Source: Halobellus litoreus (lineage in GTDB: Archaea; Halobacteriota; Halobacteria; Halobacteriales; Haloferacaceae). Taken from it: a DNA stretch of 64,000 nt. Shown here in pieces: positions 1-64,000 of this stretch. Both the position numbers and the translations under genes were made by a program. Numbering within the stretch: position 1 is the stretch's first letter; each line of letters starts with the position of its first letter. The notes below the pieces were generated by a model. The model did not search any database. It saw nothing but the letters and a program-made list of their open reading frames with translations, and was not told the origin of the DNA. The stretch spans positions 806,001 through 870,000 of the forward strand of contig NZ_JANHAW010000002.1 in NCBI RefSeq assembly GCF_024464595.1, in the 5' to 3' direction.

Positions 1-2
1 AG

Positions 3-266
3 GTGAGCTCGTGGCGATACACGACGTCGAGCGAACGACTCCGCGACGACGTGCTCCGACTCTGCGCCCACCTCGGGGAGACGGCGAGTTACAACCGCGA
101 CAGCGGGTCGTGGCGGATCTACTGCACCGAGGACGCGAAGAACTCGTTCCGGATGCACCGCAGCGGCGGACGAAGCACTGCGGACGACGGCGTCTACTGC
201 GTGACAGTAGCGGACAACCACACGCTGCTGGCGGGACGAAGTGGGAAGTTCCAATTTGTCGGCCAG
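3..266 (+). other. Intein C-terminal splicing region inside polB
   Basis: In-frame segment that does not belong to the mature polymerase. It holds intein block F and block G-like sequence and ends at codon 264-266 (Gln), followed by Ser at 267-269 as the +1 extein residue. The usual His-Asn end is replaced by Gly-Gln. No homing-endonuclease motif falls in the visible part, but most of the intein lies upstream of the window. Junction placement rests on the resumption of polymerase motif B. Confidence 0.85.
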
Positions 267-1235
267 TCGTTATATGGCGTTCTTGGGTGGGATCGATTCC
301 GGCTGTACGACAAGGAGATGGGTGCTGCCGTCACTGCAACGGGTCGTGACGTGATCGAGCACACCGCCGAGTCCGCGGGCGAACTTGGCAAGGAAGTGAT
401 ATACGGGGACACTGACAGCGTTATGTTGGAACTCGGCGGCGACGTCTCCAAGGAGGAGGCCATCGAGCAGTCCTTCGAGTTGGAGGAGCACATCAACGAC
501 TCCTACGACGAATTCGCCCTTCGGGAGCTCGACGCCGCCCACCACCGCTTCCAGATCGAGTTCGAGAAGCTCTATCGCAGGTTCTTCCAAGCGGGCAAGA
601 AGAAGCGCTACGCCGGTCACATCGTCTGGAAAGAGGGGAAAGACGTCGACGACATCGACATCACGGGCTTCGAGTACAAGCGCTCGGACATCGCGCCGAT
701 CACGAAGGAAGTGCAGAAGCGCGTCATCGAGATGATCGTCTACGGGGAGGACAACGACACCATCGCCGACTATCTGAACGGGATCATCGAGGACTTCGAG
801 ACCGGCGAGGTCCCCGTCGAAGACATCGGCATCCCGGGCGGGATCGGCAAGCGACTGGACGCCTACGACACCGCGACGGCGCAGGTCCGCGGCGCGAAGT
901 ACGCCAACGAGTTCCTGGGAACGAACTTCGGCCGCGGGTCGAAGCCGAAACGGCTCTACCTCCGGAAGGTCCACCCTTCGTGGTTCCGGAAGATGGAGGA
1001 CGAGAAGGGCTTCGACCCGCAGCGAGACGCCCTGTACGGCGAGTTCAAGCGCGATCCCGACGTCATCTGCATCGAGTACGACGATCAGCTCCCCGAGGAG
1101 TTCGAGGTCGACTGGGACAAGATGCTGGAAAAGACGCTCAAGGGACCGATCGCACGCATTATCGAGGCGCTCGGAATGTCGTGGGACGAAGTGAAATCGG
1201 GGCAGGAACAGACCGGACTCGGCAGTTTCGTGTAA
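3..1235 (+). CDS. polB: Family B DNA polymerase, C-terminal part, with the tail of an intein (5' end outside window)
   Basis: Replicative archaeal DNA polymerase; only the C-terminal part is present. Counting from the first codon in the window, residues 1-88 are the end of an intein: block F (YCVTVADNHTLLAG, 65-78) and a C-terminal junction FVGQ ending at Gln88. The extein resumes at Ser89 with SLYGVLGWDRFRLYDKEMG, the second half of polymerase motif B, so the intein sits in the KxxxN/SxYG site. Motif C, YGDTDS, is at 134-139 (catalytic Asp pair). The remainder is thumb domain ending LGSFV, typical of the haloarchaeal enzyme. The GTG at base 3 is only the first in-frame codon, not a real start; the frame is open to the window edge. 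The intein ends in Gln rather than the usual Asn. Confidence 0.95.
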   Translation: MSSWRYTTSSERLRDDVLRLCAHLGETASYNRDSGSWRIYCTEDAKNSFRMHRSGGRSTADDGVYCVTVADNHTLLAGRSGKFQFVGQSLYGVLGWDRFRLYDKEMGAAVTATGRDVIEHTAESAGELGKEVIYGDTDSVMLELGGDVSKEEAIEQSFELEEHINDSYDEFALRELDAAHHRFQIEFEKLYRRFFQAGKKKRYAGHIVWKEGKDVDDIDITGFEYKRSDIAPITKEVQKRVIEMIVYGEDNDTIADYLNGIIEDFETGEVPVEDIGIPGGIGKRLDAYDTATAQVRGAKYANEFLGTNFGRGSKPKRLYLRKVHPSWFRKMEDEKGFDPQRDALYGEFKRDPDVICIEYDDQLPEEFEVDWDKMLEKTLKGPIARIIEALGMSWDEVKSGQEQTGLGSFV

Positions 1236-1393
1236 CCCCCCAGAGTCCCACCGTCCGCCGATCGAGCGACGTAGCCGAAACTGGTTTCGTGAAACGCAAA
1301 TAATTTTTGTCGACAGTAAAGCGACGAGTGGGGAATGCGTAACCATTATGGGCGCAAGAGCCCACTTTAGCGATACGAGGCAACGAAACAACG

Positions 1394-2308
1394 ATGGCTA
1401 CACTGGAAATCAAGAACCTCCACGCGAGCGTGGCGGAGGAAGACGGCGAACAGATTCTTCGTGGTGTCGACCTGGAGGTCAACTCCGGGGAGATCCACGC
1501 CCTGATGGGACCGAACGGATCCGGGAAGTCGACGACGGCGAAGATCATCGCCGGTCACCCCGCCTACGAGGTAACCGACGGGGAAGTACTTCTCCACCTC
1601 GAAGACGACGAGTTCGGTGACGTCGATATCCCCGCGGACAAACGCACATGGAACCTTCTGGAACTGGAGCCGAACGAGCGCGCGGCGCTCGGCATCTTCC
1701 TCGGCTTTCAGTATCCCGCGGAGATCGAAGGCGTCACGATGACCAACTTCCTGCGAACGGCGCTCAACGCCAAACTCGAAGAGCGCGAAGAACTCTTCGA
1801 GGACGAAGACGAGGAGGAAGCCGAGGCCGACGAGGACGAAGAGGGCTATGAGACCTCGCCGATGGAGGGCCCCGCCGACGAGGGCGAGATCGGCGTCGCC
1901 GAGTTCCAAAAGCTCCTCAAGGAGAAGATGGAGCTCCTGGATATGGACGAGAAGTTTATGCAGCGCTACCTCAACGCCGGGTTCTCCGGCGGCGAGAAGA
2001 AACAGAACGAGGTGCTGCAGGCGGCCATCCTCGAACCGTCGATCGCCGTCCTCGACGAGATCGACTCCGGGCTGGACATCGATCGCCTGCAGGACGTCTC
2101 CGAGGGGATCAACGCCCTCCGCGACGAGCAGGGCACGGGCATCCTCCAGATCACCCACTACCAGCGGATTCTCGAGTACGTCGAACCCGATCACGTCCAC
2201 GTGATGCTCGACGGCAAGATCGCCAAGAGCGGCGACGCGTCGCTTGCCGAGGCCCTCGAAGACGAGGGGTACGACTGGGTCCGCGAAGAAGTCTACGAGA
2301 CGGCGTAA
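1394..2308 (+). CDS. sufC: Fe-S cluster assembly ATPase SufC
   Basis: ABC-type ATPase that drives the SufBCD scaffold during iron-sulfur cluster assembly in the cytoplasm. Of 304 residues, Walker A (GPNGSGKST) is at 39-47, the Q-loop Gln near 106, signature FSGGEKKQNE at 197-206, Walker B and following loop AVLDEIDSGLD at 218-228, and the switch His in ITHYQ near 254. Residues about 130-165 form a strongly acidic insert (FEDEDEEEAEADEDEE) between the Q-loop and signature. It is first in sufC-sufB-sufD, the usual archaeal order. A TATA-like CTTTAG near 1366 lies about 27 bases before the ATG, which suggests a leaderless transcript. Confidence 0.97.
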   Translation: MATLEIKNLHASVAEEDGEQILRGVDLEVNSGEIHALMGPNGSGKSTTAKIIAGHPAYEVTDGEVLLHLEDDEFGDVDIPADKRTWNLLELEPNERAALGIFLGFQYPAEIEGVTMTNFLRTALNAKLEEREELFEDEDEEEAEADEDEEGYETSPMEGPADEGEIGVAEFQKLLKEKMELLDMDEKFMQRYLNAGFSGGEKKQNEVLQAAILEPSIAVLDEIDSGLDIDRLQDVSEGINALRDEQGTGILQITHYQRILEYVEPDHVHVMLDGKIAKSGDASLAEALEDEGYDWVREEVYETA

Positions 2309-2366
2309 CTATGTTCAGTTACGCATACTCTGATAAGCAACGAACCGTAACTACACACCACACACA

Positions 2367-3797
2367 ATGAGCTCTGAACAAGACCACCTCAAAGAGACTG
2401 ACACCGAGGCCCGCTTCGACTTCAAGAAAGAGGAGTCCTCGGCGTTCCAGACCGAGAAGGGCCTGACCGAAGAGACGGTCCGCGTCATCTCCGAGGACAA
2501 AGACGAACCCGAGTGGATGCTGAACCGCCGGCTCCGCGCGTTGAAACAGTTCCAAGAGATGCCGATGCCGACCGACTGGCCCGGCCAGCCGGACCTCTCG
2601 GAGGTCGACATCGCCGAGATCGTCCCGTACATCCGCCCGGACGTCGACGTCCGCGCGGGCGTGGACGACTGGACCGAACTCCCCGACGAGATCAAAGACA
2701 CCTTCGACAAACTGGGTATCCCCGAAGCCGAGAAGAACGCCCTCTCCGGCGTCGGCGCGCAGTACGAGTCTGAGGTCGTCTACCAGAACATGCAGGAGCG
2801 CTGGGAGGAGAAGGGCGTCATCTTCATGAATATGGACGAGGCGGTGCAGAAGCACCCCGACATCGTCCGCGAGCACTTCATGACGAAGTGCGTCCCCCCG
2901 AGCGACAACAAGTTCGCCGCGCTGCACGGCGCGGTCTGGTCCGGCGGCTCGTTCGTCTACGTCCCCGAGGACGTCACCGTCGAGATGCCGGTCCAGGCGT
3001 ACTTCCGGATGAATTCGGAAGGGATGGGCCAGTTCGAGCACACGCTCATCGTCGCCGAGGACGGCGCGGAGGTCCACTACATCGAGGGCTGCAGTGCGCC
3101 CAAGTACTCCGCGTTCAATCTGCACTCCGGCGGCGTCGAGGTCTTCGTCGGCGAGGACGCGCACGTCCAGTACTCGACCGTCCAGAACTGGTCGAAGAAC
3201 ACCTACAACCTCAACACCAAGCGCGCCCTGGTCGAGGCCGGCGGTCGGATGGAGTGGATCTCCGGCTCGATGGGCTCGAAGGCGACGATGCTGTACCCCT
3301 CGACCGTGCTGAAGGGTCCGGGCGCCTCCGACAACCACATCACCATCGCCTTCGCGGGCGAGGGCCAGAACATCGACACCGGCGCGAAGGTCTACCACAA
3401 CGCGCCGAACACGAAGTCGACAATTGAGTCGAAGTCGATCTCGAAGGACGGCGGTCGTACCAATTATCGAGGACTGGTCCACATCGCCGACGGCGCCGAG
3501 GACTCCTCGACGTCGGTCGAGTGCGACGCGCTGATGTTCGACAACGAGTCGACGTCGGACACGATGCCGTACATGGAGATCAACGAGTCGAAGGTCGACG
3601 TCGCCCACGAGGCGACGGTCGGAAAGATCGGCGACGAGGACGTCTTCTACCTCCAGTCGCGCGGTCTCGACGACGACGACGCCAAGCAGATGATCGTCTC
3701 GGGCTTCATCGAACCGATCACCGAAGAGCTCCCGATCGAGTACGCGGTCGAACTCAACCGCCTCGTCGAGCTCGAAATGGAGGGGAGCCTCGGGTAA
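2367..3797 (+). CDS. sufB: Fe-S cluster assembly scaffold SufB
   Basis: Beta-helical scaffold on which the Fe-S cluster is built, acting as SufBC2D with its neighbours. The product has 476 residues, normal for archaeal SufB. The conserved C-terminal block HEATVGKIGDEDVFYLQSRG begins at 414, and the core carries the expected Asn/His-rich strands (for example FNLHSGGVEVFVGEDAHVQY). It starts 58 bases after sufC, with an A/C-rich leader just before the ATG, and sufD follows after a single base (stop at 3797, ATG at 3799), so the two are translationally linked. Confidence 0.97.
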   Translation: MSSEQDHLKETDTEARFDFKKEESSAFQTEKGLTEETVRVISEDKDEPEWMLNRRLRALKQFQEMPMPTDWPGQPDLSEVDIAEIVPYIRPDVDVRAGVDDWTELPDEIKDTFDKLGIPEAEKNALSGVGAQYESEVVYQNMQERWEEKGVIFMNMDEAVQKHPDIVREHFMTKCVPPSDNKFAALHGAVWSGGSFVYVPEDVTVEMPVQAYFRMNSEGMGQFEHTLIVAEDGAEVHYIEGCSAPKYSAFNLHSGGVEVFVGEDAHVQYSTVQNWSKNTYNLNTKRALVEAGGRMEWISGSMGSKATMLYPSTVLKGPGASDNHITIAFAGEGQNIDTGAKVYHNAPNTKSTIESKSISKDGGRTNYRGLVHIADGAEDSSTSVECDALMFDNESTSDTMPYMEINESKVDVAHEATVGKIGDEDVFYLQSRGLDDDDAKQMIVSGFIEPITEELPIEYAVELNRLVELEMEGSLG

Positions 3798-3798
3798 T

Positions 3799-5013
3799 AT
3801 GAGCGGCGCACAACTCCCCGCAAACCTCTCGGCGCAGACGGTTCGAGAGATCGCCGAGAAGCGCGACGAACCCGAGTGGCTGCTCGACGCGCGACTCGAC
3901 GCGCTGGACGCGCTCGAATCGCTGGACCTTCCCGACGTCATCCAGACGCCGGGCCGGCGCTGGACGAACCTCGAGGCGCTCGACTTCGAGTCGCTGGTCG
4001 ATCCGCTCGATCAGGCCGACGAGACGGAGCGCACGTCCGACGAGGGCGTCGAGGTGCTCACGTTCACCGAGGCGCTCGAGGAGCACCCCGAACTCGTCGA
4101 GTCCGCGTTCGGATCGACGATCGATCCCCAGGAGAACTACCTCACGGCGCTGTCGGCGGCGCTGTTCACGACCGGCACCGTCGTCTACGTCCCCGAGGGC
4201 GTCGACGCCGAGGACGTGACGATCCGCGCGGAGATGAACTCCCGCTCGCTGTTCAGTCACACGCTCGTGCTCACCGAGCAGTCCTCGTCGGTAACAATCT
4301 TAGAGAGCATCGAGTCCGGTGCCGAGAGCGACGCCGACGCCCGGTACTTCTCGAACCTCGTCGAGATCGACGCGGGCGAGAACTCCTACGTGCAGTACGG
4401 CTCGCTGCAGGACCTCGACGAGGACACCTACAGCTACTCCCTCAAGCGCGCCGACGTCGGCACCTACGCGACGGTCAACTGGATCGAGGGCAACCTCGGG
4501 TCCCGGCTGACCCGCTCGGACGTCGAGTCCGAACTCAACGGCGACTCCGCGGAGACGAAGATCGTCGGCGCGTTCTTCGGCCACGGCGGCCAGCACTTCG
4601 ACGTCAACGCCCGCGTCTGGCACAACGCCGAGAACACGACGGCGGATCTGGTCACCCGCGGCGTCCTCGACGACGAGGCGCGCTCGGTGTACGAGGGCGT
4701 CCAGGACGTCGGTCGCGACGCGTGGAACACCTCCTCGTACCAGCGGGAGAACACGCTGATGCTCTCCGACGAGAGCGAGGCCGACGCGTCGCCGAAGCTG
4801 ATCATCCACAACCACGACACCGAGGCGTCGCACTCGGCGACGGTCGGACAGGTCGACCAGGAGGATCTGTTCTATATGATCTCGCGATCGATCCCGGACC
4901 ACCAGGCACGGAATATGCTCGTCGAGGGCTTCTTCGTGCCCGTGCTCGAAGAGATCGAAGTCGAGGAGTTCCGCGACGACCTCGAAGAGCTGATCGCCGC
5001 ACGACTCCGGTAA
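3799..5013 (+). CDS. sufD: Fe-S cluster assembly protein SufD
   Basis: Paralogue of SufB that forms the SufB-SufD heterodimer. At 404 residues it is shorter than SufB. The family block SHSATVGQVDQEDLFYMISR starts at 344, and the helical C-terminus (EEIEVEEFRDDLEELIAARL) follows as expected. The N-terminal motif RDEPEWLLDARLDALDALES resembles the matching region of SufB (DEPEWMLNRRLRALKQF), consistent with their common origin. Last gene of the operon; the next gene lies on the other strand and ends 55 bases later. Confidence 0.96.
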   Translation: MSGAQLPANLSAQTVREIAEKRDEPEWLLDARLDALDALESLDLPDVIQTPGRRWTNLEALDFESLVDPLDQADETERTSDEGVEVLTFTEALEEHPELVESAFGSTIDPQENYLTALSAALFTTGTVVYVPEGVDAEDVTIRAEMNSRSLFSHTLVLTEQSSSVTILESIESGAESDADARYFSNLVEIDAGENSYVQYGSLQDLDEDTYSYSLKRADVGTYATVNWIEGNLGSRLTRSDVESELNGDSAETKIVGAFFGHGGQHFDVNARVWHNAENTTADLVTRGVLDDEARSVYEGVQDVGRDAWNTSSYQRENTLMLSDESEADASPKLIIHNHDTEASHSATVGQVDQEDLFYMISRSIPDHQARNMLVEGFFVPVLEEIEVEEFRDDLEELIAARLR

Positions 5014-5068
5014 CGGCGATCCCCCGCTGATTTCGGTTTCGTTCACGCTGTTTCCGTTCCCGCAACAG

Positions 5069-8000
5069 CTATTCCCGCGGACACTGGCCGGTCGGCGTGA
5101 CACAGCGCGGCCCCGGCGACGGGTCGCTCCACGCCACGGAGCGCTCGTCGGTGTTGCCGTCGGTGTCGCCGACGCCGAGTTTGCCCGGCGGCACGACGGC
5201 GACGGCGACCGTCCGCACGCGGAAGTCGACGCGTTCGCTCCGCCCCAGCGACTCCGCGACGCCGTCGGCGTCGACATCGAGTGCGACTGCAGAGCCGTCG
5301 CGGACGTACGTCGACTCGCCTCCCTGGATGCCGACGGCGAACCGGCCGTACGCGCCGCGGGATTCGACGATCCAGAGGTTCGCCGTGGCGACCCACGGGC
5401 TGAGCGTCGGCGAGATCGGGAGGCCGGCCGGGATCCCGCCGACGGTGCCGTTCGTCGCGCGGGAGATTCCCCTTTCGGTGGCGCGCTCGGCGGCGCTCGT
5501 CGCTTCCCGCTCCACGAACTCCCGCGTCGATGAGACGGCGTCGTCGACGGCCGACTCGGGGACGCGAACGCGATCGGACGTCGCGACGCGGCGGAGGTCG
5601 ACCCGCAGCGCCACCCGGATTCGGTCCTCGGCGACGGCCGCGGACCCGCTCCGCGCTCTCGGACGCGCCTCGACCGCGACGGACGCCGTCTCGCGGGCCA
5701 GCGACCCGTCCGTGGCCGCGACCGCGCGCTCGCCGGGACCGTCGAACCGGGCGAACGCGCGGCGCACGACGCGCCTGCGTTCGTCTCGTGCGAGCGAGGT
5801 CTCACGGGCGAGCGTCCGTATCGCCACGGCGCGGACGTCGGACATCGAGGCCTCGACCTTCGTTTCCAGGACGTTTCGACGGTCGCGGAGCGTCGGGTCC
5901 GGGTGCGTTTCGAGCATCCGGTCGGCGGCGACGAGCGACTGTCCGGCCGTGTGTAGCGAGACGCGACCGGGGTCGCCGAAGAGCGTCCGCGTGACGAGGT
6001 CGGCGGCGTCGCCGTACGGGACGCTGAAGACGTTCACGTTCCTGACCGCGAGGCCGACGTATCGCTCGTCGTCCGCGACGCCGTCGACGAGCGTCCCCTC
6101 GACGGGGGCCGGCGCGAGGTACGCGGGGTCGCCGTCGGGAATCAGCGTCGTCTCGCCGCGAGCGCCCTCGGGTCCGCCGAGGTCAGTCCGCGGCGACGGC
6201 GCTTCGGGGGTGAGTTTCGCGAGGTCGTTCACCCGCGAGGCGACGAGTCCCTTCGCAGCCAGCGCGCGGTCGATGCCGGCGTTCTGGGCGCGTGTCTGTC
6301 CGGCGCGGGCGTCGAGGCCGGCGAGTACCCGGTCGAGGTACGCGGCGCGAGCGGCCACGCGGGTCCGGTCGGCGACCCCGTCGTACCGGCGCGGGGCGTC
6401 GAGGAGTCCCCGACGTCGGTCGCGAACCAGCGCGGCGAGGCGCGCCGCGCCGTTCGCGTGGCCGGTCGCGGCGTCGCTGGCCGCCACCTCGACTGAGAGG
6501 TCACGCACGCGGTCCCGGAGGTCGGCGACGTCGGCGTAGATCCACGCGTCGAGGTCGGCGGGGCGGTCCCCAGTTATGCGCTGCGAGGCGCTCGTTCGAC
6601 CGCCGGTCACGGCCCTTCGAGCGACGGCGTCGGGACCGCCGAGATCCGAGACGAGGGCCCGACTCGTCGCCCCGGCCTCTCGCAGATTCGGCCCGTCGAT
6701 CGCGCCGCCGGAGTCGAACAGCGGTCGGACGGAACGCGTCGGTGCCCGGCTCCCGTCGAGTCGGCCGGTTCCGGTGATCCGAACGCGGTGGACGTCTCGC
6801 CACGATGCGCTCGTCGTCCGCGGCGTCTCGTTGACCTTCTCCCACGTCCGCTCGACGTGCCACCGCTCGGTGACCCGCCGGGTAGCCGCGTAGAGCCTCC
6901 GCGATTCCGTCCCGGTCCGCGAGATCCGTCGCGTACTCCAGCCGCCGCTCACCGAGACCTCCTTCGAGGTGTCCGAAGACGCGAGCGTCCAGCCCGACCC
7001 GGGCGAACGCGGCGACGGCCGGCGCTGGTTCCTGATCGTCCGGGTGCTGGCTCGAACCGAGACCGTGGCCTCGTAGCCCTCGCGCCGGACGGATTCGAGA
7101 CTCTCGGCGCCGTTCGTTCCTCGAAGCAGTTCCAGAAACGCCTCGTCCGCGGTCCCATTGACGCCCACGGAGACGGTTTTCGTTGCCGGAAGCGAGCCGG
7201 TCGTGGAGTCGGAATCAGCCCGCTCTGCCGAATTCGGATCCGGGAGTTGCCCCGTGACCGCGGAGACGACTCGCGGGTCCGTACGCGGATCGAGGACGTC
7301 GGTGACGCCCGTCTGGAGAGTCGCCGCGCGGACACCCGCGGCCGCGTCGGGGTCGCTCCGACCGAAGGCGGCCCGCTGCGCGTCGAGCAGTCCGGCGTTC
7401 GTCGACAGCGCGACGTGGCGGTTGGCGACGACGTTCGAGATGGGGAGTCCCCCGTACTGACCGAGCCCGCGGGCCTGCGCCATCGCCGTGACGCCGACTG
7501 TCGTCCGGCGAGCCAGTCCCGGGGCCTCGATCGGACCGGCGTCGAGTCGCCCCTGGAACGCCTCCGTCCGATCGTGGAGCGCCAGGACGGGAACGCTCAC
7601 GGTAACGCTCCGATCGACCCGGCGGGAGTCGAGCGTGCGTCCATCTCGGTCGACCTCCAGTTGGAGACCGCGGATCGTCGCCCGGAGCTCGGTGCCGTCG
7701 TCGACGCCGGCGATCGAGACGCGATCGATCGCCGCCGGGACGCTCTCGACCGACTGTCCGAACGACGCACGGGCGACACTCGCTCCGCGGCGATGTTCGA
7801 CGGGCCCGATCGCCTCGCGGGCGGCGAGGAAGATCCGCAACCGGAGGTAGCGGCGGAAGGTGTCGGGGCCGTCGAGTGCCGATCCGGCGTCGGTGTCGGC
7901 CGCGAGCGTGACCGGATCCCGCGCGGCAGCCGTTGCGGCGTCCCGGACGGCGACTCTGAACGCGGCGGTCGCCTCGGCGTCGACACGGTCGGCAGCGACG

Positions 8001-8131
8001 TCTGCGCTTCGGTCCACTGGCGAGGGCCCGGGCGTCGCGAGCGACACCGCAAAGGTCGAACTGCCCACGAGCAGCAGGACGCCGACGAGCGCGAACGGGA
8101 TCCGGCCGCGGTCGTCGTCGGCGAGTCGCAT
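5069..8131 (-). CDS. Very large membrane-anchored subunit of pilus/secretion-like locus (DUF7286-like)
   Basis: Unrecognised function; 1020 residues. An N-terminal hydrophobic helix (about 11-32) follows DDRGRIPFALVG, whose Arg-Gly-x-x-Pro pattern before the hydrophobic stretch resembles archaeal class III (pilin) signals. The rest is a long hydrophilic domain rich in Arg, Asp, Ser and Thr, probably outside the cell, with a second possible hydrophobic stretch near the C-terminus (GGIPAGLPISPTLSPWVATANLWIV). The start chosen is ATG 8131, which overlaps the stop of the upstream gene by one base (TGATG). It is the last gene of a four-gene run from 10005. I recall such proteins as DUF7286 beside haloarchaeal secretion ATPases; the number is from memory. 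Confidence 0.8.
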   Translation of the reverse strand: MRLADDDRGRIPFALVGVLLLVGSSTFAVSLATPGPSPVDRSADVAADRVDAEATAAFRVAVRDAATAAARDPVTLAADTDAGSALDGPDTFRRYLRLRIFLAAREAIGPVEHRRGASVARASFGQSVESVPAAIDRVSIAGVDDGTELRATIRGLQLEVDRDGRTLDSRRVDRSVTVSVPVLALHDRTEAFQGRLDAGPIEAPGLARRTTVGVTAMAQARGLGQYGGLPISNVVANRHVALSTNAGLLDAQRAAFGRSDPDAAAGVRAATLQTGVTDVLDPRTDPRVVSAVTGQLPDPNSAERADSDSTTGSLPATKTVSVGVNGTADEAFLELLRGTNGAESLESVRREGYEATVSVRASTRTIRNQRRPSPRSPGSGWTLASSDTSKEVSVSGGWSTRRISRTGTESRRLYAATRRVTERWHVERTWEKVNETPRTTSASWRDVHRVRITGTGRLDGSRAPTRSVRPLFDSGGAIDGPNLREAGATSRALVSDLGGPDAVARRAVTGGRTSASQRITGDRPADLDAWIYADVADLRDRVRDLSVEVAASDAATGHANGAARLAALVRDRRRGLLDAPRRYDGVADRTRVAARAAYLDRVLAGLDARAGQTRAQNAGIDRALAAKGLVASRVNDLAKLTPEAPSPRTDLGGPEGARGETTLIPDGDPAYLAPAPVEGTLVDGVADDERYVGLAVRNVNVFSVPYGDAADLVTRTLFGDPGRVSLHTAGQSLVAADRMLETHPDPTLRDRRNVLETKVEASMSDVRAVAIRTLARETSLARDERRRVVRRAFARFDGPGERAVAATDGSLARETASVAVEARPRARSGSAAVAEDRIRVALRVDLRRVATSDRVRVPESAVDDAVSSTREFVEREATSAAERATERGISRATNGTVGGIPAGLPISPTLSPWVATANLWIVESRGAYGRFAVGIQGGESTYVRDGSAVALDVDADGVAESLGRSERVDFRVRTVAVAVVPPGKLGVGDTDGNTDERSVAWSDPSPGPRCVTPTGQCPRE

Positions 8132-9051
8132 CAGCGCACCCCCGAAGACGGCGACCAAGTTCTGACGACGACCCGAACGGACGCGACCGAGACGGCGTCT
8201 GCGGCGGCCCCGGGAGTGTCGTATCGAGCGCGGAGATCGTCGGTGACGCGCGGGGCGAGCACCGCCGCGAGCCGTTCGTTCGCCGCCTCCGTGTCCTCGG
8301 TCGCGAGCGGCTCCGCGAGCGACGCGTTCGTCTCGGCTTCGAGCCGGGCGTAACGGTGCCGAACCAAAGCGGCGGCCGGATCGTCGCCGCGGAGGGTGAT
8401 TCGCGCCGGACCGGGCGGGAGGAGCACCGCGACGGTCCGCTCGGCGACGGCGGCACCGAGCGACTCGAAGGTGGTTCTCGCCGACCCCGGGACCGAGTCG
8501 ACGCCGGTCGGGACCACGAGCGTCGCGGCGTGCACGCCGTCCGCCGGCGGTGCCGGTCCGACGCCGACGGACCCGCCGACGGGTGCGCCGGGGTACGGCC
8601 GCCAGGTCGCGTCGACGCGCACGGTCGCGCCGGTCCGAGCTCGAACCGCGTCGCGGACGCCACTGCGGAACGATGCGCGAGTCCGCGTGAGCGGTGGGAT
8701 GTCGGCGGAGGACGCTCCCGTGTTCGGACCGACGCTCGACGCCAGGTCGACGCCGCTCGTCGCCGTGGTCGCGCGGGCGAGCAGGCCGGCGAGGCTGCCG
8801 TGTGCCGTCCGGTCGAGTTCGGGCGAGTCGAGCGCGATGGCGGGGCGATCGGAGGCCGCCCCGCTCGCGGCCATCCCGCGCACGCCGGGCGCGAGCGAGT
8901 AGTCGACCTGCGCCGTCGTCGTCGCGAGCGCGTCCGCGACGGCGTCGGCGTTACCGGACGTCGCCGGCGGCGACTGCTCGACGGTGATCAGGCCGACGAC
9001 GGCCGCCGAGACGAGAAGGAGGAACACGACCGCGTCGATGGCGGCGTTCAT
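8131..9051 (-). CDS. Membrane-anchored subunit of pilus/secretion-like locus (DUF7284-like)
   Basis: 306 residues. A single N-terminal transmembrane helix (VVFLLLVSAAVVGLITVE, about 8-25) is followed by a soluble domain that is probably extracellular, with no enzymatic motif that I recognise. ATG 9051 overlaps the preceding stop by four bases (ATGA), and its own stop overlaps the next start, so the product is translationally coupled on both sides and likely made in fixed ratio with its neighbours. Membership in the locus suggests a minor pilin or pseudopilin-like component. An upstream in-frame extension to 9177 is rejected because it covers the coupled upstream gene and has no hydrophobic or conserved sequence. 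Confidence 0.8.
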   Translation of the reverse strand: MNAAIDAVVFLLLVSAAVVGLITVEQSPPATSGNADAVADALATTTAQVDYSLAPGVRGMAASGAASDRPAIALDSPELDRTAHGSLAGLLARATTATSGVDLASSVGPNTGASSADIPPLTRTRASFRSGVRDAVRARTGATVRVDATWRPYPGAPVGGSVGVGPAPPADGVHAATLVVPTGVDSVPGSARTTFESLGAAVAERTVAVLLPPGPARITLRGDDPAAALVRHRYARLEAETNASLAEPLATEDTEAANERLAAVLAPRVTDDLRARYDTPGAAADAVSVASVRVVVRTWSPSSGVR

Positions 9052-9548
9052 CGCCACACCCAGACGTCGAGCGTTCCCCAGACGACGTCGCCGTCGCCCA
9101 TCGAGACGCTCACCGGGCGGTCGGCGTGATCGATCGCGACGCCCGCGGACTCGGGGGGCCGGCGGCCGTTGGTCCACCGTCCCTTCGGCGTCGTTACCGC
9201 GACGGCGACGCGGTAGCCGTCCGGCGTGGCCGGTCCCGCGCTCGGCAGTCCCACCGGCGAGAGGACGCCGCCCTCGCTCGCGTCGTCGTACACTCGTTCG
9301 AGCGTCGGTTCGGCGAGCGCGTTCTCCGTTTCGCCCGGCGTCACCGCCCCCAGCGTTGTCGCGTACAGCGAGAGACCGGTGCAGACCGCGAAGAGCGCGA
9401 TCAGGGCCACGACGGGCGTGGTCTGCGCCCGCGACGTGCCGCGCCCAGTGCCGCGGGCCGCTTCGGTATCGATTGCGTCGCGTGTGGCGGCGACGAGCGC
9501 GGCAAACGCAGCACGCGACAGCGGCTCACGCGTCGACGAGGACGACAT
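9048..9548 (-). CDS. Pilin-like subunit with class III-type signal (DUF7285-like)
   Basis: 166 residues. A long polar N-region ends in SRAQTTPVVALIALFAVCTG (about 39-58), very like the RAVSP-type processing site and hydrophobic helix of haloarchaeal pilins; this would be cut by a prepilin peptidase, leaving the helix to pack in a filament or anchor the protein. The remaining 100 residues form a small beta-rich domain ending in WGTLDVWVWR. It overlaps the upstream gene by 23 bases and the downstream one by four. The pilin-like role is inferred from the signal and neighbours; no prepilin peptidase gene is in this window. Confidence 0.8.
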   Translation of the reverse strand: MSSSSTREPLSRAAFAALVAATRDAIDTEAARGTGRGTSRAQTTPVVALIALFAVCTGLSLYATTLGAVTPGETENALAEPTLERVYDDASEGGVLSPVGLPSAGPATPDGYRVAVAVTTPKGRWTNGRRPPESAGVAIDHADRPVSVSMGDGDVVWGTLDVWVWR

Positions 9549-10005
9549 TTACTCCCTCCCAGGAGAGGCGGCGGACGATCAGGGTTCGGTCCACGGTGCG
9601 CCACGGAGCGTCGGTCGCGTTCGCCCGAGCATCGACGACAGCCTGTCTGAACGCATTCGGCGAGTCGAACACGCGCTCGGGCGGCGTCCCGTAGAGGACG
9701 TCACGCAGCGGTGAATCGTCGACCGGAACCGGCGTGACCGCTCCGAACGACAGCGTGGTGTGTGCCGTTCCCGACGCCGAGCGGAGTCCGATCCGACGCG
9801 TCCCGAGTCTGACTTCGTCGGCGTCGAGCGGATGTTCGGCGGTGGCGGCGTACTCCGCGGCGGCGACACGGTCGATCGTCGCGCCGGCGGCCCCGGCGTC
9901 CGGCGGCGGTGCCGTCGGAAGGCCGGCCGCCGCGCCGACGAGCGCGACGCCCGCGAGCGACAGCCCGATCCAGCCGTACCACGCGTCCACCGTGAGTTCG
10001 AACAT
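9526..10005 (-). CDS. Small membrane-anchored subunit, first gene of subunit operon (DUF7283-like)
   Basis: 159 residues: N-terminal hydrophobic helix (IGLSLAGVALVGAAAGLP, about 13-30) and a soluble domain with conserved-looking RTLIVRRLSWEGVNVVLVDA at the C-terminus. Function not recognised; by context a minor pilin or assembly component. It heads the run 10005-5069 and has its own promoter, with TATA box 10028-10035 and the GGGACCA heptamer 10014-10020 shared with three other promoters in this window. Confidence 0.8.
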   Translation of the reverse strand: MFELTVDAWYGWIGLSLAGVALVGAAAGLPTAPPPDAGAAGATIDRVAAAEYAATAEHPLDADEVRLGTRRIGLRSASGTAHTTLSFGAVTPVPVDDSPLRDVLYGTPPERVFDSPNAFRQAVVDARANATDAPWRTVDRTLIVRRLSWEGVNVVLVDA

Positions 10006-10035
10006 AGCCCCCCTGGTCCCGTGTCCGTATATAAA
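10006..10035 (-). promoter_or_regulatory. Promoter P1 with GGGACCA element, subunit operon
   Basis: TATA box TTTATATA at 10028-10035, then 7 bases, GGGACCA at 10014-10020, 8 bases, then the ATG at 10005. This spacing predicts a leaderless transcript. The same geometry recurs before 13974, 15007 and 48244. Confidence 0.75.
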
Positions 10036-10075
10036 CGTTCGCGGGGCGGTCCGCGTTCGTGCTCCCGACAGTCGG

Positions 10076-11833
10076 TCAGAACAGCATCGAAGCGCCCAGA
10101 AACGCCACGAGATACGTCGCCGTCGCGGCGAGCAGCGCGAGACCGACCCGATAGCCGACCAGCGTCCGATCGAGGCCGCGATCCAGCCCCGTCGCCACGG
10201 TCGTGAGGATGGCCGCGAGCGCGAGGACGTAGAGGCCGACGGCCGTTCCGAGCGTCGGCGGGGAGAGGGTCGCCGCGCCCGGCGCGGCCGACCCTGCCAG
10301 CGAGGCGCTTTCGGCGTTCGTCGCGCCCGACGCGGCCATCTGAGTGGCCATCGCGACAGTCGCGCCGCCGACGAGCGGGCCGAACAGCGCGGCCGTGTGA
10401 CTCAGCGTCCCCGTGATCGCCGCGAGTTCGCGTCGCGCCTCGCTCTCCACGCGTCGGAGTTCGGTCAGGTGGTCCGCCAGTCGGGTGAGAGTGTCGCCGG
10501 CGGGGCTGCCCTCCTCGGCGGCGACAGCGAGGAGCGAGGCCGTGGCGCGTGCGCGTCGACTCGGCAGGTGTCTGAGCGCGCCGTGCTCGCCGAGGAACGC
10601 GCGATAAACGTCGACCCGGAGGCGACGCTGGATCCCCGACGCCGACTCGAAGAGCTCGCTGGTCCGCCCGGTCGTCGCCGCCGCGGCCGAACCGATCGCC
10701 GATTCGACCGACTCGCCGGCACCGACGCGCCGCCCCACGACCGCCGTCGCATCCGCGAGACCGGCTTCCGTCTCGGTGACCGACCCCTGGACGGCGGCCA
10801 TCGGTCGGTAGTGCACCGCGAGCGCCGCGCCGACGCCCGCGCCGAGAGCACCGATGGGGGCCGCCCACGAGGCGACGGCGGTTCCGAGGAGAAAGCCGGA
10901 AGCGGCCCCCGCCGCGGCGGCCGCCAGCGCTCGCGTCGGCCCCGACGGGACGTCCGGGTGAGCGGCCGTCACGCGGGGCGGCGCGAGCGCGATGGGTCGC
11001 CGAAGGAGCAGCCACGCGCCGGCGCCGATCAGCCCGGCAGGGAGCGCCACGTCGTAGAGGACGACGAAGACGGACGCGGGGACGGTGACCCCGCCCGCGC
11101 GTGCAGCCGGCAGCACGCCGACGAGCGCCAGCGGGAGGAGAACCCCGAACGCGTAGATCCCGCTCGCCGGACCGCGGACCGCGCCCGCGAACTCGGCCAT
11201 CTCGGTCCGCGCCCCGTCGAGAACCGTCTCGAGCGCGCGGTCGAGCGCGGCGTCGCGCTCCTCCGCGGGCGCCTCGACGGCGGCCGACAGGAGCGCGACC
11301 GAGCGTTCGAGCGCGGGGAACCAGGGTCGCCACTCGGCGGTGAAGGCGTCGAACCCTGCGGTGGGTCCCGAGCGGGTCCGGTCGGCGTGCGCGCCGAGGC
11401 TCCGAGCGAGCGGCCCCCTCCCCGTCCGCGCGGCGAAGACTGCGGCGCGTTCGGGCGTCGCTTCCAGACGGAGGCGAAGCGCCGCGCGGGCGACGAGCCC
11501 CGGCGCGTCTCCCAAGGCACGCGTCCGGCGGAGCGTCGCGGCGGCGACCGGGAACCGGTGGATCACGTGCGTCGCCCCGAGGCCGACCCCCGCGGCCGCC
11601 GGGACCGACGCCGCCGCGGGAAGCGCTGGAAGCCCGACGAGGAACGCACAGAGCGCGAGGAGGGCCGTGGGAACGGCGGCGACGTACCCCGCCCGGACGA
11701 CGGTGTCGGCCCGGAGGTCGCTGTCGAGAAACGCCAGCGAACGGTGTAGTTCGTCCGTCGGATCCACCTCGTTCGGATACCGACGGGCGAGCGCGCGCAC
11801 GATCCGGTGAAGCCGGGAGACGGTCGCCGTCAT
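10076..11833 (-). CDS. TadC-like type II secretion/type IV pilus platform protein
   Basis: Polytopic inner-membrane platform on which the secretion ATPase acts. The product has 585 residues in two halves, each with a cytoplasmic helical T2SSF-like region followed by hydrophobic segments; the C-terminal half carries EEGSPAGDTLTRLADHLTELRRVESEARRELAAI, typical of TadC/GspF proteins. Hydrophobic clusters lie near 46-80, 225-275, 305-340 and 440-585. The ATG at 11833 overlaps the ATPase stop by one base (TGATG), so the pair is coupled; a GTG one codon earlier is possible. Ala/Gly content is very high. Confidence 0.9.
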   Translation of the reverse strand: MTATVSRLHRIVRALARRYPNEVDPTDELHRSLAFLDSDLRADTVVRAGYVAAVPTALLALCAFLVGLPALPAAASVPAAAGVGLGATHVIHRFPVAAATLRRTRALGDAPGLVARAALRLRLEATPERAAVFAARTGRGPLARSLGAHADRTRSGPTAGFDAFTAEWRPWFPALERSVALLSAAVEAPAEERDAALDRALETVLDGARTEMAEFAGAVRGPASGIYAFGVLLPLALVGVLPAARAGGVTVPASVFVVLYDVALPAGLIGAGAWLLLRRPIALAPPRVTAAHPDVPSGPTRALAAAAAGAASGFLLGTAVASWAAPIGALGAGVGAALAVHYRPMAAVQGSVTETEAGLADATAVVGRRVGAGESVESAIGSAAAATTGRTSELFESASGIQRRLRVDVYRAFLGEHGALRHLPSRRARATASLLAVAAEEGSPAGDTLTRLADHLTELRRVESEARRELAAITGTLSHTAALFGPLVGGATVAMATQMAASGATNAESASLAGSAAPGAATLSPPTLGTAVGLYVLALAAILTTVATGLDRGLDRTLVGYRVGLALLAATATYLVAFLGASMLF

Positions 11834-13974
11834 CACAGCTCACCGCGGCGACTCCGGGCACAGTCTTCGGGCGTCGTCAGTGCGGCCGCCGCCAGGCGGT
11901 CGAAGCGAGCGGCGCGCCGTTCCAGTCGCGAGAGGAGGGCTCCGTAGGGCTCGCGCGCTCGACAGCACCGTTCGAACACCGCGCTGTCGCCGCGATCGAT
12001 CGCCCCCGTCGATCGGAGCGCGCCGTCCCGGCGTTCGAACAGCGGGACGAACGTGGCGTCTTCGCCCGCCGTTCGCACCTCTTCGATCGCGGCCACGTGT
12101 CGGGAATCGCCCTCCCGCGCGCAGGTCACGACGAGGTCGGTGGCGCCGAACGAGGAGGCGGGGACGCCGAGGTCGGAGACGACCCGCTCGCGGACGGCGG
12201 CCGCGGAGTCGCCGTGGATCGTCCCCAGGACGGCGTGACCGTGCGCGCCGACCCGCATCGCCTCGTACAGCGATCCGGCCTCCTCGCCGCGGACCTCGCC
12301 GACGACCAGCGCGCCGTCGCCCAGTCGGAGTGCAGCGCGGAGCGCGTCGGTCGGAGTGAACCCACCGCGGCCGCCGCCCGATCCGCTTCCTCGGCCGCCC
12401 GATCCACCGCCTCCGCTCTCCGACCCGACTCCGCCGTCGGTGTGCAACGCCTGCACGTCGCGGCCGTGGTCCCGAAGCGCGTCGACCGGGAGTTCAGGGG
12501 TGTCCTCGATACTGACGAGTCGCGTCGTACTCGGGAGCTCCCAGAGCAGCGCCCCGAGGAGCGTGGTCTTGCCGGCCCCTCGCGTACCGGCCACGATTGT
12601 CGCCGCGCCGCGCTCGGCCGCGATCGAGAGAAACGCCGCGGCCGTGGCTGGAAGCGATCCGACGGAGATCAGCCGAGGCAGCGTCCAGGCGTCGCCGTCG
12701 CGAGCGCGGAACGCGAACCCGACGCCCTCACTCGCGGGCGCGGTCACGCCGGCGACGCGGATCCGCCGGCCCGTCTCGGCGACGACCGACGCGTCGAGCG
12801 TGGGCGAACTCCGGGAGAAGGCGCGACCGCTCTCGCGCCGGAACCGCGAGGCGAGCGACGCCGCCCCGTCGGGCGTCAACTGCACGTTCGTCGGCAGTCG
12901 CTCGCCGCCGACGACGACCCGCACCGGCGTCTCCGTCACCGGGGCCGAGACGACGACGTCGGAGATCCGCTCGTCGGCGAAGAGGTGCTCGAAGACCCCG
13001 AGGCCGTGCGTGTATCGATCCAGGACCGCGGCGAGCGTCTCCGTGGGGTCGTCGGGATCGGCGACGCGTCGCACCGCCCGTCCGGCGGCCCGCTCGCCGC
13101 CGGCGACCGAGCCGGTCGCGAGTACCTCGTAGGCGGCCGAGAGCGTTGCCGTCGCGTCGGGCTCCAATCCGTGTGCGACCGGTGAGAGATGGTAGATCGA
13201 CCGCTCGGCCGCGTCGTATATCTCCGCCGTCGCGCCGGTCGGGAGCGAGGTCGTCTCGCGGCGGGTGGAACCCGGAGGCGGGAGACGGGAGACCCGGGCC
13301 CGAGCGACCGCGGGGCCGACGACGGCCCGAAGCGCCGTCTGGTAGGGATCCGAGTCGCAGTCGTCGGGAGGCGCGTCCTCGGTTGAAGCGCTGTCCCAGA
13401 CGCGATCCGCCCCGGCCGCGAGACCGGACTCGGCCGCGATCCGCGCGAGTGCCCCCGCGCGCCCGGTCGCCTGACGCGCAGCAGCGAGCGGGTCCGAGCG
13501 GGCGCGCTCTGCGAGCGCTTCGTCGTGGAAGCGCGCTCGTTCGGCGAATCGCCCGGCCGCCAGCAGCAGCCCGACCGCCGCGTCGGTGTAGGCCCGTTCG
13601 TAGCCGTCGGACCGCGTTCGGACCGCGTCAACGTCGCGCGCTTCGAGCGACGAGATCACGGTCGCTCGACAGGCCGGATCCGACGCCAGATCGCCGTCCC
13701 CGGGACACTCCGAGGCGTCGACGACGAGTTCGCGCCGCTCCGAGAGGCCCGTGCCGGTCGGTTCCTCGACAGTCGGTCGACAGCGACACGCCTCGGCTCC
13801 GCCGCTGTCGACCGACTCTCGCGAGCCCCGGTCGCGGGTGTCCGCGGTTGCCGTGAGGCCCAGGGCGGCGGCGATTCCGGCCGCCGAGGTGGAGAGGTCG
13901 ACGAGCCGGGGAACGAGAGTCGTGAGCGGTTCCTCGGTGCTCTCGTCGGGAGCGCGGTCGGCGTCTCGGGTCAT
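11833..13974 (-). CDS. Type II/IV secretion system ATPase (GspE/TadA/PilT family)
   Basis: Hexameric motor ATPase for pilus assembly or secretion; 713 residues. The N-terminal 270 residues are variable and Cys/His-containing (EACRCRPT, SECPGDGD). The ATPase core has Walker A GTRGAGKTT near 462-470, an acidic Asp box SIEDTPELP, a Gly/Ser-rich spacer (ESGGGGSGGRGSGSGG), then Walker B and His box in LVVGEVRGEEAG and VLGTIHGDSA at about 550-590. The start is ATG 13974, supported by the TATA box at 13997-14004 and GGGACCA at 13983-13989; the longer frame running to 14670 overlaps the next gene and is not credible. It is coupled to the TadC-like platform downstream. Confidence 0.92.
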   Translation of the reverse strand: MTRDADRAPDESTEEPLTTLVPRLVDLSTSAAGIAAALGLTATADTRDRGSRESVDSGGAEACRCRPTVEEPTGTGLSERRELVVDASECPGDGDLASDPACRATVISSLEARDVDAVRTRSDGYERAYTDAAVGLLLAAGRFAERARFHDEALAERARSDPLAAARQATGRAGALARIAAESGLAAGADRVWDSASTEDAPPDDCDSDPYQTALRAVVGPAVARARVSRLPPPGSTRRETTSLPTGATAEIYDAAERSIYHLSPVAHGLEPDATATLSAAYEVLATGSVAGGERAAGRAVRRVADPDDPTETLAAVLDRYTHGLGVFEHLFADERISDVVVSAPVTETPVRVVVGGERLPTNVQLTPDGAASLASRFRRESGRAFSRSSPTLDASVVAETGRRIRVAGVTAPASEGVGFAFRARDGDAWTLPRLISVGSLPATAAAFLSIAAERGAATIVAGTRGAGKTTLLGALLWELPSTTRLVSIEDTPELPVDALRDHGRDVQALHTDGGVGSESGGGGSGGRGSGSGGGRGGFTPTDALRAALRLGDGALVVGEVRGEEAGSLYEAMRVGAHGHAVLGTIHGDSAAAVRERVVSDLGVPASSFGATDLVVTCAREGDSRHVAAIEEVRTAGEDATFVPLFERRDGALRSTGAIDRGDSAVFERCCRAREPYGALLSRLERRAARFDRLAAAALTTPEDCARSRRGEL

Positions 13975-14004
13975 AGCGCCGGTGGTCCCGTCTCCGTATA
14001 TAAA
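13975..14004 (-). promoter_or_regulatory. Promoter P2 with GGGACCA element, ATPase-platform operon
   Basis: TATA box TTTATATA at 13997-14004, 7 bases, GGGACCA at 13983-13989, 8 bases, then the ATG at 13974. The segment between TATA box and heptamer (CGGAGAC) is nearly the same as in P1 (CGGACAC). Confidence 0.75.
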
Positions 14005-14066
14005 CCGTCGGGCGGTCCGCAGAGCGCAGGCGGGGGCCGCTTCGCGTCCTGCGGGTAGTACTCGAT

Positions 14067-14528
14067 TCACCCGCGCGTGACGACGAGCGTCGGACGCCCG
14101 GCGTCGTCGACGAGGGCGACGTCGACGGCGTGCCGTCCCGACGCCGTGAAGACGACGGGGCCGTCGGGAGTGGCGAGCGGCACCGGAAGCGACAGTCCGC
14201 GGAGCCGCGTCGGAGAACCGCCGGACGCGTAGGCGACCACGGATCGGTTCCCCGGCCCGTCCGGTCGACCGCCGACCGCGACGAACGCCGGACGCGCGGC
14301 CGTCAGCGACGCCTCCGGAAGCCGGATCGCCACGCGGCGGCCGGCCGCGCGCGCCCGCCTCGGCACGGCGTCCTCGCTGGCGGCGAGGTGCTGGCCGGCC
14401 CGTTCGATCCGATCGATCGCCCCCTCGAGTTCGGCGTCGGTCCGCCCGGCCCGCGCGTCGTCGACCGCCGGGAGCGCGGCCGAAAGCGTCGCCAGCGTCA
14501 GGACCGCGGCGACGACGAGCCGGATCAC
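14067..14528 (-). CDS. Secreted or membrane-anchored small protein of pilus-like locus (DUF7311-like)
   Basis: 153 residues beginning with a signal peptide or anchor (MIRLVVAAVLTLATLSAALP), then a short helix (DAELEGAIDRIERAGQHLAAS) and a beta-rich domain ending VALVDDAGRPTLVVTRG. No catalytic motif seen. The GTG start at 14528 overlaps the stop of the coiled-coil gene by four bases (GTGA), so the two form one unit that precedes the ATPase gene. Function inferred from position only. Confidence 0.78.
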   Translation of the reverse strand: MIRLVVAAVLTLATLSAALPAVDDARAGRTDAELEGAIDRIERAGQHLAASEDAVPRRARAAGRRVAIRLPEASLTAARPAFVAVGGRPDGPGNRSVVAYASGGSPTRLRGLSLPVPLATPDGPVVFTASGRHAVDVALVDDAGRPTLVVTRG

Positions 14529-15007
14529 CGGAACGCGTCGCGGAGCCGCGCGGCGAGCGAGCCGTCGCTCGTGGTTTTCTTCCGGCTCTCGTCGGGGTCG
14601 CCCGTGAGGCAGCCCGAAACGGCAACGCGGTCAGTGCCGTCGCCGACGCTCGGATCGCTGACGGGATCACCGTCGGCGGGTGCGGAAGCTCCGGAATCGT
14701 CAGTTCGCTCCGGCGAGTTTGCCCGCTCCGTCTCGGGAATTCGGTCTCGGATCAGCCCGCGCTCGCCGTCCTGAAGCGTCCGTTCGAGCGTCTCGACCTT
14801 GGCGAGCGCCACGGACGCGCGCCGCTCGACGGCTTCGTCGACGGCGTCGACCCCGTCGAGGAGGCCGCGGACCGCGTCGAGTTCGGCTTCGACGGCCGTC
14901 AGCCGGCGGTCGACCGCGTCGAGTCGGTCCTCTCGGGCGGTCGGACGTTCATCGGTCCGAGGTGCCGCGTCCGTCGGGACCCCTGCGGAATCGTGATCGT
15001 TCGCCAT
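14525..15007 (-). CDS. Coiled-coil protein of pilus-like locus (DUF7310-like)
   Basis: 160 residues, cytoplasmic. Residues about 25-80 form a heptad-rich coiled coil (DRLDAVDRRLTAVEAELDAV then VETLERTLQDGERGL). The second half is Ser/Asp-rich and probably disordered, ending in a basic patch, DGSLAARLRDAFR. It could link the motor to other cell components. It is first of its two-gene unit, with promoter P3 directly upstream and divergent from the CetZ gene, whose start is 76 bases away. Confidence 0.78.
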   Translation of the reverse strand: MANDHDSAGVPTDAAPRTDERPTAREDRLDAVDRRLTAVEAELDAVRGLLDGVDAVDEAVERRASVALAKVETLERTLQDGERGLIRDRIPETERANSPERTDDSGASAPADGDPVSDPSVGDGTDRVAVSGCLTGDPDESRKKTTSDGSLAARLRDAFR

Positions 15008-15037
15008 ACCCCCCGTGGTCCCGGGATCACATATAAA
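15008..15037 (-). promoter_or_regulatory. Promoter P3 with GGGACCA element, in the gap shared with cetZ
   Basis: TATA-like TTTATATG at 15030-15037, 7 bases, GGGACCA at 15016-15022, 8 bases, ATG at 15007. Upstream of the TATA box the sequence CCGAGCG is also found before the MinD promoter at 48275-48281. The opposite strand serves cetZ, probably through TTCAAG at about 15053, 30 bases before its ATG. Confidence 0.75.
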
Positions 15038-15082
15038 CGCTCGGCACCAACGTTCAAGGGCCGTTGCTGTGAGACACGAGGT

Positions 15083-16171
15083 ATGAAGTCCGTCCTGATT
15101 GGCGTCGGCCAGGCCGGCGGGAAACTCGCCCGCGAACTGGTCGAATACGACGAGCGGATGGGATTCGGCGCCGTCCGCGGCGCGGTGGGTATCAACACCG
15201 CGAAGGCAGACCTCCGCGACCTCCCCTTCGAGACCGTCCTGGTCGGCCAGGACCGCGTGAAGGGCCAAGGGGTCGGCGGCGACAACGAACTGGGTGCGGA
15301 AGTGATGCAGGCCGACATCCAGGAGGTCCTCGCTTCGCTCGACGGCCGCGTGACGGCCGGAACGGAGTCGATATTCGTCGTCGCCGGCCTCGGCGGCGGC
15401 ACCGGCAGCGGCGGCGCGCCGGTCGTCGCGAAGGAGCTGAAACGCATCTACGACGTTCCGGTCTACGGCCTCGGGATCCTCCCCGGACGCGACGAGGGCG
15501 CGATGTACCAAGTCAACGCCGGCCGGTCGCTGAAGACCTTCGCTCGGGAGGCCGACTCGCTGCTGCTCGTCGACAACGACGCCTTCCGCTCGGCCGGCGA
15601 GAGCGTGACCGAGGGCTTCGATTCGATCAACCGGGAGATCGCCAAGCGCGTCGGCCTCCTGCTCGCCTCCGGCGAGTCCGTCGAGGGGGTCGCCGAGAGC
15701 GTCGTCGACTCCTCGGAGATCATCAACACCCTCCGAAACGGCGGGATCGCCGCGCTCGGCTACGCGTCCGCGGAGGCCGCTCCCGACGCCGAGGGCAACA
15801 TCAACGCCGTGATGAGCACGACGCGTCGCGCGCTGCTGACGGGGTCGAGCCTCCCCGACGCCACCGACGCCGACGCCGCCCTCCTCGTCGTCGCCGGTGA
15901 GCAGGACGCCATCCCGCGGAAAGGCGTCGAGCGCGCCCGCCGCTGGGTCGAAGAGGAGACCGGAAGTCTGCAGGTCCGCGGCGGCGACTTCCCGCTGTCG
16001 AGCGGGCGCCTCGCGACGCTGATCCTGCTCGGCGGCGTCGAGCGCTCCGACCGACTGGAGGCGTTTATGGAGCGCGCGAAAGACGCCGAAGCGGCGGAGG
16101 CCGCGAACCGCGAAGAGCGGGCGGATCCCGGGGTGCAGTGGGGGAGCGACGAACTCGACGACCTGCTGTAG
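15083..16171 (+). CDS. cetZ: CetZ-family tubulin-like protein
   Basis: GTPase of the archaeal CetZ branch of the tubulin/FtsZ superfamily, which in characterised haloarchaea governs cell shape and motility. 362 residues: nucleotide loop GVGQAGGKLAREL at 7-19, the CetZ-type stretch VGQDRVKGQGVGGDNELGAE at 54-73, tubulin signature GGGTGSG at 104-110, and a C-terminal acidic tail WGSDELDDLL. It is most like CetZ, not FtsZ1/2, because of the N-terminal NTAKADL and GVGGDNELGAE motifs. It is transcribed divergently from the pilus-like locus, suggesting positional or regulatory linkage. Confidence 0.93.
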   Translation: MKSVLIGVGQAGGKLARELVEYDERMGFGAVRGAVGINTAKADLRDLPFETVLVGQDRVKGQGVGGDNELGAEVMQADIQEVLASLDGRVTAGTESIFVVAGLGGGTGSGGAPVVAKELKRIYDVPVYGLGILPGRDEGAMYQVNAGRSLKTFAREADSLLLVDNDAFRSAGESVTEGFDSINREIAKRVGLLLASGESVEGVAESVVDSSEIINTLRNGGIAALGYASAEAAPDAEGNINAVMSTTRRALLTGSSLPDATDADAALLVVAGEQDAIPRKGVERARRWVEEETGSLQVRGGDFPLSSGRLATLILLGGVERSDRLEAFMERAKDAEAAEAANREERADPGVQWGSDELDDLL

Positions 16172-16235
16172 GGCGCGGGCGGTCCGTTCGAATCCGTACG
16201 TGACCGAAGAACGAAGAACCCCGGCGGGATGCCGG

Positions 16236-17582
16236 CTACAGCCGGAGGCTCGCGCCGTCGAACTCGGCGCGGGCGTAGTCGACGTCCATCAGATCGAGGA
16301 TCGTCGGCGCGATGTCGTAGAGGTCCGCCTCGGTGATTTCCACGTCGGGGTCGTCGACGAACAGCGACGCGTTGTCGAAGCTGTGCATTCCGTTTCGGGG
16401 GCCCTTCCCGAAGACCTCCTCGTGGCCCTTGAAACCGGACTTGAGGTCGAACCCGTGGGCGGGGACGACGACGAGGTCCGGCGCGATGTCGTCGTGGTCG
16501 CCGCGGAAGGCGTCCTCCTTCTCGACGACGCGGTCCGCCACCTTCCGGCCGTCGGGGCCTTCGAGCGCTTCCAGTTCGGCTTTGAGTTCCGCTCGGACCG
16601 CCTCGTACTCGTCCTCGGGGACGCTGCCCCGCGGTTCGCGGCCTTCGAGGTTGATGTAGAACCGCCCCGGGATGAGCGAGTACGCGCGCGTGTCGTCGGC
16701 GATGTCGCCGAGTTCCTCGTGGTCGTCGTCCTCGTAGGAGAGCCAGCCCTGCTCTTCGAGCCAGGCGTTGCAGTGGACCTCGTGGTCCAGCGACGTGAAG
16801 CCGTGATCGGAGGCGACGACGAGCGTGACGTCGTCGGGCAGGGACTCCCGAATCTTCCCGACGTACTCGTCGACCGCCTCGTAGAACTCGAGGAAGGCGT
16901 CTTTGTTCTCGCCGTCGCGCTCGTAGTCCTCGAAGAGGAAGTGATTCACCCGGTCGGTCGTCATAAACACGCCGAAGAAGAGGTCCCAGTCGTCTCGATC
17001 GATGACCGAAGAGAACGCCTCGTACCGTCGGTCGAGCGTCTCGTGAGCGTTCTCGACGAAGTCGGATTTGTCGTCGTCGTGGCCGAGTTTGGCGTTGACG
17101 TCGATTCGGTAGTCCATCGCGTCGAGTTCGTCGCGGAACTCCTCGGGGTGGGCGGCCTTCTTGACGCCCGGCGAGAGGAAGCCCGAGACCATCCGCTGGA
17201 CGTTCCGCTGGGGCGGGAACGTCACGGGGACGTTCATCACGCTGGCCTGTCGGCCGTCGTCGGTCACGCGGTCCCACAGGCGCGTCGCCTGCACGTCCCG
17301 GCCCATCGGGACGTAGGTGTCGTACGATCCGTTCTCGCGGTCTTGGAAGCCGTAGACGCCGGTTTCGCCGGGATTCACGCCGGTCGTCAGCGACGGCCAG
17401 CACGCCGAGGACTCCGGCGGCACGATGCTCTCGATGGGGCCGGCGCTGCCCTCCTCGGCGAGCGCGGCGAAGTGCGGAAACCTGTCGGGGTTATCGGCGA
17501 GGAGACTGAAGGGTACGCCGTCGATACCGATGAAGGCGACGCGCGGATGGTCGTCTCCGCGAAGCCGGTCGAACAATCCCAT
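16236..17582 (-). CDS. Alkaline phosphatase superfamily protein (phosphodiesterase/nucleotide pyrophosphatase type)
   Basis: Metal-dependent hydrolase; 448 residues, substrate unknown. The N-terminal metal-binding block VAFIGIDGVPF contains Asp21, the nucleophile region is PPESSACWPSLTTGVNPG at about 55-72, and further metal sites are in VVASDHGFTSL and in the C-terminal HSFDNASLF. The family fold is clear. No signal peptide is present, so it acts in the cytoplasm. ATG 17582 gives MGLFDRLRG; a longer frame to 17750 adds unlike sequence. It is convergent with cetZ and divergent from the next gene. Confidence 0.88.
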   Translation of the reverse strand: MGLFDRLRGDDHPRVAFIGIDGVPFSLLADNPDRFPHFAALAEEGSAGPIESIVPPESSACWPSLTTGVNPGETGVYGFQDRENGSYDTYVPMGRDVQATRLWDRVTDDGRQASVMNVPVTFPPQRNVQRMVSGFLSPGVKKAAHPEEFRDELDAMDYRIDVNAKLGHDDDKSDFVENAHETLDRRYEAFSSVIDRDDWDLFFGVFMTTDRVNHFLFEDYERDGENKDAFLEFYEAVDEYVGKIRESLPDDVTLVVASDHGFTSLDHEVHCNAWLEEQGWLSYEDDDHEELGDIADDTRAYSLIPGRFYINLEGREPRGSVPEDEYEAVRAELKAELEALEGPDGRKVADRVVEKEDAFRGDHDDIAPDLVVVPAHGFDLKSGFKGHEEVFGKGPRNGMHSFDNASLFVDDPDVEITEADLYDIAPTILDLMDVDYARAEFDGASLRL

Positions 17583-17726
17583 ACGGGTCGTATGCCGCCG
17601 TGAGTCATAAGAAGTTTCGTCTCCGCGCGAACTGCCGCCGTCTCGGACGAGGACCGTGACAGTCGTGCGACACTGGGCGGCGGCGAAGGAGCGAAGTAGA
17701 CGCCGCCGTAAGACACGGCAAGAGCC

Positions 17727-18179
17727 GTGAAGGAGTTCGAGCGAAAGCAACTGCTGGAGCGCGTCAACCGAGAGGGCGCGACGGTGGGCGCGGAGATCCC
17801 CGACGAGATCGACGTACAGGGCGAGGAGATCGCACTCCGGGAGTTCGTCTTCGAGATCAAACGCCGCGACACGGTCCCGAAAGGCGACCGCGACCGGGTC
17901 GAGGAGGCGAAGAAGAACCTCCGACGGGAGCGCTTACAACGCCTCCAGCGGATCGAGGACGGCGACATCTCCTACGAGGAGGGCGAGCGACTCGCCGAGA
18001 GCATCGTCGGGATCGACCGCGCGCTGAACGCGCTCGAACAGTTGCGCCCGGTCGACCTCGAACAGGAGGCCGAGGTGCAGCAGACCGCCGACCGAAAGCG
18101 CTGGATGCGCTTCCTGAAGCAGGCCCTGGGCCGCGGGGACTCCGGCGGCACGGGCGGCCGGAGCGGGGGGCGACCGTGA
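17727..18179 (+). CDS. Haloarchaeal protein of unknown function (DUF5788-like), upstream of polX
   Basis: 150 residues, mostly helical and highly charged (RDRVEEAKKNLRRERLQRLQ at about 54-73), with a Gly/Arg-rich tail. No catalytic motif recognised. Starts with GTG; the stop overlaps the GTG of polX by four bases (GTGA), so the two are translationally coupled and may share a DNA-related role. That role is inferred from coupling only; the family number is from memory. Confidence 0.82.
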   Translation: MKEFERKQLLERVNREGATVGAEIPDEIDVQGEEIALREFVFEIKRRDTVPKGDRDRVEEAKKNLRRERLQRLQRIEDGDISYEEGERLAESIVGIDRALNALEQLRPVDLEQEAEVQQTADRKRWMRFLKQALGRGDSGGTGGRSGGRP

Positions 18180-19930
18180 CGCGAAACGCCGAGGTCGCGC
18201 GCCGCCTCGAGGAGTTCGCGGACCTGCTCGAAGCCGACGGGGTCGAGTACAAGCCGAACGTCTACCGGCGCGCCGCCGAGAACGTCCGCGAGCACACCGA
18301 ACCGGTCGAGGAACTGGCTGCCGAGGGCGAATCGGCGGTCGAGGAGATCGACGGCGTCGGCGACGCCATCTCCTCGAAGGTCGTCGAGTACATAGAGACG
18401 GGCGAGATCGGGGAGTTAGCGGAGCTACGCGAGAAACTGCCAGTCGACATCGAGGCGCTCACGCGCGTGGAGGGCGTCGGCCCGAAGACCGTCGGCGCGC
18501 TCTACGAGGCGCTCGGGATCACGACGCTCGACGAGCTCGCCGAAGCGGCCGAAGCGGGCGAGATCCGGGAGGTGAAGGGGTTCGGCGCGAAGACGGAGGA
18601 GAACATCCGCGAGAACATCGCGTTCGCCAGGCACGCGACGGAGCGCGAGCGCCTCGGCGACGCGCGCCCGCTCGCCGACGACGTCCTCGACCACCTCCGA
18701 GAGCAGGAGGCCGTCGCGCAGGCCGAGGTGGCGGGGTCGATCCGGCGGTGGCGAGACACCATCGGCGACGTCGACGTCCTCGTGGCCGCGGAGTCGGGCG
18801 AGCGCGTCGTCGACGCGTTCGTCGAGTGGCCGGCGGCGGCCGACGTCATCGAGGCGGGCGAGCACAAGGCGAGCGTCCGCGTCGACGGAATCCGCGTCGA
18901 CCTCCGCGTGGTCGTCCCGGGGGAGTTCGGCGCGGCGCTGCAGTACTTCACCGGCAGCAAGGACCACAACGTCGAACTCAGAAACATCGCGATCGACCGC
19001 GGCCTGAAGATGAACGAGTACGGCGTCTTCGACGTCAGCGGGGTCGACGACCCCGACGCCGACCAGCGCGTCGGCGAACGCGTCGCCGGCGAGACCGAGG
19101 CGTCGATGTACGCGGCGCTGGAGCTCCCGCTCGTCGCCCCGGAGATCAGGGAGGGAACCGGCGAGGTCGACGCCGCGCGCGAGGGGACGCTACCCGACCT
19201 CCTCGAGGCGGACGACGTCCGCGGCGACCTCCACACGCACACCGACTGGTCCGACGGCCGCGCGACGCTCGCCGAGATGGTCGCGGCCGCCGCCGAGCGC
19301 GGCTACGACTACTACGCGGTGACGGACCACGCGACCGGGCCGGGGATGGTCGGCGGCATCGGCCTCTCGGCGGCGGAACTCCGGGAACAGGCCGAGGCTG
19401 TCGACGAGGCTCGGGAGGAGTTCGGCGACGACCTGACGCTGCTGCACGGCGTCGAGACGAACGTCGACGCCGACGGCGGCCTCTCGACCGACGACGGCCT
19501 GCTCGCCGACCTCGATCTCGTGGTCGCCTCGCCGCACGCCGCGCTCGGGCAGGACCGCGAGACGGCGACGGATCGGCTCGTTCGCGCCGTCGAACATCCG
19601 AGCGTCGACATCTTGGGCCATCCGACGGGACGGCTCATCAACGAGCGGGAGGGACTCGACCTCGACGTCGGCCGGATCGCCGAGGCGGCCGCCGCGGCCG
19701 GGACGGCGCTGGAGATCAACGCCGACCCCGCGAGGCTGGATCTCCGCGGCGAGCTCGCCCGCGTCGCCGTCGACGCCGGCGCGACCATCGCCGTCGGTAC
19801 CGACGCGCACGCGCCCGGAGCGCTCGACGCCATCAGGTACGGCGTGCACACGGCCCGCCGGGGGTGGTGTGAGCGCGCGGACGTGCTGAACGCCCGCGAC
19901 GTCGACGAACTGCGCGCGTTCCTTCACTGA
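18176..19930 (+). CDS. polX: Family X DNA polymerase with PHP domain (PolX)
   Basis: Repair polymerase with 3'-5' exonuclease and AP-site activity in known homologues. 584 residues: N-terminal 8-kDa-like helical domain with helix-hairpin-helix motifs (EIDGVGDAISSK at 57-68, VEGVGPKTVGALYEALG at 98-114), polymerase palm with catalytic Asp in GDVDVLV at 197-203 and in IRVDLRV (Asp242), and a C-terminal PHP phosphoesterase domain from about 349 with metal motif DLHTHTDWSDG at 351-361. The length and order match archaeal and bacterial PolX. It starts with GTG, coupled to the preceding gene. Confidence 0.96.
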   Translation: MTRNAEVARRLEEFADLLEADGVEYKPNVYRRAAENVREHTEPVEELAAEGESAVEEIDGVGDAISSKVVEYIETGEIGELAELREKLPVDIEALTRVEGVGPKTVGALYEALGITTLDELAEAAEAGEIREVKGFGAKTEENIRENIAFARHATERERLGDARPLADDVLDHLREQEAVAQAEVAGSIRRWRDTIGDVDVLVAAESGERVVDAFVEWPAAADVIEAGEHKASVRVDGIRVDLRVVVPGEFGAALQYFTGSKDHNVELRNIAIDRGLKMNEYGVFDVSGVDDPDADQRVGERVAGETEASMYAALELPLVAPEIREGTGEVDAAREGTLPDLLEADDVRGDLHTHTDWSDGRATLAEMVAAAAERGYDYYAVTDHATGPGMVGGIGLSAAELREQAEAVDEAREEFGDDLTLLHGVETNVDADGGLSTDDGLLADLDLVVASPHAALGQDRETATDRLVRAVEHPSVDILGHPTGRLINEREGLDLDVGRIAEAAAAAGTALEINADPARLDLRGELARVAVDAGATIAVGTDAHAPGALDAIRYGVHTARRGWCERADVLNARDVDELRAFLH

Positions 19931-19961
19931 ATGATGCCGGATCGATTCCGCACCTGAGACG

Positions 19962-20447
19962 ATGTCCGAACGACTCCTCCTGGACGCGATGCTCGGCAAA
20001 CTGGCGACGTACCTTCGGATGTGCGGTTACGACGCCGCGTACGTGCTCGACCGGGACGTCGCCGACGAGCAGTCGGGAACGGACGGGGACCCCTCCGACG
20101 ACGACATCGCGGCCTGGGCGGAACGCTCGACGCGAACGCTGCTCACGCGCGACGTCGACCTCGCGGCGCGCGTCGACGACGCTGTGCTCCTGTCCTCGCG
20201 TGACGTCCGCGAACAGCTACGGAGCCTCTACGACGCGGGGTACGAACTCTCGCTCGAGGATCCGCCCCGCCGCTGCAGCGCGTGCAACGGCGTCCTCCGC
20301 GCCGTCGACGCCGACGAGTCGCTGCCGGCGTACGCGCCGGATCCCGCCGAAACGTACTGCTGGCGCTGCCGGGAGTGCGGGCAGGCGTTCTGGAAGGGAA
20401 GCCACTGGGACGACGTCGCCGCGACGCTGGCGGACGTCAGGAAGTAG
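19962..20447 (+). CDS. Mut7-C (PIN-like) RNase domain protein with zinc ribbon
   Basis: Predicted nuclease of the Mut7-C family; 161 residues. The PIN-like half has conserved acidic residues: Asp9 in LLLDAMLGKLATYLRMCGYD, Asp30, and Asp64/Asp66 in LTRDVDLA. The C-terminal half is a zinc ribbon with CSAC at 105-108 and CRECG at 136-140. Whether it cuts RNA in vivo has not been settled for archaeal members as far as I know. It follows polX by 31 bases on the same strand. Confidence 0.9.
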   Translation: MSERLLLDAMLGKLATYLRMCGYDAAYVLDRDVADEQSGTDGDPSDDDIAAWAERSTRTLLTRDVDLAARVDDAVLLSSRDVREQLRSLYDAGYELSLEDPPRRCSACNGVLRAVDADESLPAYAPDPAETYCWRCRECGQAFWKGSHWDDVAATLADVRK

Positions 20448-20470
20448 GGACGGCCGACGAGGGGACCGGA

Positions 20471-21421
20471 TCAGCGTCGGCGCTTCGGCGACCACTCTTC
20501 ACAGGGGTCCATATCGTCCATCAGTTCCTCGTGGGCGCCGCAGTAGGGTTGGATTCCCGAGTCGGTGCGGACGTACTCGAAGTGCGCGCAGTTGCCGCAG
20601 TAGGTGTCGGCGGCGTCGTAGTTCGCCGCCCGCCCGTCCGCTGGACTCGACGGCGACGAGCGCGACCGAGCGCCGGACTGCCCGTTCGTCGGTTCTGGGG
20701 CGCTCGGGCCCGCAGGTCCCGAGCGGGGGGTCGCGTCGGCCGAGTCGTCCAGCGGCGAGGTGATCGACTCCGACTCCGTCCCGCCGTCGGAGGCGGTGCC
20801 GCCGGTTCCGCCTCCGCCGCCGGTCTGCGTTTCGACGTCGCCGTCGGGGGTACCGCCGAAGAAGCCGATGCCGCCGAGGCCGCCGCGGGAGCGTTCGACG
20901 GGCACGTACTTCGTCTCCTGCTTTCGCGTCACGTTCACCATCGCGGTACCGCCGGGATCGTTCCGCGTCTTGAAGTTCGCCACGCCGGCGAACAGACACC
21001 AGAAGGTGAGGATCGCGCCGAGGAAGTAGACGCCGACGGTCAGGAGCGTCAGATCCGGTTTCCCCGCGCCGCAGAGCGACCCCGACCACTGGCAGGGGTA
21101 CGCGTGGGTGAAGAGCGCCACGCCGACCACGGCGATGCCGGCGCCGACCACGGCCGCGGCCTTCGTGAGCCGTCCCGACGGCAACACGGCGAAGATGCCG
21201 AGGAACACCGCGGGAACGCCGATACCGGCGAGGACGCCCCCGAGTTGTCGCTTGGCCGTCAGCGCCGCCAGGTCCGTGCCGTAGAGGAGATCGGTCGTGG
21301 CGACGACGATCCCCGAGACGACCAGGAGGGCCCCGGCGAGAAACAGCCCCAACCCGAAGAGCAGTCGGCGGAGGCTCGCCCCTGTTTGCTTTCCCCTGTA
21401 GACCTCCGAGAGACTGGGCAT
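20471..21421 (-). CDS. Four-helix membrane protein with C-terminal zinc-binding tail (DUF7139-like)
   Basis: 316 residues. Four hydrophobic segments occupy about 20-150 (for example LLFGLGLFLAGALLVVSG and LLTVGVYFLGAILTFWCLF). A low-complexity Gly/Ser/Thr linker follows (TGGGGGTGGTASDGGTE), and then a small cysteine module near 270-308: CGNCAHFEY, YCGAH, DPCEEW, which looks metal-binding. It probably has a cytoplasmic zinc module tethered to the membrane. Function unknown. ATG 21421 gives MPSLSEVYRGKQ; the longer frame to 21553 runs into repeats. Convergent with the Mut7-C gene. Confidence 0.82.
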   Translation of the reverse strand: MPSLSEVYRGKQTGASLRRLLFGLGLFLAGALLVVSGIVVATTDLLYGTDLAALTAKRQLGGVLAGIGVPAVFLGIFAVLPSGRLTKAAAVVGAGIAVVGVALFTHAYPCQWSGSLCGAGKPDLTLLTVGVYFLGAILTFWCLFAGVANFKTRNDPGGTAMVNVTRKQETKYVPVERSRGGLGGIGFFGGTPDGDVETQTGGGGGTGGTASDGGTESESITSPLDDSADATPRSGPAGPSAPEPTNGQSGARSRSSPSSPADGRAANYDAADTYCGNCAHFEYVRTDSGIQPYCGAHEELMDDMDPCEEWSPKRRR

Positions 21422-21743
21422 ACCGGTACTTCGGGAGCACCACACAAAACGATGCGTCAGACGGACGCACGACAGGTCGGCAATCGCAGTTACGTGAGGT
21501 CGTCGATCGCATCGACCACGGACGAACGCACCCCGGCGGGCGGGCGAACGCACCTACGACGGGCGGACGAACGTATCTACGACGGGCGGACGAACGTATC
21601 TACGACAGGTCGCCGAAGCACCTGTGACGGGCGGCCGGATCTCCCTCCACCGAAAGGGACGAACTCGCAGGTCGCGGCGGGTACGCAAGCGGGTGTCAGG
21701 GCGTGTCGAAGGGATTAATGTCGGCGGTGGCAAATCCAGGCGT
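21422..21743. other. Gene-free 322-base gap with tandem repeats
   Basis: No convincing gene. Holds the 23-base repeats described separately (21538-21628), flanked by GC-rich sequence, and the promoter region of the DUF5789-like gene at its right end. Confidence 0.6.
21538..21628. repeat. 23-base tandem repeat, two exact and two degenerate copies
   Basis: Units at 21538-21560, 21561-21583, 21584-21606 and a decayed one of 22 bases at 21607-21628. The second and third are identical; the first differs at three positions. The core is ACGAACGTATCTACGAC. No spacers are present, so this is not a CRISPR array. Confidence 0.85.
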
Positions 21744-22025
21744 ATGGCAGACGAGGAGGAATCCGAGGGCCCCGTCGTCGAACTGGGCGAGGAGACGCCC
21801 GTCGAGGGACAGCCGCTGGCGCGCGTCGCCGCGCGGCTCACCTGGCCCCACGAGACGAGCCGGATCGTCGAACAGGAAGGCGACAGCGTCATTCGGACGC
21901 CGTCGGGGCCGCAGACGCTCGAAGACGTGCTCGAAGACGTCGACGAGACCTACTTCGACTCCCGGCAGACCTTCGTATCGCTGGTCCGGGACGTCGTCGG
22001 CGACGGTCCCGTCGAGACCGAGTAA
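21744..22025 (+). CDS. Small acidic protein (DUF5789-like)
   Basis: 93 residues with the pattern ARLTWPHETSRIVEQEGD followed by TPSGPQTLEDVLEDVDETYF, which I recall from a haloarchaeal family of unknown function (DUF5789, from memory). No transmembrane segment or catalytic motif. The start at 21744 removes an unlikely upstream extension into the repeat region. Fifteen bases separate it from the CPBP gene, so they may be cotranscribed. Confidence 0.82.
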   Translation: MADEEESEGPVVELGEETPVEGQPLARVAARLTWPHETSRIVEQEGDSVIRTPSGPQTLEDVLEDVDETYFDSRQTFVSLVRDVVGDGPVETE

Positions 22026-22040
22026 CACCGACCCGCGACG

Positions 22041-22730
22041 GTGTCCGTCCACGCCCGCATTCGCGCCGTTGCCGGCGGATCGAGTTGGCTCCAGCGAGCG
22101 CTAGTCGTCGGCCTCGCCCTCTCGGTCCTGTGGAGTTCGTGGGCGGTCCCGCCGACCGATCTCGGTGCGCGCGTCGTCCGCGACGTGCTCTTGTTTCTCG
22201 CCATCCCGGCCAGTCTCGCCGCCGCACACGGGCGTGACCTCGGCTATCACGTCGATCGGGTGGCCCTCCGGGACACCCTGATCCTCGCGGCGTTCGTGCT
22301 CCCCTTCTACCTCGTGGGGTCGTCGCTGCCGAGCATCCGCGCGTACTATCCGATGTGGGAGACCTCGACCGCCCTCGGCGAGTTCCTGCCGCACACCGTC
22401 CAGCAGTTGCTCGTCATCGTCGCCGCGGAGACGTACTACCGGGGGCTCCTCTGCGTCGGCGTCAGCGAGGAGTTCGGCTTCAAGAGCGTCTTCATCAGCC
22501 CCGTCGTGTACGCGCTGCATCACGTCGGCAAGCCGCCGATCGAACTGCTGTTGTCCGGGCCGACAGACGTGCTCTTCGGGGCGGTCGATTACCACAGCCA
22601 GTCGCTGCTGCCCTCCATCGTCGCGCACGGACTCGGACTGACGCTCCTGGATTGGCTCGCATTACACGACCCCCTGTTCCCGCCGGCGGACGTCCTCGCG
22701 GCCCTCCGCTGGCTGCCGGTTCCGTTGTGA
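22041..22730 (+). CDS. CPBP-family membrane protein with altered active site
   Basis: 229 residues, GTG start, polytopic. Resembles CAAX-protease/bacteriocin-processing intramembrane proteases: helices around 20-36, 46-65, 77-95 and 115-135, motif AAETYYRGLL near 130-139, HHVGKPP near 160, and a final conserved His in VAHGLGLTLLDW. In active members the first motif is EExxxR; here the first Glu is Ala and only the second Glu and the Arg remain. It may be a non-proteolytic relative. Substrate unknown. Confidence 0.8.
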   Translation: MSVHARIRAVAGGSSWLQRALVVGLALSVLWSSWAVPPTDLGARVVRDVLLFLAIPASLAAAHGRDLGYHVDRVALRDTLILAAFVLPFYLVGSSLPSIRAYYPMWETSTALGEFLPHTVQQLLVIVAAETYYRGLLCVGVSEEFGFKSVFISPVVYALHHVGKPPIELLLSGPTDVLFGAVDYHSQSLLPSIVAHGLGLTLLDWLALHDPLFPPADVLAALRWLPVPL

Positions 22731-22827
22731 CACCCCCGACGCGAGGGACGGCACGCTCGGGAGTCCAGTAGTGCGCAGTAGACACAATCCCATACGTTTT
22801 CATCGGTGGCCGTCGTACGTTCGGGCG

Positions 22828-23277
22828 ATGACGTTACCCATCGATCCGGAAGCGATTACCGCAGGCGACATCGGCGAGGAGCGAGCCACTCTTCGGATGG
22901 AACACGAGGAAGCGATCGAACACGTGCGCGAGGCGTTCACCGACGCCGGATTCGGTGTCGCGACCGAGTTCTCGGCCTCGGACATGCTGAACGAGAAGAT
23001 CGACGCCGGACGCGACCCGTACTACGTCCTCGGCGCGTGTAATCCCACGATGGCGAACCGGGCGCTCGACGCGAGCGAGAAGCGGATGGGCGGGCTGTTC
23101 CCGTGCAACGTCGTGATCTGGCAGGAGGAACCCGGCGTCCAGACGGTCTATCACGTGAGCATTATGCGGATCGCGCGCCTCGTCGGGATGGCTCCGGACG
23201 ACGACGAGATGGCGGACATCATCGCGGACACGGGCGAACTCGTCGACGAGGCTTTCGGGAACCTCAACGCCGAGTAG
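22828..23277 (+). CDS. DUF302-family protein
   Basis: 149 residues, soluble. Typical DUF302 layout: MEHEEAIEHVREAFTDAGFGV near 24-44, VLGACNPTMANRALD near 69-83, then VVIWQEEPGVQTVYHVS. Function is not established for the family; some members are linked to heavy metal or redox stress. ATG 22828 is preferred over upstream codons because the family core begins here. It stands alone between the CPBP gene and the AT-rich gap. Confidence 0.88.
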   Translation: MTLPIDPEAITAGDIGEERATLRMEHEEAIEHVREAFTDAGFGVATEFSASDMLNEKIDAGRDPYYVLGACNPTMANRALDASEKRMGGLFPCNVVIWQEEPGVQTVYHVSIMRIARLVGMAPDDDEMADIIADTGELVDEAFGNLNAE

Positions 23278-23713
23278 TCGGCGTCGCGCATCGTTCGGCC
23301 GTGATTTGAGGACGAATAGCAGTCCGTTCGGCGGTTGTGACGGAGATTCACCGCACTCCAGTCAGGAGTTGTCGCCACCCGAGCGCGGGCTCCGCGAACC
23401 GAGTTCCCGCATCGTCGCGTCCATCTGCGAGAAGTTCGCCGTCTCTCTGCTATGTGATTCCATACCACGAAATTCGGCAGTGAATTATAAATATCTTCTG
23501 ACGGTACCGTTTGCAGTTCTTCATATTGTTCCGACTCATTATATTCGTATAACGGTGTTTTCTCTCTTATACCGGAATCATCTGTTAATGTGACCCGAAA
23601 GATTCGACGTTTGAAAGCTGCTGGTGGGTTCGTCAACCGGACCGAGGCCGTCACCGCCGCCCGTCTCGGCCGTCTCCGGAACACTTAGCCTACCGCCGGC
23701 CACACCGACATCT
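23278..23713. other. 436-base gap with an AT-rich core
   Basis: The part from about 23440 to 23610 is markedly richer in A and T than the surroundings. A minus-strand frame stays open through it (23151-23684) and encodes a stretch such as TPLYEYNESEQYEELQTVPS with codon choice unlike neighbouring genes, but it then runs antisense through the DUF302 gene. I see no intact gene. A TATA-like CACTTAG at about 23684 probably serves the next gene. Confidence 0.5.
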
Positions 23714-24547
23714 ATGACTCGAAGCGACTGGGGAGACTGGCTTCCGCGCGCCGTCGAGAACGCGGCCCCCGACACCGTCGCCGTCTGGTATCTCGGTTGT
23801 AACGGCTTCATCCTGAAGGGCAGCGAGGGGACGACGATCGCGATCGACCCCTACCTCGGCACCGGCGACCCGCCGCGAACGGTCCGGATGATCCCGGTGC
23901 CGTTCGATCCCGAGGACGTCGCGGAGATGGACGCCGTCTTCGCCACCCACGAACACACCGACCACACCCACGGCCCGAGTCAGGCCCCGATCCTCGAGCA
24001 CACCGGCGCGTCCTTCTACGCCCCGGACGACTCGCTGTCGGTGGCCTTCGACGACGAGGCGTGGCTCGACGACTACGACCTCGACGAGGCTCAGTTCACC
24101 GAGGTCGTCGAGGGCGACACCCTCGAGGTCGGCGAGTTCACCGTCCACGTCGAGTTCTCGCACGATCCGGACTCGACGCACCCGGTCTCGTACGTCTTCG
24201 AGCACGAGTCGGGGACGTTCTTCCACGGCGGCGACACGAAGCCCCACGACGACTTCGACGACCTCGGCGACCGCTACGACATCGACCTCGGCGTGTTGGC
24301 GTTCGGCGCGATCGGCAACATCGACGACAAACAGACGGGAGAACCGGTCCGCACGCGGTGGTACTCCACCGAGAACGAGGCCGTCGAGGCCGCCTCGGAC
24401 CTCCGGTTCGATCGGTTCCTCCCGAGCCACTGGGATATGTGGAAGGGAATGACCGCCGATCCGAAGGTGCTGCACCACCACGCGCGGAGTTACGAGTACC
24501 CGCGATCGCTGGAGGTCGTCGAGATCGGCGATCGCGTGGACCTCTGA
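23714..24547 (+). CDS. MBL-fold metallo-hydrolase (UlaG-like)
   Basis: 277 residues. Metallo-beta-lactamase fold with metal motif THEHTDHTHG at 78-87, a following His in EFSHDPDSTHP, and FHGGDTKPH with the bridging Asp. The layout and length resemble the UlaG-like branch, which hydrolyses cyclic phosphodiester or lactone substrates; the actual substrate is unknown. ATG 23714 is 27-30 bases after a TATA-like box, consistent with a leaderless mRNA. An upstream extension of 30 residues is rejected. Confidence 0.88.
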   Translation: MTRSDWGDWLPRAVENAAPDTVAVWYLGCNGFILKGSEGTTIAIDPYLGTGDPPRTVRMIPVPFDPEDVAEMDAVFATHEHTDHTHGPSQAPILEHTGASFYAPDDSLSVAFDDEAWLDDYDLDEAQFTEVVEGDTLEVGEFTVHVEFSHDPDSTHPVSYVFEHESGTFFHGGDTKPHDDFDDLGDRYDIDLGVLAFGAIGNIDDKQTGEPVRTRWYSTENEAVEAASDLRFDRFLPSHWDMWKGMTADPKVLHHHARSYEYPRSLEVVEIGDRVDL

Positions 24548-24640
24548 ACGGGGGGAGTGTCGGCAGGCCGGCGCGCCCGGTCGAAACCTCGCGACGCGAT
24601 CGTCCAAAGAGACTTACTGTCCCGAGGCATCCGTGCTCGT

Positions 24641-24850
24641 ATGGTGCTGGAACCGGGGATGTCCGGCAGAGCGAGGCTCTTTTTCGCGGTCTACGGGCTC
24701 GTCGTCATCGGAGTCGTCGTCGGCCTGCGCGAACTGCTCGGAATGAGCGGCGCGCCGCTCGCCGCCGCGGCGGTAGTGGTGGCCGTCGTACTGTTCTGGG
24801 GCGGGTTGCGGCCGGTGTATCGCCGCGTCGGTTCCGTGGAGAGTGAGTGA
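24641..24850 (+). CDS. Small two-helix membrane protein
   Basis: 69 residues: two hydrophobic segments (LFFAVYGLVVIGVVVGL and PLAAAAVVVAVVLFWGGL) joined by RELLGMSGA, with a short charged tail. Function unknown. A TATA-like CTTACT lies 28 bases before ATG 24641; an internal ATG at 24659 is an alternative start. Confidence 0.65.
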   Translation: MVLEPGMSGRARLFFAVYGLVVIGVVVGLRELLGMSGAPLAAAAVVVAVVLFWGGLRPVYRRVGSVESE

Positions 24851-24980
24851 CGGCGACGAGCAAATCGGCCGGGCGCGGCGGGACCTCGGTGGACCGGACG
24901 GGACCCGAAGTCCCGCTGAACGCCGGACAGAGTGAACAGAGGTACACTACCAGAAGCCGCGGCCGAACGGACGCGGCGGG

Positions 24981-25231
24981 ACTCCCGCGAGCGCAGCGAG
25001 CGGGAGGTCGCCGCGGGAGTGAGCGAAGCGAACGGACGCGGCGGGATTCGAACCACGGTCGGACGTGCTCGCTCCGCTGCGCTCGACCTCCCTGATTCGA
25101 ATCCCACAGGTCGATTTCACGCCTCGCTGTCGCTCGACCGAAAACGAACGTGGCAGGACTCCCGCGAACAAAGTGAGCGGGAGGTCGCCGCGGGAGTGAG
25201 CGAAGCGAACGGACGCGGCGGGATTCGAACC
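24981..25231. repeat. Direct repeats carrying the 3' end of tRNA-Arg, possible old integration site
   Basis: A 74-base sequence at 24981-25054 recurs at 25158-25231 with four mismatches. The right copy runs into the tRNA-Arg gene; the left copy includes the same 21 bases of tRNA 3' end (25034-25054 matching 25211-25231). A third short fragment (GGACGCGGCGGGA) is at 24968-24980. Duplicated tRNA 3' ends are the hallmark of tRNA-targeted integrases, but no integrase gene lies between them. The 24851-25210 gap holds no gene that I can support. Confidence 0.75.
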
Positions 25232-25283
25232 CGCGATCTAGGGGTTAGGAACCCCTCGCCCTGGTCCACTAGGCCACACGTCC
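25211..25283 (-). tRNA. tRNA-Arg, anticodon CCU
   Basis: 73 nucleotides that fold into a full cloverleaf: acceptor GGACGTG with CGCGTCC (one T-G pair), D arm GCCT/GGGC, anticodon arm AGGGG-TTCCTAA-CCCCT with CCT at the anticodon position, and T arm GCGGG-TTCGAAT-CCCGC. The CCA end is not encoded and no intron is visible. Reads AGG codons. Confidence 0.97.
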
Positions 25284-25314
25284 CACCGACGAGTCACACA
25301 GCCACCGCTTAAAC
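25284..25314 (-). promoter_or_regulatory. Promoter of tRNA-Arg
   Basis: TATA-like GTTTAAGC (minus strand, 25307-25314) lies 24-31 bases upstream of the first tRNA nucleotide, the normal archaeal spacing for initiation at or near the tRNA 5' end. Confidence 0.6.
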
Positions 25315-25355
25315 GAATTGGATTCCGTCAAAAAGACCGGGTGGGGGACAGCGCG

Positions 25356-25619
25356 TCAGTTCGTCTCGGTCGACGTCTCTTTCGACGTCTCCGTCGACGT
25401 CGTCGTCTCTTCTTCCTCTTCGTCGTCGCCTTCCATCTGACTGAGCTCTTCCTCGATTTCCTCGCGGCCGCGTCTGAACTCGCCCATCGCCTGCCCCGTC
25501 GATCGGGCGAGTTTCGGGATCTTGTTGGCGCCGAACAGAAGCACCAGTATGAGCAGGACGACGAGCACTTCCGGCCCACCCGGCAGCCCCGGGAACAGTG
25601 GGGTGATAGTTCCGTACAT
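25356..25619 (-). CDS. tatA: Twin-arginine translocase subunit TatA
   Basis: 87 residues. Short N-terminal region, one transmembrane helix (PEVLVVLLILVLLFGANKIP, 16-35), the FGxxKIPxLARSTGQAMGEF hinge and amphipathic helix, then a very acidic Glu/Thr/Ser tail (about 63-87) that fits a halophile cytoplasm. TatA forms the pore for folded Tat substrates, which dominate secretion in haloarchaea. Single gene; TATA-like CTATAATT near 25645-25652 is 26-33 bases before the ATG. Confidence 0.95.
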   Translation of the reverse strand: MYGTITPLFPGLPGGPEVLVVLLILVLLFGANKIPKLARSTGQAMGEFRRGREEIEEELSQMEGDDEEEEETTTSTETSKETSTETN

Positions 25620-25772
25620 CGCTACCAGAACCTAACCCAGTGGTAATTATAGGCTTTTTGCTCGGCTCCCCCGAGCGACTGTGCCGGCAAACGGACGTCC
25701 GGACGCGGCTGCAGACGGTGACGGCCCGCCGGAGAAAGCAACATTCAACCGGGACGGTCCGCGAAACCGCCT

Positions 25773-26249
25773 ATGGTCTCAGTCGGCGACGACGCCCCGG
25801 ATTTCACCGCACCGCTCGCAGACGGCGACATCGAGTCGTTCACGCTCTCGGAGAACCTCGATGCGGCCCCCGTCGTGCTCGCGTTCTTCCCCGCAGCCTT
25901 CACGGGGACCTGCACGACGGAGATGTGCACCTTCCGCGATCAGATGGCCAACTTCGAAGACGTCGGCGCGACGGTCTACGGCGTCAGCATCGACACGCCG
26001 TTCACGCTGAACGAGTTCCGCGCGCAGAACGACCTCAACTTCGGTCTCGTCAGCGACACCAACCGCGAGATCATCGACGCCTACGACGTCTCGATGGACT
26101 TCGCGGGTCTCGGCGTCCGCAACCTCGCCAAGCGCGCGGTCTTCGTCGTCGACGACGACGGGGAGATCACCTACGCGTGGGTGAGCGACGACCCCGGCGT
26201 CGAGCCCGATTACGAAGAAGTCGCCGCCGCGGCCGAAGACGCGCGGTGA
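25773..26249 (+). CDS. Peroxiredoxin (AhpC/TSA, Bcp/PrxQ-like)
   Basis: Thiol peroxidase; 158 residues. Peroxidatic Cys47 in FFPAAFTGTCTTEMCTFRD, with a second Cys at 52, a spacing used for an intramolecular disulfide in the Bcp/PrxQ group. The thioredoxin-fold strands VVLAFFP and YGVSIDTPFTL are as expected. Cytoplasmic. TATA-like ACATTCAA at about 25741 is 25-32 bases before the ATG. Confidence 0.93.
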   Translation: MVSVGDDAPDFTAPLADGDIESFTLSENLDAAPVVLAFFPAAFTGTCTTEMCTFRDQMANFEDVGATVYGVSIDTPFTLNEFRAQNDLNFGLVSDTNREIIDAYDVSMDFAGLGVRNLAKRAVFVVDDDGEITYAWVSDDPGVEPDYEEVAAAAEDAR

Positions 26250-26361
26250 ACGGCCGGGGGGTCGCGTCGCTGTCACCGTAAGCGACAGTTGCGAACCCGC
26301 CACGGTCAGGGTTCTACATAACTCCCGCAGATACTTTGCCGCCGCCGGAGTAGCCGATTCT

Positions 26362-27174
26362 ATGGCGGAATCCAGCGGAAACGGCGGGCGCGAGTACGAT
26401 CCCGAGGCCGAGCACAACTTCCCCGACGAGCGGGTCAACGCGGTGCTCGAAGAGATCCGCACGGACCCGGAGATCACGACCTATCTTGAAGCGCAGAACG
26501 TCAACGCCGTCCAGCGGAAGGGGTACAACGATCACGGGACGAAGCACATCGAGATCGTTCGGAACCGCGCGCTCTGTCTCTACGACCTGCTGAAGGGCGG
26601 CGACGTCGCCTGCAACGGGGCCGCAGACCAGGGACTCGACGAGGCCGACGAGCCGGTGATCCTCGCGCTGGCGGCCACGCTCCACGACATCGGTCACGTC
26701 GTCCACCGCGACGACCACGTCTACTACTCGATCCCGCTGGCGGCGGACCTCCTCGACCGCCTGCTCCCGCAGTTGGGGTTCTACGACACGGAGGAGTCGG
26801 TTCGGTTGAAGGCCGAGGTGCTCCACGCGATCCTCTGTCACCACACCGCGGAGGACCCGCTGACGACCGAGGCGGGGATCATCCGCGTCGCCGACGCGTT
26901 GGATATGGAACGCGGTCGCTCACGCATTCCCTACGAGAAGGGCGGACGCGGTATCAACACCCTGTCCAGTCAGGCCATCGAGAACGTCTCGCTGCGGCCG
27001 GGTGACGGGAAGGCCGTCCTCGTCGAGATCGAGATGATCAACGCGGCCGGGGTCTACCAGGTCGACAACCTGCTCAAGGCGAAACTCGACGGATCGGGGC
27101 TGGACGATCACGTCCGGATCGTCGCGGTCAACACGAAGTCGGGCGACCAACTCGTCGAACGAATCGAACTGTAG
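26362..27174 (+). CDS. HD-domain phosphohydrolase
   Basis: 270 residues. HD superfamily metal sites: His62 in HGTKHIEIV, His108-Asp109 in ATLHDIGHVVHRDDH, His160-His161 in ILCHHTAEDPL and Asp178 in IRVADALDMERGRSRIP. Likely cuts a nucleotide or phosphate ester, substrate unknown. The C-terminal 70 residues (AIENVSLRPGDGKAVLVEIEM) form a separate small domain. No membrane segment. Convergent with the MscS gene. Confidence 0.88.
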   Translation: MAESSGNGGREYDPEAEHNFPDERVNAVLEEIRTDPEITTYLEAQNVNAVQRKGYNDHGTKHIEIVRNRALCLYDLLKGGDVACNGAADQGLDEADEPVILALAATLHDIGHVVHRDDHVYYSIPLAADLLDRLLPQLGFYDTEESVRLKAEVLHAILCHHTAEDPLTTEAGIIRVADALDMERGRSRIPYEKGGRGINTLSSQAIENVSLRPGDGKAVLVEIEMINAAGVYQVDNLLKAKLDGSGLDDHVRIVAVNTKSGDQLVERIEL

Positions 27175-27201
27175 CGACCCGCTCGTCGAACGTCCGGGGC
27201 G

Positions 27202-28116
27202 TCAGTCGTCGGCGGGCGAGACTTCCTGAAGGCCGGCGACGGTGAGTTCGCCGCCGAGCGTGCGGTTCGGGTACGGGATGTTGATTCCCTCCTCGTCGAA
27301 GCGCTGTTTGACCGCTTGGACGTACTCCGCCCGGGTCTTTACGAAGTCAGCGCGGCTCGGGTCCTCGATCCAGATGCGCGAGGTGAGCGTCACCGAGGAG
27401 TCGCCGAGTTCGGTCAATCGCACCGACGGCGCGGGGTCTTCGAGGATGTCCGCGTGCGCTTCGGCCTCCTCGACGATGATCTCGGTCGCCCGCTCCGTGT
27501 CGTCGTCGTAGCCGATGCCGAAGGGGACCTGGAGGCGGAGTTTGTCCTTCGCGACGGGGTTCTTGATGACGCCGTCTGTCAGCGCCGAGTTCGGGACCGT
27601 CAGCAGTTCGTTGTCGAACGTGCGAACGCGGGAGACGCGGAAGCTGATGTCCTCGACGACGCCCGAGTTCCCGTCCCACTGGATCCAATCGCCGATCTTG
27701 AACGGTTTGTCCGTGTAAATGAAGATACCCGCGACGAAGTTCTTCAGGACGTCCTGCATCGCGAAGCCGATCGCCAGCGTGGCCGCAGCGGCGATCGTCG
27801 CCAGCGACTGCAGGAAGTTCGGGTAGCCCGCCGCGCCGAACGCGGCCGTGACGGCGGCAAAGCCGACGACGACGACGAGGAGTCGGCGGAGCGGCTTCTG
27901 GGCGTGCGTTTCGAGCCCGCGGGAGTCCATCATCCGGGTCGCGACCGGCAGGAGCACACTGCGACCGACCACGAACACGACCGCGAACACGACGAGGAAC
28001 GCCAGCGCCTGTCCGAGGAGCCCGGCGGCCGCGTCGGGGAGGCCGACGCCCGCCAGGAACCGCGCGATCGAGTCGCTCAGGCCGATCCCGGCCTGCAGCG
28101 GCGCCCCGACGCTCAT
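27202..28116 (-). CDS. Mechanosensitive ion channel, MscS family
   Basis: 304 residues: two or three N-terminal helices (LGQALAFLVVFAVVFVVG; LLVVVVGFAAVTAAFGAAG), then the pore-lining helix region AATLAIGFAMQDVLKNFVAGIFI, the beta domain starting KIGDWIQWDGNSGVVEDIS, and the C-terminal alpha/beta domain. It releases solutes on hypo-osmotic shock. The start overlaps the stop of yhbY by four bases (ATGA). Confidence 0.94.
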   Translation of the reverse strand: MSVGAPLQAGIGLSDSIARFLAGVGLPDAAAGLLGQALAFLVVFAVVFVVGRSVLLPVATRMMDSRGLETHAQKPLRRLLVVVVGFAAVTAAFGAAGYPNFLQSLATIAAAATLAIGFAMQDVLKNFVAGIFIYTDKPFKIGDWIQWDGNSGVVEDISFRVSRVRTFDNELLTVPNSALTDGVIKNPVAKDKLRLQVPFGIGYDDDTERATEIIVEEAEAHADILEDPAPSVRLTELGDSSVTLTSRIWIEDPSRADFVKTRAEYVQAVKQRFDEEGINIPYPNRTLGGELTVAGLQEVSPADD

Positions 28117-28361
28117 CGATGCAGGACCCCCGTGTTACCCCGTGTCTCGATGACCTCCGAGTCGGTTCGCTCGGCGAGTTCGGCCGCGAGCTCCTCGACG
28201 GTCGTGCCGCCGCGGGCCGCGCGGAGGAACTTCACCTTCACGAGTTCGCGGTCGTGCAACTGATCGGCCGCCTCCTCGACGACCGGATCGATCCCCCCTT
28301 TTCCCACCCAGACGGTAACGTCCAGATCGTGGGCCGCCTTGCGCAGCTCCTGTTCGTCCAT
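28113..28361 (-). CDS. YhbY/CRM-family RNA-binding protein
   Basis: 82 residues forming one CRM domain: LRKAAHDLDVTVWVGKGGID (6-25), LVKVKFLRAARGG (40-52) and a C-terminal strand SEVIETRGNTGVLHR. The VGKGG loop matches the GxxG RNA-contact loop of the family. Homologues associate with ribosomes. Here it is coupled to mscS and next to the RNase P subunit gene. Confidence 0.9.
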   Translation of the reverse strand: MDEQELRKAAHDLDVTVWVGKGGIDPVVEEAADQLHDRELVKVKFLRAARGGTTVEELAAELAERTDSEVIETRGNTGVLHR

Positions 28362-28437
28362 ACGACTCCGATACGTCGGCGTGCGGTTTGAAACTTAAGA
28401 CTCCCGACGGATTTGAGCGGTCCCGCGTTCGGGGGCG

Positions 28438-28722
28438 TTACTGATCGTCGTAGGGGTAGCGCTTCGTCGCGCCGCAGGAGAGACACCTGAGGACGACGTG
28501 GCCCGACTGGAGTCGAACCCGAGCCGTCGCGCCGGGGCGGAGGTACGCGTCGCAGTCGTCACAGGCGAAGCGTCTGAACCGACGCGGGAGCCGAACCCGG
28601 TTCCGTTCGGCGATCCGGCGAGCGAGGCGGACGTACTCCCGGCCGAGGTCGACGTCGCCGCCGGCCGTCGCTTCCCGGGCGAGGTCGTGCAGTCGCTCGA
28701 TTCGCTCGGCCGGGATGCCCAT
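28438..28722 (-). CDS. rnp4: Ribonuclease P protein component 4 (Rpp21 homologue)
   Basis: 94 residues. Two helices (AERIERLHDLAREATAGGD; GREYVRLARRIAERNRVRL) and a zinc ribbon with CDDC at 54-57 and CLSC at 80-83, the standard Rpp21/Rnp4 layout. Part of RNase P, which matures tRNA 5' ends. ATG 28722 gives MGIPAERIERL; the 29-residue upstream extension is unlike the family and enters the divergent promoter region. Confidence 0.92.
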   Translation of the reverse strand: MGIPAERIERLHDLAREATAGGDVDLGREYVRLARRIAERNRVRLPRRFRRFACDDCDAYLRPGATARVRLQSGHVVLRCLSCGATKRYPYDDQ

Positions 28723-28798
28723 ACTGGCGCACGAACTCGGGCGACCAAAGGCGTTCCGAGTCGGTCTCGGACCCGCCGCGGGCTCCGAATCCCATTTT

Positions 28799-28823
28799 AT
28801 TGTACGCATCGTACAATATTAAT
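28799..28823. promoter_or_regulatory. Palindromic operator candidate over the TATA box of the universal stress gene
   Basis: Perfect 7-base inverted repeat ATTGTAC-GCATC-GTACAAT at 28799-28817, overlapping TATA-like AATATTAAT at 28815-28823, which lies 23-31 bases before the ATG at 28846. The position over the BRE/TATA region suggests repression by a dimeric regulator. Confidence 0.6.
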
Positions 28824-28845
28824 CCGTGGAGTGCGAAGCGGGAGT

Positions 28846-29691
28846 ATGCGCATCGTATTCGCCACGGACCTCTCGGACGCGAACGAGGCAGCGATCCGGT
28901 CCCGCACGTGCCTGGACTGTCTCGACAACATCGGCGTCACGGAGGTGCACCTCGTGACGGTCGTGCCGGACAACGTCTCCAGCGGCCTCCCCGGGATGGA
29001 CGCCGCGACGGACACCCGAAAGTCGTTGCAGCCCCAGCGCGAGGTCTTCGAATCTGCGGGGTTCACCGTCGAGACCCACGTTGCCCGCGGGACGCCACAC
29101 CGACGGATCAACGGCTTCGCCGACCGACTCGACGCGGATATGATCGTGGTCGGGTCGCGCGGACAGAGTCCGCTCGCGAACCGGCTCGTCGGGAGCACCA
29201 CCCGGAACGTCGCGCGGACGGCCACGCGTCCGCTGCTCGTCGAGCGGATCGCGCCCCCGGACTCAGAAAAGGCCGTCGTGAAAGCGCACCTCTTCCAGCA
29301 CGTCCTGTTCGCGACCGACTTCTCGGAGAACGCCCGGCAGGCGTTCGAGTTCCTCCCGATGCTCGAGGGAGCCACCCAGGCGGTCGACCTCCTGCACGTG
29401 CAGAAGGAGAACGCGGAGCCGGCGGTCGAGGACCCGCGATTACGACTGCAGGAGCTCGCGGCCGAGGTCGAACGCGAGATGGGAATCGAGGCCGGAATCA
29501 ACGTCCGCGAAGGGAGTCCCGTCGACGAAATCCTCGAGGAGGAGACCCGAGTCGGCGCGACGACGACGCTGCTCGGCACGCGCGGGCGGAGCCGGCTCCG
29601 CCGACTGCTCCTCGGAAGCGTCTCGGAATCGATCGTCGCCCGGGGCAACAACAACGTCCTGCTCGTTCCCCCGGCAGGAGACCGACGCTGA
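28846..29691 (+). CDS. Tandem-domain universal stress protein
   Basis: 281 residues in two UspA domains. Domain 1 (1 to about 135) ends with the ATP-binding pattern VVGSRGQSPLANRLVGSTT; domain 2 (about 150-281) begins HVLFATDFSENARQAFEF and ends LLGTRGRSRLRRLLLGSVS. Both keep the Gly-rich nucleotide signature, so both may bind ATP. The role is in stress adaptation generally; the trigger is unknown. A palindrome covering the TATA box suggests tight regulation. Confidence 0.92.
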   Translation: MRIVFATDLSDANEAAIRSRTCLDCLDNIGVTEVHLVTVVPDNVSSGLPGMDAATDTRKSLQPQREVFESAGFTVETHVARGTPHRRINGFADRLDADMIVVGSRGQSPLANRLVGSTTRNVARTATRPLLVERIAPPDSEKAVVKAHLFQHVLFATDFSENARQAFEFLPMLEGATQAVDLLHVQKENAEPAVEDPRLRLQELAAEVEREMGIEAGINVREGSPVDEILEEETRVGATTTLLGTRGRSRLRRLLLGSVSESIVARGNNNVLLVPPAGDRR

Positions 29692-29790
29692 GAGGGGCGG
29701 TCGCCCGTATTCGCGGGAAGGGCGCTCCCGGGGGCCGACGTGATCGAGCGACTCCCGGCGACGGCTCCGACGCCGGCACCGAGAGTCGTA

Positions 29791-29800
29791 CGTATAAATA
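29791..29800 (+). promoter_or_regulatory. TATA box of first GT4 gene
   Basis: CGTATAAATA at 29791-29800 is 26-35 bases before the GTG at 29826, which supports that codon as a leaderless start. Confidence 0.6.
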
Positions 29801-29825
29801 GGGCCGCGGGCAACGCCCCGACACC

Positions 29826-30917
29826 GTGGCTCTCCGCGCGCTCAATTACCTCGAACTCGAATCGCGGCTGGACCGGAGCGGCATCGGGACCGCAGCCGAC
29901 CAGCAGCGGGCCGCCCTCGAACGGACGGACGTCGAGGTGGCGACCTCGCCGTGGCGCGGCGGAGACCTATCGACGGGCCTGCGCTCGGCCCTGTCCGGGC
30001 ACGGCCTCTTCGCCGAGTACGACGTCGCCCACTGCAACATCGTCGGTCCTGGGTCACTGGCGGTCGCGCGCCACGCGAAGCGCCACGACGTCCCGCTGAT
30101 TCTCCACACGCACGTCACGCGTGAGGACTTCGCGGAGTCGTTCCGGGGGTCGACGACGGTCGCCCCGGCGCTGGGGCGGTACCTGAAGTGGTTCTACTCG
30201 CAGGCGGACCTGGTGCTCTGTCCCTCCGAGTACACGAAGCGCGTCCTCGAATCGTACCCCGTCGACGCGCCGATCCGACCGATGACGAACGGCGTCGACG
30301 TCGAGGCCTTAGCGGGGTTCGATGACCTCCGAGGAGAGTACCGCGAGCGCTACGACCTCGATGGGACGGTCGTCTTCCTCGTCGGCAACGTCTTCGAGCG
30401 GAAGGGCCTCTCGACGTTCTGTCGGGTCGCGGAGGCGACGCCCTACGACTTCGCGTGGTTCGGTCCCTACGACACCGGCCCGCACGCTTCGAAGGCGGTC
30501 CGACGATGGACGTCGAACCCGCCCGAGAACGTCACCTTCACCGGGTGGATCGACGACATCCGGGGGGCGTACGGCGCGGGCGACGTCTACCTCTTCCCGA
30601 CGAAGAACGAGAACCAGGGCATCGCCGTCCTCGAGGCGATGGCCTGCGGAAAGGCGGTCGTCCTCCGGGACATCCCGGTGTTCGAGGAGTTCTACACCGA
30701 CGGCCACGACTGCCTCAAGTGCGAGACCGAGGCGGAGTTCGTCGACGCGGTCGAATGCCTCGCCGCTGACGACGACCTCCGAAATCGGCTCGGCGAGAAC
30801 GCCCGCGAGACCGCGATGGAACACAGTCTGGACCGCGTCGGCGAGCGACTCGCCGAGACGTACCGCGAGGTCCGAGAGGCCAAGCGAACGGGCCGACCAC
30901 TCGACATCGGGGAGTGA
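29826..30917 (+). CDS. GT4-family glycosyltransferase
   Basis: 363 residues, GT-B fold. The acceptor half has HCNIVGPGSLAVARHAK and LILHTHVTRED; the donor half has LVGNVFERKG and the EX7E motif ENQGIAVLE starting near residue 262, followed by AMACGKAVV. Transfers a sugar from a nucleotide donor; acceptor unknown, with lipid or glycan both possible. No membrane segment. GTG start is supported by the TATA box upstream. A second GT4 gene follows 49 bases downstream with its own TATA-like box. Confidence 0.9.
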   Translation: MALRALNYLELESRLDRSGIGTAADQQRAALERTDVEVATSPWRGGDLSTGLRSALSGHGLFAEYDVAHCNIVGPGSLAVARHAKRHDVPLILHTHVTREDFAESFRGSTTVAPALGRYLKWFYSQADLVLCPSEYTKRVLESYPVDAPIRPMTNGVDVEALAGFDDLRGEYRERYDLDGTVVFLVGNVFERKGLSTFCRVAEATPYDFAWFGPYDTGPHASKAVRRWTSNPPENVTFTGWIDDIRGAYGAGDVYLFPTKNENQGIAVLEAMACGKAVVLRDIPVFEEFYTDGHDCLKCETEAEFVDAVECLAADDDLRNRLGENARETAMEHSLDRVGERLAETYREVREAKRTGRPLDIGE

Positions 30918-30966
30918 GCCCCGACGATTCGCAACTGATTAACCCCACGTCCGTGAATCGCCGCCG

Positions 30967-32085
30967 ATGGCTCCCGCCACCGTCGCCGCCTTCACCGACA
31001 CTTACCTGCCGACAGTCAACGGCGTCTCCTACACGATCCAGACGTGGCGCGACCGCTGGCAGGAGCGCGGCGGGACGATGCGGATCGTCTACCCCGGGAG
31101 CACCGACTACGACCCCGACCCCGAGGAATACCCGGTTCGGAGCCTCCCCTTTCCGATGTACGAGGGATTCCGGATCGGGACCCCGCGCGTCCCCGAGGCC
31201 GTCGAGGACGCCGACGTCGTCCACGCGCACACCCCGTTCGCGGTCGGCATCGGGGGAGCGCGACTCGCCCGCCGCGAGGACCTGCCGCTCGTGACCTCCT
31301 ACCACACGCCGACCGCGGAGTACGCCGACTATCTCACGTCGCGACCGCGCGTCGAGCACGGCATCGAACGGCTGGCCGAGCGGTACGAGCGGTGGTTCCT
31401 CTCCCGCTCGGACGCGATCATCTGCCCCAGTGAGGACGCCAGGAAGCGGGCGCGAGACACCGCTGCGCCCGATACCCGGACCGTCGTGCTCTCGAACGGC
31501 GTCGACGTCGACTTCTTTGCGCCGACCGACGCCGAGGAGTTCCGGGAGCGCCACGGACTCCCGGACGGCCCGCTCGTCGGATACACCGGCCGACACGGCT
31601 ACGAGAAGAACCTCTCGGAGTTCCTCCGCGCGGCCGGCAGCATCGATGCGACGGTCGTACTCGGCGGCGACGGCCCCGCGCGCGAGGATCTGGAGTCGCT
31701 GGCGGCCGGCCTCGACGTCGACGCGCGGTTCCTGGGCTTTCTCCCCCGCGAGGAGCTGCCGGCGTTCTACTCCGCGCTGGACGCGTTCGTCTTCCCCAGC
31801 CCGGTCGAGACCCAGGGCCTCGTCGCGCTCGAAGCCAACGCCTGCGGCACGCCCGTCGTCGCCGTCGACGCCGGCGCGCTCTCGAACACGGTCCAGGACG
31901 GCGTCACGGGCTATCACTACGAACACGGGGACATCGCGGACTGCCGCGACGCGATCGGTCGCGTCCTCGACGAGCGCGAGTCGCTCTCGGCCTCCTGTCT
32001 ATCGCGCCGCGAGGCGTTGAGCGTCGACCGCGTGGTCGATCAGCTCGCGGACCTCTACGAAGGGGTTATCGAGGAAAATCGGTAG
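30967..32085 (+). CDS. GT4-family glycosyltransferase (diacylglycerol glucosyltransferase-like)
   Basis: 372 residues, GT-B fold. N-terminal FTDTYLPTVNGVSYTIQ and HAHTPFAVG are typical of GT4 enzymes that glycosylate membrane lipids (SqdX/PimB-like). Donor half: GYTGRHGYEKNLSEFL and EX7E motif ETQGLVALE near 281, followed by ANACGTPVV. Together with the preceding GT4 it could build a diglycosyl lipid; this is inference. TATA-like GATTAACC about 28 bases before ATG 30967 gives it a separate promoter. Confidence 0.9.
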   Translation: MAPATVAAFTDTYLPTVNGVSYTIQTWRDRWQERGGTMRIVYPGSTDYDPDPEEYPVRSLPFPMYEGFRIGTPRVPEAVEDADVVHAHTPFAVGIGGARLARREDLPLVTSYHTPTAEYADYLTSRPRVEHGIERLAERYERWFLSRSDAIICPSEDARKRARDTAAPDTRTVVLSNGVDVDFFAPTDAEEFRERHGLPDGPLVGYTGRHGYEKNLSEFLRAAGSIDATVVLGGDGPAREDLESLAAGLDVDARFLGFLPREELPAFYSALDAFVFPSPVETQGLVALEANACGTPVVAVDAGALSNTVQDGVTGYHYEHGDIADCRDAIGRVLDERESLSASCLSRREALSVDRVVDQLADLYEGVIEENR

Positions 32086-32147
32086 TCGCGGTTCGGGACG
32101 TTCGGGTCCGAGATCGTTCGAGTTCGGACGGCTGACGGGGACGCGTC

Positions 32148-32606
32148 TCAGTCGTCGAGGTCTTCGACGGCCTGCGCGATCCGCTGGAGCTGGCGCGTCG
32201 CGTCGCGGACCTCGTCGCGGAGCTGTCGGACCTCGCGAACGAGTTCCTCGTTGCCCGCGGACTCGCTCTCTTCCGGCCCGCCTCGGCCGCCGGGGCCGCC
32301 GGGGCCGCCGCCCATTCCGGGCGGACCGCCGCCCATCCCGCCGGGACCGCCGCCGCCCATCATCCCGCTCATCATCTGCGCGAAGGGGTTGCCGCCGGCA
32401 CCGCCGGGGCCGCCGCCCATCATCTCCTCGGGGTCGGGGCGGTCGCCCTCCTCTCGCTCCTCGGCACGTCGTTCGCGAATCTCCTCGACGCGCTCGCGGA
32501 AGGACTTCTCTTCGGCGTCGTCGGCCGACTCCTCGGCGTCGTCCTCGGGCGGGAGCGATTTTTCGGTGTCGTTCTCGGCGGCAGGATCGTCTGGTTCGTC
32601 CGACAT
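32148..32606 (-). CDS. Coiled-coil protein with Met/Gly/Pro-rich centre, function unknown
   Basis: 152 residues in three parts: acidic N-terminus (1-35) and helix SFRERVEEIRERRAEEREE; a low-complexity centre (about 63-115) of Met, Gly and Pro (MMGGGPGGAGG, MMSGMMGGGGPGGMGG); and a C-terminal coiled coil (NEELVREVRQLRDEVRDATR). I recognise no family. The middle may be disordered and self-associating. ATG 32606 starts MSDEPDDPAAE, a usual acidic start; the frame upstream lacks support. Confidence 0.75.
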   Translation of the reverse strand: MSDEPDDPAAENDTEKSLPPEDDAEESADDAEEKSFRERVEEIRERRAEEREEGDRPDPEEMMGGGPGGAGGNPFAQMMSGMMGGGGPGGMGGGPPGMGGGPGGPGGRGGPEESESAGNEELVREVRQLRDEVRDATRQLQRIAQAVEDLDD

Positions 32607-32719
32607 ACCTCCGGATACAGTCTCACCCCGCAAATGACTGACGGTCGGCGCCGAATGCGGTGCCTGCCCGGCGGAACCCAATCACGGTGAGACGACCGCC
32701 GTCGTCCCCGGTCTCGACG

Positions 32720-33037
32720 CTACGCGACCGCAGAATCCTCTTTGTCCTCGCCGTTGGGCTGTGTCATCTGCTCGATGACGTCGTGGAGGGTGACGTCGTT
32801 GACGAGGATGACGTCGCCGACGGCGCGAACCCAGCGGTACGGGAGGATGACGCCCTTCTTCCTGCCGACGATGTCCGAAAAGAGTTCGTCGTTGAGTTGC
32901 GTGAGCGCGAGTCCGGTCACGGCCTGCCGCTCGGTGAGATCGAGTCGGACGTCGGCGACTTCGCCGACGAAGACGCCTTCGTTCGAGTACACCTCGCGGC
33001 CGACGAGCGTCGTGATCTTCTGGGGGGTCTCGTCCAT
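32720..33037 (-). CDS. PRC-barrel domain protein
   Basis: 105 residues: one PRC barrel (ITTLVGREVYSNEGVFVGEVADVRLDL, 8-34; GVILPYRWVRAVGDVILV, 62-79). In haloarchaea such proteins are common and some (CdpB) take part in cell division; this one has a similar size and C-terminal tail, so that relation is possible but unproved. Stands alone on the minus strand. Confidence 0.88.
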   Translation of the reverse strand: MDETPQKITTLVGREVYSNEGVFVGEVADVRLDLTERQAVTGLALTQLNDELFSDIVGRKKGVILPYRWVRAVGDVILVNDVTLHDVIEQMTQPNGEDKEDSAVA

Positions 33038-33196
33038 ACCCCGATGATCGGGAGGGTCCGTCTTAATTGTTGGTAGGAGCGGGCGCGCTTCCGGCGAAGG
33101 CCTCTGAGAGTCGGACTCCCAGAATCTCGTCGTGCCGCGGTGCCGACGGTTTCCGACCCGTGTATCGCGATCGACCGAACGAGGACGCGCTGGGCG

Positions 33197-33655
33197 TCAC
33201 CCGGCGTCGAACTCCTCGCCCGTCACGCGGACGGTCACCGTCTCCTCGACCGGTCGGAGGTCGTAGGACGGGGCCGTCCCGTCCGGCCGCCGAGTGACGT
33301 ACATCGGCTCGACCAACTCTCCCTCCTCGACGCCGTAGATCGCGAGGCGCTCGCCGGTTTCTTCGGGTCGCACGTCGCCGTCGCGAACGGCCGTCGCCAG
33401 CGAGCGGCTCAGCCACTCGTCGGCCGAGATGCTCGGCTCACGGACGAGCGCGACGTCGACGAACCGAACGAGATACCAGTTGAGATCGTTGCACAGCGAG
33501 ACGGCCGCCCCGAGGCTCACGGTGTCGACCGCCAGCGAGTTCTCGAAGGGCGCGTATCGGTCGTACGTCGAGAGCGCCTCGCGCGCGGTCTCGCGCGAGA
33601 GCAGTTCGTACTGCACGTCGACGTCTCTCGAACCGACGAAGCAGACGCGCGTCAC
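33197..33655 (-). CDS. Haloarchaeal protein of unknown function (DUF5804-like)
   Basis: 152 residues, soluble, GTG start giving (M)TRVCFVGSRDVDVQYELLSRE. Contains SLCNDLNWYLVRFVDVALVREPSIS and a C-terminal beta segment ending TVTVRVTGEEFDAG. No catalytic motif recognised; I recall the pattern as DUF5804. The frame stays open upstream to 34177, but that part overlaps the zinc-finger gene and lacks protein-like features, so the shorter start is preferred. Confidence 0.75.
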   Translation of the reverse strand: MTRVCFVGSRDVDVQYELLSRETAREALSTYDRYAPFENSLAVDTVSLGAAVSLCNDLNWYLVRFVDVALVREPSISADEWLSRSLATAVRDGDVRPEETGERLAIYGVEEGELVEPMYVTRRPDGTAPSYDLRPVEETVTVRVTGEEFDAG

Positions 33656-33918
33656 GGGTGGGGGTCCGACTGGGGTCGAGCGACTCGCTTCCGAGGCGGT
33701 GCGTAGACTGGGTGCGGCGAGGCGTGAATCATAGATACGGCGTCGAGAGCGTCGAAAGGCGTTGAAACGGTTGTGAAGGGGATCATAAATCGATTGCGGT
33801 CGGGGCGGTTTCGGACCGATACACTGGAGGCCGGAGAGCGGAGAACCGACGAGAGTGGAGCAGCGGACGACCGGGACGTCGGCGACGAAGTGGAGGGGCC
33901 GAACGGGGCGCGTCGCGG

Positions 33919-34188
33919 TCAGCGGTACCCGTTCTCGTCGAGCCACGAGACCGCACACGATTCGTCGCAGAAGGACAGGAGCCGACGCTCGCGGGTGAGC
34001 TTCGCTCCCGGCCCGGACGTCCGCTCGCGGTCGAGTTCGACCTGGTAGTGCGGGCCCGCGAGATCGACGCGCTCGCCGCACGCCGGACACCTCTCGCTGG
34101 CGGCGTCCCAGTCGCTGCGCGGGACCACTTGCCTCACGGTCCACTCCCCGTCTGAGATCGACGGGGCGGGGCGGCACGTCTTTGACAT
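33919..34188 (-). CDS. Small zinc-binding protein (DUF7576-like)
   Basis: 89 residues with CPAC at 34-37, a His at 47, and FCDESCAVSWL with Cys74 and Cys78, arranged like a treble-clef or TRASH-like zinc site. Probably a DNA- or protein-binding regulator; target unknown. TATA-like TTTACAT at about 34214-34220 is 26-32 bases before the ATG, and a perfect 12-base palindrome lies further upstream. Confidence 0.75.
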   Translation of the reverse strand: MSKTCRPAPSISDGEWTVRQVVPRSDWDAASERCPACGERVDLAGPHYQVELDRERTSGPGAKLTRERRLLSFCDESCAVSWLDENGYR

Positions 34189-34357
34189 TGACAGAACGTA
34201 CGGCCTCTAGCTATGTAAATCCATTTTTGCCCAATCTATCACGTGATAAGTAACAATGATTAACGTCTTTACGGTTTTTGGTGAATATATACACAGGATA
34301 TGTGAGTCGAGTTGCCACGGGGCGCACCGGCTCCACCACGGGGCGCACCGACGCCAC
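34189..34357. promoter_or_regulatory. AT-rich control region with 12-base palindrome and a short direct repeat
   Basis: TATCACGTGATA at 34237-34248 is a perfect palindrome about 50-60 bases upstream of the zinc-protein ATG (34188), beyond the TATA box, as expected for an activator site. Further out CCACGGGGCGCACCG occurs at 34315-34329 and 34336-34350. Confidence 0.45.
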
Positions 34358-34398
34358 TAAGCGGCCATCGCGACGCATCGTACCGCGGGACTCCCATC

Positions 34399-35664
34399 CT
34401 ACGGGGAGTGAATCTCGGCGCTTCGCCCCGCCTCCCGCGCCGCCGCGAGGAGTCCGTCGGGTTCCGCGGCCAGCACCTCCTCGACCGTCGCGTTCGTCTC
34501 GGGGTGCGACGGCGCGATCCGGTCACAGCCGACGGGGAGCGTCGCGTCGGTGTAGGTTCCGAGGTCCCGCGCCGCCGCCACGATGTCGAGTTTGTCCGCG
34601 GTGAGCAGCGGGCGGTGGACCGGCAACGAGACCGCAGCGTCCGTGGTCGCCAGGTTCCATCCGGTCTGGCTCGACTTCTGCCCCAGCGCCTCGCCCGTCG
34701 CGACGCTGTGTGCGTCGACCGCCTCGGCGACGCCCTCGGCCGCGGCGAGCATCGCGCGCCGGAGCGACAGCATCCGCGTGTGTTCCGTGCCCTCGACGAT
34801 CCGCTCGACGAGTTCGCCGCCGTCGACGACGCGCGGGCGGAGGTCCGCCCGGGGCGCGCGTTCGGCGACCGTGCGGACCACTTCGAGCGCTCGGGCGCGG
34901 TGGTCCGCGCCGCCGTACTCGCCGAGGTCGACGTAGACGGGGACCGTCACACACCCGCGTCGGAGGAGCCGCCACATCGCCACCGGAGAGTCGAGGCCGC
35001 CGCTGACGAGGACGGCGACCCGTCCCTGCGTCCCGACGGGGAGCCCGCGGGGACCCGCGAACCGAATCGAAGAGACGAACGCCTCGCGCTCTCTGGCCTC
35101 GATCCGGTAGGTCCGATCCGGGTCGTCGAGATCGACCGACGCGCCGGTGACCTCGCCGACGATCCGCCCCGCCTCGACGTCCAGGTCCCGGCTGGAGAAG
35201 TCGTGTGCGTCCGCGGAACCGATCCGGTCGCTGTCGACCGCGTACGTCTCCGAGGCGTCGTGCGGGCCGGCCTCGGCGAGCCGACGGACGGCCGTCCGGA
35301 TCGCGTCTAGTTCCGGGTCGACCGCGACGGCGGGCCGAGCGAAGGCGACCCCGGGGAGCGTCGCGGCGACGCGGGCGGCGTCGCGCGGACGGTCCGTCCG
35401 GACGACGACGCGCGACCACGGTCGCTCGACGGAGGCCTCGATCCCGGCGGCCTCCAGGGCGGCCTCGACGTCGCGGGCGACGCGCTCGGCCATCTTCGCG
35501 CGGACGCCGCTGCTCTTGGTGCCGAAGTCGCCGTGGCCGATCAGCACCGCGTTCGTCGGACCTGCCGGATCGGCCGGCCCGCCGGCCTCGTCGGCGGCCG
35601 CGCTCTCGCCGGGCAGGCGGGCGGCGTTCGTATCCTCGTCGTCCGAACCGTTCGTTCCGCTCAC
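34399..35664 (-). CDS. thiI: tRNA 4-thiouridine synthase ThiI
   Basis: 421 residues. An N-terminal disordered Ala/Gly/Asp-rich extension (1-37) precedes the ferredoxin-like and THUMP domains (about 38-200), then the PP-loop adenylyltransferase: SGGLDSP at 221-227 and GQKSSQT near 336. Adenylates U8 of tRNA for sulfur transfer. There is no rhodanese domain, as is usual in archaea; a Cys in LPVGCDRIAPSHP near 383 could carry the persulfide. Minus strand, 25 bases after the metK stop is reached from upstream. Confidence 0.93.
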   Translation of the reverse strand: MSGTNGSDDEDTNAARLPGESAAADEAGGPADPAGPTNAVLIGHGDFGTKSSGVRAKMAERVARDVEAALEAAGIEASVERPWSRVVVRTDRPRDAARVAATLPGVAFARPAVAVDPELDAIRTAVRRLAEAGPHDASETYAVDSDRIGSADAHDFSSRDLDVEAGRIVGEVTGASVDLDDPDRTYRIEAREREAFVSSIRFAGPRGLPVGTQGRVAVLVSGGLDSPVAMWRLLRRGCVTVPVYVDLGEYGGADHRARALEVVRTVAERAPRADLRPRVVDGGELVERIVEGTEHTRMLSLRRAMLAAAEGVAEAVDAHSVATGEALGQKSSQTGWNLATTDAAVSLPVHRPLLTADKLDIVAAARDLGTYTDATLPVGCDRIAPSHPETNATVEEVLAAEPDGLLAAAREAGRSAEIHSP

Positions 35665-35689
35665 ACCCGTCGTTTCGCGGCGAGGGGCT

Positions 35690-36895
35690 TCAGAACGTCG
35701 AAAGCTCCCCGTCGATGACGCGCCGGGTGACGTCCGTGACGTTCGCCAGTCGGTCGTCGATCCGCGCGCGCACCTCCGGTTCGATGTCCGCGAGATCGAC
35801 GCCCGCCTCGGTGACGATCTTCGCGTCGGCGACGTGCGGTTGGTCGATCGGGCGACCGATCTGCGAGAGGAGTCGGATCTGGAGGTCGCGGATGCCGTCG
35901 ACGTCGGCGACGACCGTCTCCGCGATGTCGGTCGAGAGGAGGTTGTAGATCTTCCCGATGTGGTTGACGGGGTTCTTCCCGGAGGTCGCCTCCATACTCA
36001 TCGGGCGGTTCGGCGTGATGAGCCCGTTGGCGCGGTTGCCGCGGCCGACCGAGCCGTCGTCGCCCATCTCCGCGCTGGTGCCCGTGACCGTCAGGTAGAT
36101 CGATCCGGCCTCGTAGTCGTCGGCCGTGTTGACCTCGACGCGGACCTCGCGGTCGGTGAGCCCGCGGGCGACGTCGCCCACGTAGGCGCGGACGCGCTCG
36201 ACCGCCTCGTCGTAGTCGTCGAGGTCCTCGATGTAGGCATCGACCATCGCGGCGGCGACGGTGATGTCTATCAGGTCGCCCTCGCGCTTGCCCATCACTT
36301 TGATGTCCGGGCCCAGTTCGGGGTGATCAGCGGCGTAGGGGCCGTTGAGTTCCTCCTCGACGGTCAGGACGATCTCCTCGGTCTCGGTGAGCGGCGCGTG
36401 CCCGACGCCGTAGGAGGTGTCGTTCGACATCGGGACCTCGGCACCGTCCTCGCCGAAGACGTCCTGGAGGTCGCCAGAGCCCTCGCCGATCCGCGTGTCG
36501 ACCACGATGTCGGTGCCGACGTCGAGTTCCGGGATGTGTTCGTTGAGGTAGTCGCGGGCGGCCGAGAGGGCGGTCGCGTCGACGGGCAGTCGCTCGCCGT
36601 CGTACTCCCGCGTCGCGCGACCGACGATGAGGACGTAGATCGGTTCGACGATCTCACCGCCGCCGTACGTCGGCGCGGACTCGCCAGCGACCAGTTGGGT
36701 CTCGTCGGTGTTGTAGTGGAGAACGCGTCCAACGCGGTCGAGATAGAGCTGTGAGAGCGCCCGGGAGACGGCCTCGGCGATGCCGTCACAGATCGAGTCG
36801 GGGTGGCCGATCCCCTTCCGCTCGACGATCTCGACCCCCTGATCCTCGACGGCAGTCCGGTCTGCGGCCTCGATGGCGATGTTCCGTTCGGTCAT
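35690..36895 (-). CDS. mat: S-adenosylmethionine synthetase, archaeal type
   Basis: Makes S-adenosylmethionine from methionine and ATP. 401 residues, the usual archaeal length, with characteristic [20 protein letters not shown] (27-46), [20 protein letters not shown] and [15 protein letters not shown]. Unlike bacterial MetK but the normal form in archaea. It heads a minus-strand pair with thiI. ATG 36895 fits the family N-terminus ([10 protein letters not shown]). Confidence 0.97.
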
Positions 36896-36987
36896 TGCCG
36901 GACGCTACTGCCCGGTTCGTTCTATAACTTGCGGAAAAGTTCTTCTCCGGGATTATTACCGTCGAGTATCCGCCCTGCACGCCACGC

Positions 36988-37587
36988 TCACCCCGTTTCG
37001 TCGAGAAGCAATCCGAGATAGGAGGTGCGGATCTGCTCGTCGGGATCGAGCCCCAACCGTCGGAGGACGGCGAACGCCCCGTCGCGGACCGAATCCACGT
37101 CCGCGTCCTCGTCGACTTCCGCCTCGACTTCGACGAACTCGCCGAGACCGTCGACACGATCCAGGGTGACGGTGTAGCCGTCGAGCGAGAAGAACTCACG
37201 CTCCTTCTCGACGACGGCGGCCGACTCGAACCCGAGGCCCTCGACGATGGCCGCCGCGGCGTCGCCGTCGGCTACGGCTGTCTCGTGTTCCTCGCGCGTC
37301 TTCGACGCCGCGTCGATTAACGGCCCCTTGTAGGTCAGTTTGGTCGTTTCGCCGGCGGTCGCATCGGGGTCCGCACCGCCGTCGGTCGAGTCACGGTCGT
37401 CGGCGCCGGGGTCGCGCGTCTCCCGTCGGAGACGGAGTGCCTCGTCGGTCTCGGCGAAGTCGCGATGGGGCGCGTCGTAGTACGTATCGATCTGCGTGAC
37501 CCCTTCGACGCGACCGGCGTCGGCGTCCCGGAGCCGCTTCCTGACCGCGTCGCGCGACGCGCGCACCTTGACCTCGACTTCGTACAT
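36988..37587 (-). CDS. CYTH-domain protein (class IV adenylate cyclase-like)
   Basis: 199 residues. The defining EXEXK motif is at the very N-terminus (Glu3, Glu5, Lys7 in MYEVEVKVRA), followed by the tunnel-fold strands IDTYYDAP, ALRLRRETR, TKLTYKGP and VTLDRVDGLGEFVEVEAE. Members bind triphosphates; archaeal CyaB-like proteins may be triphosphatases, not cyclases. A disordered Asp-rich loop (DDRDSTDGGADPDATAGE) interrupts the domain near 65-82. ATG 37587 is fixed by the motif. Confidence 0.92.
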   Translation of the reverse strand: MYEVEVKVRASRDAVRKRLRDADAGRVEGVTQIDTYYDAPHRDFAETDEALRLRRETRDPGADDRDSTDGGADPDATAGETTKLTYKGPLIDAASKTREEHETAVADGDAAAAIVEGLGFESAAVVEKEREFFSLDGYTVTLDRVDGLGEFVEVEAEVDEDADVDSVRDGAFAVLRRLGLDPDEQIRTSYLGLLLDETG

Positions 37588-37682
37588 ACGCGACTGGTCG
37601 GTCGGGCCGGCAAAAGTCGATGCGATCGATCGCGGCGAGGCTAGCAATTTATTATTAATAATAGTGTATTTTTACGAAGACA

Positions 37683-38201
37683 ATGAGCAGCGAAACATCC
37701 GAAGCACCGGGAACGGCGGTAGACGAGGAACTGATCGAATCCGTCCAGGTACCGATTACCGGTCGCGTGGTCCTCGCTGCGATGGGTGGAGGGATGCTCG
37801 GGACGGTGGCGATGTTACCCGTCCTGGTCGGTTTCCCCGGCCTCCTGGGGCTGTTCCGAACCGAACCGGTGACGCGATTCGCCGGATTCGCGGAGTTCTT
37901 CGGCCTGGAACCGACGGTGACGCTCGGCATCGCGCTGTTCGGGTTCGGCGGCACGGTCGCGTTGCCGCTGACCTTCCTCGTCGTGGGCGCGTTCCTCCCG
38001 CCGGAGAAGCCGCGGTACCTCCGCGGCGCGACGTTCGCGACGGCGTTCTGGTTCGGGTTCCTCCCTGGGTTTTGGCCGACCGCCGGGCTCCTCACGACCG
38101 CGGCGTACGTCCTGTTCTCTCTCGCGAGCCACTGGGTCTACGGGCTGACGCTGGGCTACGTCCTGACGAAGACCGCCGGGTTGCCCCAGCACGAGGTGTG
38201 A
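37683..38201 (+). CDS. Membrane protein upstream of cytochrome oxidase genes (DUF6789-like)
   Basis: 172 residues with four hydrophobic segments (GRVVLAAMGGGMLGTVAMLP; TLGIALFGFGGTVALPLTFL; ATFATAFWFGFLPGFWPTAG; YVLFSLASHWVYGLTLGYVL). No haem or copper ligand pattern stands out. Its place just before coxB on the same strand suggests a role in the oxidase or its assembly; the DUF number is from memory. An AT-rich leader with ATTATTAATAATAG at about 37650-37663 precedes it. Confidence 0.8.
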   Translation: MSSETSEAPGTAVDEELIESVQVPITGRVVLAAMGGGMLGTVAMLPVLVGFPGLLGLFRTEPVTRFAGFAEFFGLEPTVTLGIALFGFGGTVALPLTFLVVGAFLPPEKPRYLRGATFATAFWFGFLPGFWPTAGLLTTAAYVLFSLASHWVYGLTLGYVLTKTAGLPQHEV

Positions 38202-38221
38202 ACTGTTACCAACTTGCGTAT

Positions 38222-38231
38222 AATTTATAAC
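38222..38231 (+). promoter_or_regulatory. TATA box of the oxidase operon
   Basis: AATTTATAAC at 38222-38231. A start site 26 bases downstream falls near 38252, so either a GTG at 38252 is a leaderless start or the ATG at 38267 has a short leader. Confidence 0.55.
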
Positions 38232-38266
38232 TATCGTTCTTCATATTTGATGTGGGCGTGGTAGTG

Positions 38267-38965
38267 ATGAACGTACACGCCGTGGGACCGGTCATCCCGC
38301 TCCCACCACAGGCAGGGTTGATCCCGCGAGGGACTCGGACGGTCGTCTTCGAGCGCATCTTCGAGGTGTTTCTGGGGCTCGGAACGCTCGTCGGCGTCGT
38401 CGTCGTCGCGTATATGCTTTACAACGCGTACACGTACCGCGACGGGTCGCATCGCGACGGCGACTTCGAGCCGCCGGCGCTCGGCGAACTGCCCACGGGC
38501 GGGGGCGGGGGCCGGAAGCTGTTCACCTCGTTCGCGCTCAGCACGGTCATCGTCATCTCGCTCATCGCGTGGACTTACGGGACGCTCCTGTACGTGGAGG
38601 ACCCACCGGAACCCGAGATGGAAGTCGGCGTCGAGGGCTACCGGTTCGGCTGGGAGTTCACGTATCCGAACGGGTACTCCGAGGACGGCACCCTCCGCGT
38701 CCCCGCCGACGAGGTGATTCGACTCCGGGTCACCTCCAGCGACGTGTTCCACAACTTCGGCGTGCCCGAATTACGCGTCAAGACGGACGCGGTCCCCGGC
38801 CAGACCACGACGACGTGGTTCGAGGCCGAGGAGGCGGGGAACTACACCGCACAGTGCTACGAACTCTGCGGGCGCGGCCACTCGTACATGACGGCGACCG
38901 TCGTGGTGATGGAACCCGACGAGTACCGCGAGTGGTACGCAAACACGACGGTAAACAGCTCATGA
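38267..38965 (+). CDS. coxB: Cytochrome c oxidase subunit II
   Basis: Carries the CuA electron-entry site. 232 residues from ATG 38267: two transmembrane helices (IFEVFLGLGTLVGVVVVAYML; LFTSFALSTVIVISLIAWTYG) and an extracellular cupredoxin domain with all CuA ligands: His162 in VFHNFG, Cys197 and Cys201 in CYELC, His205 and Met208 in GHSYM. Electron donor is probably a halocyanin; no cytochrome c gene is seen. GTG 38252 is an alternative start. The stop overlaps the next ATG by four bases. Confidence 0.95.
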   Translation: MNVHAVGPVIPLPPQAGLIPRGTRTVVFERIFEVFLGLGTLVGVVVVAYMLYNAYTYRDGSHRDGDFEPPALGELPTGGGGGRKLFTSFALSTVIVISLIAWTYGTLLYVEDPPEPEMEVGVEGYRFGWEFTYPNGYSEDGTLRVPADEVIRLRVTSSDVFHNFGVPELRVKTDAVPGQTTTTWFEAEEAGNYTAQCYELCGRGHSYMTATVVVMEPDEYREWYANTTVNSS

Positions 38966-41640
38966 CCGACGAAGGATCTACCGAGCCGAACGAGTCCGTC
39001 GGCGAGACGACCGGGAGCGGCGTCGCCGACGGGGAGGAGACCGACGGCGACGTCGGCGGCGGGGAGGCAACTGACGGCGACAGAGGCGGTGGGAAAGGGA
39101 TCGACAGCGACACGAGCGGCGGGGAAGCCACCGACGGCGGGACCGTCACCGGCGAGGAGATTCCGGTCGAGGGCGCCGTGTCCGACGCGCTGACGGCGGC
39201 GACGCATCCCTCCCGGTCAACCGTCCGCCACTGGCTGACGACGACGAACCACAAGGACGTCGGGATCCTCTACATCGTCACGTCGCTGTTCTTCCTGCTC
39301 CTCGGCGGCCTGCTCGCGTGGCTGATGCGGATCCAGCTGTGGGAACCCCGCGCCGTCGGCGAGGGGATTCTGGGGCCGATGGCCTACAACCAGGCCGTCT
39401 CCGCGCACGGGCTGGTGATGGTGTTCTGGTTCCTCTCGCCGTTCGCGTTCGGCTTCGCGAACTACGTCGTCCCGCTGCAGATGGGCGCCGACGACCTCGC
39501 ATTCCCCAGGCTCAACGCCCTCAGTTTCTGGCTGTACCTCTCTTCGGGACTGCTGTTCGTCGTCTCGTTCTTCCAGGGCGGCACCTTCGCGGGCGGGTGG
39601 ACGATGTACGCGCCGCTGAACCTGCCCACGTTCACGCCGGACGTCGGGGCGAACACCGCGATTCTCGCGCTCGTCCTCTTCGTCGTCTCTGTCACAGTCT
39701 CCTCGGTAAACTTCCTGACGACGATGCACCGGATGCGCGCGGAGGGGCTCACGCTGCGGCGACTCCCCATCTTCTCGTGGTCGATCCTGCTCACCGTCTG
39801 GATGATGCTCTTCGCGTTCGCCGCGCTGCTGGCGGCGCTCCTCATCCTCTCGTCGGATCGCATCCTCGGGACGGCCTACTTCGTCCAGGAGACCGCGGGC
39901 GGGTCGCTGCTGTGGACCCACCTGTTCTGGTTCTTCGGCCACCCGGAGGTGTACATCGTCTTCTTCCCCGCGCTCGGGGTGATGGCCGAGGTGTTCCAGA
40001 CGTTCACCGGGCGACGCATCGTCGGCCGGAAGTGGTTCATCGCCGCGATGGTGCTCGTCGCGCTCCAGAGCTTCGTCGTCTGGATGCACCATATGTTCCT
40101 GACGGGCATCAACCTCGAAATCAAGACGCTGTTCATGGTGACGACCATCGGCATCTCCCTGCCGTTCGATCTGATGGTGTTCGCGCTGATCTACACGCTC
40201 GTGAAGGGGCGCGTCCGGTTCACGACGCCGTTCCTCTTCGCCTTCGGCGGGCTGATACTGTTCATCCTCGGCGGCATCACCGGGGTCTTTCTCGGGGCCA
40301 TCGTCCTCGATTACGAGTTCCGCGGCACCTACTGGGTCGTCGCGCACTTCCACTACGTGATGGTCGGCGGGGTGACCGCGCTCGTCGGCGGCCTCTACTA
40401 CTGGTTCCCGAAGATCACCGGGCGGATGTACGACGAGTTTCTGGGGAAGGCGCACTTCGCTGCGTACTTTATCGGGTTCAACCTGCTGTACTTCCCGATG
40501 TTCGTCGCCTGGGAGACCCCCCGGCGCGTCTTCCAGTACAGCGACTGGATGGCGCCCTGGCACCAACTCGCCACCGTCGGCGCGTTCGTCCTGGGGCTCT
40601 CGTTCGTCATTATGTTCTACAACCTGACGAAGAGCGCGTTCGACGGCGAGCGCGTCGGCAACACGCCCTGGGAGTTCTCCCGGACCGCCGAGTGGGCCGT
40701 CCCGTCGCCGCCGCCGACGGAGAACTTCCCCGGCATTCCCTCCTACAGCGACGGCCGACTCTCGTTCCGGTCGCGGGGGGCCACCGACGGCGGCGATGCG
40801 GCAGCGACGGGGTCGACGGAGACCGACGGGGGCGTCGCCGCCGACGCCCACGCGGGGGCCCACGACCACGCTGACCACGCCAGCGTCTGGCCGCTCGCGG
40901 TCGGTGTCGGGGCATTCCTGCTGTTCCTCGGACTCTCGGGGGTTCGCGAGGGATCGCTCGTGGAGGGGCTGGCCGGTTCGGCCTACCTCTTCGCCGCGGT
41001 CGCCGGCGGCGTCGTCGTCCTCGGCTCGCTCGTCGCGTGGGCGATCGAACCGTTCGAGGCCCCGGAGGGCGGGTTCGGCGAGGCGTGGCCCTTCGGCGGC
41101 GTCGAGAACGGGAAGGTCGGGATGTGGATCTTCCTCGCCTCGGACGTGGTGCTGTTCGGCGGCTTCATCGGCGCGTACGTCTTCACGCGCGTCGCGGCGG
41201 GGTGGGTCGGCTGGCAGCCCGTCCCCGAAGATCCGATTCCGGGGCTCGTGAACACCTACATCCTGCTCGCGAGCAGTTTCACCGTCGTCCTCGCGCTGGT
41301 CGCGGCGCAGAAGGAGCACCGGTGGGGCGTCGTCGCCAGCCTGACGGCGACGATCGCGCTCGGGATCGGCTTCCTCGGCAACAAGGCCCTGGAGTGGCAG
41401 CACCTGTTCCACACGGGCGTCGAGCCGACCGCGAACATCGGGACCTCGACGTTCTTCCTGACGACCGGACTCCACGCCGCACACGTCGTCGCCGGGCTGA
41501 TCGGCGCGCTGTACCTCCTCGGACGCTCGCTCGGGGGGGCGTACCTGACTGACCAGCGCCCGGTCGAGTACTTCGGGCTCTACTGGCACTTCGTGGACAT
41601 CGTCTGGCTGTTCCTCTTCCCGCTGTTCTACATCCTGTGA
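38962..41640 (+). CDS. coxAC: Fused cytochrome c oxidase subunits I and III
   Basis: Catalytic core of a haem-copper oxidase, 892 residues. An unusual acidic Gly/Asp-rich cytoplasmic extension (1-70) precedes LTTTNHKDVGILY. Haem and copper ligands are intact: His149 (SAHGLVM), CuB His327 with Tyr331 (GHPEVY), His376-His377 (WMHHMF), His462 and His464 (HFHY). Glu329 in GHPEV marks the A1 type with a D-channel Glu. A Ser/Thr/His-rich linker (about 600-640; AHAGAHDHADHASVW) leads into the subunit III part, whose helices run to FYIL. The fusion is common in haloarchaea. ATG 38962 is coupled to coxB. Confidence 0.96.
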   Translation: MTDEGSTEPNESVGETTGSGVADGEETDGDVGGGEATDGDRGGGKGIDSDTSGGEATDGGTVTGEEIPVEGAVSDALTAATHPSRSTVRHWLTTTNHKDVGILYIVTSLFFLLLGGLLAWLMRIQLWEPRAVGEGILGPMAYNQAVSAHGLVMVFWFLSPFAFGFANYVVPLQMGADDLAFPRLNALSFWLYLSSGLLFVVSFFQGGTFAGGWTMYAPLNLPTFTPDVGANTAILALVLFVVSVTVSSVNFLTTMHRMRAEGLTLRRLPIFSWSILLTVWMMLFAFAALLAALLILSSDRILGTAYFVQETAGGSLLWTHLFWFFGHPEVYIVFFPALGVMAEVFQTFTGRRIVGRKWFIAAMVLVALQSFVVWMHHMFLTGINLEIKTLFMVTTIGISLPFDLMVFALIYTLVKGRVRFTTPFLFAFGGLILFILGGITGVFLGAIVLDYEFRGTYWVVAHFHYVMVGGVTALVGGLYYWFPKITGRMYDEFLGKAHFAAYFIGFNLLYFPMFVAWETPRRVFQYSDWMAPWHQLATVGAFVLGLSFVIMFYNLTKSAFDGERVGNTPWEFSRTAEWAVPSPPPTENFPGIPSYSDGRLSFRSRGATDGGDAAATGSTETDGGVAADAHAGAHDHADHASVWPLAVGVGAFLLFLGLSGVREGSLVEGLAGSAYLFAAVAGGVVVLGSLVAWAIEPFEAPEGGFGEAWPFGGVENGKVGMWIFLASDVVLFGGFIGAYVFTRVAAGWVGWQPVPEDPIPGLVNTYILLASSFTVVLALVAAQKEHRWGVVASLTATIALGIGFLGNKALEWQHLFHTGVEPTANIGTSTFFLTTGLHAAHVVAGLIGALYLLGRSLGGAYLTDQRPVEYFGLYWHFVDIVWLFLFPLFYIL

Positions 41641-41649
41641 GGTGAACAT

Positions 41650-41910
41650 ATGACACACACGAAACTGTACACGGCGATATTCGCGGTCCTGTTCGTCTCG
41701 GCGACAGTGCAGGTGCTCGTCGAGTTCGCGGGACTGGCGTACTGGACGGCGTTCGGCATCATCGTCGCGCTCTCGGCGTTCAAGGCCGTGCTCGTCGCGG
41801 CGTACTTCCAGCACCTCCGGTTCGAACCGCGCTCGCTGACGTACGTCGTCGTCATCGGCCTCGCGGCGGCGCTGGCGCTGACGCTCGCGGCGTCGTACTC
41901 GATCCTATGA
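41650..41910 (+). CDS. coxD: Cytochrome c oxidase subunit IV-like protein
   Basis: 86 residues, three hydrophobic helices (LYTAIFAVLFVSATVQVLVEF; AFGIIVALSAFKAVLVAAYF; LTYVVVIGLAAALALTLAASYS) with the family motif SAFKAVLVAAYFQHLRFE. Supernumerary oxidase subunit that helps assembly. Follows coxAC by nine bases. Confidence 0.9.
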   Translation: MTHTKLYTAIFAVLFVSATVQVLVEFAGLAYWTAFGIIVALSAFKAVLVAAYFQHLRFEPRSLTYVVVIGLAAALALTLAASYSIL

Positions 41911-41974
41911 ATCGCGCGAGCGCACGAGATCGATCCGGCACCCGCACCAAACGTCCGGAATCAACCTCGCACCC

Positions 41975-42445
41975 GTGATCCACTCGATAACCGACTTCGA
42001 GAGCTCTCCCGACGCGGCCGGTAGCGACGCGTACACCAGTACCGGCGACGAACCCGACGCGCATAATGCCGCCAGCGACGACCTCGACACGTACCCTGCT
42101 GCCAGCGACGACCTCGACACGCACACCGCCGCTAGCGACGAACCCGATGCGCACACCGCCGCTAGCGAAGATCCGAGACGGCCGGGAGACGGCGACCGGC
42201 GCGAGACCGACCAGGGCGGCGAGCGACCGGCCGAAACCGGCGAGGCGAGTGAGGCCCGTCGCGTCGCCCTCGGCTACGCGCTGCTGTTCTCACTCCCCGT
42301 CGGCGTCGGCGTCGCGGTGATGCTGCTCCGGGTGACGGGAGGGCGTCCGACCGACGCGATCGTCGTCGGTCCGAGTCTCGCGCTCGCCACCGCAGTGTTC
42401 CTCCTCGTGGTCGGTGTCAGCGCGGGCGGGTCGACGAACCCGTGA
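41975..42445 (+). CDS. Two-helix membrane protein with tandem-repeat acidic N-terminus
   Basis: 156 residues from GTG 41975. Residues about 30-68 consist of 10-residue repeats (AASDDLDTYP, AASDDLDTHT, AASDEPDAHT, AASEDP), encoded by 30-base DNA repeats. Two transmembrane helices follow (VALGYALLFSLPVGVGVAVML; GPSLALATAVFLLVVGVSAG). Position suggests an accessory to the oxidase; no known family is recognised. The true start could lie within or after the repeats, since the repeats are unlikely to be essential. Confidence 0.65.
   Translation: MIHSITDFESSPDAAGSDAYTSTGDEPDAHNAASDDLDTYPAASDDLDTHTAASDEPDAHTAASEDPRRPGDGDRRETDQGGERPAETGEASEARRVALGYALLFSLPVGVGVAVMLLRVTGGRPTDAIVVGPSLALATAVFLLVVGVSAGGSTNP
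42041..42175. repeat. 30-base in-frame tandem repeats
   Basis: Units at 42068-42097, 42098-42127, 42128-42157 and a partial one at 42158-42175, with a more decayed copy at 42041-42067. Core GCGACGACCTCGACACG. Each encodes about ten residues in the gene at 41975. Confidence 0.85.
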
Positions 42446-42500
42446 CCGACTCCCGATTTCGAGTCAACGTTTACCACGGTTGCGACCGAAACGGACGGTG

Positions 42501-42704
42501 ATGGACGAAACCCAACTCGGCCTGGCGACCGCGCTCGCACTGGTCGTCGTCGGCCTCGTCGCGCTCCTCTCGGCGGAGGCGGCGGGACTGTCGACGGCGA
42601 TCGTCGCCGCCTGCGGACTCGTCGCGCTGTCCGGCGTCGGCGTGCTCACCGCCGCCGTCGCTCGGCTCCCGGAGCCGGCGGGAAGCGACGATCACGGGGT
42701 GTGA
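42501..42704 (+). CDS. Small two-helix membrane protein next to oxidase genes
   Basis: 67 residues: two hydrophobic helices (LGLATALALVVVGLVALLS; TAIVAACGLVALSGVGVLTA) and a short polar tail. Function unknown. It has its own TATA-like box, CGTTTACC at 42469-42476, 25-32 bases before the ATG, so it can be expressed apart from the oxidase operon. Confidence 0.7.
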   Translation: MDETQLGLATALALVVVGLVALLSAEAAGLSTAIVAACGLVALSGVGVLTAAVARLPEPAGSDDHGV

Positions 42705-42727
42705 CCGGGCCGGCGACAGTGCACCGT

Positions 42728-43012
42728 TCACCCGGGCAGACTGAACGCGACGACGCCGGCGACGACGGAGGCCGCGTAGAGCAGGCCGACGGCGAAGACG
42801 ACCTTCAGGTGCAGGCGGAACAGCTCGTCGCTCTCGGCCTCGCGGGCCTCCTCGTAGGCGCGCTCCTCCGCCGGCGTCGCGTCGTGTCGTTCCCCGACGT
42901 GGAGCGCGCGCTGCCGCTCGGTGACGAACGGGCGACCGCAGTGCGGACAGACCGGTGTCTCGCGGTCTGCGTCGGGTACCGTCGTGTCGGGAGCGGGCGG
43001 AAGGCCGGACAT
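42728..43012 (-). CDS. C2H2 zinc finger protein with C-terminal membrane helix
   Basis: 94 residues. One C2H2-type finger with Cys22, Cys25, His38 and His43 (CPHCGRPFVTERQRALHVGERH is the segment 22-43), a charged linker helix (EERAYEEAREAESDELF), and a C-terminal transmembrane helix (VVFAVGLLYAASVVAGVVAF). Such a membrane-tethered finger could sense metal or bind a partner. It is last in a four-gene minus-strand operon facing the oxidase genes and starts two bases after its neighbour ends. Confidence 0.82.
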   Translation of the reverse strand: MSGLPPAPDTTVPDADRETPVCPHCGRPFVTERQRALHVGERHDATPAEERAYEEAREAESDELFRLHLKVVFAVGLLYAASVVAGVVAFSLPG

Positions 43013-43013
43013 C

Positions 43014-44399
43014 TCAAGCGATCCCCGCGGCGATCGGTTGGGCCACGATCCAGAGGCTGACGGTCGTGTACAGGACGGCGACGGCCGCGAAGGGGTACTG
43101 GCTCCTGATCGGCTGTACCCGGCCCGCGAACAGCTCGAACGCCCGGGCGTGGGCGACCCAGACGGCGAGGACGTGCCCGGCGACGATCGCGAACAGCTGC
43201 ACCGCGCCGAACCACCCCGGCGGCGACAGGACGACCAGCGACCCCGGCGGGGCGAGCGGCGCGGCGGCGACGGCGGCGACCGTGGGCGCGAATCCCACGA
43301 GGTACCCGACGAAGTGCGCGAAGTGGTAGCCGGCGGCGATCGGAATCAGCGCCGGTGCGAACCAGCCCGCGAGGTACCGCGCCGAGACGTACGTCGGGGC
43401 GGTCCGCCTGACGCCGCGGGCCGCGAGCCAGTAGCAGCCGAGGAAGCAGCCGAGCCCGCCGAGAAGCCCCGCGAGCGTGACCGGCCAGGCGGGGACGCCC
43501 AGCGTCGTCACCGCGGCCGTGGCGCTCCCCCACGCGGCCGTCGAGACGAGGCCGTCGAAGGTCGTCACCCAGACGAGCGCGACGACGAAGGCCACGTCGT
43601 CGAGGTCGGAGACGGTCGGCTCGCGCGCGAGACCCGCACCCGGAAGGCCGACGTCCAGTCCCGATTCCGTCCGGCGGATCGGGGCGAAGCGGCCGTAGAG
43701 CGCGAACGTCCGCGCGACCGGATCGACGCGGTCGAACCAGGCGTCGCCGAAGGCGGCCGCGCCGGCGACGGTGACGCCGGAGTAGCCGACCACCGCGGCT
43801 GCGAGCAGTCGCGGGTCGGCGGCCACCGGGCTGAGGACTTCGAGGCCGACGAGCGCGAGGAGGCCGGCGACGCTCGGCCAGGTACCTACCCGGGCGGGGA
43901 GCGAGCGCGGTTCGACGGGGAGGAGGGACGCGACGGTGCGCCAGGGGTTCAGCGCGGGCCAGGTGTCGCCGACGGCGTACGTCGTCGTCGTGTACCCGGC
44001 CCACCACACGACCCAGACGCCGAGCGTGAGGAGGTTCGCCGCCGGCGCGTCGGGGCCGATGAGCCCCACGGCAACGACGAGCGGCACCGCTGCGACCGCC
44101 GCCCAGCGGGCGACTCCGACGAGAAAGGGGCCGACGGGTGGCAGCGAGCGACCGCGGTGCGGGACCCCCTCGACGACCCGCCGATCCGTCAGGAGGCTCG
44201 TGAAGAGGAAGGACGCGCCGACGGCGCCCGCGCCCGAGGCGATCACCAGCCACGAGGGGACCGGCGCGCTGCGGGTGACCGCGCCGAGCGACCCGGCGTG
44301 TGCCACTGCGGGCTCGACGAACACCGTCGTCGCCAAGAGCGTCACGAGAAGCGTCGCCAGGAGCGTCGCGAGCGCCGGGAACGGGCGAGGTCGGGGCAT
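43014..44399 (-). CDS. Polytopic membrane protein, oxidase-neighbour operon
   Basis: 461 residues, about ten to twelve transmembrane segments, with a cleavable signal or first helix at 8-35 (LATLLATLLVTLLATTVFVEPAVAHA). Several helices contain His residues suited to metal or haem contact (PIAAGYHFAHFVGYLVGF; VAGHVLAVWVAHARAFELF). Function unknown. Seven bases from the preceding gene. The facing oxidase operon makes a role in its assembly, copper or haem supply plausible, but this is inference. Confidence 0.78.
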   Translation of the reverse strand: MPRPRPFPALATLLATLLVTLLATTVFVEPAVAHAGSLGAVTRSAPVPSWLVIASGAGAVGASFLFTSLLTDRRVVEGVPHRGRSLPPVGPFLVGVARWAAVAAVPLVVAVGLIGPDAPAANLLTLGVWVVWWAGYTTTTYAVGDTWPALNPWRTVASLLPVEPRSLPARVGTWPSVAGLLALVGLEVLSPVAADPRLLAAAVVGYSGVTVAGAAAFGDAWFDRVDPVARTFALYGRFAPIRRTESGLDVGLPGAGLAREPTVSDLDDVAFVVALVWVTTFDGLVSTAAWGSATAAVTTLGVPAWPVTLAGLLGGLGCFLGCYWLAARGVRRTAPTYVSARYLAGWFAPALIPIAAGYHFAHFVGYLVGFAPTVAAVAAAPLAPPGSLVVLSPPGWFGAVQLFAIVAGHVLAVWVAHARAFELFAGRVQPIRSQYPFAAVAVLYTTVSLWIVAQPIAAGIA

Positions 44400-44405
44400 C
44401 GGGAC

Positions 44406-45077
44406 TCACTCCCGACGGCCGGCCACGGAAAGCAGTCCCACGGCGAGCACGAAGCCGAGCGTCGAGAGATCGACGCTGAACGGTTCGACCGTCGCGAGCG
44501 CGGTTGTGCCGCCGACGACGCCCACGGCGACGGACTCGACGAGCGGCAGGCTGCAACCGACGCAGGAGGCGATGCCGACCAGTCCGGAGAGCGCCCGACG
44601 GCCGGCGTCGAGCAGGGCGGCGTACACGAGCACGGCGAGCGAGAGGTAGCCGACCACCCTGTAGGGAACGACGTTCAGCGTGAGGAACGAGCCGCCGTAG
44701 GCGACGCGCGGCCCCCAGCCGGGCGCGGCCAGCGTGACCTGCAGTCCGGTGACGTGGGCGTGAGAGTGACCGAATTCGAGCCCGACGAGCCCCGAGAGGG
44801 ACGCGAGCGCGAGGAAATACGCCGCCGCGAGGACCGCCGCAGCGATCCTGACCCGTCGACCCGCGGGCGGAAAGCGGACCCGGGCCGTCGCCGCGAGGCC
44901 GACGTTCATCCAGACAAACGGGTACAGCAGGTATCGAACGGATCGGATTTCCGGGTCCGCGACCGCGAGATACGTCCCGACCGCGGCGGCTTCCACGAGC
45001 AGGACGACGGCGATCAGGCGGACGCCACGGGCCGAGGCTCGTCTCGACCGGTCGACGACGGTCGGTGCCTCGGTCAT
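44406..45077 (-). CDS. Membrane protein with CxxC motif, oxidase-neighbour operon (DUF7546-like)
   Basis: 223 residues, about six hydrophobic segments. Notable motifs are GLEFGHSHAHVTGLQV (His cluster) and GIASCVGCSLPLVES (CxxC within a membrane segment), features shared with copper or thiol-handling proteins. Not assigned; the DUF number is a recollection. Four bases from the gene before it and seven from the one after, so the four genes 45521-42728 form one operon. Confidence 0.78.
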   Translation of the reverse strand: MTEAPTVVDRSRRASARGVRLIAVVLLVEAAAVGTYLAVADPEIRSVRYLLYPFVWMNVGLAATARVRFPPAGRRVRIAAAVLAAAYFLALASLSGLVGLEFGHSHAHVTGLQVTLAAPGWGPRVAYGGSFLTLNVVPYRVVGYLSLAVLVYAALLDAGRRALSGLVGIASCVGCSLPLVESVAVGVVGGTTALATVEPFSVDLSTLGFVLAVGLLSVAGRRE

Positions 45078-45080
45078 CGT

Positions 45081-45521
45081 TCAGACGAGTCCGAGGAGGC
45101 TCACTGCGACCGCGACGAGCAGTACCAGTCCGACGGCCCACGATCCGAAGGCGGCAGCCTGCGCGGTGTGGAGCCCGCGGGACCGCGCGGCCACGAACGT
45201 CCCGTAGAAGACGTACCCTACGAGGACGGCGATTCCGACCGCCGCCAGCAGCGCGGTGGCTCCGCCGGAGACGCCGGACGCGACGTCGAACCCGCCGACC
45301 GCGAGGACCGTCGCTCCCCCCGCCAGGAGCGTTAGCACGAGGAAGCCGACCGTCCACGCCACGGGGGTCCGCGCCACCGCGGCAAGGCGAGACGAGAGGT
45401 CCTCGCCGTCGTCGCCGTACGTCGGCGTGTAGCGGAAGCGACTGCGTGAGAGCAGCAGGACCGCACCGCCCACGATGAGCACCCCGAGCAGGAAGCTCGC
45501 GACGAGCGTCGTCTGTGCCAT
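45081..45521 (-). CDS. Four-helix membrane protein, first gene of oxidase-neighbour operon
   Basis: 146 residues with four hydrophobic segments (LVASFLLGVLIVGGAVLLLS; VAWTVGFLVLTLLAGGATVL; TALLAAVGIAVLVGYVFYGTF; GSWAVGLVLLVAVAVSLLGLV) and a polar loop RFRYTPTYGDDGEDLSSR. Function unknown. A TATA-like ATTTATC is at about 45551-45557, 30-36 bases before the ATG. Confidence 0.75.
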   Translation of the reverse strand: MAQTTLVASFLLGVLIVGGAVLLLSRSRFRYTPTYGDDGEDLSSRLAAVARTPVAWTVGFLVLTLLAGGATVLAVGGFDVASGVSGGATALLAAVGIAVLVGYVFYGTFVAARSRGLHTAQAAAFGSWAVGLVLLVAVAVSLLGLV

Positions 45522-45687
45522 TGGAACAGTTGTATATCACTTTCGTCCGTGATAAATCCTCGCCGCGGCGTGGCGTCGAAACCGCGGCAATTCCGCGGCC
45601 TGCTCGGCTGTGCTCCGGTCGAACCCCGCAGATCCGTCTGCGAGTCGAAACGTGATTCTTAAGGGTCGCACGGGAGATTGTCCGCGT

Positions 45688-46671
45688 ATGAGTGACGAAC
45701 AGCAGGCGGACGCCGCCGAATCGCAGGCAGACGCCGACGCTGAAGACGTCGAAGAAGACGTCTCCGGCATCCAGGACGGCGACTTCGTCCGTCTGGCCTA
45801 CACGCTCCGGACCGCAGACGACGACACCGTCGTCGACACCACCGACGAGGAGACGGCCGAAGCGGCCGACATCGACACCGACGAGTACGACTTCGAGCCG
45901 CGGGTCATCGTCGTCGGTGCCGGTCACGTCTTCGAGAGCGTCGACGAGGCGCTCGTCGGCTCCGAGGTCGGGGACTCCGGGACGGTCGAGATCGCCGCCG
46001 AGGAGGCCTTCGGCGAGTACGACGACGAACAGGTCCGGACGGTCAGCGCCAACAAGATCGACGAGGACGAGCGCTACCCCGGAGCGCAGGTCCAGATCGA
46101 CGGCGATCAGGGTCGGATCGTGACGATCGTCGCGGGACGCGCACGCGTCGACTTCAACCACCCGCTCGCCGGCGAGGACCTCGAATACGAGTACGAGGTC
46201 CTCGAACTCGTCGACGACCGCGAGAAACAGGCCGCGAGTATGCTGGAGATGTACCTCCAGCAGGCTCCCGAGGTCTGGATCCAGACGGACACGGTCGAGG
46301 AAGAGCAGCTTGTCGAGGAGGAGAGTGACGCCGACGACGAGGGCGAGGACGAAGAGGACGAACCCGAGTTCGAGACCGTCGAAGTCGAGAAGGAGACGCT
46401 GTACATCGAGGCCACTCCGCAGATGACGATGAACCAGCAGTGGATGTTCTCGAAGCAGCAGATCGCCCAGGACGTGATGGACCGACTCGACCTCGATCGG
46501 GTCATCGTCCAGGAGACCATCGACGGGATGGGCGGGATGATGGGCGGTATGGGCGGAATGATGGGCGGCGCCGGCGGAATGGGCGCCGAGGATATCGAAG
46601 AGGCCATCGAGGACGTCGACGTCGACGCCGACGAACTCGCCGAGGAACTCGACGCCGACCTCGAAGAGTAA
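45688..46671 (+). CDS. FKBP-type peptidyl-prolyl isomerase (SlyD-like, long archaeal form)
   Basis: Prolyl isomerase and probable chaperone; 327 residues. A disordered acidic N-terminus (1-25) precedes the FKBP domain (GDFVRLAYTLRTADDDTVVD, 31-50) with an IF-like insert, VGAGHVFESVDEALVGSEVGD (76-96), and HPLAGEDLEYEYEVLEL. The C-terminal 150 residues are a separate acidic domain containing a Met/Gly tract (near 277-297: GMGGMMGGMGGMMGGAGGMG). TATA-like TTCTTAAG at about 45656 is 26-32 bases before ATG 45688. Confidence 0.92.
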   Translation: MSDEQQADAAESQADADAEDVEEDVSGIQDGDFVRLAYTLRTADDDTVVDTTDEETAEAADIDTDEYDFEPRVIVVGAGHVFESVDEALVGSEVGDSGTVEIAAEEAFGEYDDEQVRTVSANKIDEDERYPGAQVQIDGDQGRIVTIVAGRARVDFNHPLAGEDLEYEYEVLELVDDREKQAASMLEMYLQQAPEVWIQTDTVEEEQLVEEESDADDEGEDEEDEPEFETVEVEKETLYIEATPQMTMNQQWMFSKQQIAQDVMDRLDLDRVIVQETIDGMGGMMGGMGGMMGGAGGMGAEDIEEAIEDVDVDADELAEELDADLEE

Positions 46672-46749
46672 CGCTCCCGCGGAGATCGGACGCGGCTCTT
46701 CTCGCTTGCGTCGTTCGAGACGGTGACTGCCGAGAGCGGGTAGGAAGTG

Positions 46750-47376
46750 CTAGGCGATGTCGCGGCTCGTGTCGACGGTCACCCGCTCGCCCAGCCGGAG
46801 CTTGATCGTCTCCTCGGGCGGCTGGACGCCGCGGAACTTCGGCACCGCCAGCCGGTTTTCGATCTCCGATCCCTTGATCTTCGTGTGGAGATCGAAGACG
46901 ACGTCGGCCATATGTTTCGTGTACCTTCGGTTTCGCGGCTCCCCGTCGCTTTTCATTCCGTGGAGGACGGCCAGCCCGCCGGTGTTGACCATATGCGTCT
47001 GGAGTTCGTTGAGGAACTGGCGATAGCGGGCGGGGTCGGTCTCCTCTAAGACGTCGACGACGTCGACGATCATATTCGCGCCCTCCGGGAGGTCGCGGAT
47101 GAACCGATGGGCGGTGTCGAGCGGGGCGTTGCCGCCGACGTCTCTGACCGTCGGGTCGCCGACGTGCCCCGGTGCCCGGTCGACGGCGTCCTTGACGGCC
47201 TGGTCCGAGCGGATCGTGGTGAGGTACAGCGACGCGCGGACCGCGGTCAGTTCGTAGAGAAATAGCTCCGACTGGCTGGCGGGGTCGGCCGCGAGGAGCA
47301 CGATGCTCCCTGGCGGAATCCCGCCGTCGAGTTGGCGGTCGAGGACGCTGACGCCGGTCGAGAGCCTACCTGCCAC
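46750..47376 (-). CDS. RAD55/KaiC-like protein with degenerate P-loop, partner of the MinD-like gene
   Basis: 208 residues of RecA/RAD55 superfamily form: LSTGVSVLDRQLDGGIPPGS at 5-24 is the usual start, but the expected Walker A GxxxxGK(S/T) is replaced by ADPASQSE. A Walker B-like ANMIVDVVDVLEET and MVNTGGLAVLHGMKSDGEP follow. It probably does not hydrolyse ATP in the usual way and may act as a partner or signal protein. GTG start at 47376; the long frame to 47718 runs antisense-like into the MinD gene. It follows the MinD stop by 25 bases, so both are expected to be cotranscribed. Confidence 0.75.
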   Translation of the reverse strand: MAGRLSTGVSVLDRQLDGGIPPGSIVLLAADPASQSELFLYELTAVRASLYLTTIRSDQAVKDAVDRAPGHVGDPTVRDVGGNAPLDTAHRFIRDLPEGANMIVDVVDVLEETDPARYRQFLNELQTHMVNTGGLAVLHGMKSDGEPRNRRYTKHMADVVFDLHTKIKGSEIENRLAVPKFRGVQPPEETIKLRLGERVTVDTSRDIA

Positions 47377-47401
47377 GGCGTGCGCTACGGAGGCTAGCGG
47401 C

Positions 47402-48244
47402 TTAGGTGTTCGGTCGCTCGGAGAGGGAGTCGGCGAGTTCGTCGTACGCGCGTCGGACGGCCGGGTCGCAGAGCGGGTCGGCGGCCGTCGAGGGGGCGGC
47501 CGGCGGCACCGCCCCGAGGATCCGACACCCGAGGAGGTCCTCGACGCCCGGCGGTGCGAGTCGCGCTCGGGTGAGCGCGCCGCCGACGACCGGCGTCCCG
47601 ACCGCGCGCGCCATCGCGGCCGTCTTCGCCGCGTCGCGGAGCGCGGCGACGCAGGGCGTCGCGACGATGAGGACGCCGTCGGCGACCCGCAGCGGGACCG
47701 TCGCGTCCGGTCCGGCACCGGCGGGGCAGTCGACGAGGACGGTCACGGGGACGTCCCTGTCGGTGGATCGAGCGTCGAATCCGCCGCCGCTTCGACTGTC
47801 GCGCTCGCTGACGAAGCCACGGCCTCCGGCGTCCCGCTCGCCGGCGACGCCGCCGCTTCGGCCGCCGGGCCCGCTAACGACGCCCCCGCTCCGGTCGTCG
47901 CAGTCGCTCCCGACGCCGTCGCGACCCCGACCGTCGACCGCGTCGTCGCCGACAACCACGGGAGACGCCCCCGCCTCGCGCTCCCGAAGCCGACGCAACC
48001 GACCGCCGATTCCGTCTGGCGCGTCCCCCGACGCGGGAACGATCCGCGTGTCGTCGGTCGACGCCGGATCCGCGTGTCCGCGACCGCCCGGGGCGGCCGC
48101 CCGCGGGACGCCGGCCATCGCGTGGAGGTTCGGGAGGTCGCAGTCGGCGTCGACGGCGAGCGTCGGGCCGTCGATCGCGCGGGCCAACCCGAGCGTCGTC
48201 GTCGTCTTGCCGCTGCCTCCCTTGCCGCCGGCGATCGCGAGCAT
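47402..48244 (-). CDS. MinD/ParA-family ATPase with a large disordered insert
   Basis: 280 residues. Deviant Walker A GGKGGSGKTT at 6-15 and the signature TLAVDADCDLPNLHAM (28-43) are intact, as is the A'-like VTVLVDCPAGAGPDA (about 169-183). Between them about 100 residues (60-165) are Gly/Arg/Asp/Ser-rich and probably disordered. ParA/MinD proteins position cellular machines such as archaella, chemoreceptors and pili. Promoter P4 upstream shares the GGGACCA element with the pilus-like locus, linking this gene to that system. C-terminal amphipathic membrane helix not obvious. Confidence 0.85.
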   Translation of the reverse strand: MLAIAGGKGGSGKTTTTLGLARAIDGPTLAVDADCDLPNLHAMAGVPRAAAPGGRGHADPASTDDTRIVPASGDAPDGIGGRLRRLREREAGASPVVVGDDAVDGRGRDGVGSDCDDRSGGVVSGPGGRSGGVAGERDAGGRGFVSERDSRSGGGFDARSTDRDVPVTVLVDCPAGAGPDATVPLRVADGVLIVATPCVAALRDAAKTAAMARAVGTPVVGGALTRARLAPPGVEDLLGCRILGAVPPAAPSTAADPLCDPAVRRAYDELADSLSERPNT

Positions 48245-48274
48245 ACCGCCCGTGGTCCCGGCCTCGTATTTGAA
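48245..48274 (-). promoter_or_regulatory. Promoter P4 with GGGACCA element, MinD-like operon
   Basis: TATA-like TTCAAATA at 48267-48274, 7 bases, GGGACCA at 48253-48259, 8 bases, ATG at 48244. Same geometry as P1-P3, 33 kb away. Confidence 0.7.
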
Positions 48275-48338
48275 CGCTCGGAGCGCTCTCGGCAGTCGCG
48301 GGCGCGGGACGCGAGAAACCAGTGCCGCCCGCGAGCGA

Positions 48339-48713
48339 CTAGTCGTGACAGCAGCCGCCGGCCTCGCCGCCGAAGTCGACCGCCAGGGGTTCCGAGATCG
48401 ACTCGTTGACCGCTTCGAGGCGGTCCTGAAGCCGCTCCTGGGCGTCGAGATACGAGGCCATCTTCGGCATCGAGTGCAGTTCCTCCTGGGCCTCCTGGAC
48501 CTTCCGAAGGTTCTCTTCGGTCGCGTTGCCCATCTGGCGGGCGTGCATGTAGTGATCCCGGCGCTCCTGGAATTCAGAGATCTGCTCCTGGACGTCGTCG
48601 TCGGCCTCGACGGCCGCCTTCGTCTCCTCGAACGCCTGGTACTCCGAGGTCTCGGCGATCGCGTCGCCGAGTTCGCGACCGAGTTCTTCGAGCCGGTCTT
48701 GCTGGACGCTCAT
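48339..48713 (-). CDS. YlbF-family protein with Cys-His tail
   Basis: 124 residues, all-helical: DRLEELGRELGDAIAETSEYQAFEETKAAVEADDDVQE is the typical YlbF/YmcA start (6-43). In bacteria the family acts in RNA turnover and sporulation as part of an Fe-S-binding complex. This copy ends in GEAGGCCHD, a potential metal site. ATG 48713 chosen because the family begins there; divergent from dph2. Confidence 0.88.
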   Translation of the reverse strand: MSVQQDRLEELGRELGDAIAETSEYQAFEETKAAVEADDDVQEQISEFQERRDHYMHARQMGNATEENLRKVQEAQEELHSMPKMASYLDAQERLQDRLEAVNESISEPLAVDFGGEAGGCCHD

Positions 48714-48867
48714 CGATCCGTCTTCGGACGCGAGGCGTTTCAAGGTGCCGGAGCGGGTGATGGCTGGATTGCCGACCGTCTGTCCGCCACGAAACACTCT
48801 CTCACGGTTGTTTTCGGCCGTCTCGGAACCGCCGGCGTTATGGGCGTCGGCCGGCTATGCCGTTGCA

Positions 48868-49902
48868 ATGAGCCACGACGCCGCCACGGAGGGGGACCTC
48901 CGAAACACCGGGATGTCGCTGAAGCACGACCGCGAGTGGGACTACGAACTGGACCGGATCGTCGAGGAGATCGAAGACCGCGACGCGACGCGGGTCGGCC
49001 TGCAGTTCCCCGAGGGGCTGAAGCGCCGCGGCCCGGCCGTCGCCGACGACCTCCGCGAACTGTGCGACGACGACGTGACGTTTATGCTCTCGGGCCAGCC
49101 CTGCTACGGCGCCTGCGACCTCGATACCTACCTGATGCGCCGGACCGACGTGTTCGTCCACTTCGGCCACTCGCCGATGAAGGAGTCCGAGAAGATCATC
49201 TACGTGCCGCTCTTCTCGAACGTCGATCCGTTCCCGATCCTCGAGGAGGCCGTCGACGAACTGCCCGAGGAGGAGGTCGGCCTCGTCACGACCGCCCAGC
49301 ACATGAACCGCTTCGGCGAGATGGTCGAGTGGCTCGAAGAGCGCGGCTACGACGTCCACACCCGTCGCGGCGACGACCGCCTCACCTACGAGGGACAGGT
49401 GCTCGGCTGCAACTACGCCTCCGCCGACATCGACGCCGACCAGGTGCTGTACGTCGGCGGCGGGAAGTTCCACCCGCTCGGCCTCGCGATGGAACACCCC
49501 GAGAAGACGGTGCTCATCGCCGACCCCGTCAACAACGTCGTGACCGTCGCCGACACGGAGAAGTTCATGAAGCAGCGCTACGGCGCGGTCCACCGCGCGA
49601 TGGACGCCGAGAAGTGGGGCGTCATCTTCTGCACGAAGATCGGTCAGGGCCGGATGGAGATCGCCGAAGAGATCATCGCGGACAACGACGACGCCTACCT
49701 CATCACGATGGACGAGGTGACGCCCGATCGGCTCCGAAACTTCGCAATGGACGCCTTCGTCAACACCGGCTGCCCCCGGATCACGACCGACGACGGCCCG
49801 CAGTTCCACAAGCCGATGCTCACGCCGGGCGAGTACCGGATCGCGGTCGGCGACAAGCCGCTCGACTCCCTCTCGTTCGACACGTTCCACGGCACCTGGT
49901 AG
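48868..49902 (+). CDS. dph2: Diphthamide biosynthesis enzyme Dph2
   Basis: Radical S-adenosylmethionine enzyme that transfers the aminocarboxypropyl group to the target His of elongation factor 2. 344 residues with the three cluster-binding cysteines in separate domains: Cys79 (GQPCYGACD, which also has Cys83), Cys181 (LGCNYASAD) and Cys302 (NTGCPRI). N-terminal RVGLQFPEGLKRRG is typical. Start ATG 48868; the 41-residue upstream extension is unlike the family. Confidence 0.95.
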   Translation: MSHDAATEGDLRNTGMSLKHDREWDYELDRIVEEIEDRDATRVGLQFPEGLKRRGPAVADDLRELCDDDVTFMLSGQPCYGACDLDTYLMRRTDVFVHFGHSPMKESEKIIYVPLFSNVDPFPILEEAVDELPEEEVGLVTTAQHMNRFGEMVEWLEERGYDVHTRRGDDRLTYEGQVLGCNYASADIDADQVLYVGGGKFHPLGLAMEHPEKTVLIADPVNNVVTVADTEKFMKQRYGAVHRAMDAEKWGVIFCTKIGQGRMEIAEEIIADNDDAYLITMDEVTPDRLRNFAMDAFVNTGCPRITTDDGPQFHKPMLTPGEYRIAVGDKPLDSLSFDTFHGTW

Positions 49903-49928
49903 CCCGGGCCGCCGGGCGCGACGGTCCG

Positions 49929-50381
49929 CTACCGTTCTCCCGCGACCGCCGATTCGACGTACTCGACCGCGTCAGCCACCGTTTCGACGGCCTCGACGTG
50001 CGCGGCGTCGTGGGTTCCGAGCCCCGCTGTCGGCCGGTCGTAGACCGACGCGTACCCCAGTTCCGAGAGCGTCCCGCCGCCGCCGTCGACCGCGATCACG
50101 GCGTCCCCGTTCATCACGACCAGCGCGTTGCGAGCGTGGCCCAGTCCGGTGGCGATCGCCTCGTCGACGTACTCGTTGGCGTCCGCGGGGCGGTCGCTCG
50201 GGAGAATCCCGATCGCGTGTCCGCCCGCCTCCGACGCGCCGCGACAGACGGCCGTCATCACCCCGCCGAGACCGCCGCAGACGACCGTGTGTCCGCGCTG
50301 GCCCAGCAGCCGTCCCAGGGCCGTCGCCGTCTCCGCCTCGTCGTCGTCGATCACGCTGCCGCCGATCACGCTGACTCGCAT
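49929..50381 (-). CDS. TIGR00725/SLOG-like nucleotide-binding protein
   Basis: 150 residues, Rossmann-like. The pattern MRVSVIGGSVI, VVCGGLGGVMTAVCRGA (33-49) and IAVDGGGGTLSEL (95-107) matches the LOG-like group, which binds nucleotide derivatives. It lacks the PGGxGTxxE motif of cytokinin-producing LOG enzymes (here DGGGGTLSE), so the activity is unknown. Confidence 0.88.
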   Translation of the reverse strand: MRVSVIGGSVIDDDEAETATALGRLLGQRGHTVVCGGLGGVMTAVCRGASEAGGHAIGILPSDRPADANEYVDEAIATGLGHARNALVVMNGDAVIAVDGGGGTLSELGYASVYDRPTAGLGTHDAAHVEAVETVADAVEYVESAVAGER

Positions 50382-50450
50382 AGCGGACGCTCGACGGCGG
50401 AGGCAGTAGTGGTTTCGACTCGCTAGGGGGAACCGCGAGGCGATCCGGTG

Positions 50451-50840
50451 CTAGCTCCGGACCTCGATCGCTTCGATCTCTCCGAGGACCGGAAGCGTCC
50501 CGATGTCGTCGGCCGGACCGCATCCAGAGCGGGGGCGCCCCCGGAGCGGACAGACCGTCTCCTCGCCGACGACCGGGCTGCGGGTTTCGAGCACGTACGC
50601 CTCGTGGCGGTCGTCGCCCGAGACGGGCGCGAGATGGAGGATCCGGCGGTCGACGATCCCGTCGATGTCGACGTCCTTCTGTCTCGCGTCGACCGTCTCC
50701 TCGCTGACTGCGGCCACGCGCGTCACAATCGGCGATTCGAGTTCGACGCCGCCGACCGAGATGGAATCAACATCGAGCGCGATCTCGATCTCGTCGCCCT
50801 CGGTCGCGCTCGCGATCCGCTCGAAGCGATCAGCCGTCAT
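50451..50840 (-). CDS. Hypothetical beta-rich soluble protein
   Basis: 129 residues, acidic, with alternating strand patterns (DEIEIALDVDSISVGGVELESPIVTRV is 16-42) and two cysteines (TVCPLRG, SGCGPADD). No family recognised. Protein-like codon use and the acidic profile support a real gene. Ends 69 bases before the next convergent or parallel gene starts; no partner evident. Confidence 0.7.
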   Translation of the reverse strand: MTADRFERIASATEGDEIEIALDVDSISVGGVELESPIVTRVAAVSEETVDARQKDVDIDGIVDRRILHLAPVSGDDRHEAYVLETRSPVVGEETVCPLRGRPRSGCGPADDIGTLPVLGEIEAIEVRS

Positions 50841-50914
50841 TGGCGCTCGGTTAGGAGGGGACCGTCAAGAAGGCTCGCACCCGACGGGATCGCGATCCGG
50901 TTCGGGGGACTGCC

Positions 50915-51736
50915 TCACTCCCCGTCTCTTCTCTCGGGGCTGACCGCCGTCCCGTCGGGCCGTTTCGGTCCCTCGGAGTCGTAGACGACCACACCGTCGG
51001 CCTCGACCGGTTCGTAGCTGTCGCGGACGCCGATCGCCTCCTCTAACTCGCGGACAGCCCGCCGCTTGAGCGCGGCCGCCAGCTCCTCGGCCTGCTCGCG
51101 GGAGATGTCGCGACCGAGCCCCTCGCACTCGTGGGCGCGGACCATTCCCGCCTCGTCGACGGCCTCGCCCATCGGCTGACTGGTCCCCCCGAGCGCGACG
51201 CTGAACGGGTACGTTTCGCAGATCAGCGGCCGGTCCGCGTGGACGCTGCAGCCCCCCTTCGGCGTCCCGTCCGCCCGCTCGCCGACCTCCTCGTAGAATG
51301 CGCAGTCGCCGCAGGCGTCCGTCTGGAGCGCCCACTCGAACGTCTCGCCCTCGGGGCCGTCCTCGCCGTCGACGACTCCGTACGGCATCGGCCGGGCGAC
51401 GTCGCGCCAGTCGTAGGACTCGTCCGTTTCGCCCTCCCCGTCGCCCGCAGGGTCGGCACTTCTCTCACCGTCGCCCGCAGGATCGGCTCCTCCCTCACCG
51501 TCGCCGTCCTGTCCTCTCTCCCCGCTCGCCGCCGACTGCAACCGCCGCACCTCGTCCGGGAAGACCGTCGCCGTGTGGGGTTCCGTACCTGTCCCGTCCG
51601 CGCGCTCGTGGCCCTTGCAGCACGCGCCGCAGCGCGTGCACTCGAAGCCGATGGACTCGATGGCGTCGGCCAACTCCGACACCGCGAGGTCGCGGGCGCG
51701 TTCGAGTTCGGCTTCGAGGGAGGGAGCGTCGCTCAC
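50915..51736 (-). CDS. YkgJ-family cysteine cluster protein with repeat insert
   Basis: 273 residues from GTG 51736, supported by a TATA-like CCTTTGTC near 51761-51768. Cysteine cluster FECTRCGACCKGH (Cys33, 36, 39, 40), then CGDCAFYEE, KGGCSVHADRPLICETYPF: the Zn/Fe-binding layout of the YkgJ group. A repeat insert (EGGADPAGDGERSADPAGDG, about 80-99) separates the first Cys motif from the rest and comes from two 30-base DNA repeats. Function unknown. Confidence 0.88.
   Translation of the reverse strand: MSDAPSLEAELERARDLAVSELADAIESIGFECTRCGACCKGHERADGTGTEPHTATVFPDEVRRLQSAASGERGQDGDGEGGADPAGDGERSADPAGDGEGETDESYDWRDVARPMPYGVVDGEDGPEGETFEWALQTDACGDCAFYEEVGERADGTPKGGCSVHADRPLICETYPFSVALGGTSQPMGEAVDEAGMVRAHECEGLGRDISREQAEELAAALKRRAVRELEEAIGVRDSYEPVEADGVVVYDSEGPKRPDGTAVSPERRDGE
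51441..51500. repeat. 30-base tandem repeat inside the YkgJ-family gene
   Basis: Units 51441-51470 and 51471-51500, sharing TCGCCCGCAGG and TCTCACCG-type ends, in frame; each encodes about ten residues with ADPAGDGE. Confidence 0.75.
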
Positions 51737-51802
51737 GTGTCGGCGTCGGGCGGGCGCGGACAAAGGCCTCTCGGTCGCCCCCGCCGACGGAGACGAGCGC
51801 GC

Positions 51803-52606
51803 TCAGTACGGGTCGACCGTCTCCGCCTCGCGGTCGAGTCGCACGCGACGCTCGGCGTCGAGTTTCTCCAGGTGCGCGACGACCGTCGCCCGCGCGAACC
51901 CGCGGATGCCGGTGAGGTCCCTGTCGTAGACGGCGTCGAGGACGGCGTCCACGTCGCGAGCGCCGGCCTCGACGGCTGCCAGCACGTCGCGCTCGCGGTC
52001 GAGTCGCCGCCGGAGCAGCCGTTCGCAGGTCGCCCGCGACTCCTCGATGACCGGGCCGTGCCCCGGAAGGAGGCGCGGCGGGTTCCGGGCGTAGAGTCGG
52101 CGGAGCGCCACGAGGTACGCGCGGACGTCGCCCTCCGGCGCGGCGACGGCGACGCTCCCCTCTGCGACCGCGACGTCGCCGCAGAGCGTCCCGGCGTCGG
52201 TCTCGAAGGCGACGTGGTCCGGCGCGTGCCCGGGCGTGTCGACGACGCCGACGCCGTCGCCCACGGGGAGTTCGGAGCCCTCGACGAACGTCCGATCGGG
52301 GTCGATCCCGGTCGCCTCGGCGAAGCGGGTCTCTCGGCCGCGGCGACACCAGACGGTCGCGCCCGTCTCTGCCGCGTACGTCTCGACGGCACCCACGTGG
52401 TCCGGGTGGGCGTGGGTCACGGCGACGTGTTCGACCGAAGCGGCGGCGACGGCATCGTCCAGGTCGTCGGTTCTGGCCGGTGGATCGACGAGCAGTGCGG
52501 GGTCGTCGCCGACGAGATAGGCGTTGGTCGACCCCGTCGGAACGGGGCCGTCGACCGGGACCGGAACGCGACGGATCGGCGTCGCGTTCGGTGGAATTTC
52601 AGTCAC
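51803..52606 (-). CDS. MBL-fold metallo-hydrolase (LACTB2/glyoxalase II-like)
   Basis: 267 residues, GTG start. Metal motif THAHPDH at 64-70, further His in DTPGHAPDH and LLPGHGPVI. A C-terminal helical domain (ERLLRRRLDRERDVLAAVEAGA; DLTGIRGFARATVVAHLEKL) resembles the winged-helix end of LACTB2-like proteins. Substrate unknown. N-terminal STNAYLVGDDPALLVDPP is the usual start of the fold. Confidence 0.9.
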   Translation of the reverse strand: MTEIPPNATPIRRVPVPVDGPVPTGSTNAYLVGDDPALLVDPPARTDDLDDAVAAASVEHVAVTHAHPDHVGAVETYAAETGATVWCRRGRETRFAEATGIDPDRTFVEGSELPVGDGVGVVDTPGHAPDHVAFETDAGTLCGDVAVAEGSVAVAAPEGDVRAYLVALRRLYARNPPRLLPGHGPVIEESRATCERLLRRRLDRERDVLAAVEAGARDVDAVLDAVYDRDLTGIRGFARATVVAHLEKLDAERRVRLDREAETVDPY

Positions 52607-52761
52607 GGGTGGGTCCTGTCGCGAAAGAGCAAACCGCTGGCGTCGGTGGTGTCGGTTGCGTTGGTGGCCACGGGGCGGTATCGGGCGTCTGAGAGTGTCG
52701 CCGGCGTCGAGAGCGGTCCGCTACGTAGCGAAATAGGCAGCCGAAGGTCGCGCTCCGGTAT

Positions 52762-53034
52762 CTACGTATTCAGGTAGTAGACCTGCTTGCGGGCGTCCTT
52801 GAAACTGTAGCGCGACCCGACGAGTTCGGCGTCTTCGAGCCGATTGAGCGCGTAGCGGACGGTCCGGTCCGGCAGCAGCGATTCCTCGGCGAGTTGGCCC
52901 TGCGAGAGCGGGGCGTCGCCTTCGAGTACTTTCGCGACGAGTTTCGCGCTCGGGGGGAGTTCGCGGAGGCGGTCCCGGTACTCCGACTGCGAGAGGAGGT
53001 CGTCACCGTCGAGTTCTGCGGTACTGGTGCTCAT
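52762..53034 (-). CDS. Winged helix-turn-helix regulator (MarR/TrmB-like)
   Basis: 90 residues. LPPSAKLVAKVLEGDAPLSQ leads into a winged helix: recognition part QLAEESLLPDRTVRYALNRL (47-66), wing LVGSRYSFKDARKQVYYL (71-88). Such small proteins are widely conserved in haloarchaea as regulators. Target not known; the divergent gap of 200 bases to the methyltransferase contains AT-rich half-palindromes (GCAAATTTCGC near 53042) that might be its own operator. Confidence 0.87.
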   Translation of the reverse strand: MSTSTAELDGDDLLSQSEYRDRLRELPPSAKLVAKVLEGDAPLSQGQLAEESLLPDRTVRYALNRLEDAELVGSRYSFKDARKQVYYLNT

Positions 53035-53234
53035 ACGGTACGCAAATTTCGCACTCTTGGTAAAGGTTGCCTACAAGTGTGACAATACAATCCGTAGACC
53101 TTATACACATACAAGGGAGGACGTGCGTCGTCTGACGCCCCCGTTCGGGAGCCACGGTCGAGCGCCGAACCGGTCCATCGGTTCGGCGCGGTTCCAGTAC
53201 GGTTTTAGTCCACGAGCGAGGACTGGGAGGTAGC

Positions 53235-53954
53235 GTGAAAGGAAAGGAGTGGTACCAGGCCGACGACGTCGCCGAGGAGTACGACTCGAAGCGGTTCTCG
53301 CGGGGCGGGAGACTCATCGACGACCGCGAAAAGCGGGCCGTCGTCGAGGCCATCGGGCCGGTCGAGGGGAAGGACGTCCTCGAAATCGCCTGCGGAACGG
53401 GCCGGTTCACGGCGATGTTGGCCGAACGCGGCGCGAACATCGTCGGTCTCGACATCTCCAACGCGATGTTGGCCCAGGGTCGGGCGAAGGCACGGCGAGC
53501 GGGCGTCGCAGATCACATCGAGTTCCTCCGCGGCGACGCCGCGCGGCTTCCCTTCCCCGACGACCACTTCGACGCGGTCTTCGCGATGCGGTTTTTCCAC
53601 CTCGCCGAGACGCCGGCGAAGTTCATGGCGGAGATGGCACGGGTCTCGAAGCACCTCGTCTTCTTCGATACGTTCAACCGACGCAGCACCCGCGTCGTCT
53701 ACAACTGGCTGCTCCCGATGGGCTCGCACCTGTACTCCGCATCGCAGGTCGAGCGACTCCTCGACGACGCGGGCCTCCGACTGGTGAACGGCGAGCACGA
53801 CTTCCTGCTCCCGTACGGCTTCTACCGGAAGATTCCCAACGGGATCGCCCGGGAGTTCCGCGACATCGACACCTCGCTCGGGGAGACCGCGATCGGGGAC
53901 GCCCTCGCGTCGGTCTCCTACTGGACGGCGACCGTCGGCGACGGCAAGACGTGA
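53235..53954 (+). CDS. Class I S-adenosylmethionine-dependent methyltransferase
   Basis: 239 residues, GTG start. Motif I VLEIACGTGRFTAML at 48-62, motif post-I GLDISNAMLAQGRAKA, and motif IV FDAVFAMRFFHLAETP. It belongs to the UbiE/Methyltransf_11-like group; substrate unknown. N-terminal WYQADDVAEEYDSKRFSRGG is typical. Divergent from the HTH gene, which could control it. Confidence 0.9.
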   Translation: MKGKEWYQADDVAEEYDSKRFSRGGRLIDDREKRAVVEAIGPVEGKDVLEIACGTGRFTAMLAERGANIVGLDISNAMLAQGRAKARRAGVADHIEFLRGDAARLPFPDDHFDAVFAMRFFHLAETPAKFMAEMARVSKHLVFFDTFNRRSTRVVYNWLLPMGSHLYSASQVERLLDDAGLRLVNGEHDFLLPYGFYRKIPNGIAREFRDIDTSLGETAIGDALASVSYWTATVGDGKT

Positions 53955-54019
53955 CGGGGTCTCGACGCGGCGAGGCCGCCCGTCCGAGGTGCGGCATTTA
54001 AGTTCTCGTGTAGCAACCT

Positions 54020-54928
54020 ATGGGTATGGAGCTCTCGGTAGTGATCCCGACACTGAACGGTCGGGATCACCTCGCGGCCACGCTCGACGTGCTCGCCGCG
54101 AACGCGCCGGACGCCGAGGTCGTCGTCGTCAACGGCCCCTCGGCGGACGGGACCACCGGAATGGTCCGGGACCGAGACGACGTCGACGTGCTCGTAGAGG
54201 TGTCGGACCGGACGTTGAACGTCTCCCGAAACGCGGGGATCCGGGCCGCCTCGGGCGACGTCGTCGCGTTTTTGCGGCACGACCTCGCGGTCGAGGAGAC
54301 CTGGACGGACGCCATCGAGGCGGGCGTCGAGCGCGCACCGGTCGTGACCGGGCCCGTCCACGAGACGTTGCCGGCGGGAATGACGACCACGGAACCGGAG
54401 CGACGGCGGATCAGAAACCGAGAGGTGACGTACTTCAACGGCGGCAACGTCGCCTTCCGCTCAGAGATTCTCGACGAACTCGACGGCTTCGACGAGTACC
54501 TCGAAACCGGCGGCGCGCGCGACGCCGCCCACCGGCTCGCGGGCCTCGACCGCGAGGTCGCCTGGGAGTCTGAACTCTGCGTCCGCACCGAGTACGAGGC
54601 CGACGGCGGGGTCGACGAGCGGGACCACGAGTGGAAATACCGCGCGCTGTCGTATCGGCTCGTGAAGAACTACGGCGTCCGTCCGACGGTGGTCCGCCGC
54701 GTCGCCTCCCACGCCGGGTCCGACGCCGTCGCCGCCGCCCGGGACGTCGTCACCGGCAGCGCGACGCCGACGGGCTGGGTCGGGAACGGGCGGGACGTCG
54801 TCGTCGGCATCGCGACGGGATGGTCGGACGGCCTCGTCGCGCGGGCGCGGGATCGAACGGCCGCTCGCAACCCGCACGGCTGCTCGAAACGGGCGGATCG
54901 GGCGGTCGCGAAGTACGATCGGCGGTAG
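54020..54928 (+). CDS. GT2-family glycosyltransferase
   Basis: 302 residues, GT-A fold: LSVVIPTLNGRDHLAATLDVL (5-25), VVVVNGPSADGTTG, NVSRNAGIRAASGDVVAFLRHD, and YFNGGNVAFRSEILDELDGFDEYL. The metal-binding DXD position reads LRHD here. Probably adds a sugar to a lipid or protein glycan. ATG 54020 and ATG 54026 are both possible; TATA-like CATTTAAG at 53995-54002 favours either by spacing. Confidence 0.88.
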   Translation: MGMELSVVIPTLNGRDHLAATLDVLAANAPDAEVVVVNGPSADGTTGMVRDRDDVDVLVEVSDRTLNVSRNAGIRAASGDVVAFLRHDLAVEETWTDAIEAGVERAPVVTGPVHETLPAGMTTTEPERRRIRNREVTYFNGGNVAFRSEILDELDGFDEYLETGGARDAAHRLAGLDREVAWESELCVRTEYEADGGVDERDHEWKYRALSYRLVKNYGVRPTVVRRVASHAGSDAVAAARDVVTGSATPTGWVGNGRDVVVGIATGWSDGLVARARDRTAARNPHGCSKRADRAVAKYDRR

Positions 54929-55004
54929 GGGGCAGGCAGATCGGGCGGTCGCGAACGAAAATAAGGGAACTCAGCGGGGTCAGGAACGGAACGGCGGATC
55001 GTCG

Positions 55005-55835
55005 CTACGTCTCGCCGGGCGAGAGACCGGGGACGATCCGGGAGGCGTTCGACGAGAACGCCCGGCGCATCGCGTCCTCGGAGACGTCGAGGGTCAGGAT
55101 CTCCATCACGCCGACGTTGGGGTGGGTCTCCGGCGCGCCGCTCCCGAACAGGACCCGGTCCGGGTGCTCCAAGAGCGCCCGTTCGAGGACGCTCCGAAAA
55201 CGGACGTAGCGGGTGTCGAGATACAGGAGGTCGTAGTCGTCGAGGAGATCGATGGCGGTCGACATCAGCTCCCGGTCGAGCGGGTAGCCGCCGAACCCGG
55301 CGAGCACCACGGGAAAGCCGCGATCGAGGAGTGTCTCTTCGACCGCCGAGGGGGGAAACGCTCTGCCGGCACGCACGACGAGCGGCAGTTCGACGTCGCC
55401 CAGTTCGTCCAGCGTCTCCTCGTCAGGGAGGCCGTCCCGGTCGGGCGCGAGCGTGAACCCGTGGAACCGGTCGTCGTAGGCGTACTGCTCGACGTCTTCG
55501 GGGCTGACGTGGTGGTCCTTCCGGGACGCGGTGAGGTTTCGAAGCCGCGCGGACGCCCGGGAACTCGGATCGCGCGGGCCGTCGATGCGCGCGAACGCGA
55601 GGAACGGCCGGTCGACGCTCAATCGGGCGACGGCGTTGTTGGCGCGGAGGTAGCCCTGACCCTCGGGCCGCCCGCCCGGAGAGACGACCGCCCTGACGAC
55701 CCCCGCCTGGTGGAGTTCGCGTTCGAGGGCTTCGGGGGTCGTCTCGCGACCCCGACTGGCGACCTCCGCCTCGTCGCTCGGATCCAAGCGCGCGTGGAGG
55801 TCGACGACCCTGAACCCGTGGTTCAACTCGAGCAT
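55005..55835 (-). CDS. Amidohydrolase-like TIM-barrel protein with incomplete metal motif
   Basis: 276 residues of the amidohydrolase-2 type: [12 protein letters not shown] near 8-19, [12 protein letters not shown] near 125, [21 protein letters not shown], and the end [19 protein letters not shown]. The first strand usually reads DxHxH; here it is Asp12-Leu-His14-Ala-Arg16, so the second His is missing. It may use a different metal set or be non-catalytic. Confidence 0.8.
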
Positions 55836-56051
55836 CGTCGAACAGTGTCGCGGCGACGCAAATATACCTTGGCGATGTCGACGGCGGCGACCCGGAGCGA
55901 GACGGCTCGCTGGAACGCGCCGGTTCTCAACGGAGCAGAAACCATACGAATTCCGAACGAATCGAACGCGAGACTGTATCTTGCCATTCCGTCGAAGACT
56001 CGAAAGAGACTTAGAGAAAAGTAGAGGCCGTTTGAACCGCTACAAACGCTA

Positions 56052-56063
56052 TCTATATATAGA
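56052..56063 (+). promoter_or_regulatory. Palindromic TATA box of the thermosome gene
   Basis: TCTATATATAGA at 56052-56063 is a perfect palindrome. A start site about 26 bases on, near 56084, leaves a leader of about 16 bases before ATG 56100. Strong, symmetric boxes like this fit a highly expressed heat-responsive gene. Confidence 0.6.
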
Positions 56064-56099
56064 ACTGCAATCGTACTCACCCGCCGAGGATTCATAGAT

Positions 56100-57668
56100 A
56101 TGTCGACACGTATGCAACCACTGTACGTTCTTTCGAGTGACAGCCAGCGGACCAGCGGCGGCGACGCCCAGAGTTCGAACATCCGAGCGGGCAAAGCCGT
56201 CGCGAGCGCGGTCCGAACGACGCTCGGCCCGCGCGGGATGGACAAGATGCTGGTGGACTCGCAGGGCAACGTCGTGGTCACCAACGACGGCGCGACCATC
56301 TTGGCGGAGATGGACATCGAGCACCCCGCCGCGCAGATGATCGTCGAGGTCGCCCAGACCCAGGAGGAGAGCGTCGGCGACGGCACCACGACGGCGTCTG
56401 TACTGACCGGCGAACTGCTCACCTACGCGGAGGACCTGCTCGACGACGACCTGCACCCGACGGTGATCGTCGAGGGCTACCACGAGGCCGCGCGGCTGGC
56501 TCAAGAGGCGATCGACGAGCAGGTGCTCGACGCCGCACTCGACGACGACCTCCTGCGGTCGGTCGCGGAGTCGTCGATGACGGGGAAGGGGACCGGCGAC
56601 GTCACCGCCGACGTCCTCGCGGGACACGTCGTCGACGCCGTTCGCGCGGTCCACGACGGAAGCGGGCGGTTCGATCACGACGACGTCCGCGTACTCACGC
56701 GGACCGGCGCGTCGTCCTCGGCGACAGAGCTGGTCGAGGGCGTCGTCGTCGACGAGGAGCGCGTCCGCGAGGGGATGCCCCGGACAGTCGAGGACGCGAC
56801 GGTCGCGGTCTTCACGACGAAACTCGACATCCGCGAGGGGGAGTCCGACGCCGAGTACACCATCTCCTCGGTGGACCAGCTCGAAGCGGCCATCGAGGCC
56901 GAGGAGGCCGAACTCGCTGGGTACGCTGACGCGCTCGCCGACGCGGGGGTCGACGTCCTGTTCTGTACGAAGTCGATCGCCGACCGCGTCGCGGACCGCC
57001 TCGCGCGACACGGGATCCTCGCGTTCGACAGCGTGAAATCCTCCGACGCGAAGGCTGTCGCCCGCGCGACGGGCGCGAAGCAACTCGGCGACGTGAAGGA
57101 CCTCGACGCCGCGGACTTCGGTCGCGCCGAACGGATCTCGATCCGGCGCTTCGGCGAGGACGAACTCACCTTCGTCGAGGGCGGCGACGCGGCGAAGACC
57201 GTCACGCTCCTGCTCCGCGGCGGCACCGAACACGTCGTCGACGAACTCGAACGCGCGATCACCGACGCCGTGGACGTGACCGTCGCCGCGATCGATTCCG
57301 GCGGCGTCGTCCCCGGCGCGGGCGCGACCGAGGTCGCTATCGCCGAGTACGTCCGCTCGCACGCGGGCGGGGTCCGGGGCCGAAAGCAACTCGCCGTCGA
57401 AGCGTTCGCCGACGCCGTCGAGGCGCTCCCGCGCACGCTCGCGACGAACACCGGGATGGACCCCATCGACGCCGTCGTCGAACTCCGCTCGACGTTCGAC
57501 CGCGAGGGCGTCGCCGGCATCATCTCGGAGGGTCGCACCGGCGCGATCGGTGACCCGGTCGAGGCGGGCGTGCTCGACCCCGCGGCCGTGAAGCGCGAGG
57601 CGATCACCGCCGCGACGGAGGCGGCGACGATGATCGTCCGCATCGACGACGTCATCGCGGCGAACTGA
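56100..57668 (+). CDS. Thermosome (group II chaperonin) subunit, CCT3-like
   Basis: 522 residues. ATP-binding and hydrolysis motifs are intact: [12 protein letters not shown] (40-51), TNDGATIL (61-68), GDGTTTAS (93-100), and [13 protein letters not shown] near 390-400. Residues 215-380 form the apical domain. The C-terminus ends VIAAN with no GGM repeats, unlike the main haloarchaeal subunits, which fits a CCT3-type minor subunit. ATG 56100 is preferred, with internal ATG at 56112 possible. Confidence 0.93.
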
Positions 57669-57709
57669 GGGCGACGCCGAGCGACCGCGGCATCCGGATG
57701 TTCCGATCC

Positions 57710-58519
57710 TCACCCGACGAGGACGACCTCGTCGCCGGGGGCGAGGTCGAACGCCTCGTCGCCGCGCCCGCGGTTGACGTCGCACTCGACGAAGCCGTGG
57801 CTGCCGACGGTCACGAGGCGTTCGCCCGTGTCGACGGCCGCGAAGGCGGTCGCGACCGCCGCGGAGACCCCGTTCACGTCGACGGTGTCGCCGTCCCGTC
57901 CGTCCAGAAACGATCCCGGAACGTTCGTGATGGCGTTCCCGAAGTCGTCGACGACGAGCACCTCGCCGCGGGCCGTCGCGGCGTCGGGATCAACCGTCGG
58001 CTCGGGGAAGCGGCAGTCGACGACCGAGTCGGGTGACCCGTCGGGCGGGACGGACTCGATCGGCGAGACGGCGTCGAGCGATTCGAGCGCGCCGACGCCG
58101 ACCTCGTGCACGTCGGCGGCGGCGGGGGCGAAGACGTCACGGCCGTGGAACGTCGACGAGGCCGGGTCGTCGTAGTCGTATCTGAAGCACTCGACGTCGG
58201 GGACGGCCTCGCACACTTCGGCGGCGATCCTGCGGGCGGCCGGCAGCGCAACGCCGTTGTCGGGGGCGACGAGCGCGTGGTCGCCGACGCGGACGACGAG
58301 CGCGTCGCGCTCGGTCCCGACGCCCGGGTCGACGACGACGAGGTGCACGGCGGGGGGAAAGTACGGGAGCGTCTCGCGGCACCAGAAGGCCGCCGCGCGG
58401 ACGTCCTGTCGGGGGAGGTCGTGGGCGACGTCGACGAGGCGTGCGTCGGACCGCCGGAGGACGACGCCCTTCATCGCGGCCGGATACGGCGAGCCGAAGT
58501 CGGAGGCGAGGGTTATCAT
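57710..58519 (-). CDS. SAM hydrolase/SAM-dependent halogenase family protein
   Basis: 269 residues of the DUF62 type: N-terminal MITLASDFGSPYPAAMKGVV, VVDPGVGTERDALVV (62-76), STFHGRDVFAPAAA and the C-terminal beta-barrel domain VDDFGNAITNVPGSFL. Archaeal members hydrolyse S-adenosylmethionine to adenosine and methionine. Nine bases after the nadM stop; the pair forms an operon. Confidence 0.92.
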   Translation of the reverse strand: MITLASDFGSPYPAAMKGVVLRRSDARLVDVAHDLPRQDVRAAAFWCRETLPYFPPAVHLVVVDPGVGTERDALVVRVGDHALVAPDNGVALPAARRIAAEVCEAVPDVECFRYDYDDPASSTFHGRDVFAPAAADVHEVGVGALESLDAVSPIESVPPDGSPDSVVDCRFPEPTVDPDAATARGEVLVVDDFGNAITNVPGSFLDGRDGDTVDVNGVSAAVATAFAAVDTGERLVTVGSHGFVECDVNRGRGDEAFDLAPGDEVVLVG

Positions 58520-58528
58520 TCCGCGTCC

Positions 58529-59062
58529 TCACTCGGGGTCGTCGGTATCGTCGCCGTTTGTATCGGTGTCGCTGACGCGCTGGATGCGCTCGATGCCGCC
58601 GATCTCCTCGACGACGTCCACGACGGGGTCGGGGACCAGGTGCCGCCACTGCGCGTCGCGGATCATCCGCGCGCGGAGTTCCGCGCCCTCGAGGACGTCG
58701 CGGTTGAACATCGGCGACTGTCGGACTTCGACGCCCGCCTCCGAGAACAGTTGGATGACGAGCGGGTTGTTCGAGTAGGCGACGTCGAACGCCGGGGACA
58801 TGCTCTGGACGTGGCTCACCCACACCGAGTTCCGGTCGAGGTCCTCGATGGGAACGACGTACGTGGTGACGTCGAGGTCGGCGACCGACTTGGTGACCAT
58901 CATCACGCGCTCGCCCGCCGTGAACGGGTTCCGCGGGCTGTGGGAGTCGCCCGCGGATCCGATGCCGAGAACGAGTTCGTCGACCTCGGTCGCGATCTCC
59001 TCGACCATCCGGTGGTGCCCGTCGTGGTAGGGCTGAAACCGGCCGATGTAGAACCCCCGCAT
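58529..59062 (-). CDS. nadM: Nicotinamide-nucleotide adenylyltransferase, archaeal type
   Basis: Makes NAD from NMN and ATP. 177 residues: nucleotidyltransferase signature GRFQPYHDGHH (7-17) with the HxGH pair His13 and His16, RNPFTAGERVMM, and SPMFNRDVLEGAELRARMI. The Asp/Thr-rich tail (SDTDTNGDDTDDPE) is dispensable. ATG 59062 is fixed by the signature and by TATA box TATTTATAAA (59085-59094) 23-32 bases upstream. Confidence 0.95.
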   Translation of the reverse strand: MRGFYIGRFQPYHDGHHRMVEEIATEVDELVLGIGSAGDSHSPRNPFTAGERVMMVTKSVADLDVTTYVVPIEDLDRNSVWVSHVQSMSPAFDVAYSNNPLVIQLFSEAGVEVRQSPMFNRDVLEGAELRARMIRDAQWRHLVPDPVVDVVEEIGGIERIQRVSDTDTNGDDTDDPE

Positions 59063-59084
59063 ACCGTCTCCGTCGGTCGCGTCG

Positions 59085-59094
59085 TTTATAAATA
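59085..59094 (-). promoter_or_regulatory. TATA box of nadM
   Basis: TATTTATAAA on the minus strand, 23-32 bases before ATG 59062, implying a leaderless mRNA. Confidence 0.65.
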
Positions 59095-59227
59095 CCGCGA
59101 GATCCGTTAGCACCCACATATACGCGCGATACGGACTGAGACGACCGATTCGCGGATGTAGGGTGCACACACGCGAGGAGAAAGTATATCAGTCGCCCGA
59201 CCTACCGTAGAAGTAGCGAAGAATTCT

Positions 59228-61387
59228 ATGAGTAACGACACGGAAGCCGACGAGAACGCCCCCGAAGAGGGGGGCGGCGTCACCGACGAGGTGCCAGAGT
59301 CGCCGCCGTCAGACGGCGGTGACGGGGTCACCGACGGCGTCGCCGACGAACCGTCCGACGGTCCCGTCGGGCCCGACGAGCGCGGCGACGTACCCGGGAG
59401 CCAGAACGGCCACTCGGATGGGGCCGTCGAGGGAACCATCGACGACCTCGGGAGCGACGTGGAAGTCGACGCCGAGGTCGCAGAGGACGTCGACGAGGAC
59501 GACCTCCTCGGCGGACTCAAGATCGACTCCACCAGCGAGATCGACGTCCCGGATCGACTCGTCGATCAGGTCATCGGCCAGGAGCACGCCCGCGACGTAG
59601 TGATGAAGGCCGCCAAGCAGCGGCGGCACGTGATGATGATCGGCTCGCCCGGGACGGGCAAGTCGATGCTGGCGAAGGCGATGTCCGAACTCCTGCCCCC
59701 GGAGGAACTCCAGGACGTCCTCGTCTATCACAACCCCGACGACGGGAACAACCCCAAGGTGCGGACCGTTCCCGCCGGGAAGGGCGAACAGATCGTCGAG
59801 GCCCACAAGGAGGAGGCGAGAAAGCGCAACCAGATGCGCTCGTTCCTCATGTGGATCATCATCGCCATCGTCATCGGCTACTCGTTCATCATCGCCGGGC
59901 AGATCCTGCTCGGCATCCTCGCAGCCGGTGTCATCTACCTCGCCTTCCGCTACGGCTCTCGCGGCGGCGACGCGATGGTGCCGAACCTCATCGTCAACAA
60001 CGCCGAGACGACGACGGCCCCGTTCGAGGACGCGACCGGCGCACACGCCGGCGCGCTGCTCGGCGACGTCCGTCACGACCCGTTCCAGTCCGGCGGGATG
60101 GAGACGCCGAGCCACGACCGCGTCGAGCCCGGCGCGATCCACAAGGCGAACAAGGGCGTGCTGTTCATCGACGAGATCAACACGCTCGACATCCGCAGCC
60201 AGCAGCACCTGATGACGGCGATCCAGGAGGGCGAGTTCCACATCACGGGCCAGTCCGAGCGCTCCTCGGGCGCGATGGTCCAGACCGAGCCCGTCCCGAC
60301 TGACTTCATCATGATCGCCGCGGGGAACCTCGACGCGATGGAGAACATGCACCCCGCCCTGCGCTCGCGGATCAAGGGCTACGGGTACGAGGTGTACATG
60401 GACGACACCATCGAGGACACCCCCGAGATGCGCCGGAAGTACGCCCGCTTCGTGGCCCAGGAGGTCGCGAAGGACGGTCGGCTGCCGGAGTACTCCGCGG
60501 AGGCCATCGAGGAGGTCATCCTCGAGGCGCGGCGTCGCGCCGGTCGCAAGGGCCACCTGACGCTCAAGCTCCGGAACCTGGGCGGTCTGGTCCGCGTCGC
60601 GGGCGACATCGCCCGCTCGGACGACGCCGACTTCGTCACGCGCGATCACGTGCTGCAGGCGAAGGGCCGCAGCCGCTCGATCGAGCAGCAGCTCGCCGAC
60701 GACTACATCGAGCGCCGGAAGGACTACGAGCTCCAGGTCTCGGAGGGCTACGAGGTCGGCCGCGTCAACGGCCTCGCCGTGATGGGCGAGGACTCGGGGA
60801 TCATGCTCCCCGTGATGGCCGAGGTCACCCCCTCGCAGGGGCCCGGTGAGGTCATCGCCACCGGACAGTTGAAGGAGATGGCCCAGGAGTCGGTCTCGAA
60901 CGTCTCGGCGATCATCAAGAAGTTCTCCGACGAGAACATCTCGGAGATGGACATCCACATCCAGTTCGTCCAGGCGGGCCAACAGGGCGTCGACGGCGAC
61001 TCCGCCTCGATCACGGTCGCGACCGCGGTGATCTCCGCGCTCGAGAACATGGGCGTGGACCAGTCGCTGGCGATGACCGGCTCGCTGTCGGTCCGCGGCG
61101 ACGTGCTCCCGGTCGGCGGGGTCACCCACAAGATCGAGGCCGCCGCCAAGTCCGGCTGCGACCGGGTCATCATCCCCGCGGCGAACCTCCAGGACGTGAT
61201 GATCGAAGAGGAGTACGAGGAGATGGTCGAGATCATTCCAGTCTCACACATCAGCGAGGTCCTCGACATCGCCCTCGAGGGCGAACCCGAGAAGGACTCG
61301 CTCGTCGACCGCCTCAAGAGCATCACCGGGTCGGCGCTGTCACAGGGCGAGGGCGTCTCCGGACCGTCCAGTCCGAGCCCGCAGTAA
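59228..61387 (+). CDS. lonB: Membrane-bound ATP-dependent protease LonB
   Basis: The essential archaeal Lon protease; 719 residues. A long acidic disordered N-terminus (1-100) precedes the AAA domain, with Walker A GSPGTGKSM at 139-147, and two transmembrane helices are inserted (about 204-244: FLMWIIIAIVIGYSFIIAGQ then GILAAGVIYLAF). Walker B VLFIDEIN follows. The protease domain has catalytic Ser592 (DGDSAS) and Lys635 (THKIEA). TATA-like AGTATATC at about 59185 gives a leader of about 16 bases. Controls membrane and carotenoid homeostasis in known haloarchaea. Confidence 0.96.
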   Translation: MSNDTEADENAPEEGGGVTDEVPESPPSDGGDGVTDGVADEPSDGPVGPDERGDVPGSQNGHSDGAVEGTIDDLGSDVEVDAEVAEDVDEDDLLGGLKIDSTSEIDVPDRLVDQVIGQEHARDVVMKAAKQRRHVMMIGSPGTGKSMLAKAMSELLPPEELQDVLVYHNPDDGNNPKVRTVPAGKGEQIVEAHKEEARKRNQMRSFLMWIIIAIVIGYSFIIAGQILLGILAAGVIYLAFRYGSRGGDAMVPNLIVNNAETTTAPFEDATGAHAGALLGDVRHDPFQSGGMETPSHDRVEPGAIHKANKGVLFIDEINTLDIRSQQHLMTAIQEGEFHITGQSERSSGAMVQTEPVPTDFIMIAAGNLDAMENMHPALRSRIKGYGYEVYMDDTIEDTPEMRRKYARFVAQEVAKDGRLPEYSAEAIEEVILEARRRAGRKGHLTLKLRNLGGLVRVAGDIARSDDADFVTRDHVLQAKGRSRSIEQQLADDYIERRKDYELQVSEGYEVGRVNGLAVMGEDSGIMLPVMAEVTPSQGPGEVIATGQLKEMAQESVSNVSAIIKKFSDENISEMDIHIQFVQAGQQGVDGDSASITVATAVISALENMGVDQSLAMTGSLSVRGDVLPVGGVTHKIEAAAKSGCDRVIIPAANLQDVMIEEEYEEMVEIIPVSHISEVLDIALEGEPEKDSLVDRLKSITGSALSQGEGVSGPSSPSPQ

Positions 61388-61393
61388 CGCACG

Positions 61394-62275
61394 ATACCCC
61401 AGTGGGCGGCGTTCGCCGGCTTCGCGATCGTCGTCACCGCGGGCTTACTCCTGCTTTCTCACGCCTCTAGCGGCGTCCTCAGGGACGCGCGAGACGACGC
61501 CGCGGACGCGTCACCGAGCGCCGACGACCTCGGGGAACCGACCAGCGGCGCGTTCGGTCGCGACGAGGGCGACGACGCCGACGACGGGACCGTCACGCTC
61601 CCGAAGTCCGGAGTCGAGTTCCGGCCCGCTCCGGGCCACCCCGACAGCGGTCCGAGTGAGCCGCGACCGACCGAGCTCTCGACGGCGTCGCTGCTGGCGA
61701 ACGTCGCCCTCTCGCAGGGCCTGTTCGGCGTGCTGTTGCTCGCCGGGGCGTGGTACGCCGAAATTCCGGCGTGGGCGTTCGGCGTCGCCGCCGAGACGGT
61801 CACGCTCGGGGGCGTCGCGCTCGGCGCGGGCCTCGGGCTCGCGCTCTACGCCGCCAACGAGGCCGGTGCGGCCGCGGGAGCGCGGTTCGGCCTCGGCGAG
61901 GGCGACCGACTGCGGAGCGCGCTCGCCCCCGACTCCGCGGTCGGGTGGGCCGCGCTGCTGTTCGTCGTCCTACCCGTGATCGCCGGGTTCGAGGAGTTGC
62001 TGTTCCGCGGCGCGCTCGTCGGCGTTCTCGCGGCCGGCTACGACGTCTCGCCGTGGGTCTTGGCGCTCCTGTCTTCGGTCGCGTTCGGCGTCGGCCACGG
62101 CGCGCAGGGGCGGATCGGAATCCTCGTCACCGGCGCGCTCGGGTTCGTTCTCGCGGCGGCGTTCGTCGCGACTGGGAGCCTGCTCGTCGTCTTCGTCGCC
62201 CACTACCTCGTGAACGCGCTGGAGTTCGTCGTCCACGAGGGCCTGGACGTCGAGTGGCCGCGCGAGACGGCGTGA
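61394..62275 (+). CDS. CPBP-family intramembrane protease, start codon absent or non-canonical
   Basis: The frame is the same as lonB's and resumes right after its stop (61385-61387): ATA at 61394 then PQWAAFAGFAIVVTAGLLLL, a convincing first membrane helix, an Asp-rich linker, further helices, the protease motif FEELLFRGAL (EExxxR), and later conserved His in VGHGAQG and VAHYLVNALEF. No ATG, GTG or TTG occurs between the lonB stop and GTG 61730, which lies after the first helix. So the 293-residue reading needs ATA or ACG as start, an error in the sequence, or stop readthrough; the alternative is a truncated protein from GTG 61730. Confidence 0.65.
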   Translation: MPQWAAFAGFAIVVTAGLLLLSHASSGVLRDARDDAADASPSADDLGEPTSGAFGRDEGDDADDGTVTLPKSGVEFRPAPGHPDSGPSEPRPTELSTASLLANVALSQGLFGVLLLAGAWYAEIPAWAFGVAAETVTLGGVALGAGLGLALYAANEAGAAAGARFGLGEGDRLRSALAPDSAVGWAALLFVVLPVIAGFEELLFRGALVGVLAAGYDVSPWVLALLSSVAFGVGHGAQGRIGILVTGALGFVLAAAFVATGSLLVVFVAHYLVNALEFVVHEGLDVEWPRETA

Positions 62276-62325
62276 GCCGGCCATCCGCCCCGACCGTTTT
62301 TGTTCCTTGGGCGCGCTCTCCCGGT

Positions 62326-62655
62326 ATGGAACGTCGCACGCAGACGATACTCCAGTCGGTGCTCATCGGCTATCTCGTGTTGCTGCTGGCGTCGCTCGTC
62401 GTCGACAACCCGGTCGTGACGACGGCCGCCGACCTCGGGTTCGCCGTCGTCGCCGGCTACTTCGGGTATGTAGTCTACGCGAACCGCTCGCCGTCGGACG
62501 ACGTGCGCGTCGTCTACGTCACGGCCGCGGCGCTCGTGCTTGCCGGCCTCGCGCAGCTGCTCGCGCTGCTGCCCGGATTCGGCATCGCCGCGCTGGCCTC
62601 GACCGTCTTCTTCGTCGTGGGGTTCGTGGGGTACTTTCTGCTGCGGTGGCGGTGA
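62326..62655 (+). CDS. Small four-helix membrane protein
   Basis: 109 residues: four hydrophobic segments (SVLIGYLVLLLASLVV; AADLGFAVVAGYFGYVVYA; VVYVTAAALVLAGLAQLLALL; ALASTVFFVVGFVGYFLLRWR) with N-terminal MERRTQTILQ. Function unknown. It follows the CPBP gene by 50 bases and has a T-rich TATA-like segment (GTTTTTG) near 62296, 30 bases before the ATG. Confidence 0.75.
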   Translation: MERRTQTILQSVLIGYLVLLLASLVVDNPVVTTAADLGFAVVAGYFGYVVYANRSPSDDVRVVYVTAAALVLAGLAQLLALLPGFGIAALASTVFFVVGFVGYFLLRWR

Positions 62656-62700
62656 GTTCCGAGGTCGTCTCGTCCGCGGACCCCCGTCGCACGCCCGCCA

Positions 62701-63153
62701 TCACTCGGATTCGATCTCCCGCAGGCGCTCCGCCACCGACGCCGGTGCACCGCCCGGCGCGTCGCGGACGCGGTGGTCCGGAACCACGAGCGGCACCGGG
62801 TTCTCCGCGAGCGCGGTGCGGGCGGTTTCGACGTCCGCGGACTCGTCGGGGTCGAGACCGGCCATTCGGATCACGCGGTCGAGCGACACCGTCTCGCCGT
62901 GGGGAACGTTCCGCGCGGCCTCCAGCACACGGCGGTGCTCCGTGGGCACCGTGAGTCCGATCTCGACGTCGGCGAGGTGGTCGGCCTCGCCGTCGAGGTA
63001 GGCGAAGACGCGGTCGAGAACCGGATGCTCCGCACCTGCATCGGCCGGGACGGTCTCGGGGAACGACACGCCGACGACGCGGCCGCTCGCGATGCCGATC
63101 TCGACCGCTCGACCCAGTCGCTCCGACTCGCGGGCGAAGATCCCGACGTCCAT
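62701..63153 (-). CDS. MGMT-like protein lacking the active-site cysteine
   Basis: 150 residues related to methylated-DNA-protein cysteine methyltransferases. The winged-helix part VPHGETVSLDRVIRMAGL (83-100) matches IPYGETRSYGEIA-type helices, and AENPVPLVVPDHRV (116-129) matches NPxxxxxPCHRV, but Asp126 stands where the alkyl-accepting Cys should be. Such proteins cannot repair by methyl transfer and may instead recognise alkylated DNA like ATL proteins, which carry Trp or Ala there. ATG 63153 is fixed by family start. Confidence 0.85.
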   Translation of the reverse strand: MDVGIFARESERLGRAVEIGIASGRVVGVSFPETVPADAGAEHPVLDRVFAYLDGEADHLADVEIGLTVPTEHRRVLEAARNVPHGETVSLDRVIRMAGLDPDESADVETARTALAENPVPLVVPDHRVRDAPGGAPASVAERLREIESE

Positions 63154-63296
63154 ACCCGCCCGTTGTGGATCCCCGGTCTTGAACCTTGACAGGTGACGCG
63201 CGCGGGCCACGGTGTCCGGCCCACGCGACGGTGGCCACGGTATCCGGCTCACACGACGGTGGCCGATGGGCGACCGACGGCCCGGGTCGGACGCGG

Positions 63297-64000
63297 CTAC
63301 GTCTCGTCGGCGTGCTCGAACGTGGCGTCCAGCAGTTTCCGCTCGGCCCTCCGGACGTGCGCGTGGAACGCCGAACTCGAGATGTCGAGAACGTCCGACA
63401 GGTCGCTCCCCGTCGATCCCTTCGGCGAGTCGAAGTACCCGCTGTGGTACGCGAGTTCGAGCACCTCCTGCTGTCGCGGCGTGAGCCGGTCGAGGACGTC
63501 GCGGCTGAACGTCCGTGAGGTCCCGTCCGAGGTCCGATCGCGCTTGGCGCGCAGCGTGGAGTCGGCGTAGCGAGTGGTGACGGCGTCGACCGCACGCCGG
63601 ACGTCGTAGGAGGTCGGAATGGTAGCCGTGACGCGACACCCCCCGCCGTCGGCGGTGATGTCCCGGAGCGTGATGCCGTGCTCCGCGAGGTACGAGCCGA
63701 TGAACTGGCTGGTGAACCGGATCTGGATGACCGAGCCCTCGTTGCTCTCGATCAACCGAGCGTTCCGAACCTCCGGGGCCTGCTCGGCACGGTCCAGGAG
63801 CGTCTCCGGGTCGGCGTCGTGGACCCGGGCGAAGACCAGCGTCGAATCGTCGGACTGGGTGATCGTTCCCTCGAGTTCGATCCGGCAGCCGACGTCCCGC
63901 GGGAACCGCAGGAAGAAACACGAGCGGTCGGTGATATCGAACTCCAGTTCGATCAGCTGAGTCGAGAGCAACGCCTGCTTGCGGTCGATCGACACGAGCG
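63297..64000 (-). CDS. Bat-type transcriptional regulator, C-terminal part (5' end outside window)
   Basis: About 232 residues visible. Contains the bacterio-opsin-activator domain (LIELEFDITDRSCFFLRFPR near 15-34) and the C-terminal HTH_10 domain: LTPRQQEVLELAYHSGYFDS, then SDLSDVLDISSSAFHAHVRR near 200-219. The regulator probably senses a signal through N-terminal domains beyond the window, since the frame stays open at 64000; the GTG at 63995 is unlikely to be its start because it lies within a usual linker (RKQALLS). Target genes unknown. Confidence 0.85.
   Translation of the reverse strand, partial: LVSIDRKQALLSTQLIELEFDITDRSCFFLRFPRDVGCRIELEGTITQSDDSTLVFARVHDADPETLLDRAEQAPEVRNARLIESNEGSVIQIRFTSQFIGSYLAEHGITLRDITADGGGCRVTATIPTSYDVRRAVDAVTTRYADSTLRAKRDRTSDGTSRTFSRDVLDRLTPRQQEVLELAYHSGYFDSPKGSTGSDLSDVLDISSSAFHAHVRRAERKLLDATFEHADET

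Follow-up and report, generated by a model that had tools for sequence, protein, structure and literature searches.

A TATA-phased G/C-rich heptamer as a putative haloarchaeal promoter signature shared by a pilus-like locus and a multi-copy structured RNA

Introduction

Archaeal promoters are usually described in terms of a BRE, a TATA box and a weak −10/initiator region. For haloarchaea, the core promoter is given as BRE–TATA–WW, with the A/T-rich WW element near −10 as a known part (Brenneis et al. 2007, as cited in PMC4983044). This −10 region may also hold regulatory sites, in that the xacR and sptA operators cover the WW motif and are semi-palindromes of single promoters (PMC6085418). In Haloferax volcanii, most sites of the CdrS regulon lie 41–110 nt upstream of the TSS and share a symmetric motif (PMC8406309). 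The same species possesses intergenic, structured, ribosome-associated RNAs of 74–111 nt with no detectable protein: rancRNA_s194 and IG1.7 (PMC6104027) and sRNA_61 (PMC12482152).

Here, we describe a promoter element that came to light in a 64,000-nt stretch of a Halobellus genome (hereafter, the window). Like BRE–TATA–WW promoters, those with the element have a TATA box (TTTATATA) at about −30 to −23 before predicted leaderless starts; unlike them, they carry G[GC][GA][GA]CCA at −15 to −9 where WW would be, and a conserved CGA directly after TATA. With CdrS, the element shares the features of a small haloarchaeal regulon and clients of the cell-division or cytoskeleton type, whereas it lies 9–15 nt upstream of the start codon, after TATA, and is non-symmetric—a motif position that rules out the CdrS regulon as its identity. 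It resembles the xacR and sptA operators as a candidate regulatory site over the −10 region, yet occurs order-wide and, in the genome of this Halobellus, at tens of promoters. In the host genome, the element precedes a multi-copy RNA comparable in size to s194, IG1.7 and sRNA_61, a likeness judged by description only; this RNA differs in its promoter element and its start-X-stop ORF, neither of which appears in the accessible portions of those descriptions. The one literature match for GGGACCA in haloarchaea concerned G-quadruplexes in archaea, and those for GCGGCCA with Haloferax were unrelated, judging by title and abstract.

Results

A promoter design shared by three units of a pilus-like locus

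The minus strand of the window carries TTTATAT(A/G)-N7-GGGACCA-N8-ATG ahead of the genes starting at 10005, 13974 and 15007, and both spacings are exact at all three, just as a previous sequence-only reading had stated (Table 1). The clients comprise a T2SSE-type ATPase and a T2SSF-type membrane protein, as in a Tad/type IV pilus assembly locus. The ATPase additionally matched NCBIfam TIGR03819 (E=7e-32, below that model's cut-off), and a related-locus search returned three usable named relatives, all from Halobellus and with 71–73% identity. A CetZ tubulin-family gene (15083-16171, plus strand) is divergent from the DUF7310 unit of this locus.

While the three copies listed in the sequence-only reading are real, a fourth in the window, ahead of a MinD-like gene, had been missed, as had a fifth elsewhere in the host genome, ahead of the gene for a small DUF7382 protein. 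DUF7382 and DUF7283 both have an N-terminal hydrophobic segment. Presented originally as a design of the pilus-like locus, the element is indeed carried by all three of its units, but it is not pilus-specific: in the host genome, most copies appear to drive the multi-copy RNA.

Table 1 Promoter elements and genes of the window, and one example of the RNA from elsewhere in the host genome
Feature	Position	Strand	Evidence or remark
TATA box TTTATATA, DUF7283 unit	10035-10028	−	sequence; −30..−23 from ATG
GGGACCA, DUF7283 unit	10020-10014	−	−15..−9; also in orthologous promoters
DUF7283 protein, first gene of unit 1	9526..10005, ATG 10005-10003	−	Pfam PF23954 E=1.2e-54
TATA box TTTATATA, TadA-like unit	14004-13997	−	sequence
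GGGACCA, TadA-like unit	13989-13983	−	−15..−9; conserved before TadA orthologues
TadA/T2SSE-like secretion ATPase, first gene of unit 2	11833..13974, ATG 13974-13972	−	Pfam PF00437 E=1.1e-20, over cut-off
TadC/T2SSF-like membrane protein, second gene of unit 2	10076..11836	−	Pfam PF00482 E=2.3e-5, 24.8 bits vs cut-off 25.2
TATA box TTTATATG, DUF7310 unit	15037-15030	−	sequence
GGGACCA, DUF7310 unit	15022-15016	−	−15..−9; conserved before DUF7310 orthologues
DUF7310 coiled-coil protein, first gene of unit 3	14525..15007, ATG 15007-15005	−	Pfam PF23991 E=6e-16
DUF7311 protein, second gene of unit 3	14067..14528	−	Pfam PF23993 E=9e-42
TATA-like box TTCAAATA, MinD-like gene, weaker than the pilus-locus boxes	48267..48274	−	
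GGGACCA (fourth window copy), MinD-like gene	48259-48253	−	−15..−9; also before orthologous MinD-like genes
MinD/ParA-like ATPase	47402..48244	−	Pfam CbiA E=9e-10; TIGR01969 below cut-off
Multi-copy RNA, example copy (L107)	host genome G000:C2:880995-881050		copies spread over contigs C1-C3

Occurrence and conservation across the order

The window shows no enrichment of the bare heptamer GGGACCA (11 occurrences, with 7.8 expected). GGGACCA-N8-ATG with at most one mismatch occurred there 10 times against an expected 2.0, a count that none of 100 shuffles reached. In the host genome (3.86 Mb), the exact pattern with its TATA context had four matches and its controls none, and the degenerate promoter with up to three mismatches had 35 against two. 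The sequence-only reading had proposed scanning a haloarchaeal genome set and tallying the families downstream. Across 293 genomes of the order, WTAT-N8-GGGACCA-N8-ATG returned 27 matches versus one for the reversed pattern, and the degenerate TTTAWRNNNGANNNCGSRRCCA-N8-ATG, searched in 106 genomes of the order, returned 62 versus zero for its reversed-pattern control; the order-wide matches precede DUF7283, MinD-like, NucS-like (mostly one family), DUF7857, Cas4-like and HNH genes.

The element also stands before orthologues across many haloarchaeal families. It precedes nearly all DUF7382 orthologues with a placeable start, as well as 25 of 30 DUF7310/TadA loci drawn from many families, where the geometry is the same and the heptamer is degenerate; when other trinucleotides were substituted for CCA in the latter search, 1–4 loci were found, or eight for CGA, which is a plausible variant. 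The versions before DUF7382, DUF7310 and TadA orthologues include GGGACCA, GCGGCCA, GCGACCA, GGAACCA, GAAACCA and GGGGCCA. Conservation in orthologous promoters, the absence of which had been named beforehand as grounds for refuting the proposal, was seen for DUF7382, DUF7310/TadA, DUF7283, MinD, NucS-like and DUF7857 genes, and together with the order-wide clients it supports the claim of one promoter design common to a regulon. Host-genome clients further include a phosphoglucomutase (L100), a second ParA-like ATPase (L098) and RPA (L095), the last of which also follows the element in another family, in three of its genera (L034, L037, L038). Since RPA has an apparent long leader in the host genome and in these genera, proximity to the start codon is not universal.

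Chance, or the recent copying of a single promoter inside the locus, would be compatible with the mere three copies of the reported locus and with the unremarkable frequency of the bare heptamer. Against this stand the 35–62 matches versus 0–2 in controls, and the same genes in other genera carry the element amid diverged spacers and flanks. The controls and the orthologue conservation rule out this explanation, whose probability we put at virtually nil.

A multi-copy RNA downstream of the element

Most further element matches in the host genome have GTG in place of ATG, lack a long ORF and lie ahead of one RNA family. A covariance model built from its 56-nt core identified 50 copies in the host genome (E 1e-16 to 3e-7), 28 in a congener and 1–17 in other genomes, counts in which related copies are not independent and copies without the mini-ORF described below may be under-sampled, the model taking in the first 16 positions. 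At least one copy is present in 53 of 96 complete genomes of the order, and all ten further genomes of the same family contain the RNA (2–21 copies). The promoter geometry is found at 50 of the 50 host-genome copies, 48 of which have CCA exactly at −11 to −9. Other genera have copies as well (L013, L033, L040, L157-L185, L275-L304 in our numbering of loci), and those inspected are likewise preceded by the element promoter.

The family is undescribed, overlooked by standard annotation and reaches up to 50 copies per genome. Rfam covariance models gave no match at E<=0.5 for nine loci, and one unrelated chance hit (E=0.54) in a comparison of ten loci, which leaves no known Rfam family for them; ARAGORN predicted no tRNA genes among the GTG-class clients, ruling out that identity too. 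Phage records returned no match, and the window itself holds no convincing copy, the best being a partial match with E 0.006. On a Halobellus limi plasmid (NZ_CP031312.1, 296020-299106, L305), three places resemble the RNA; the copy inspected is intergenic between minus-strand genes and coincides with no annotated feature.

Phasing to TATA and replacement of the WW element

The consensus is degenerate, about G[GC][GA][GA]CCA, with GGGACCA being one version; 12 of 112 RNA promoters deviate from a strict heptamer regular expression, mostly by one base. Among 100 RNA promoters scored, the distance from the start of TATA to CCA is 19 bp in 92, while CCA is followed by the start codon after 8 bases in 84 cases and after 9 in 15. 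Of the earlier claim that sequence and spacing are both conserved, the geometry stands, but the heptamer is degenerate and the start codon slides by one base. Because its register follows TATA rather than the start codon, the element is a promoter element at the DNA level and not an RNA element, phased to the initiation complex and expected to lie upstream of the transcript.

The sequence-only reading had also entertained an RNA-level or initiation element. As a rival, we considered an element acting at the RNA level or in translation initiation, be it as a leader, a Shine-Dalgarno-like sequence or a start-codon context. That the start codon is equally far from the element in all three window genes speaks for such a role, but a TATA box at −30 should place the 5' end of the transcript on the start codon itself, the distance to TATA is held while that to the start varies, and the element also lies ahead of RNAs without a long ORF. 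On the grounds of TATA phasing we reject this role, which we consider highly improbable.

For comparison, we used host-genome promoters of the same geometry (TTTAW-N25-ATG; 119 in total, 100 listed). CCA occupies −11 to −9 in six among the 100 listed of these 119, all six of which have the element, whereas the other 94 listed have A or T at −11 and −10 in 70% and 62% of cases, respectively. The corresponding values for the 50 host-genome RNA promoters are only 4% and 0%, and conservation in this set is 98% for G−15, 96% for C−11, and 100% for both C−10 and A−9. Where ordinary promoters of the same genome have the A/T-rich WW at −10, this class has the G/C-rich element instead. This overturns the earlier statement that no core element is expected at this position, which normally holds the WW element.

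One might suppose an ordinary strong promoter sub-type, in which housekeeping TFB/TFE have a sequence preference at rigid, highly transcribed leaderless units and no dedicated factor is involved. In its favor, small RNAs with high expression could make up many of the clients, and no regulator was found; G/C-rich sequence in place of WW should, however, weaken housekeeping initiation, and the element occurs in only a few percent of same-geometry promoters. We deem this sub-type distinctly improbable.

The main rival is a classical operator, at which a dedicated repressor (or activator) would sit at −15 to −9 over the melting region while ordinary TBP/TFB initiate. The negative elements over the WW motif reported for sptA and xacR (PMC6085418) provide a precedent, and a regulator would suit a regulon that is restricted, has a functional theme and carries a specific site. 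Yet exact 19-bp TATA–CCA phasing in >90% of promoters and the lack of a palindrome or second half-site are both unusual for operators, the site replaces WW instead of being added to it, and none of the clients was conspicuous as a regulator gene. On balance, an operator seems rather unlikely.

Reading within initiation is likelier than a freely placed operator because an element that normally aids melting is replaced and its substitute is held in place with one-base precision. We favor the view that the heptamer is probably the best-conserved stretch of a specialised core promoter in haloarchaea, read within the initiation complex, through which one signal switches a small regulon. This promoter would take the form TTTATATAcGAnnnC-G[GC][GA][GA]CCA; the start codon, here counted as +1 of a leaderless transcript, would follow 8 or 9 bases on, and the promoter's G/C-rich site at −15 to −9, rigidly phased to TATA, would stand in for the −10 WW. 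The reader may be an alternative TFB or an accessory factor contacting the TBP/TFB/RNAP assembly. A single signal would then switch the small conserved regulon together, presumably by activation and not repression.

A start-X-stop mini-ORF before a pseudoknot

At its predicted +1, the RNA has a start codon, which at 112 distinct loci is GTG (89), ATG (14), ATT, ATC or ATA (8) or another codon (1). The middle codon can be of almost any kind (21 types), and a stop codon follows at +7 to +9 in 108 of the 112 (TGA 89, TAG 12, TAA 7). TGG never occupies the stop position, whereas independent variation of the second and third stop positions would yield 9.9 such cases; the RNA model does not itself enforce TGA, TAG or TAA over TGG. 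In a single copy (L303), two sense codons precede the stop.

The mini-ORF is followed by a hairpin, P1, with two-sided changes in 8 of its 10 pairs (0 of 500 shuffles). A 7-bp helix joins the P1 loop to the 3' end, giving an H-type pseudoknot, and one of its pairs uses all four Watson-Crick types. This helix is paired in 91% of cases versus 77% in shuffled controls (maximum 80%), the former value being lowered by some 3' tails that the script mis-assigned. The pseudoknot linkers measure about 14 nt in most genera; those of Halobellus (L107-L156) are variable, hairpin-rich and mostly 32–85 nt long, with some over 100. At the 3' end lies a conserved tail, CTGTTCGC, after which T-run terminators are not above background (3 of 106 loci).

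With TATA at −30 and the mini-ORF where it is, transcription would begin at +1 and the RNA would be leaderless. A leaderless start-X-stop directly before a pseudoknot suggests that a ribosome may be engaged and terminate at once.

Discussion

The wider finding of a promoter class together with its RNA is more interesting than the pilus-locus pattern. Taken at the level of sequence, the element is an order-wide haloarchaeal promoter signature, with dozens of previously unannotated structured small RNAs as its main users. Tentatively, we can envisage a dedicated promoter class with its own initiation factor, whose chief product would be leaderless RNAs that bring the ribosome to a start-X-stop before a pseudoknot, trapping or sensing it, under common regulation with a Tad-like pilus, MinD/ParA-like ATPases and DNA-processing genes. 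The role of the RNA would then be ribosome-directed.

Eukaryotic minimal start-stop uORFs likewise use a one- or two-codon translation event for regulation. In the archaeal case, the mini-ORF would instead open a leaderless RNA that stands on its own, and a pseudoknot lies downstream of it. As far as our literature search reached, this leaderless start-X-stop design is hitherto unreported. If true, the promoter class would rest on a second core element, sequence-specific, phased to TATA and conserved throughout the order; this would imply sigma-like promoter classes in Archaea and would allow the functions of the many haloarchaeal TFBs to be assayed directly. An uncharacterised Tad-like pilus locus and abundant ribosome-associated haloarchaeal sRNAs would become open to functional tests.

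With respect to the clients, their theme (a Tad-like ATPase, ParA-like ATPases, an ssDNA-binding protein and nucleases) would, speculatively, fit a DNA-uptake or DNA-repair programme.

In one locus (L028), DUF7382 and a HerA-like gene diverge, with the element on each side; in two others (L191 and L194), DUF7382 divergently adjoins the DUF7310 locus. In the three non-host genera with RPA as a client, an ORF upstream of RPA ends in a conserved peptide, M..NxYARxTHAR, that overlaps the RPA start.
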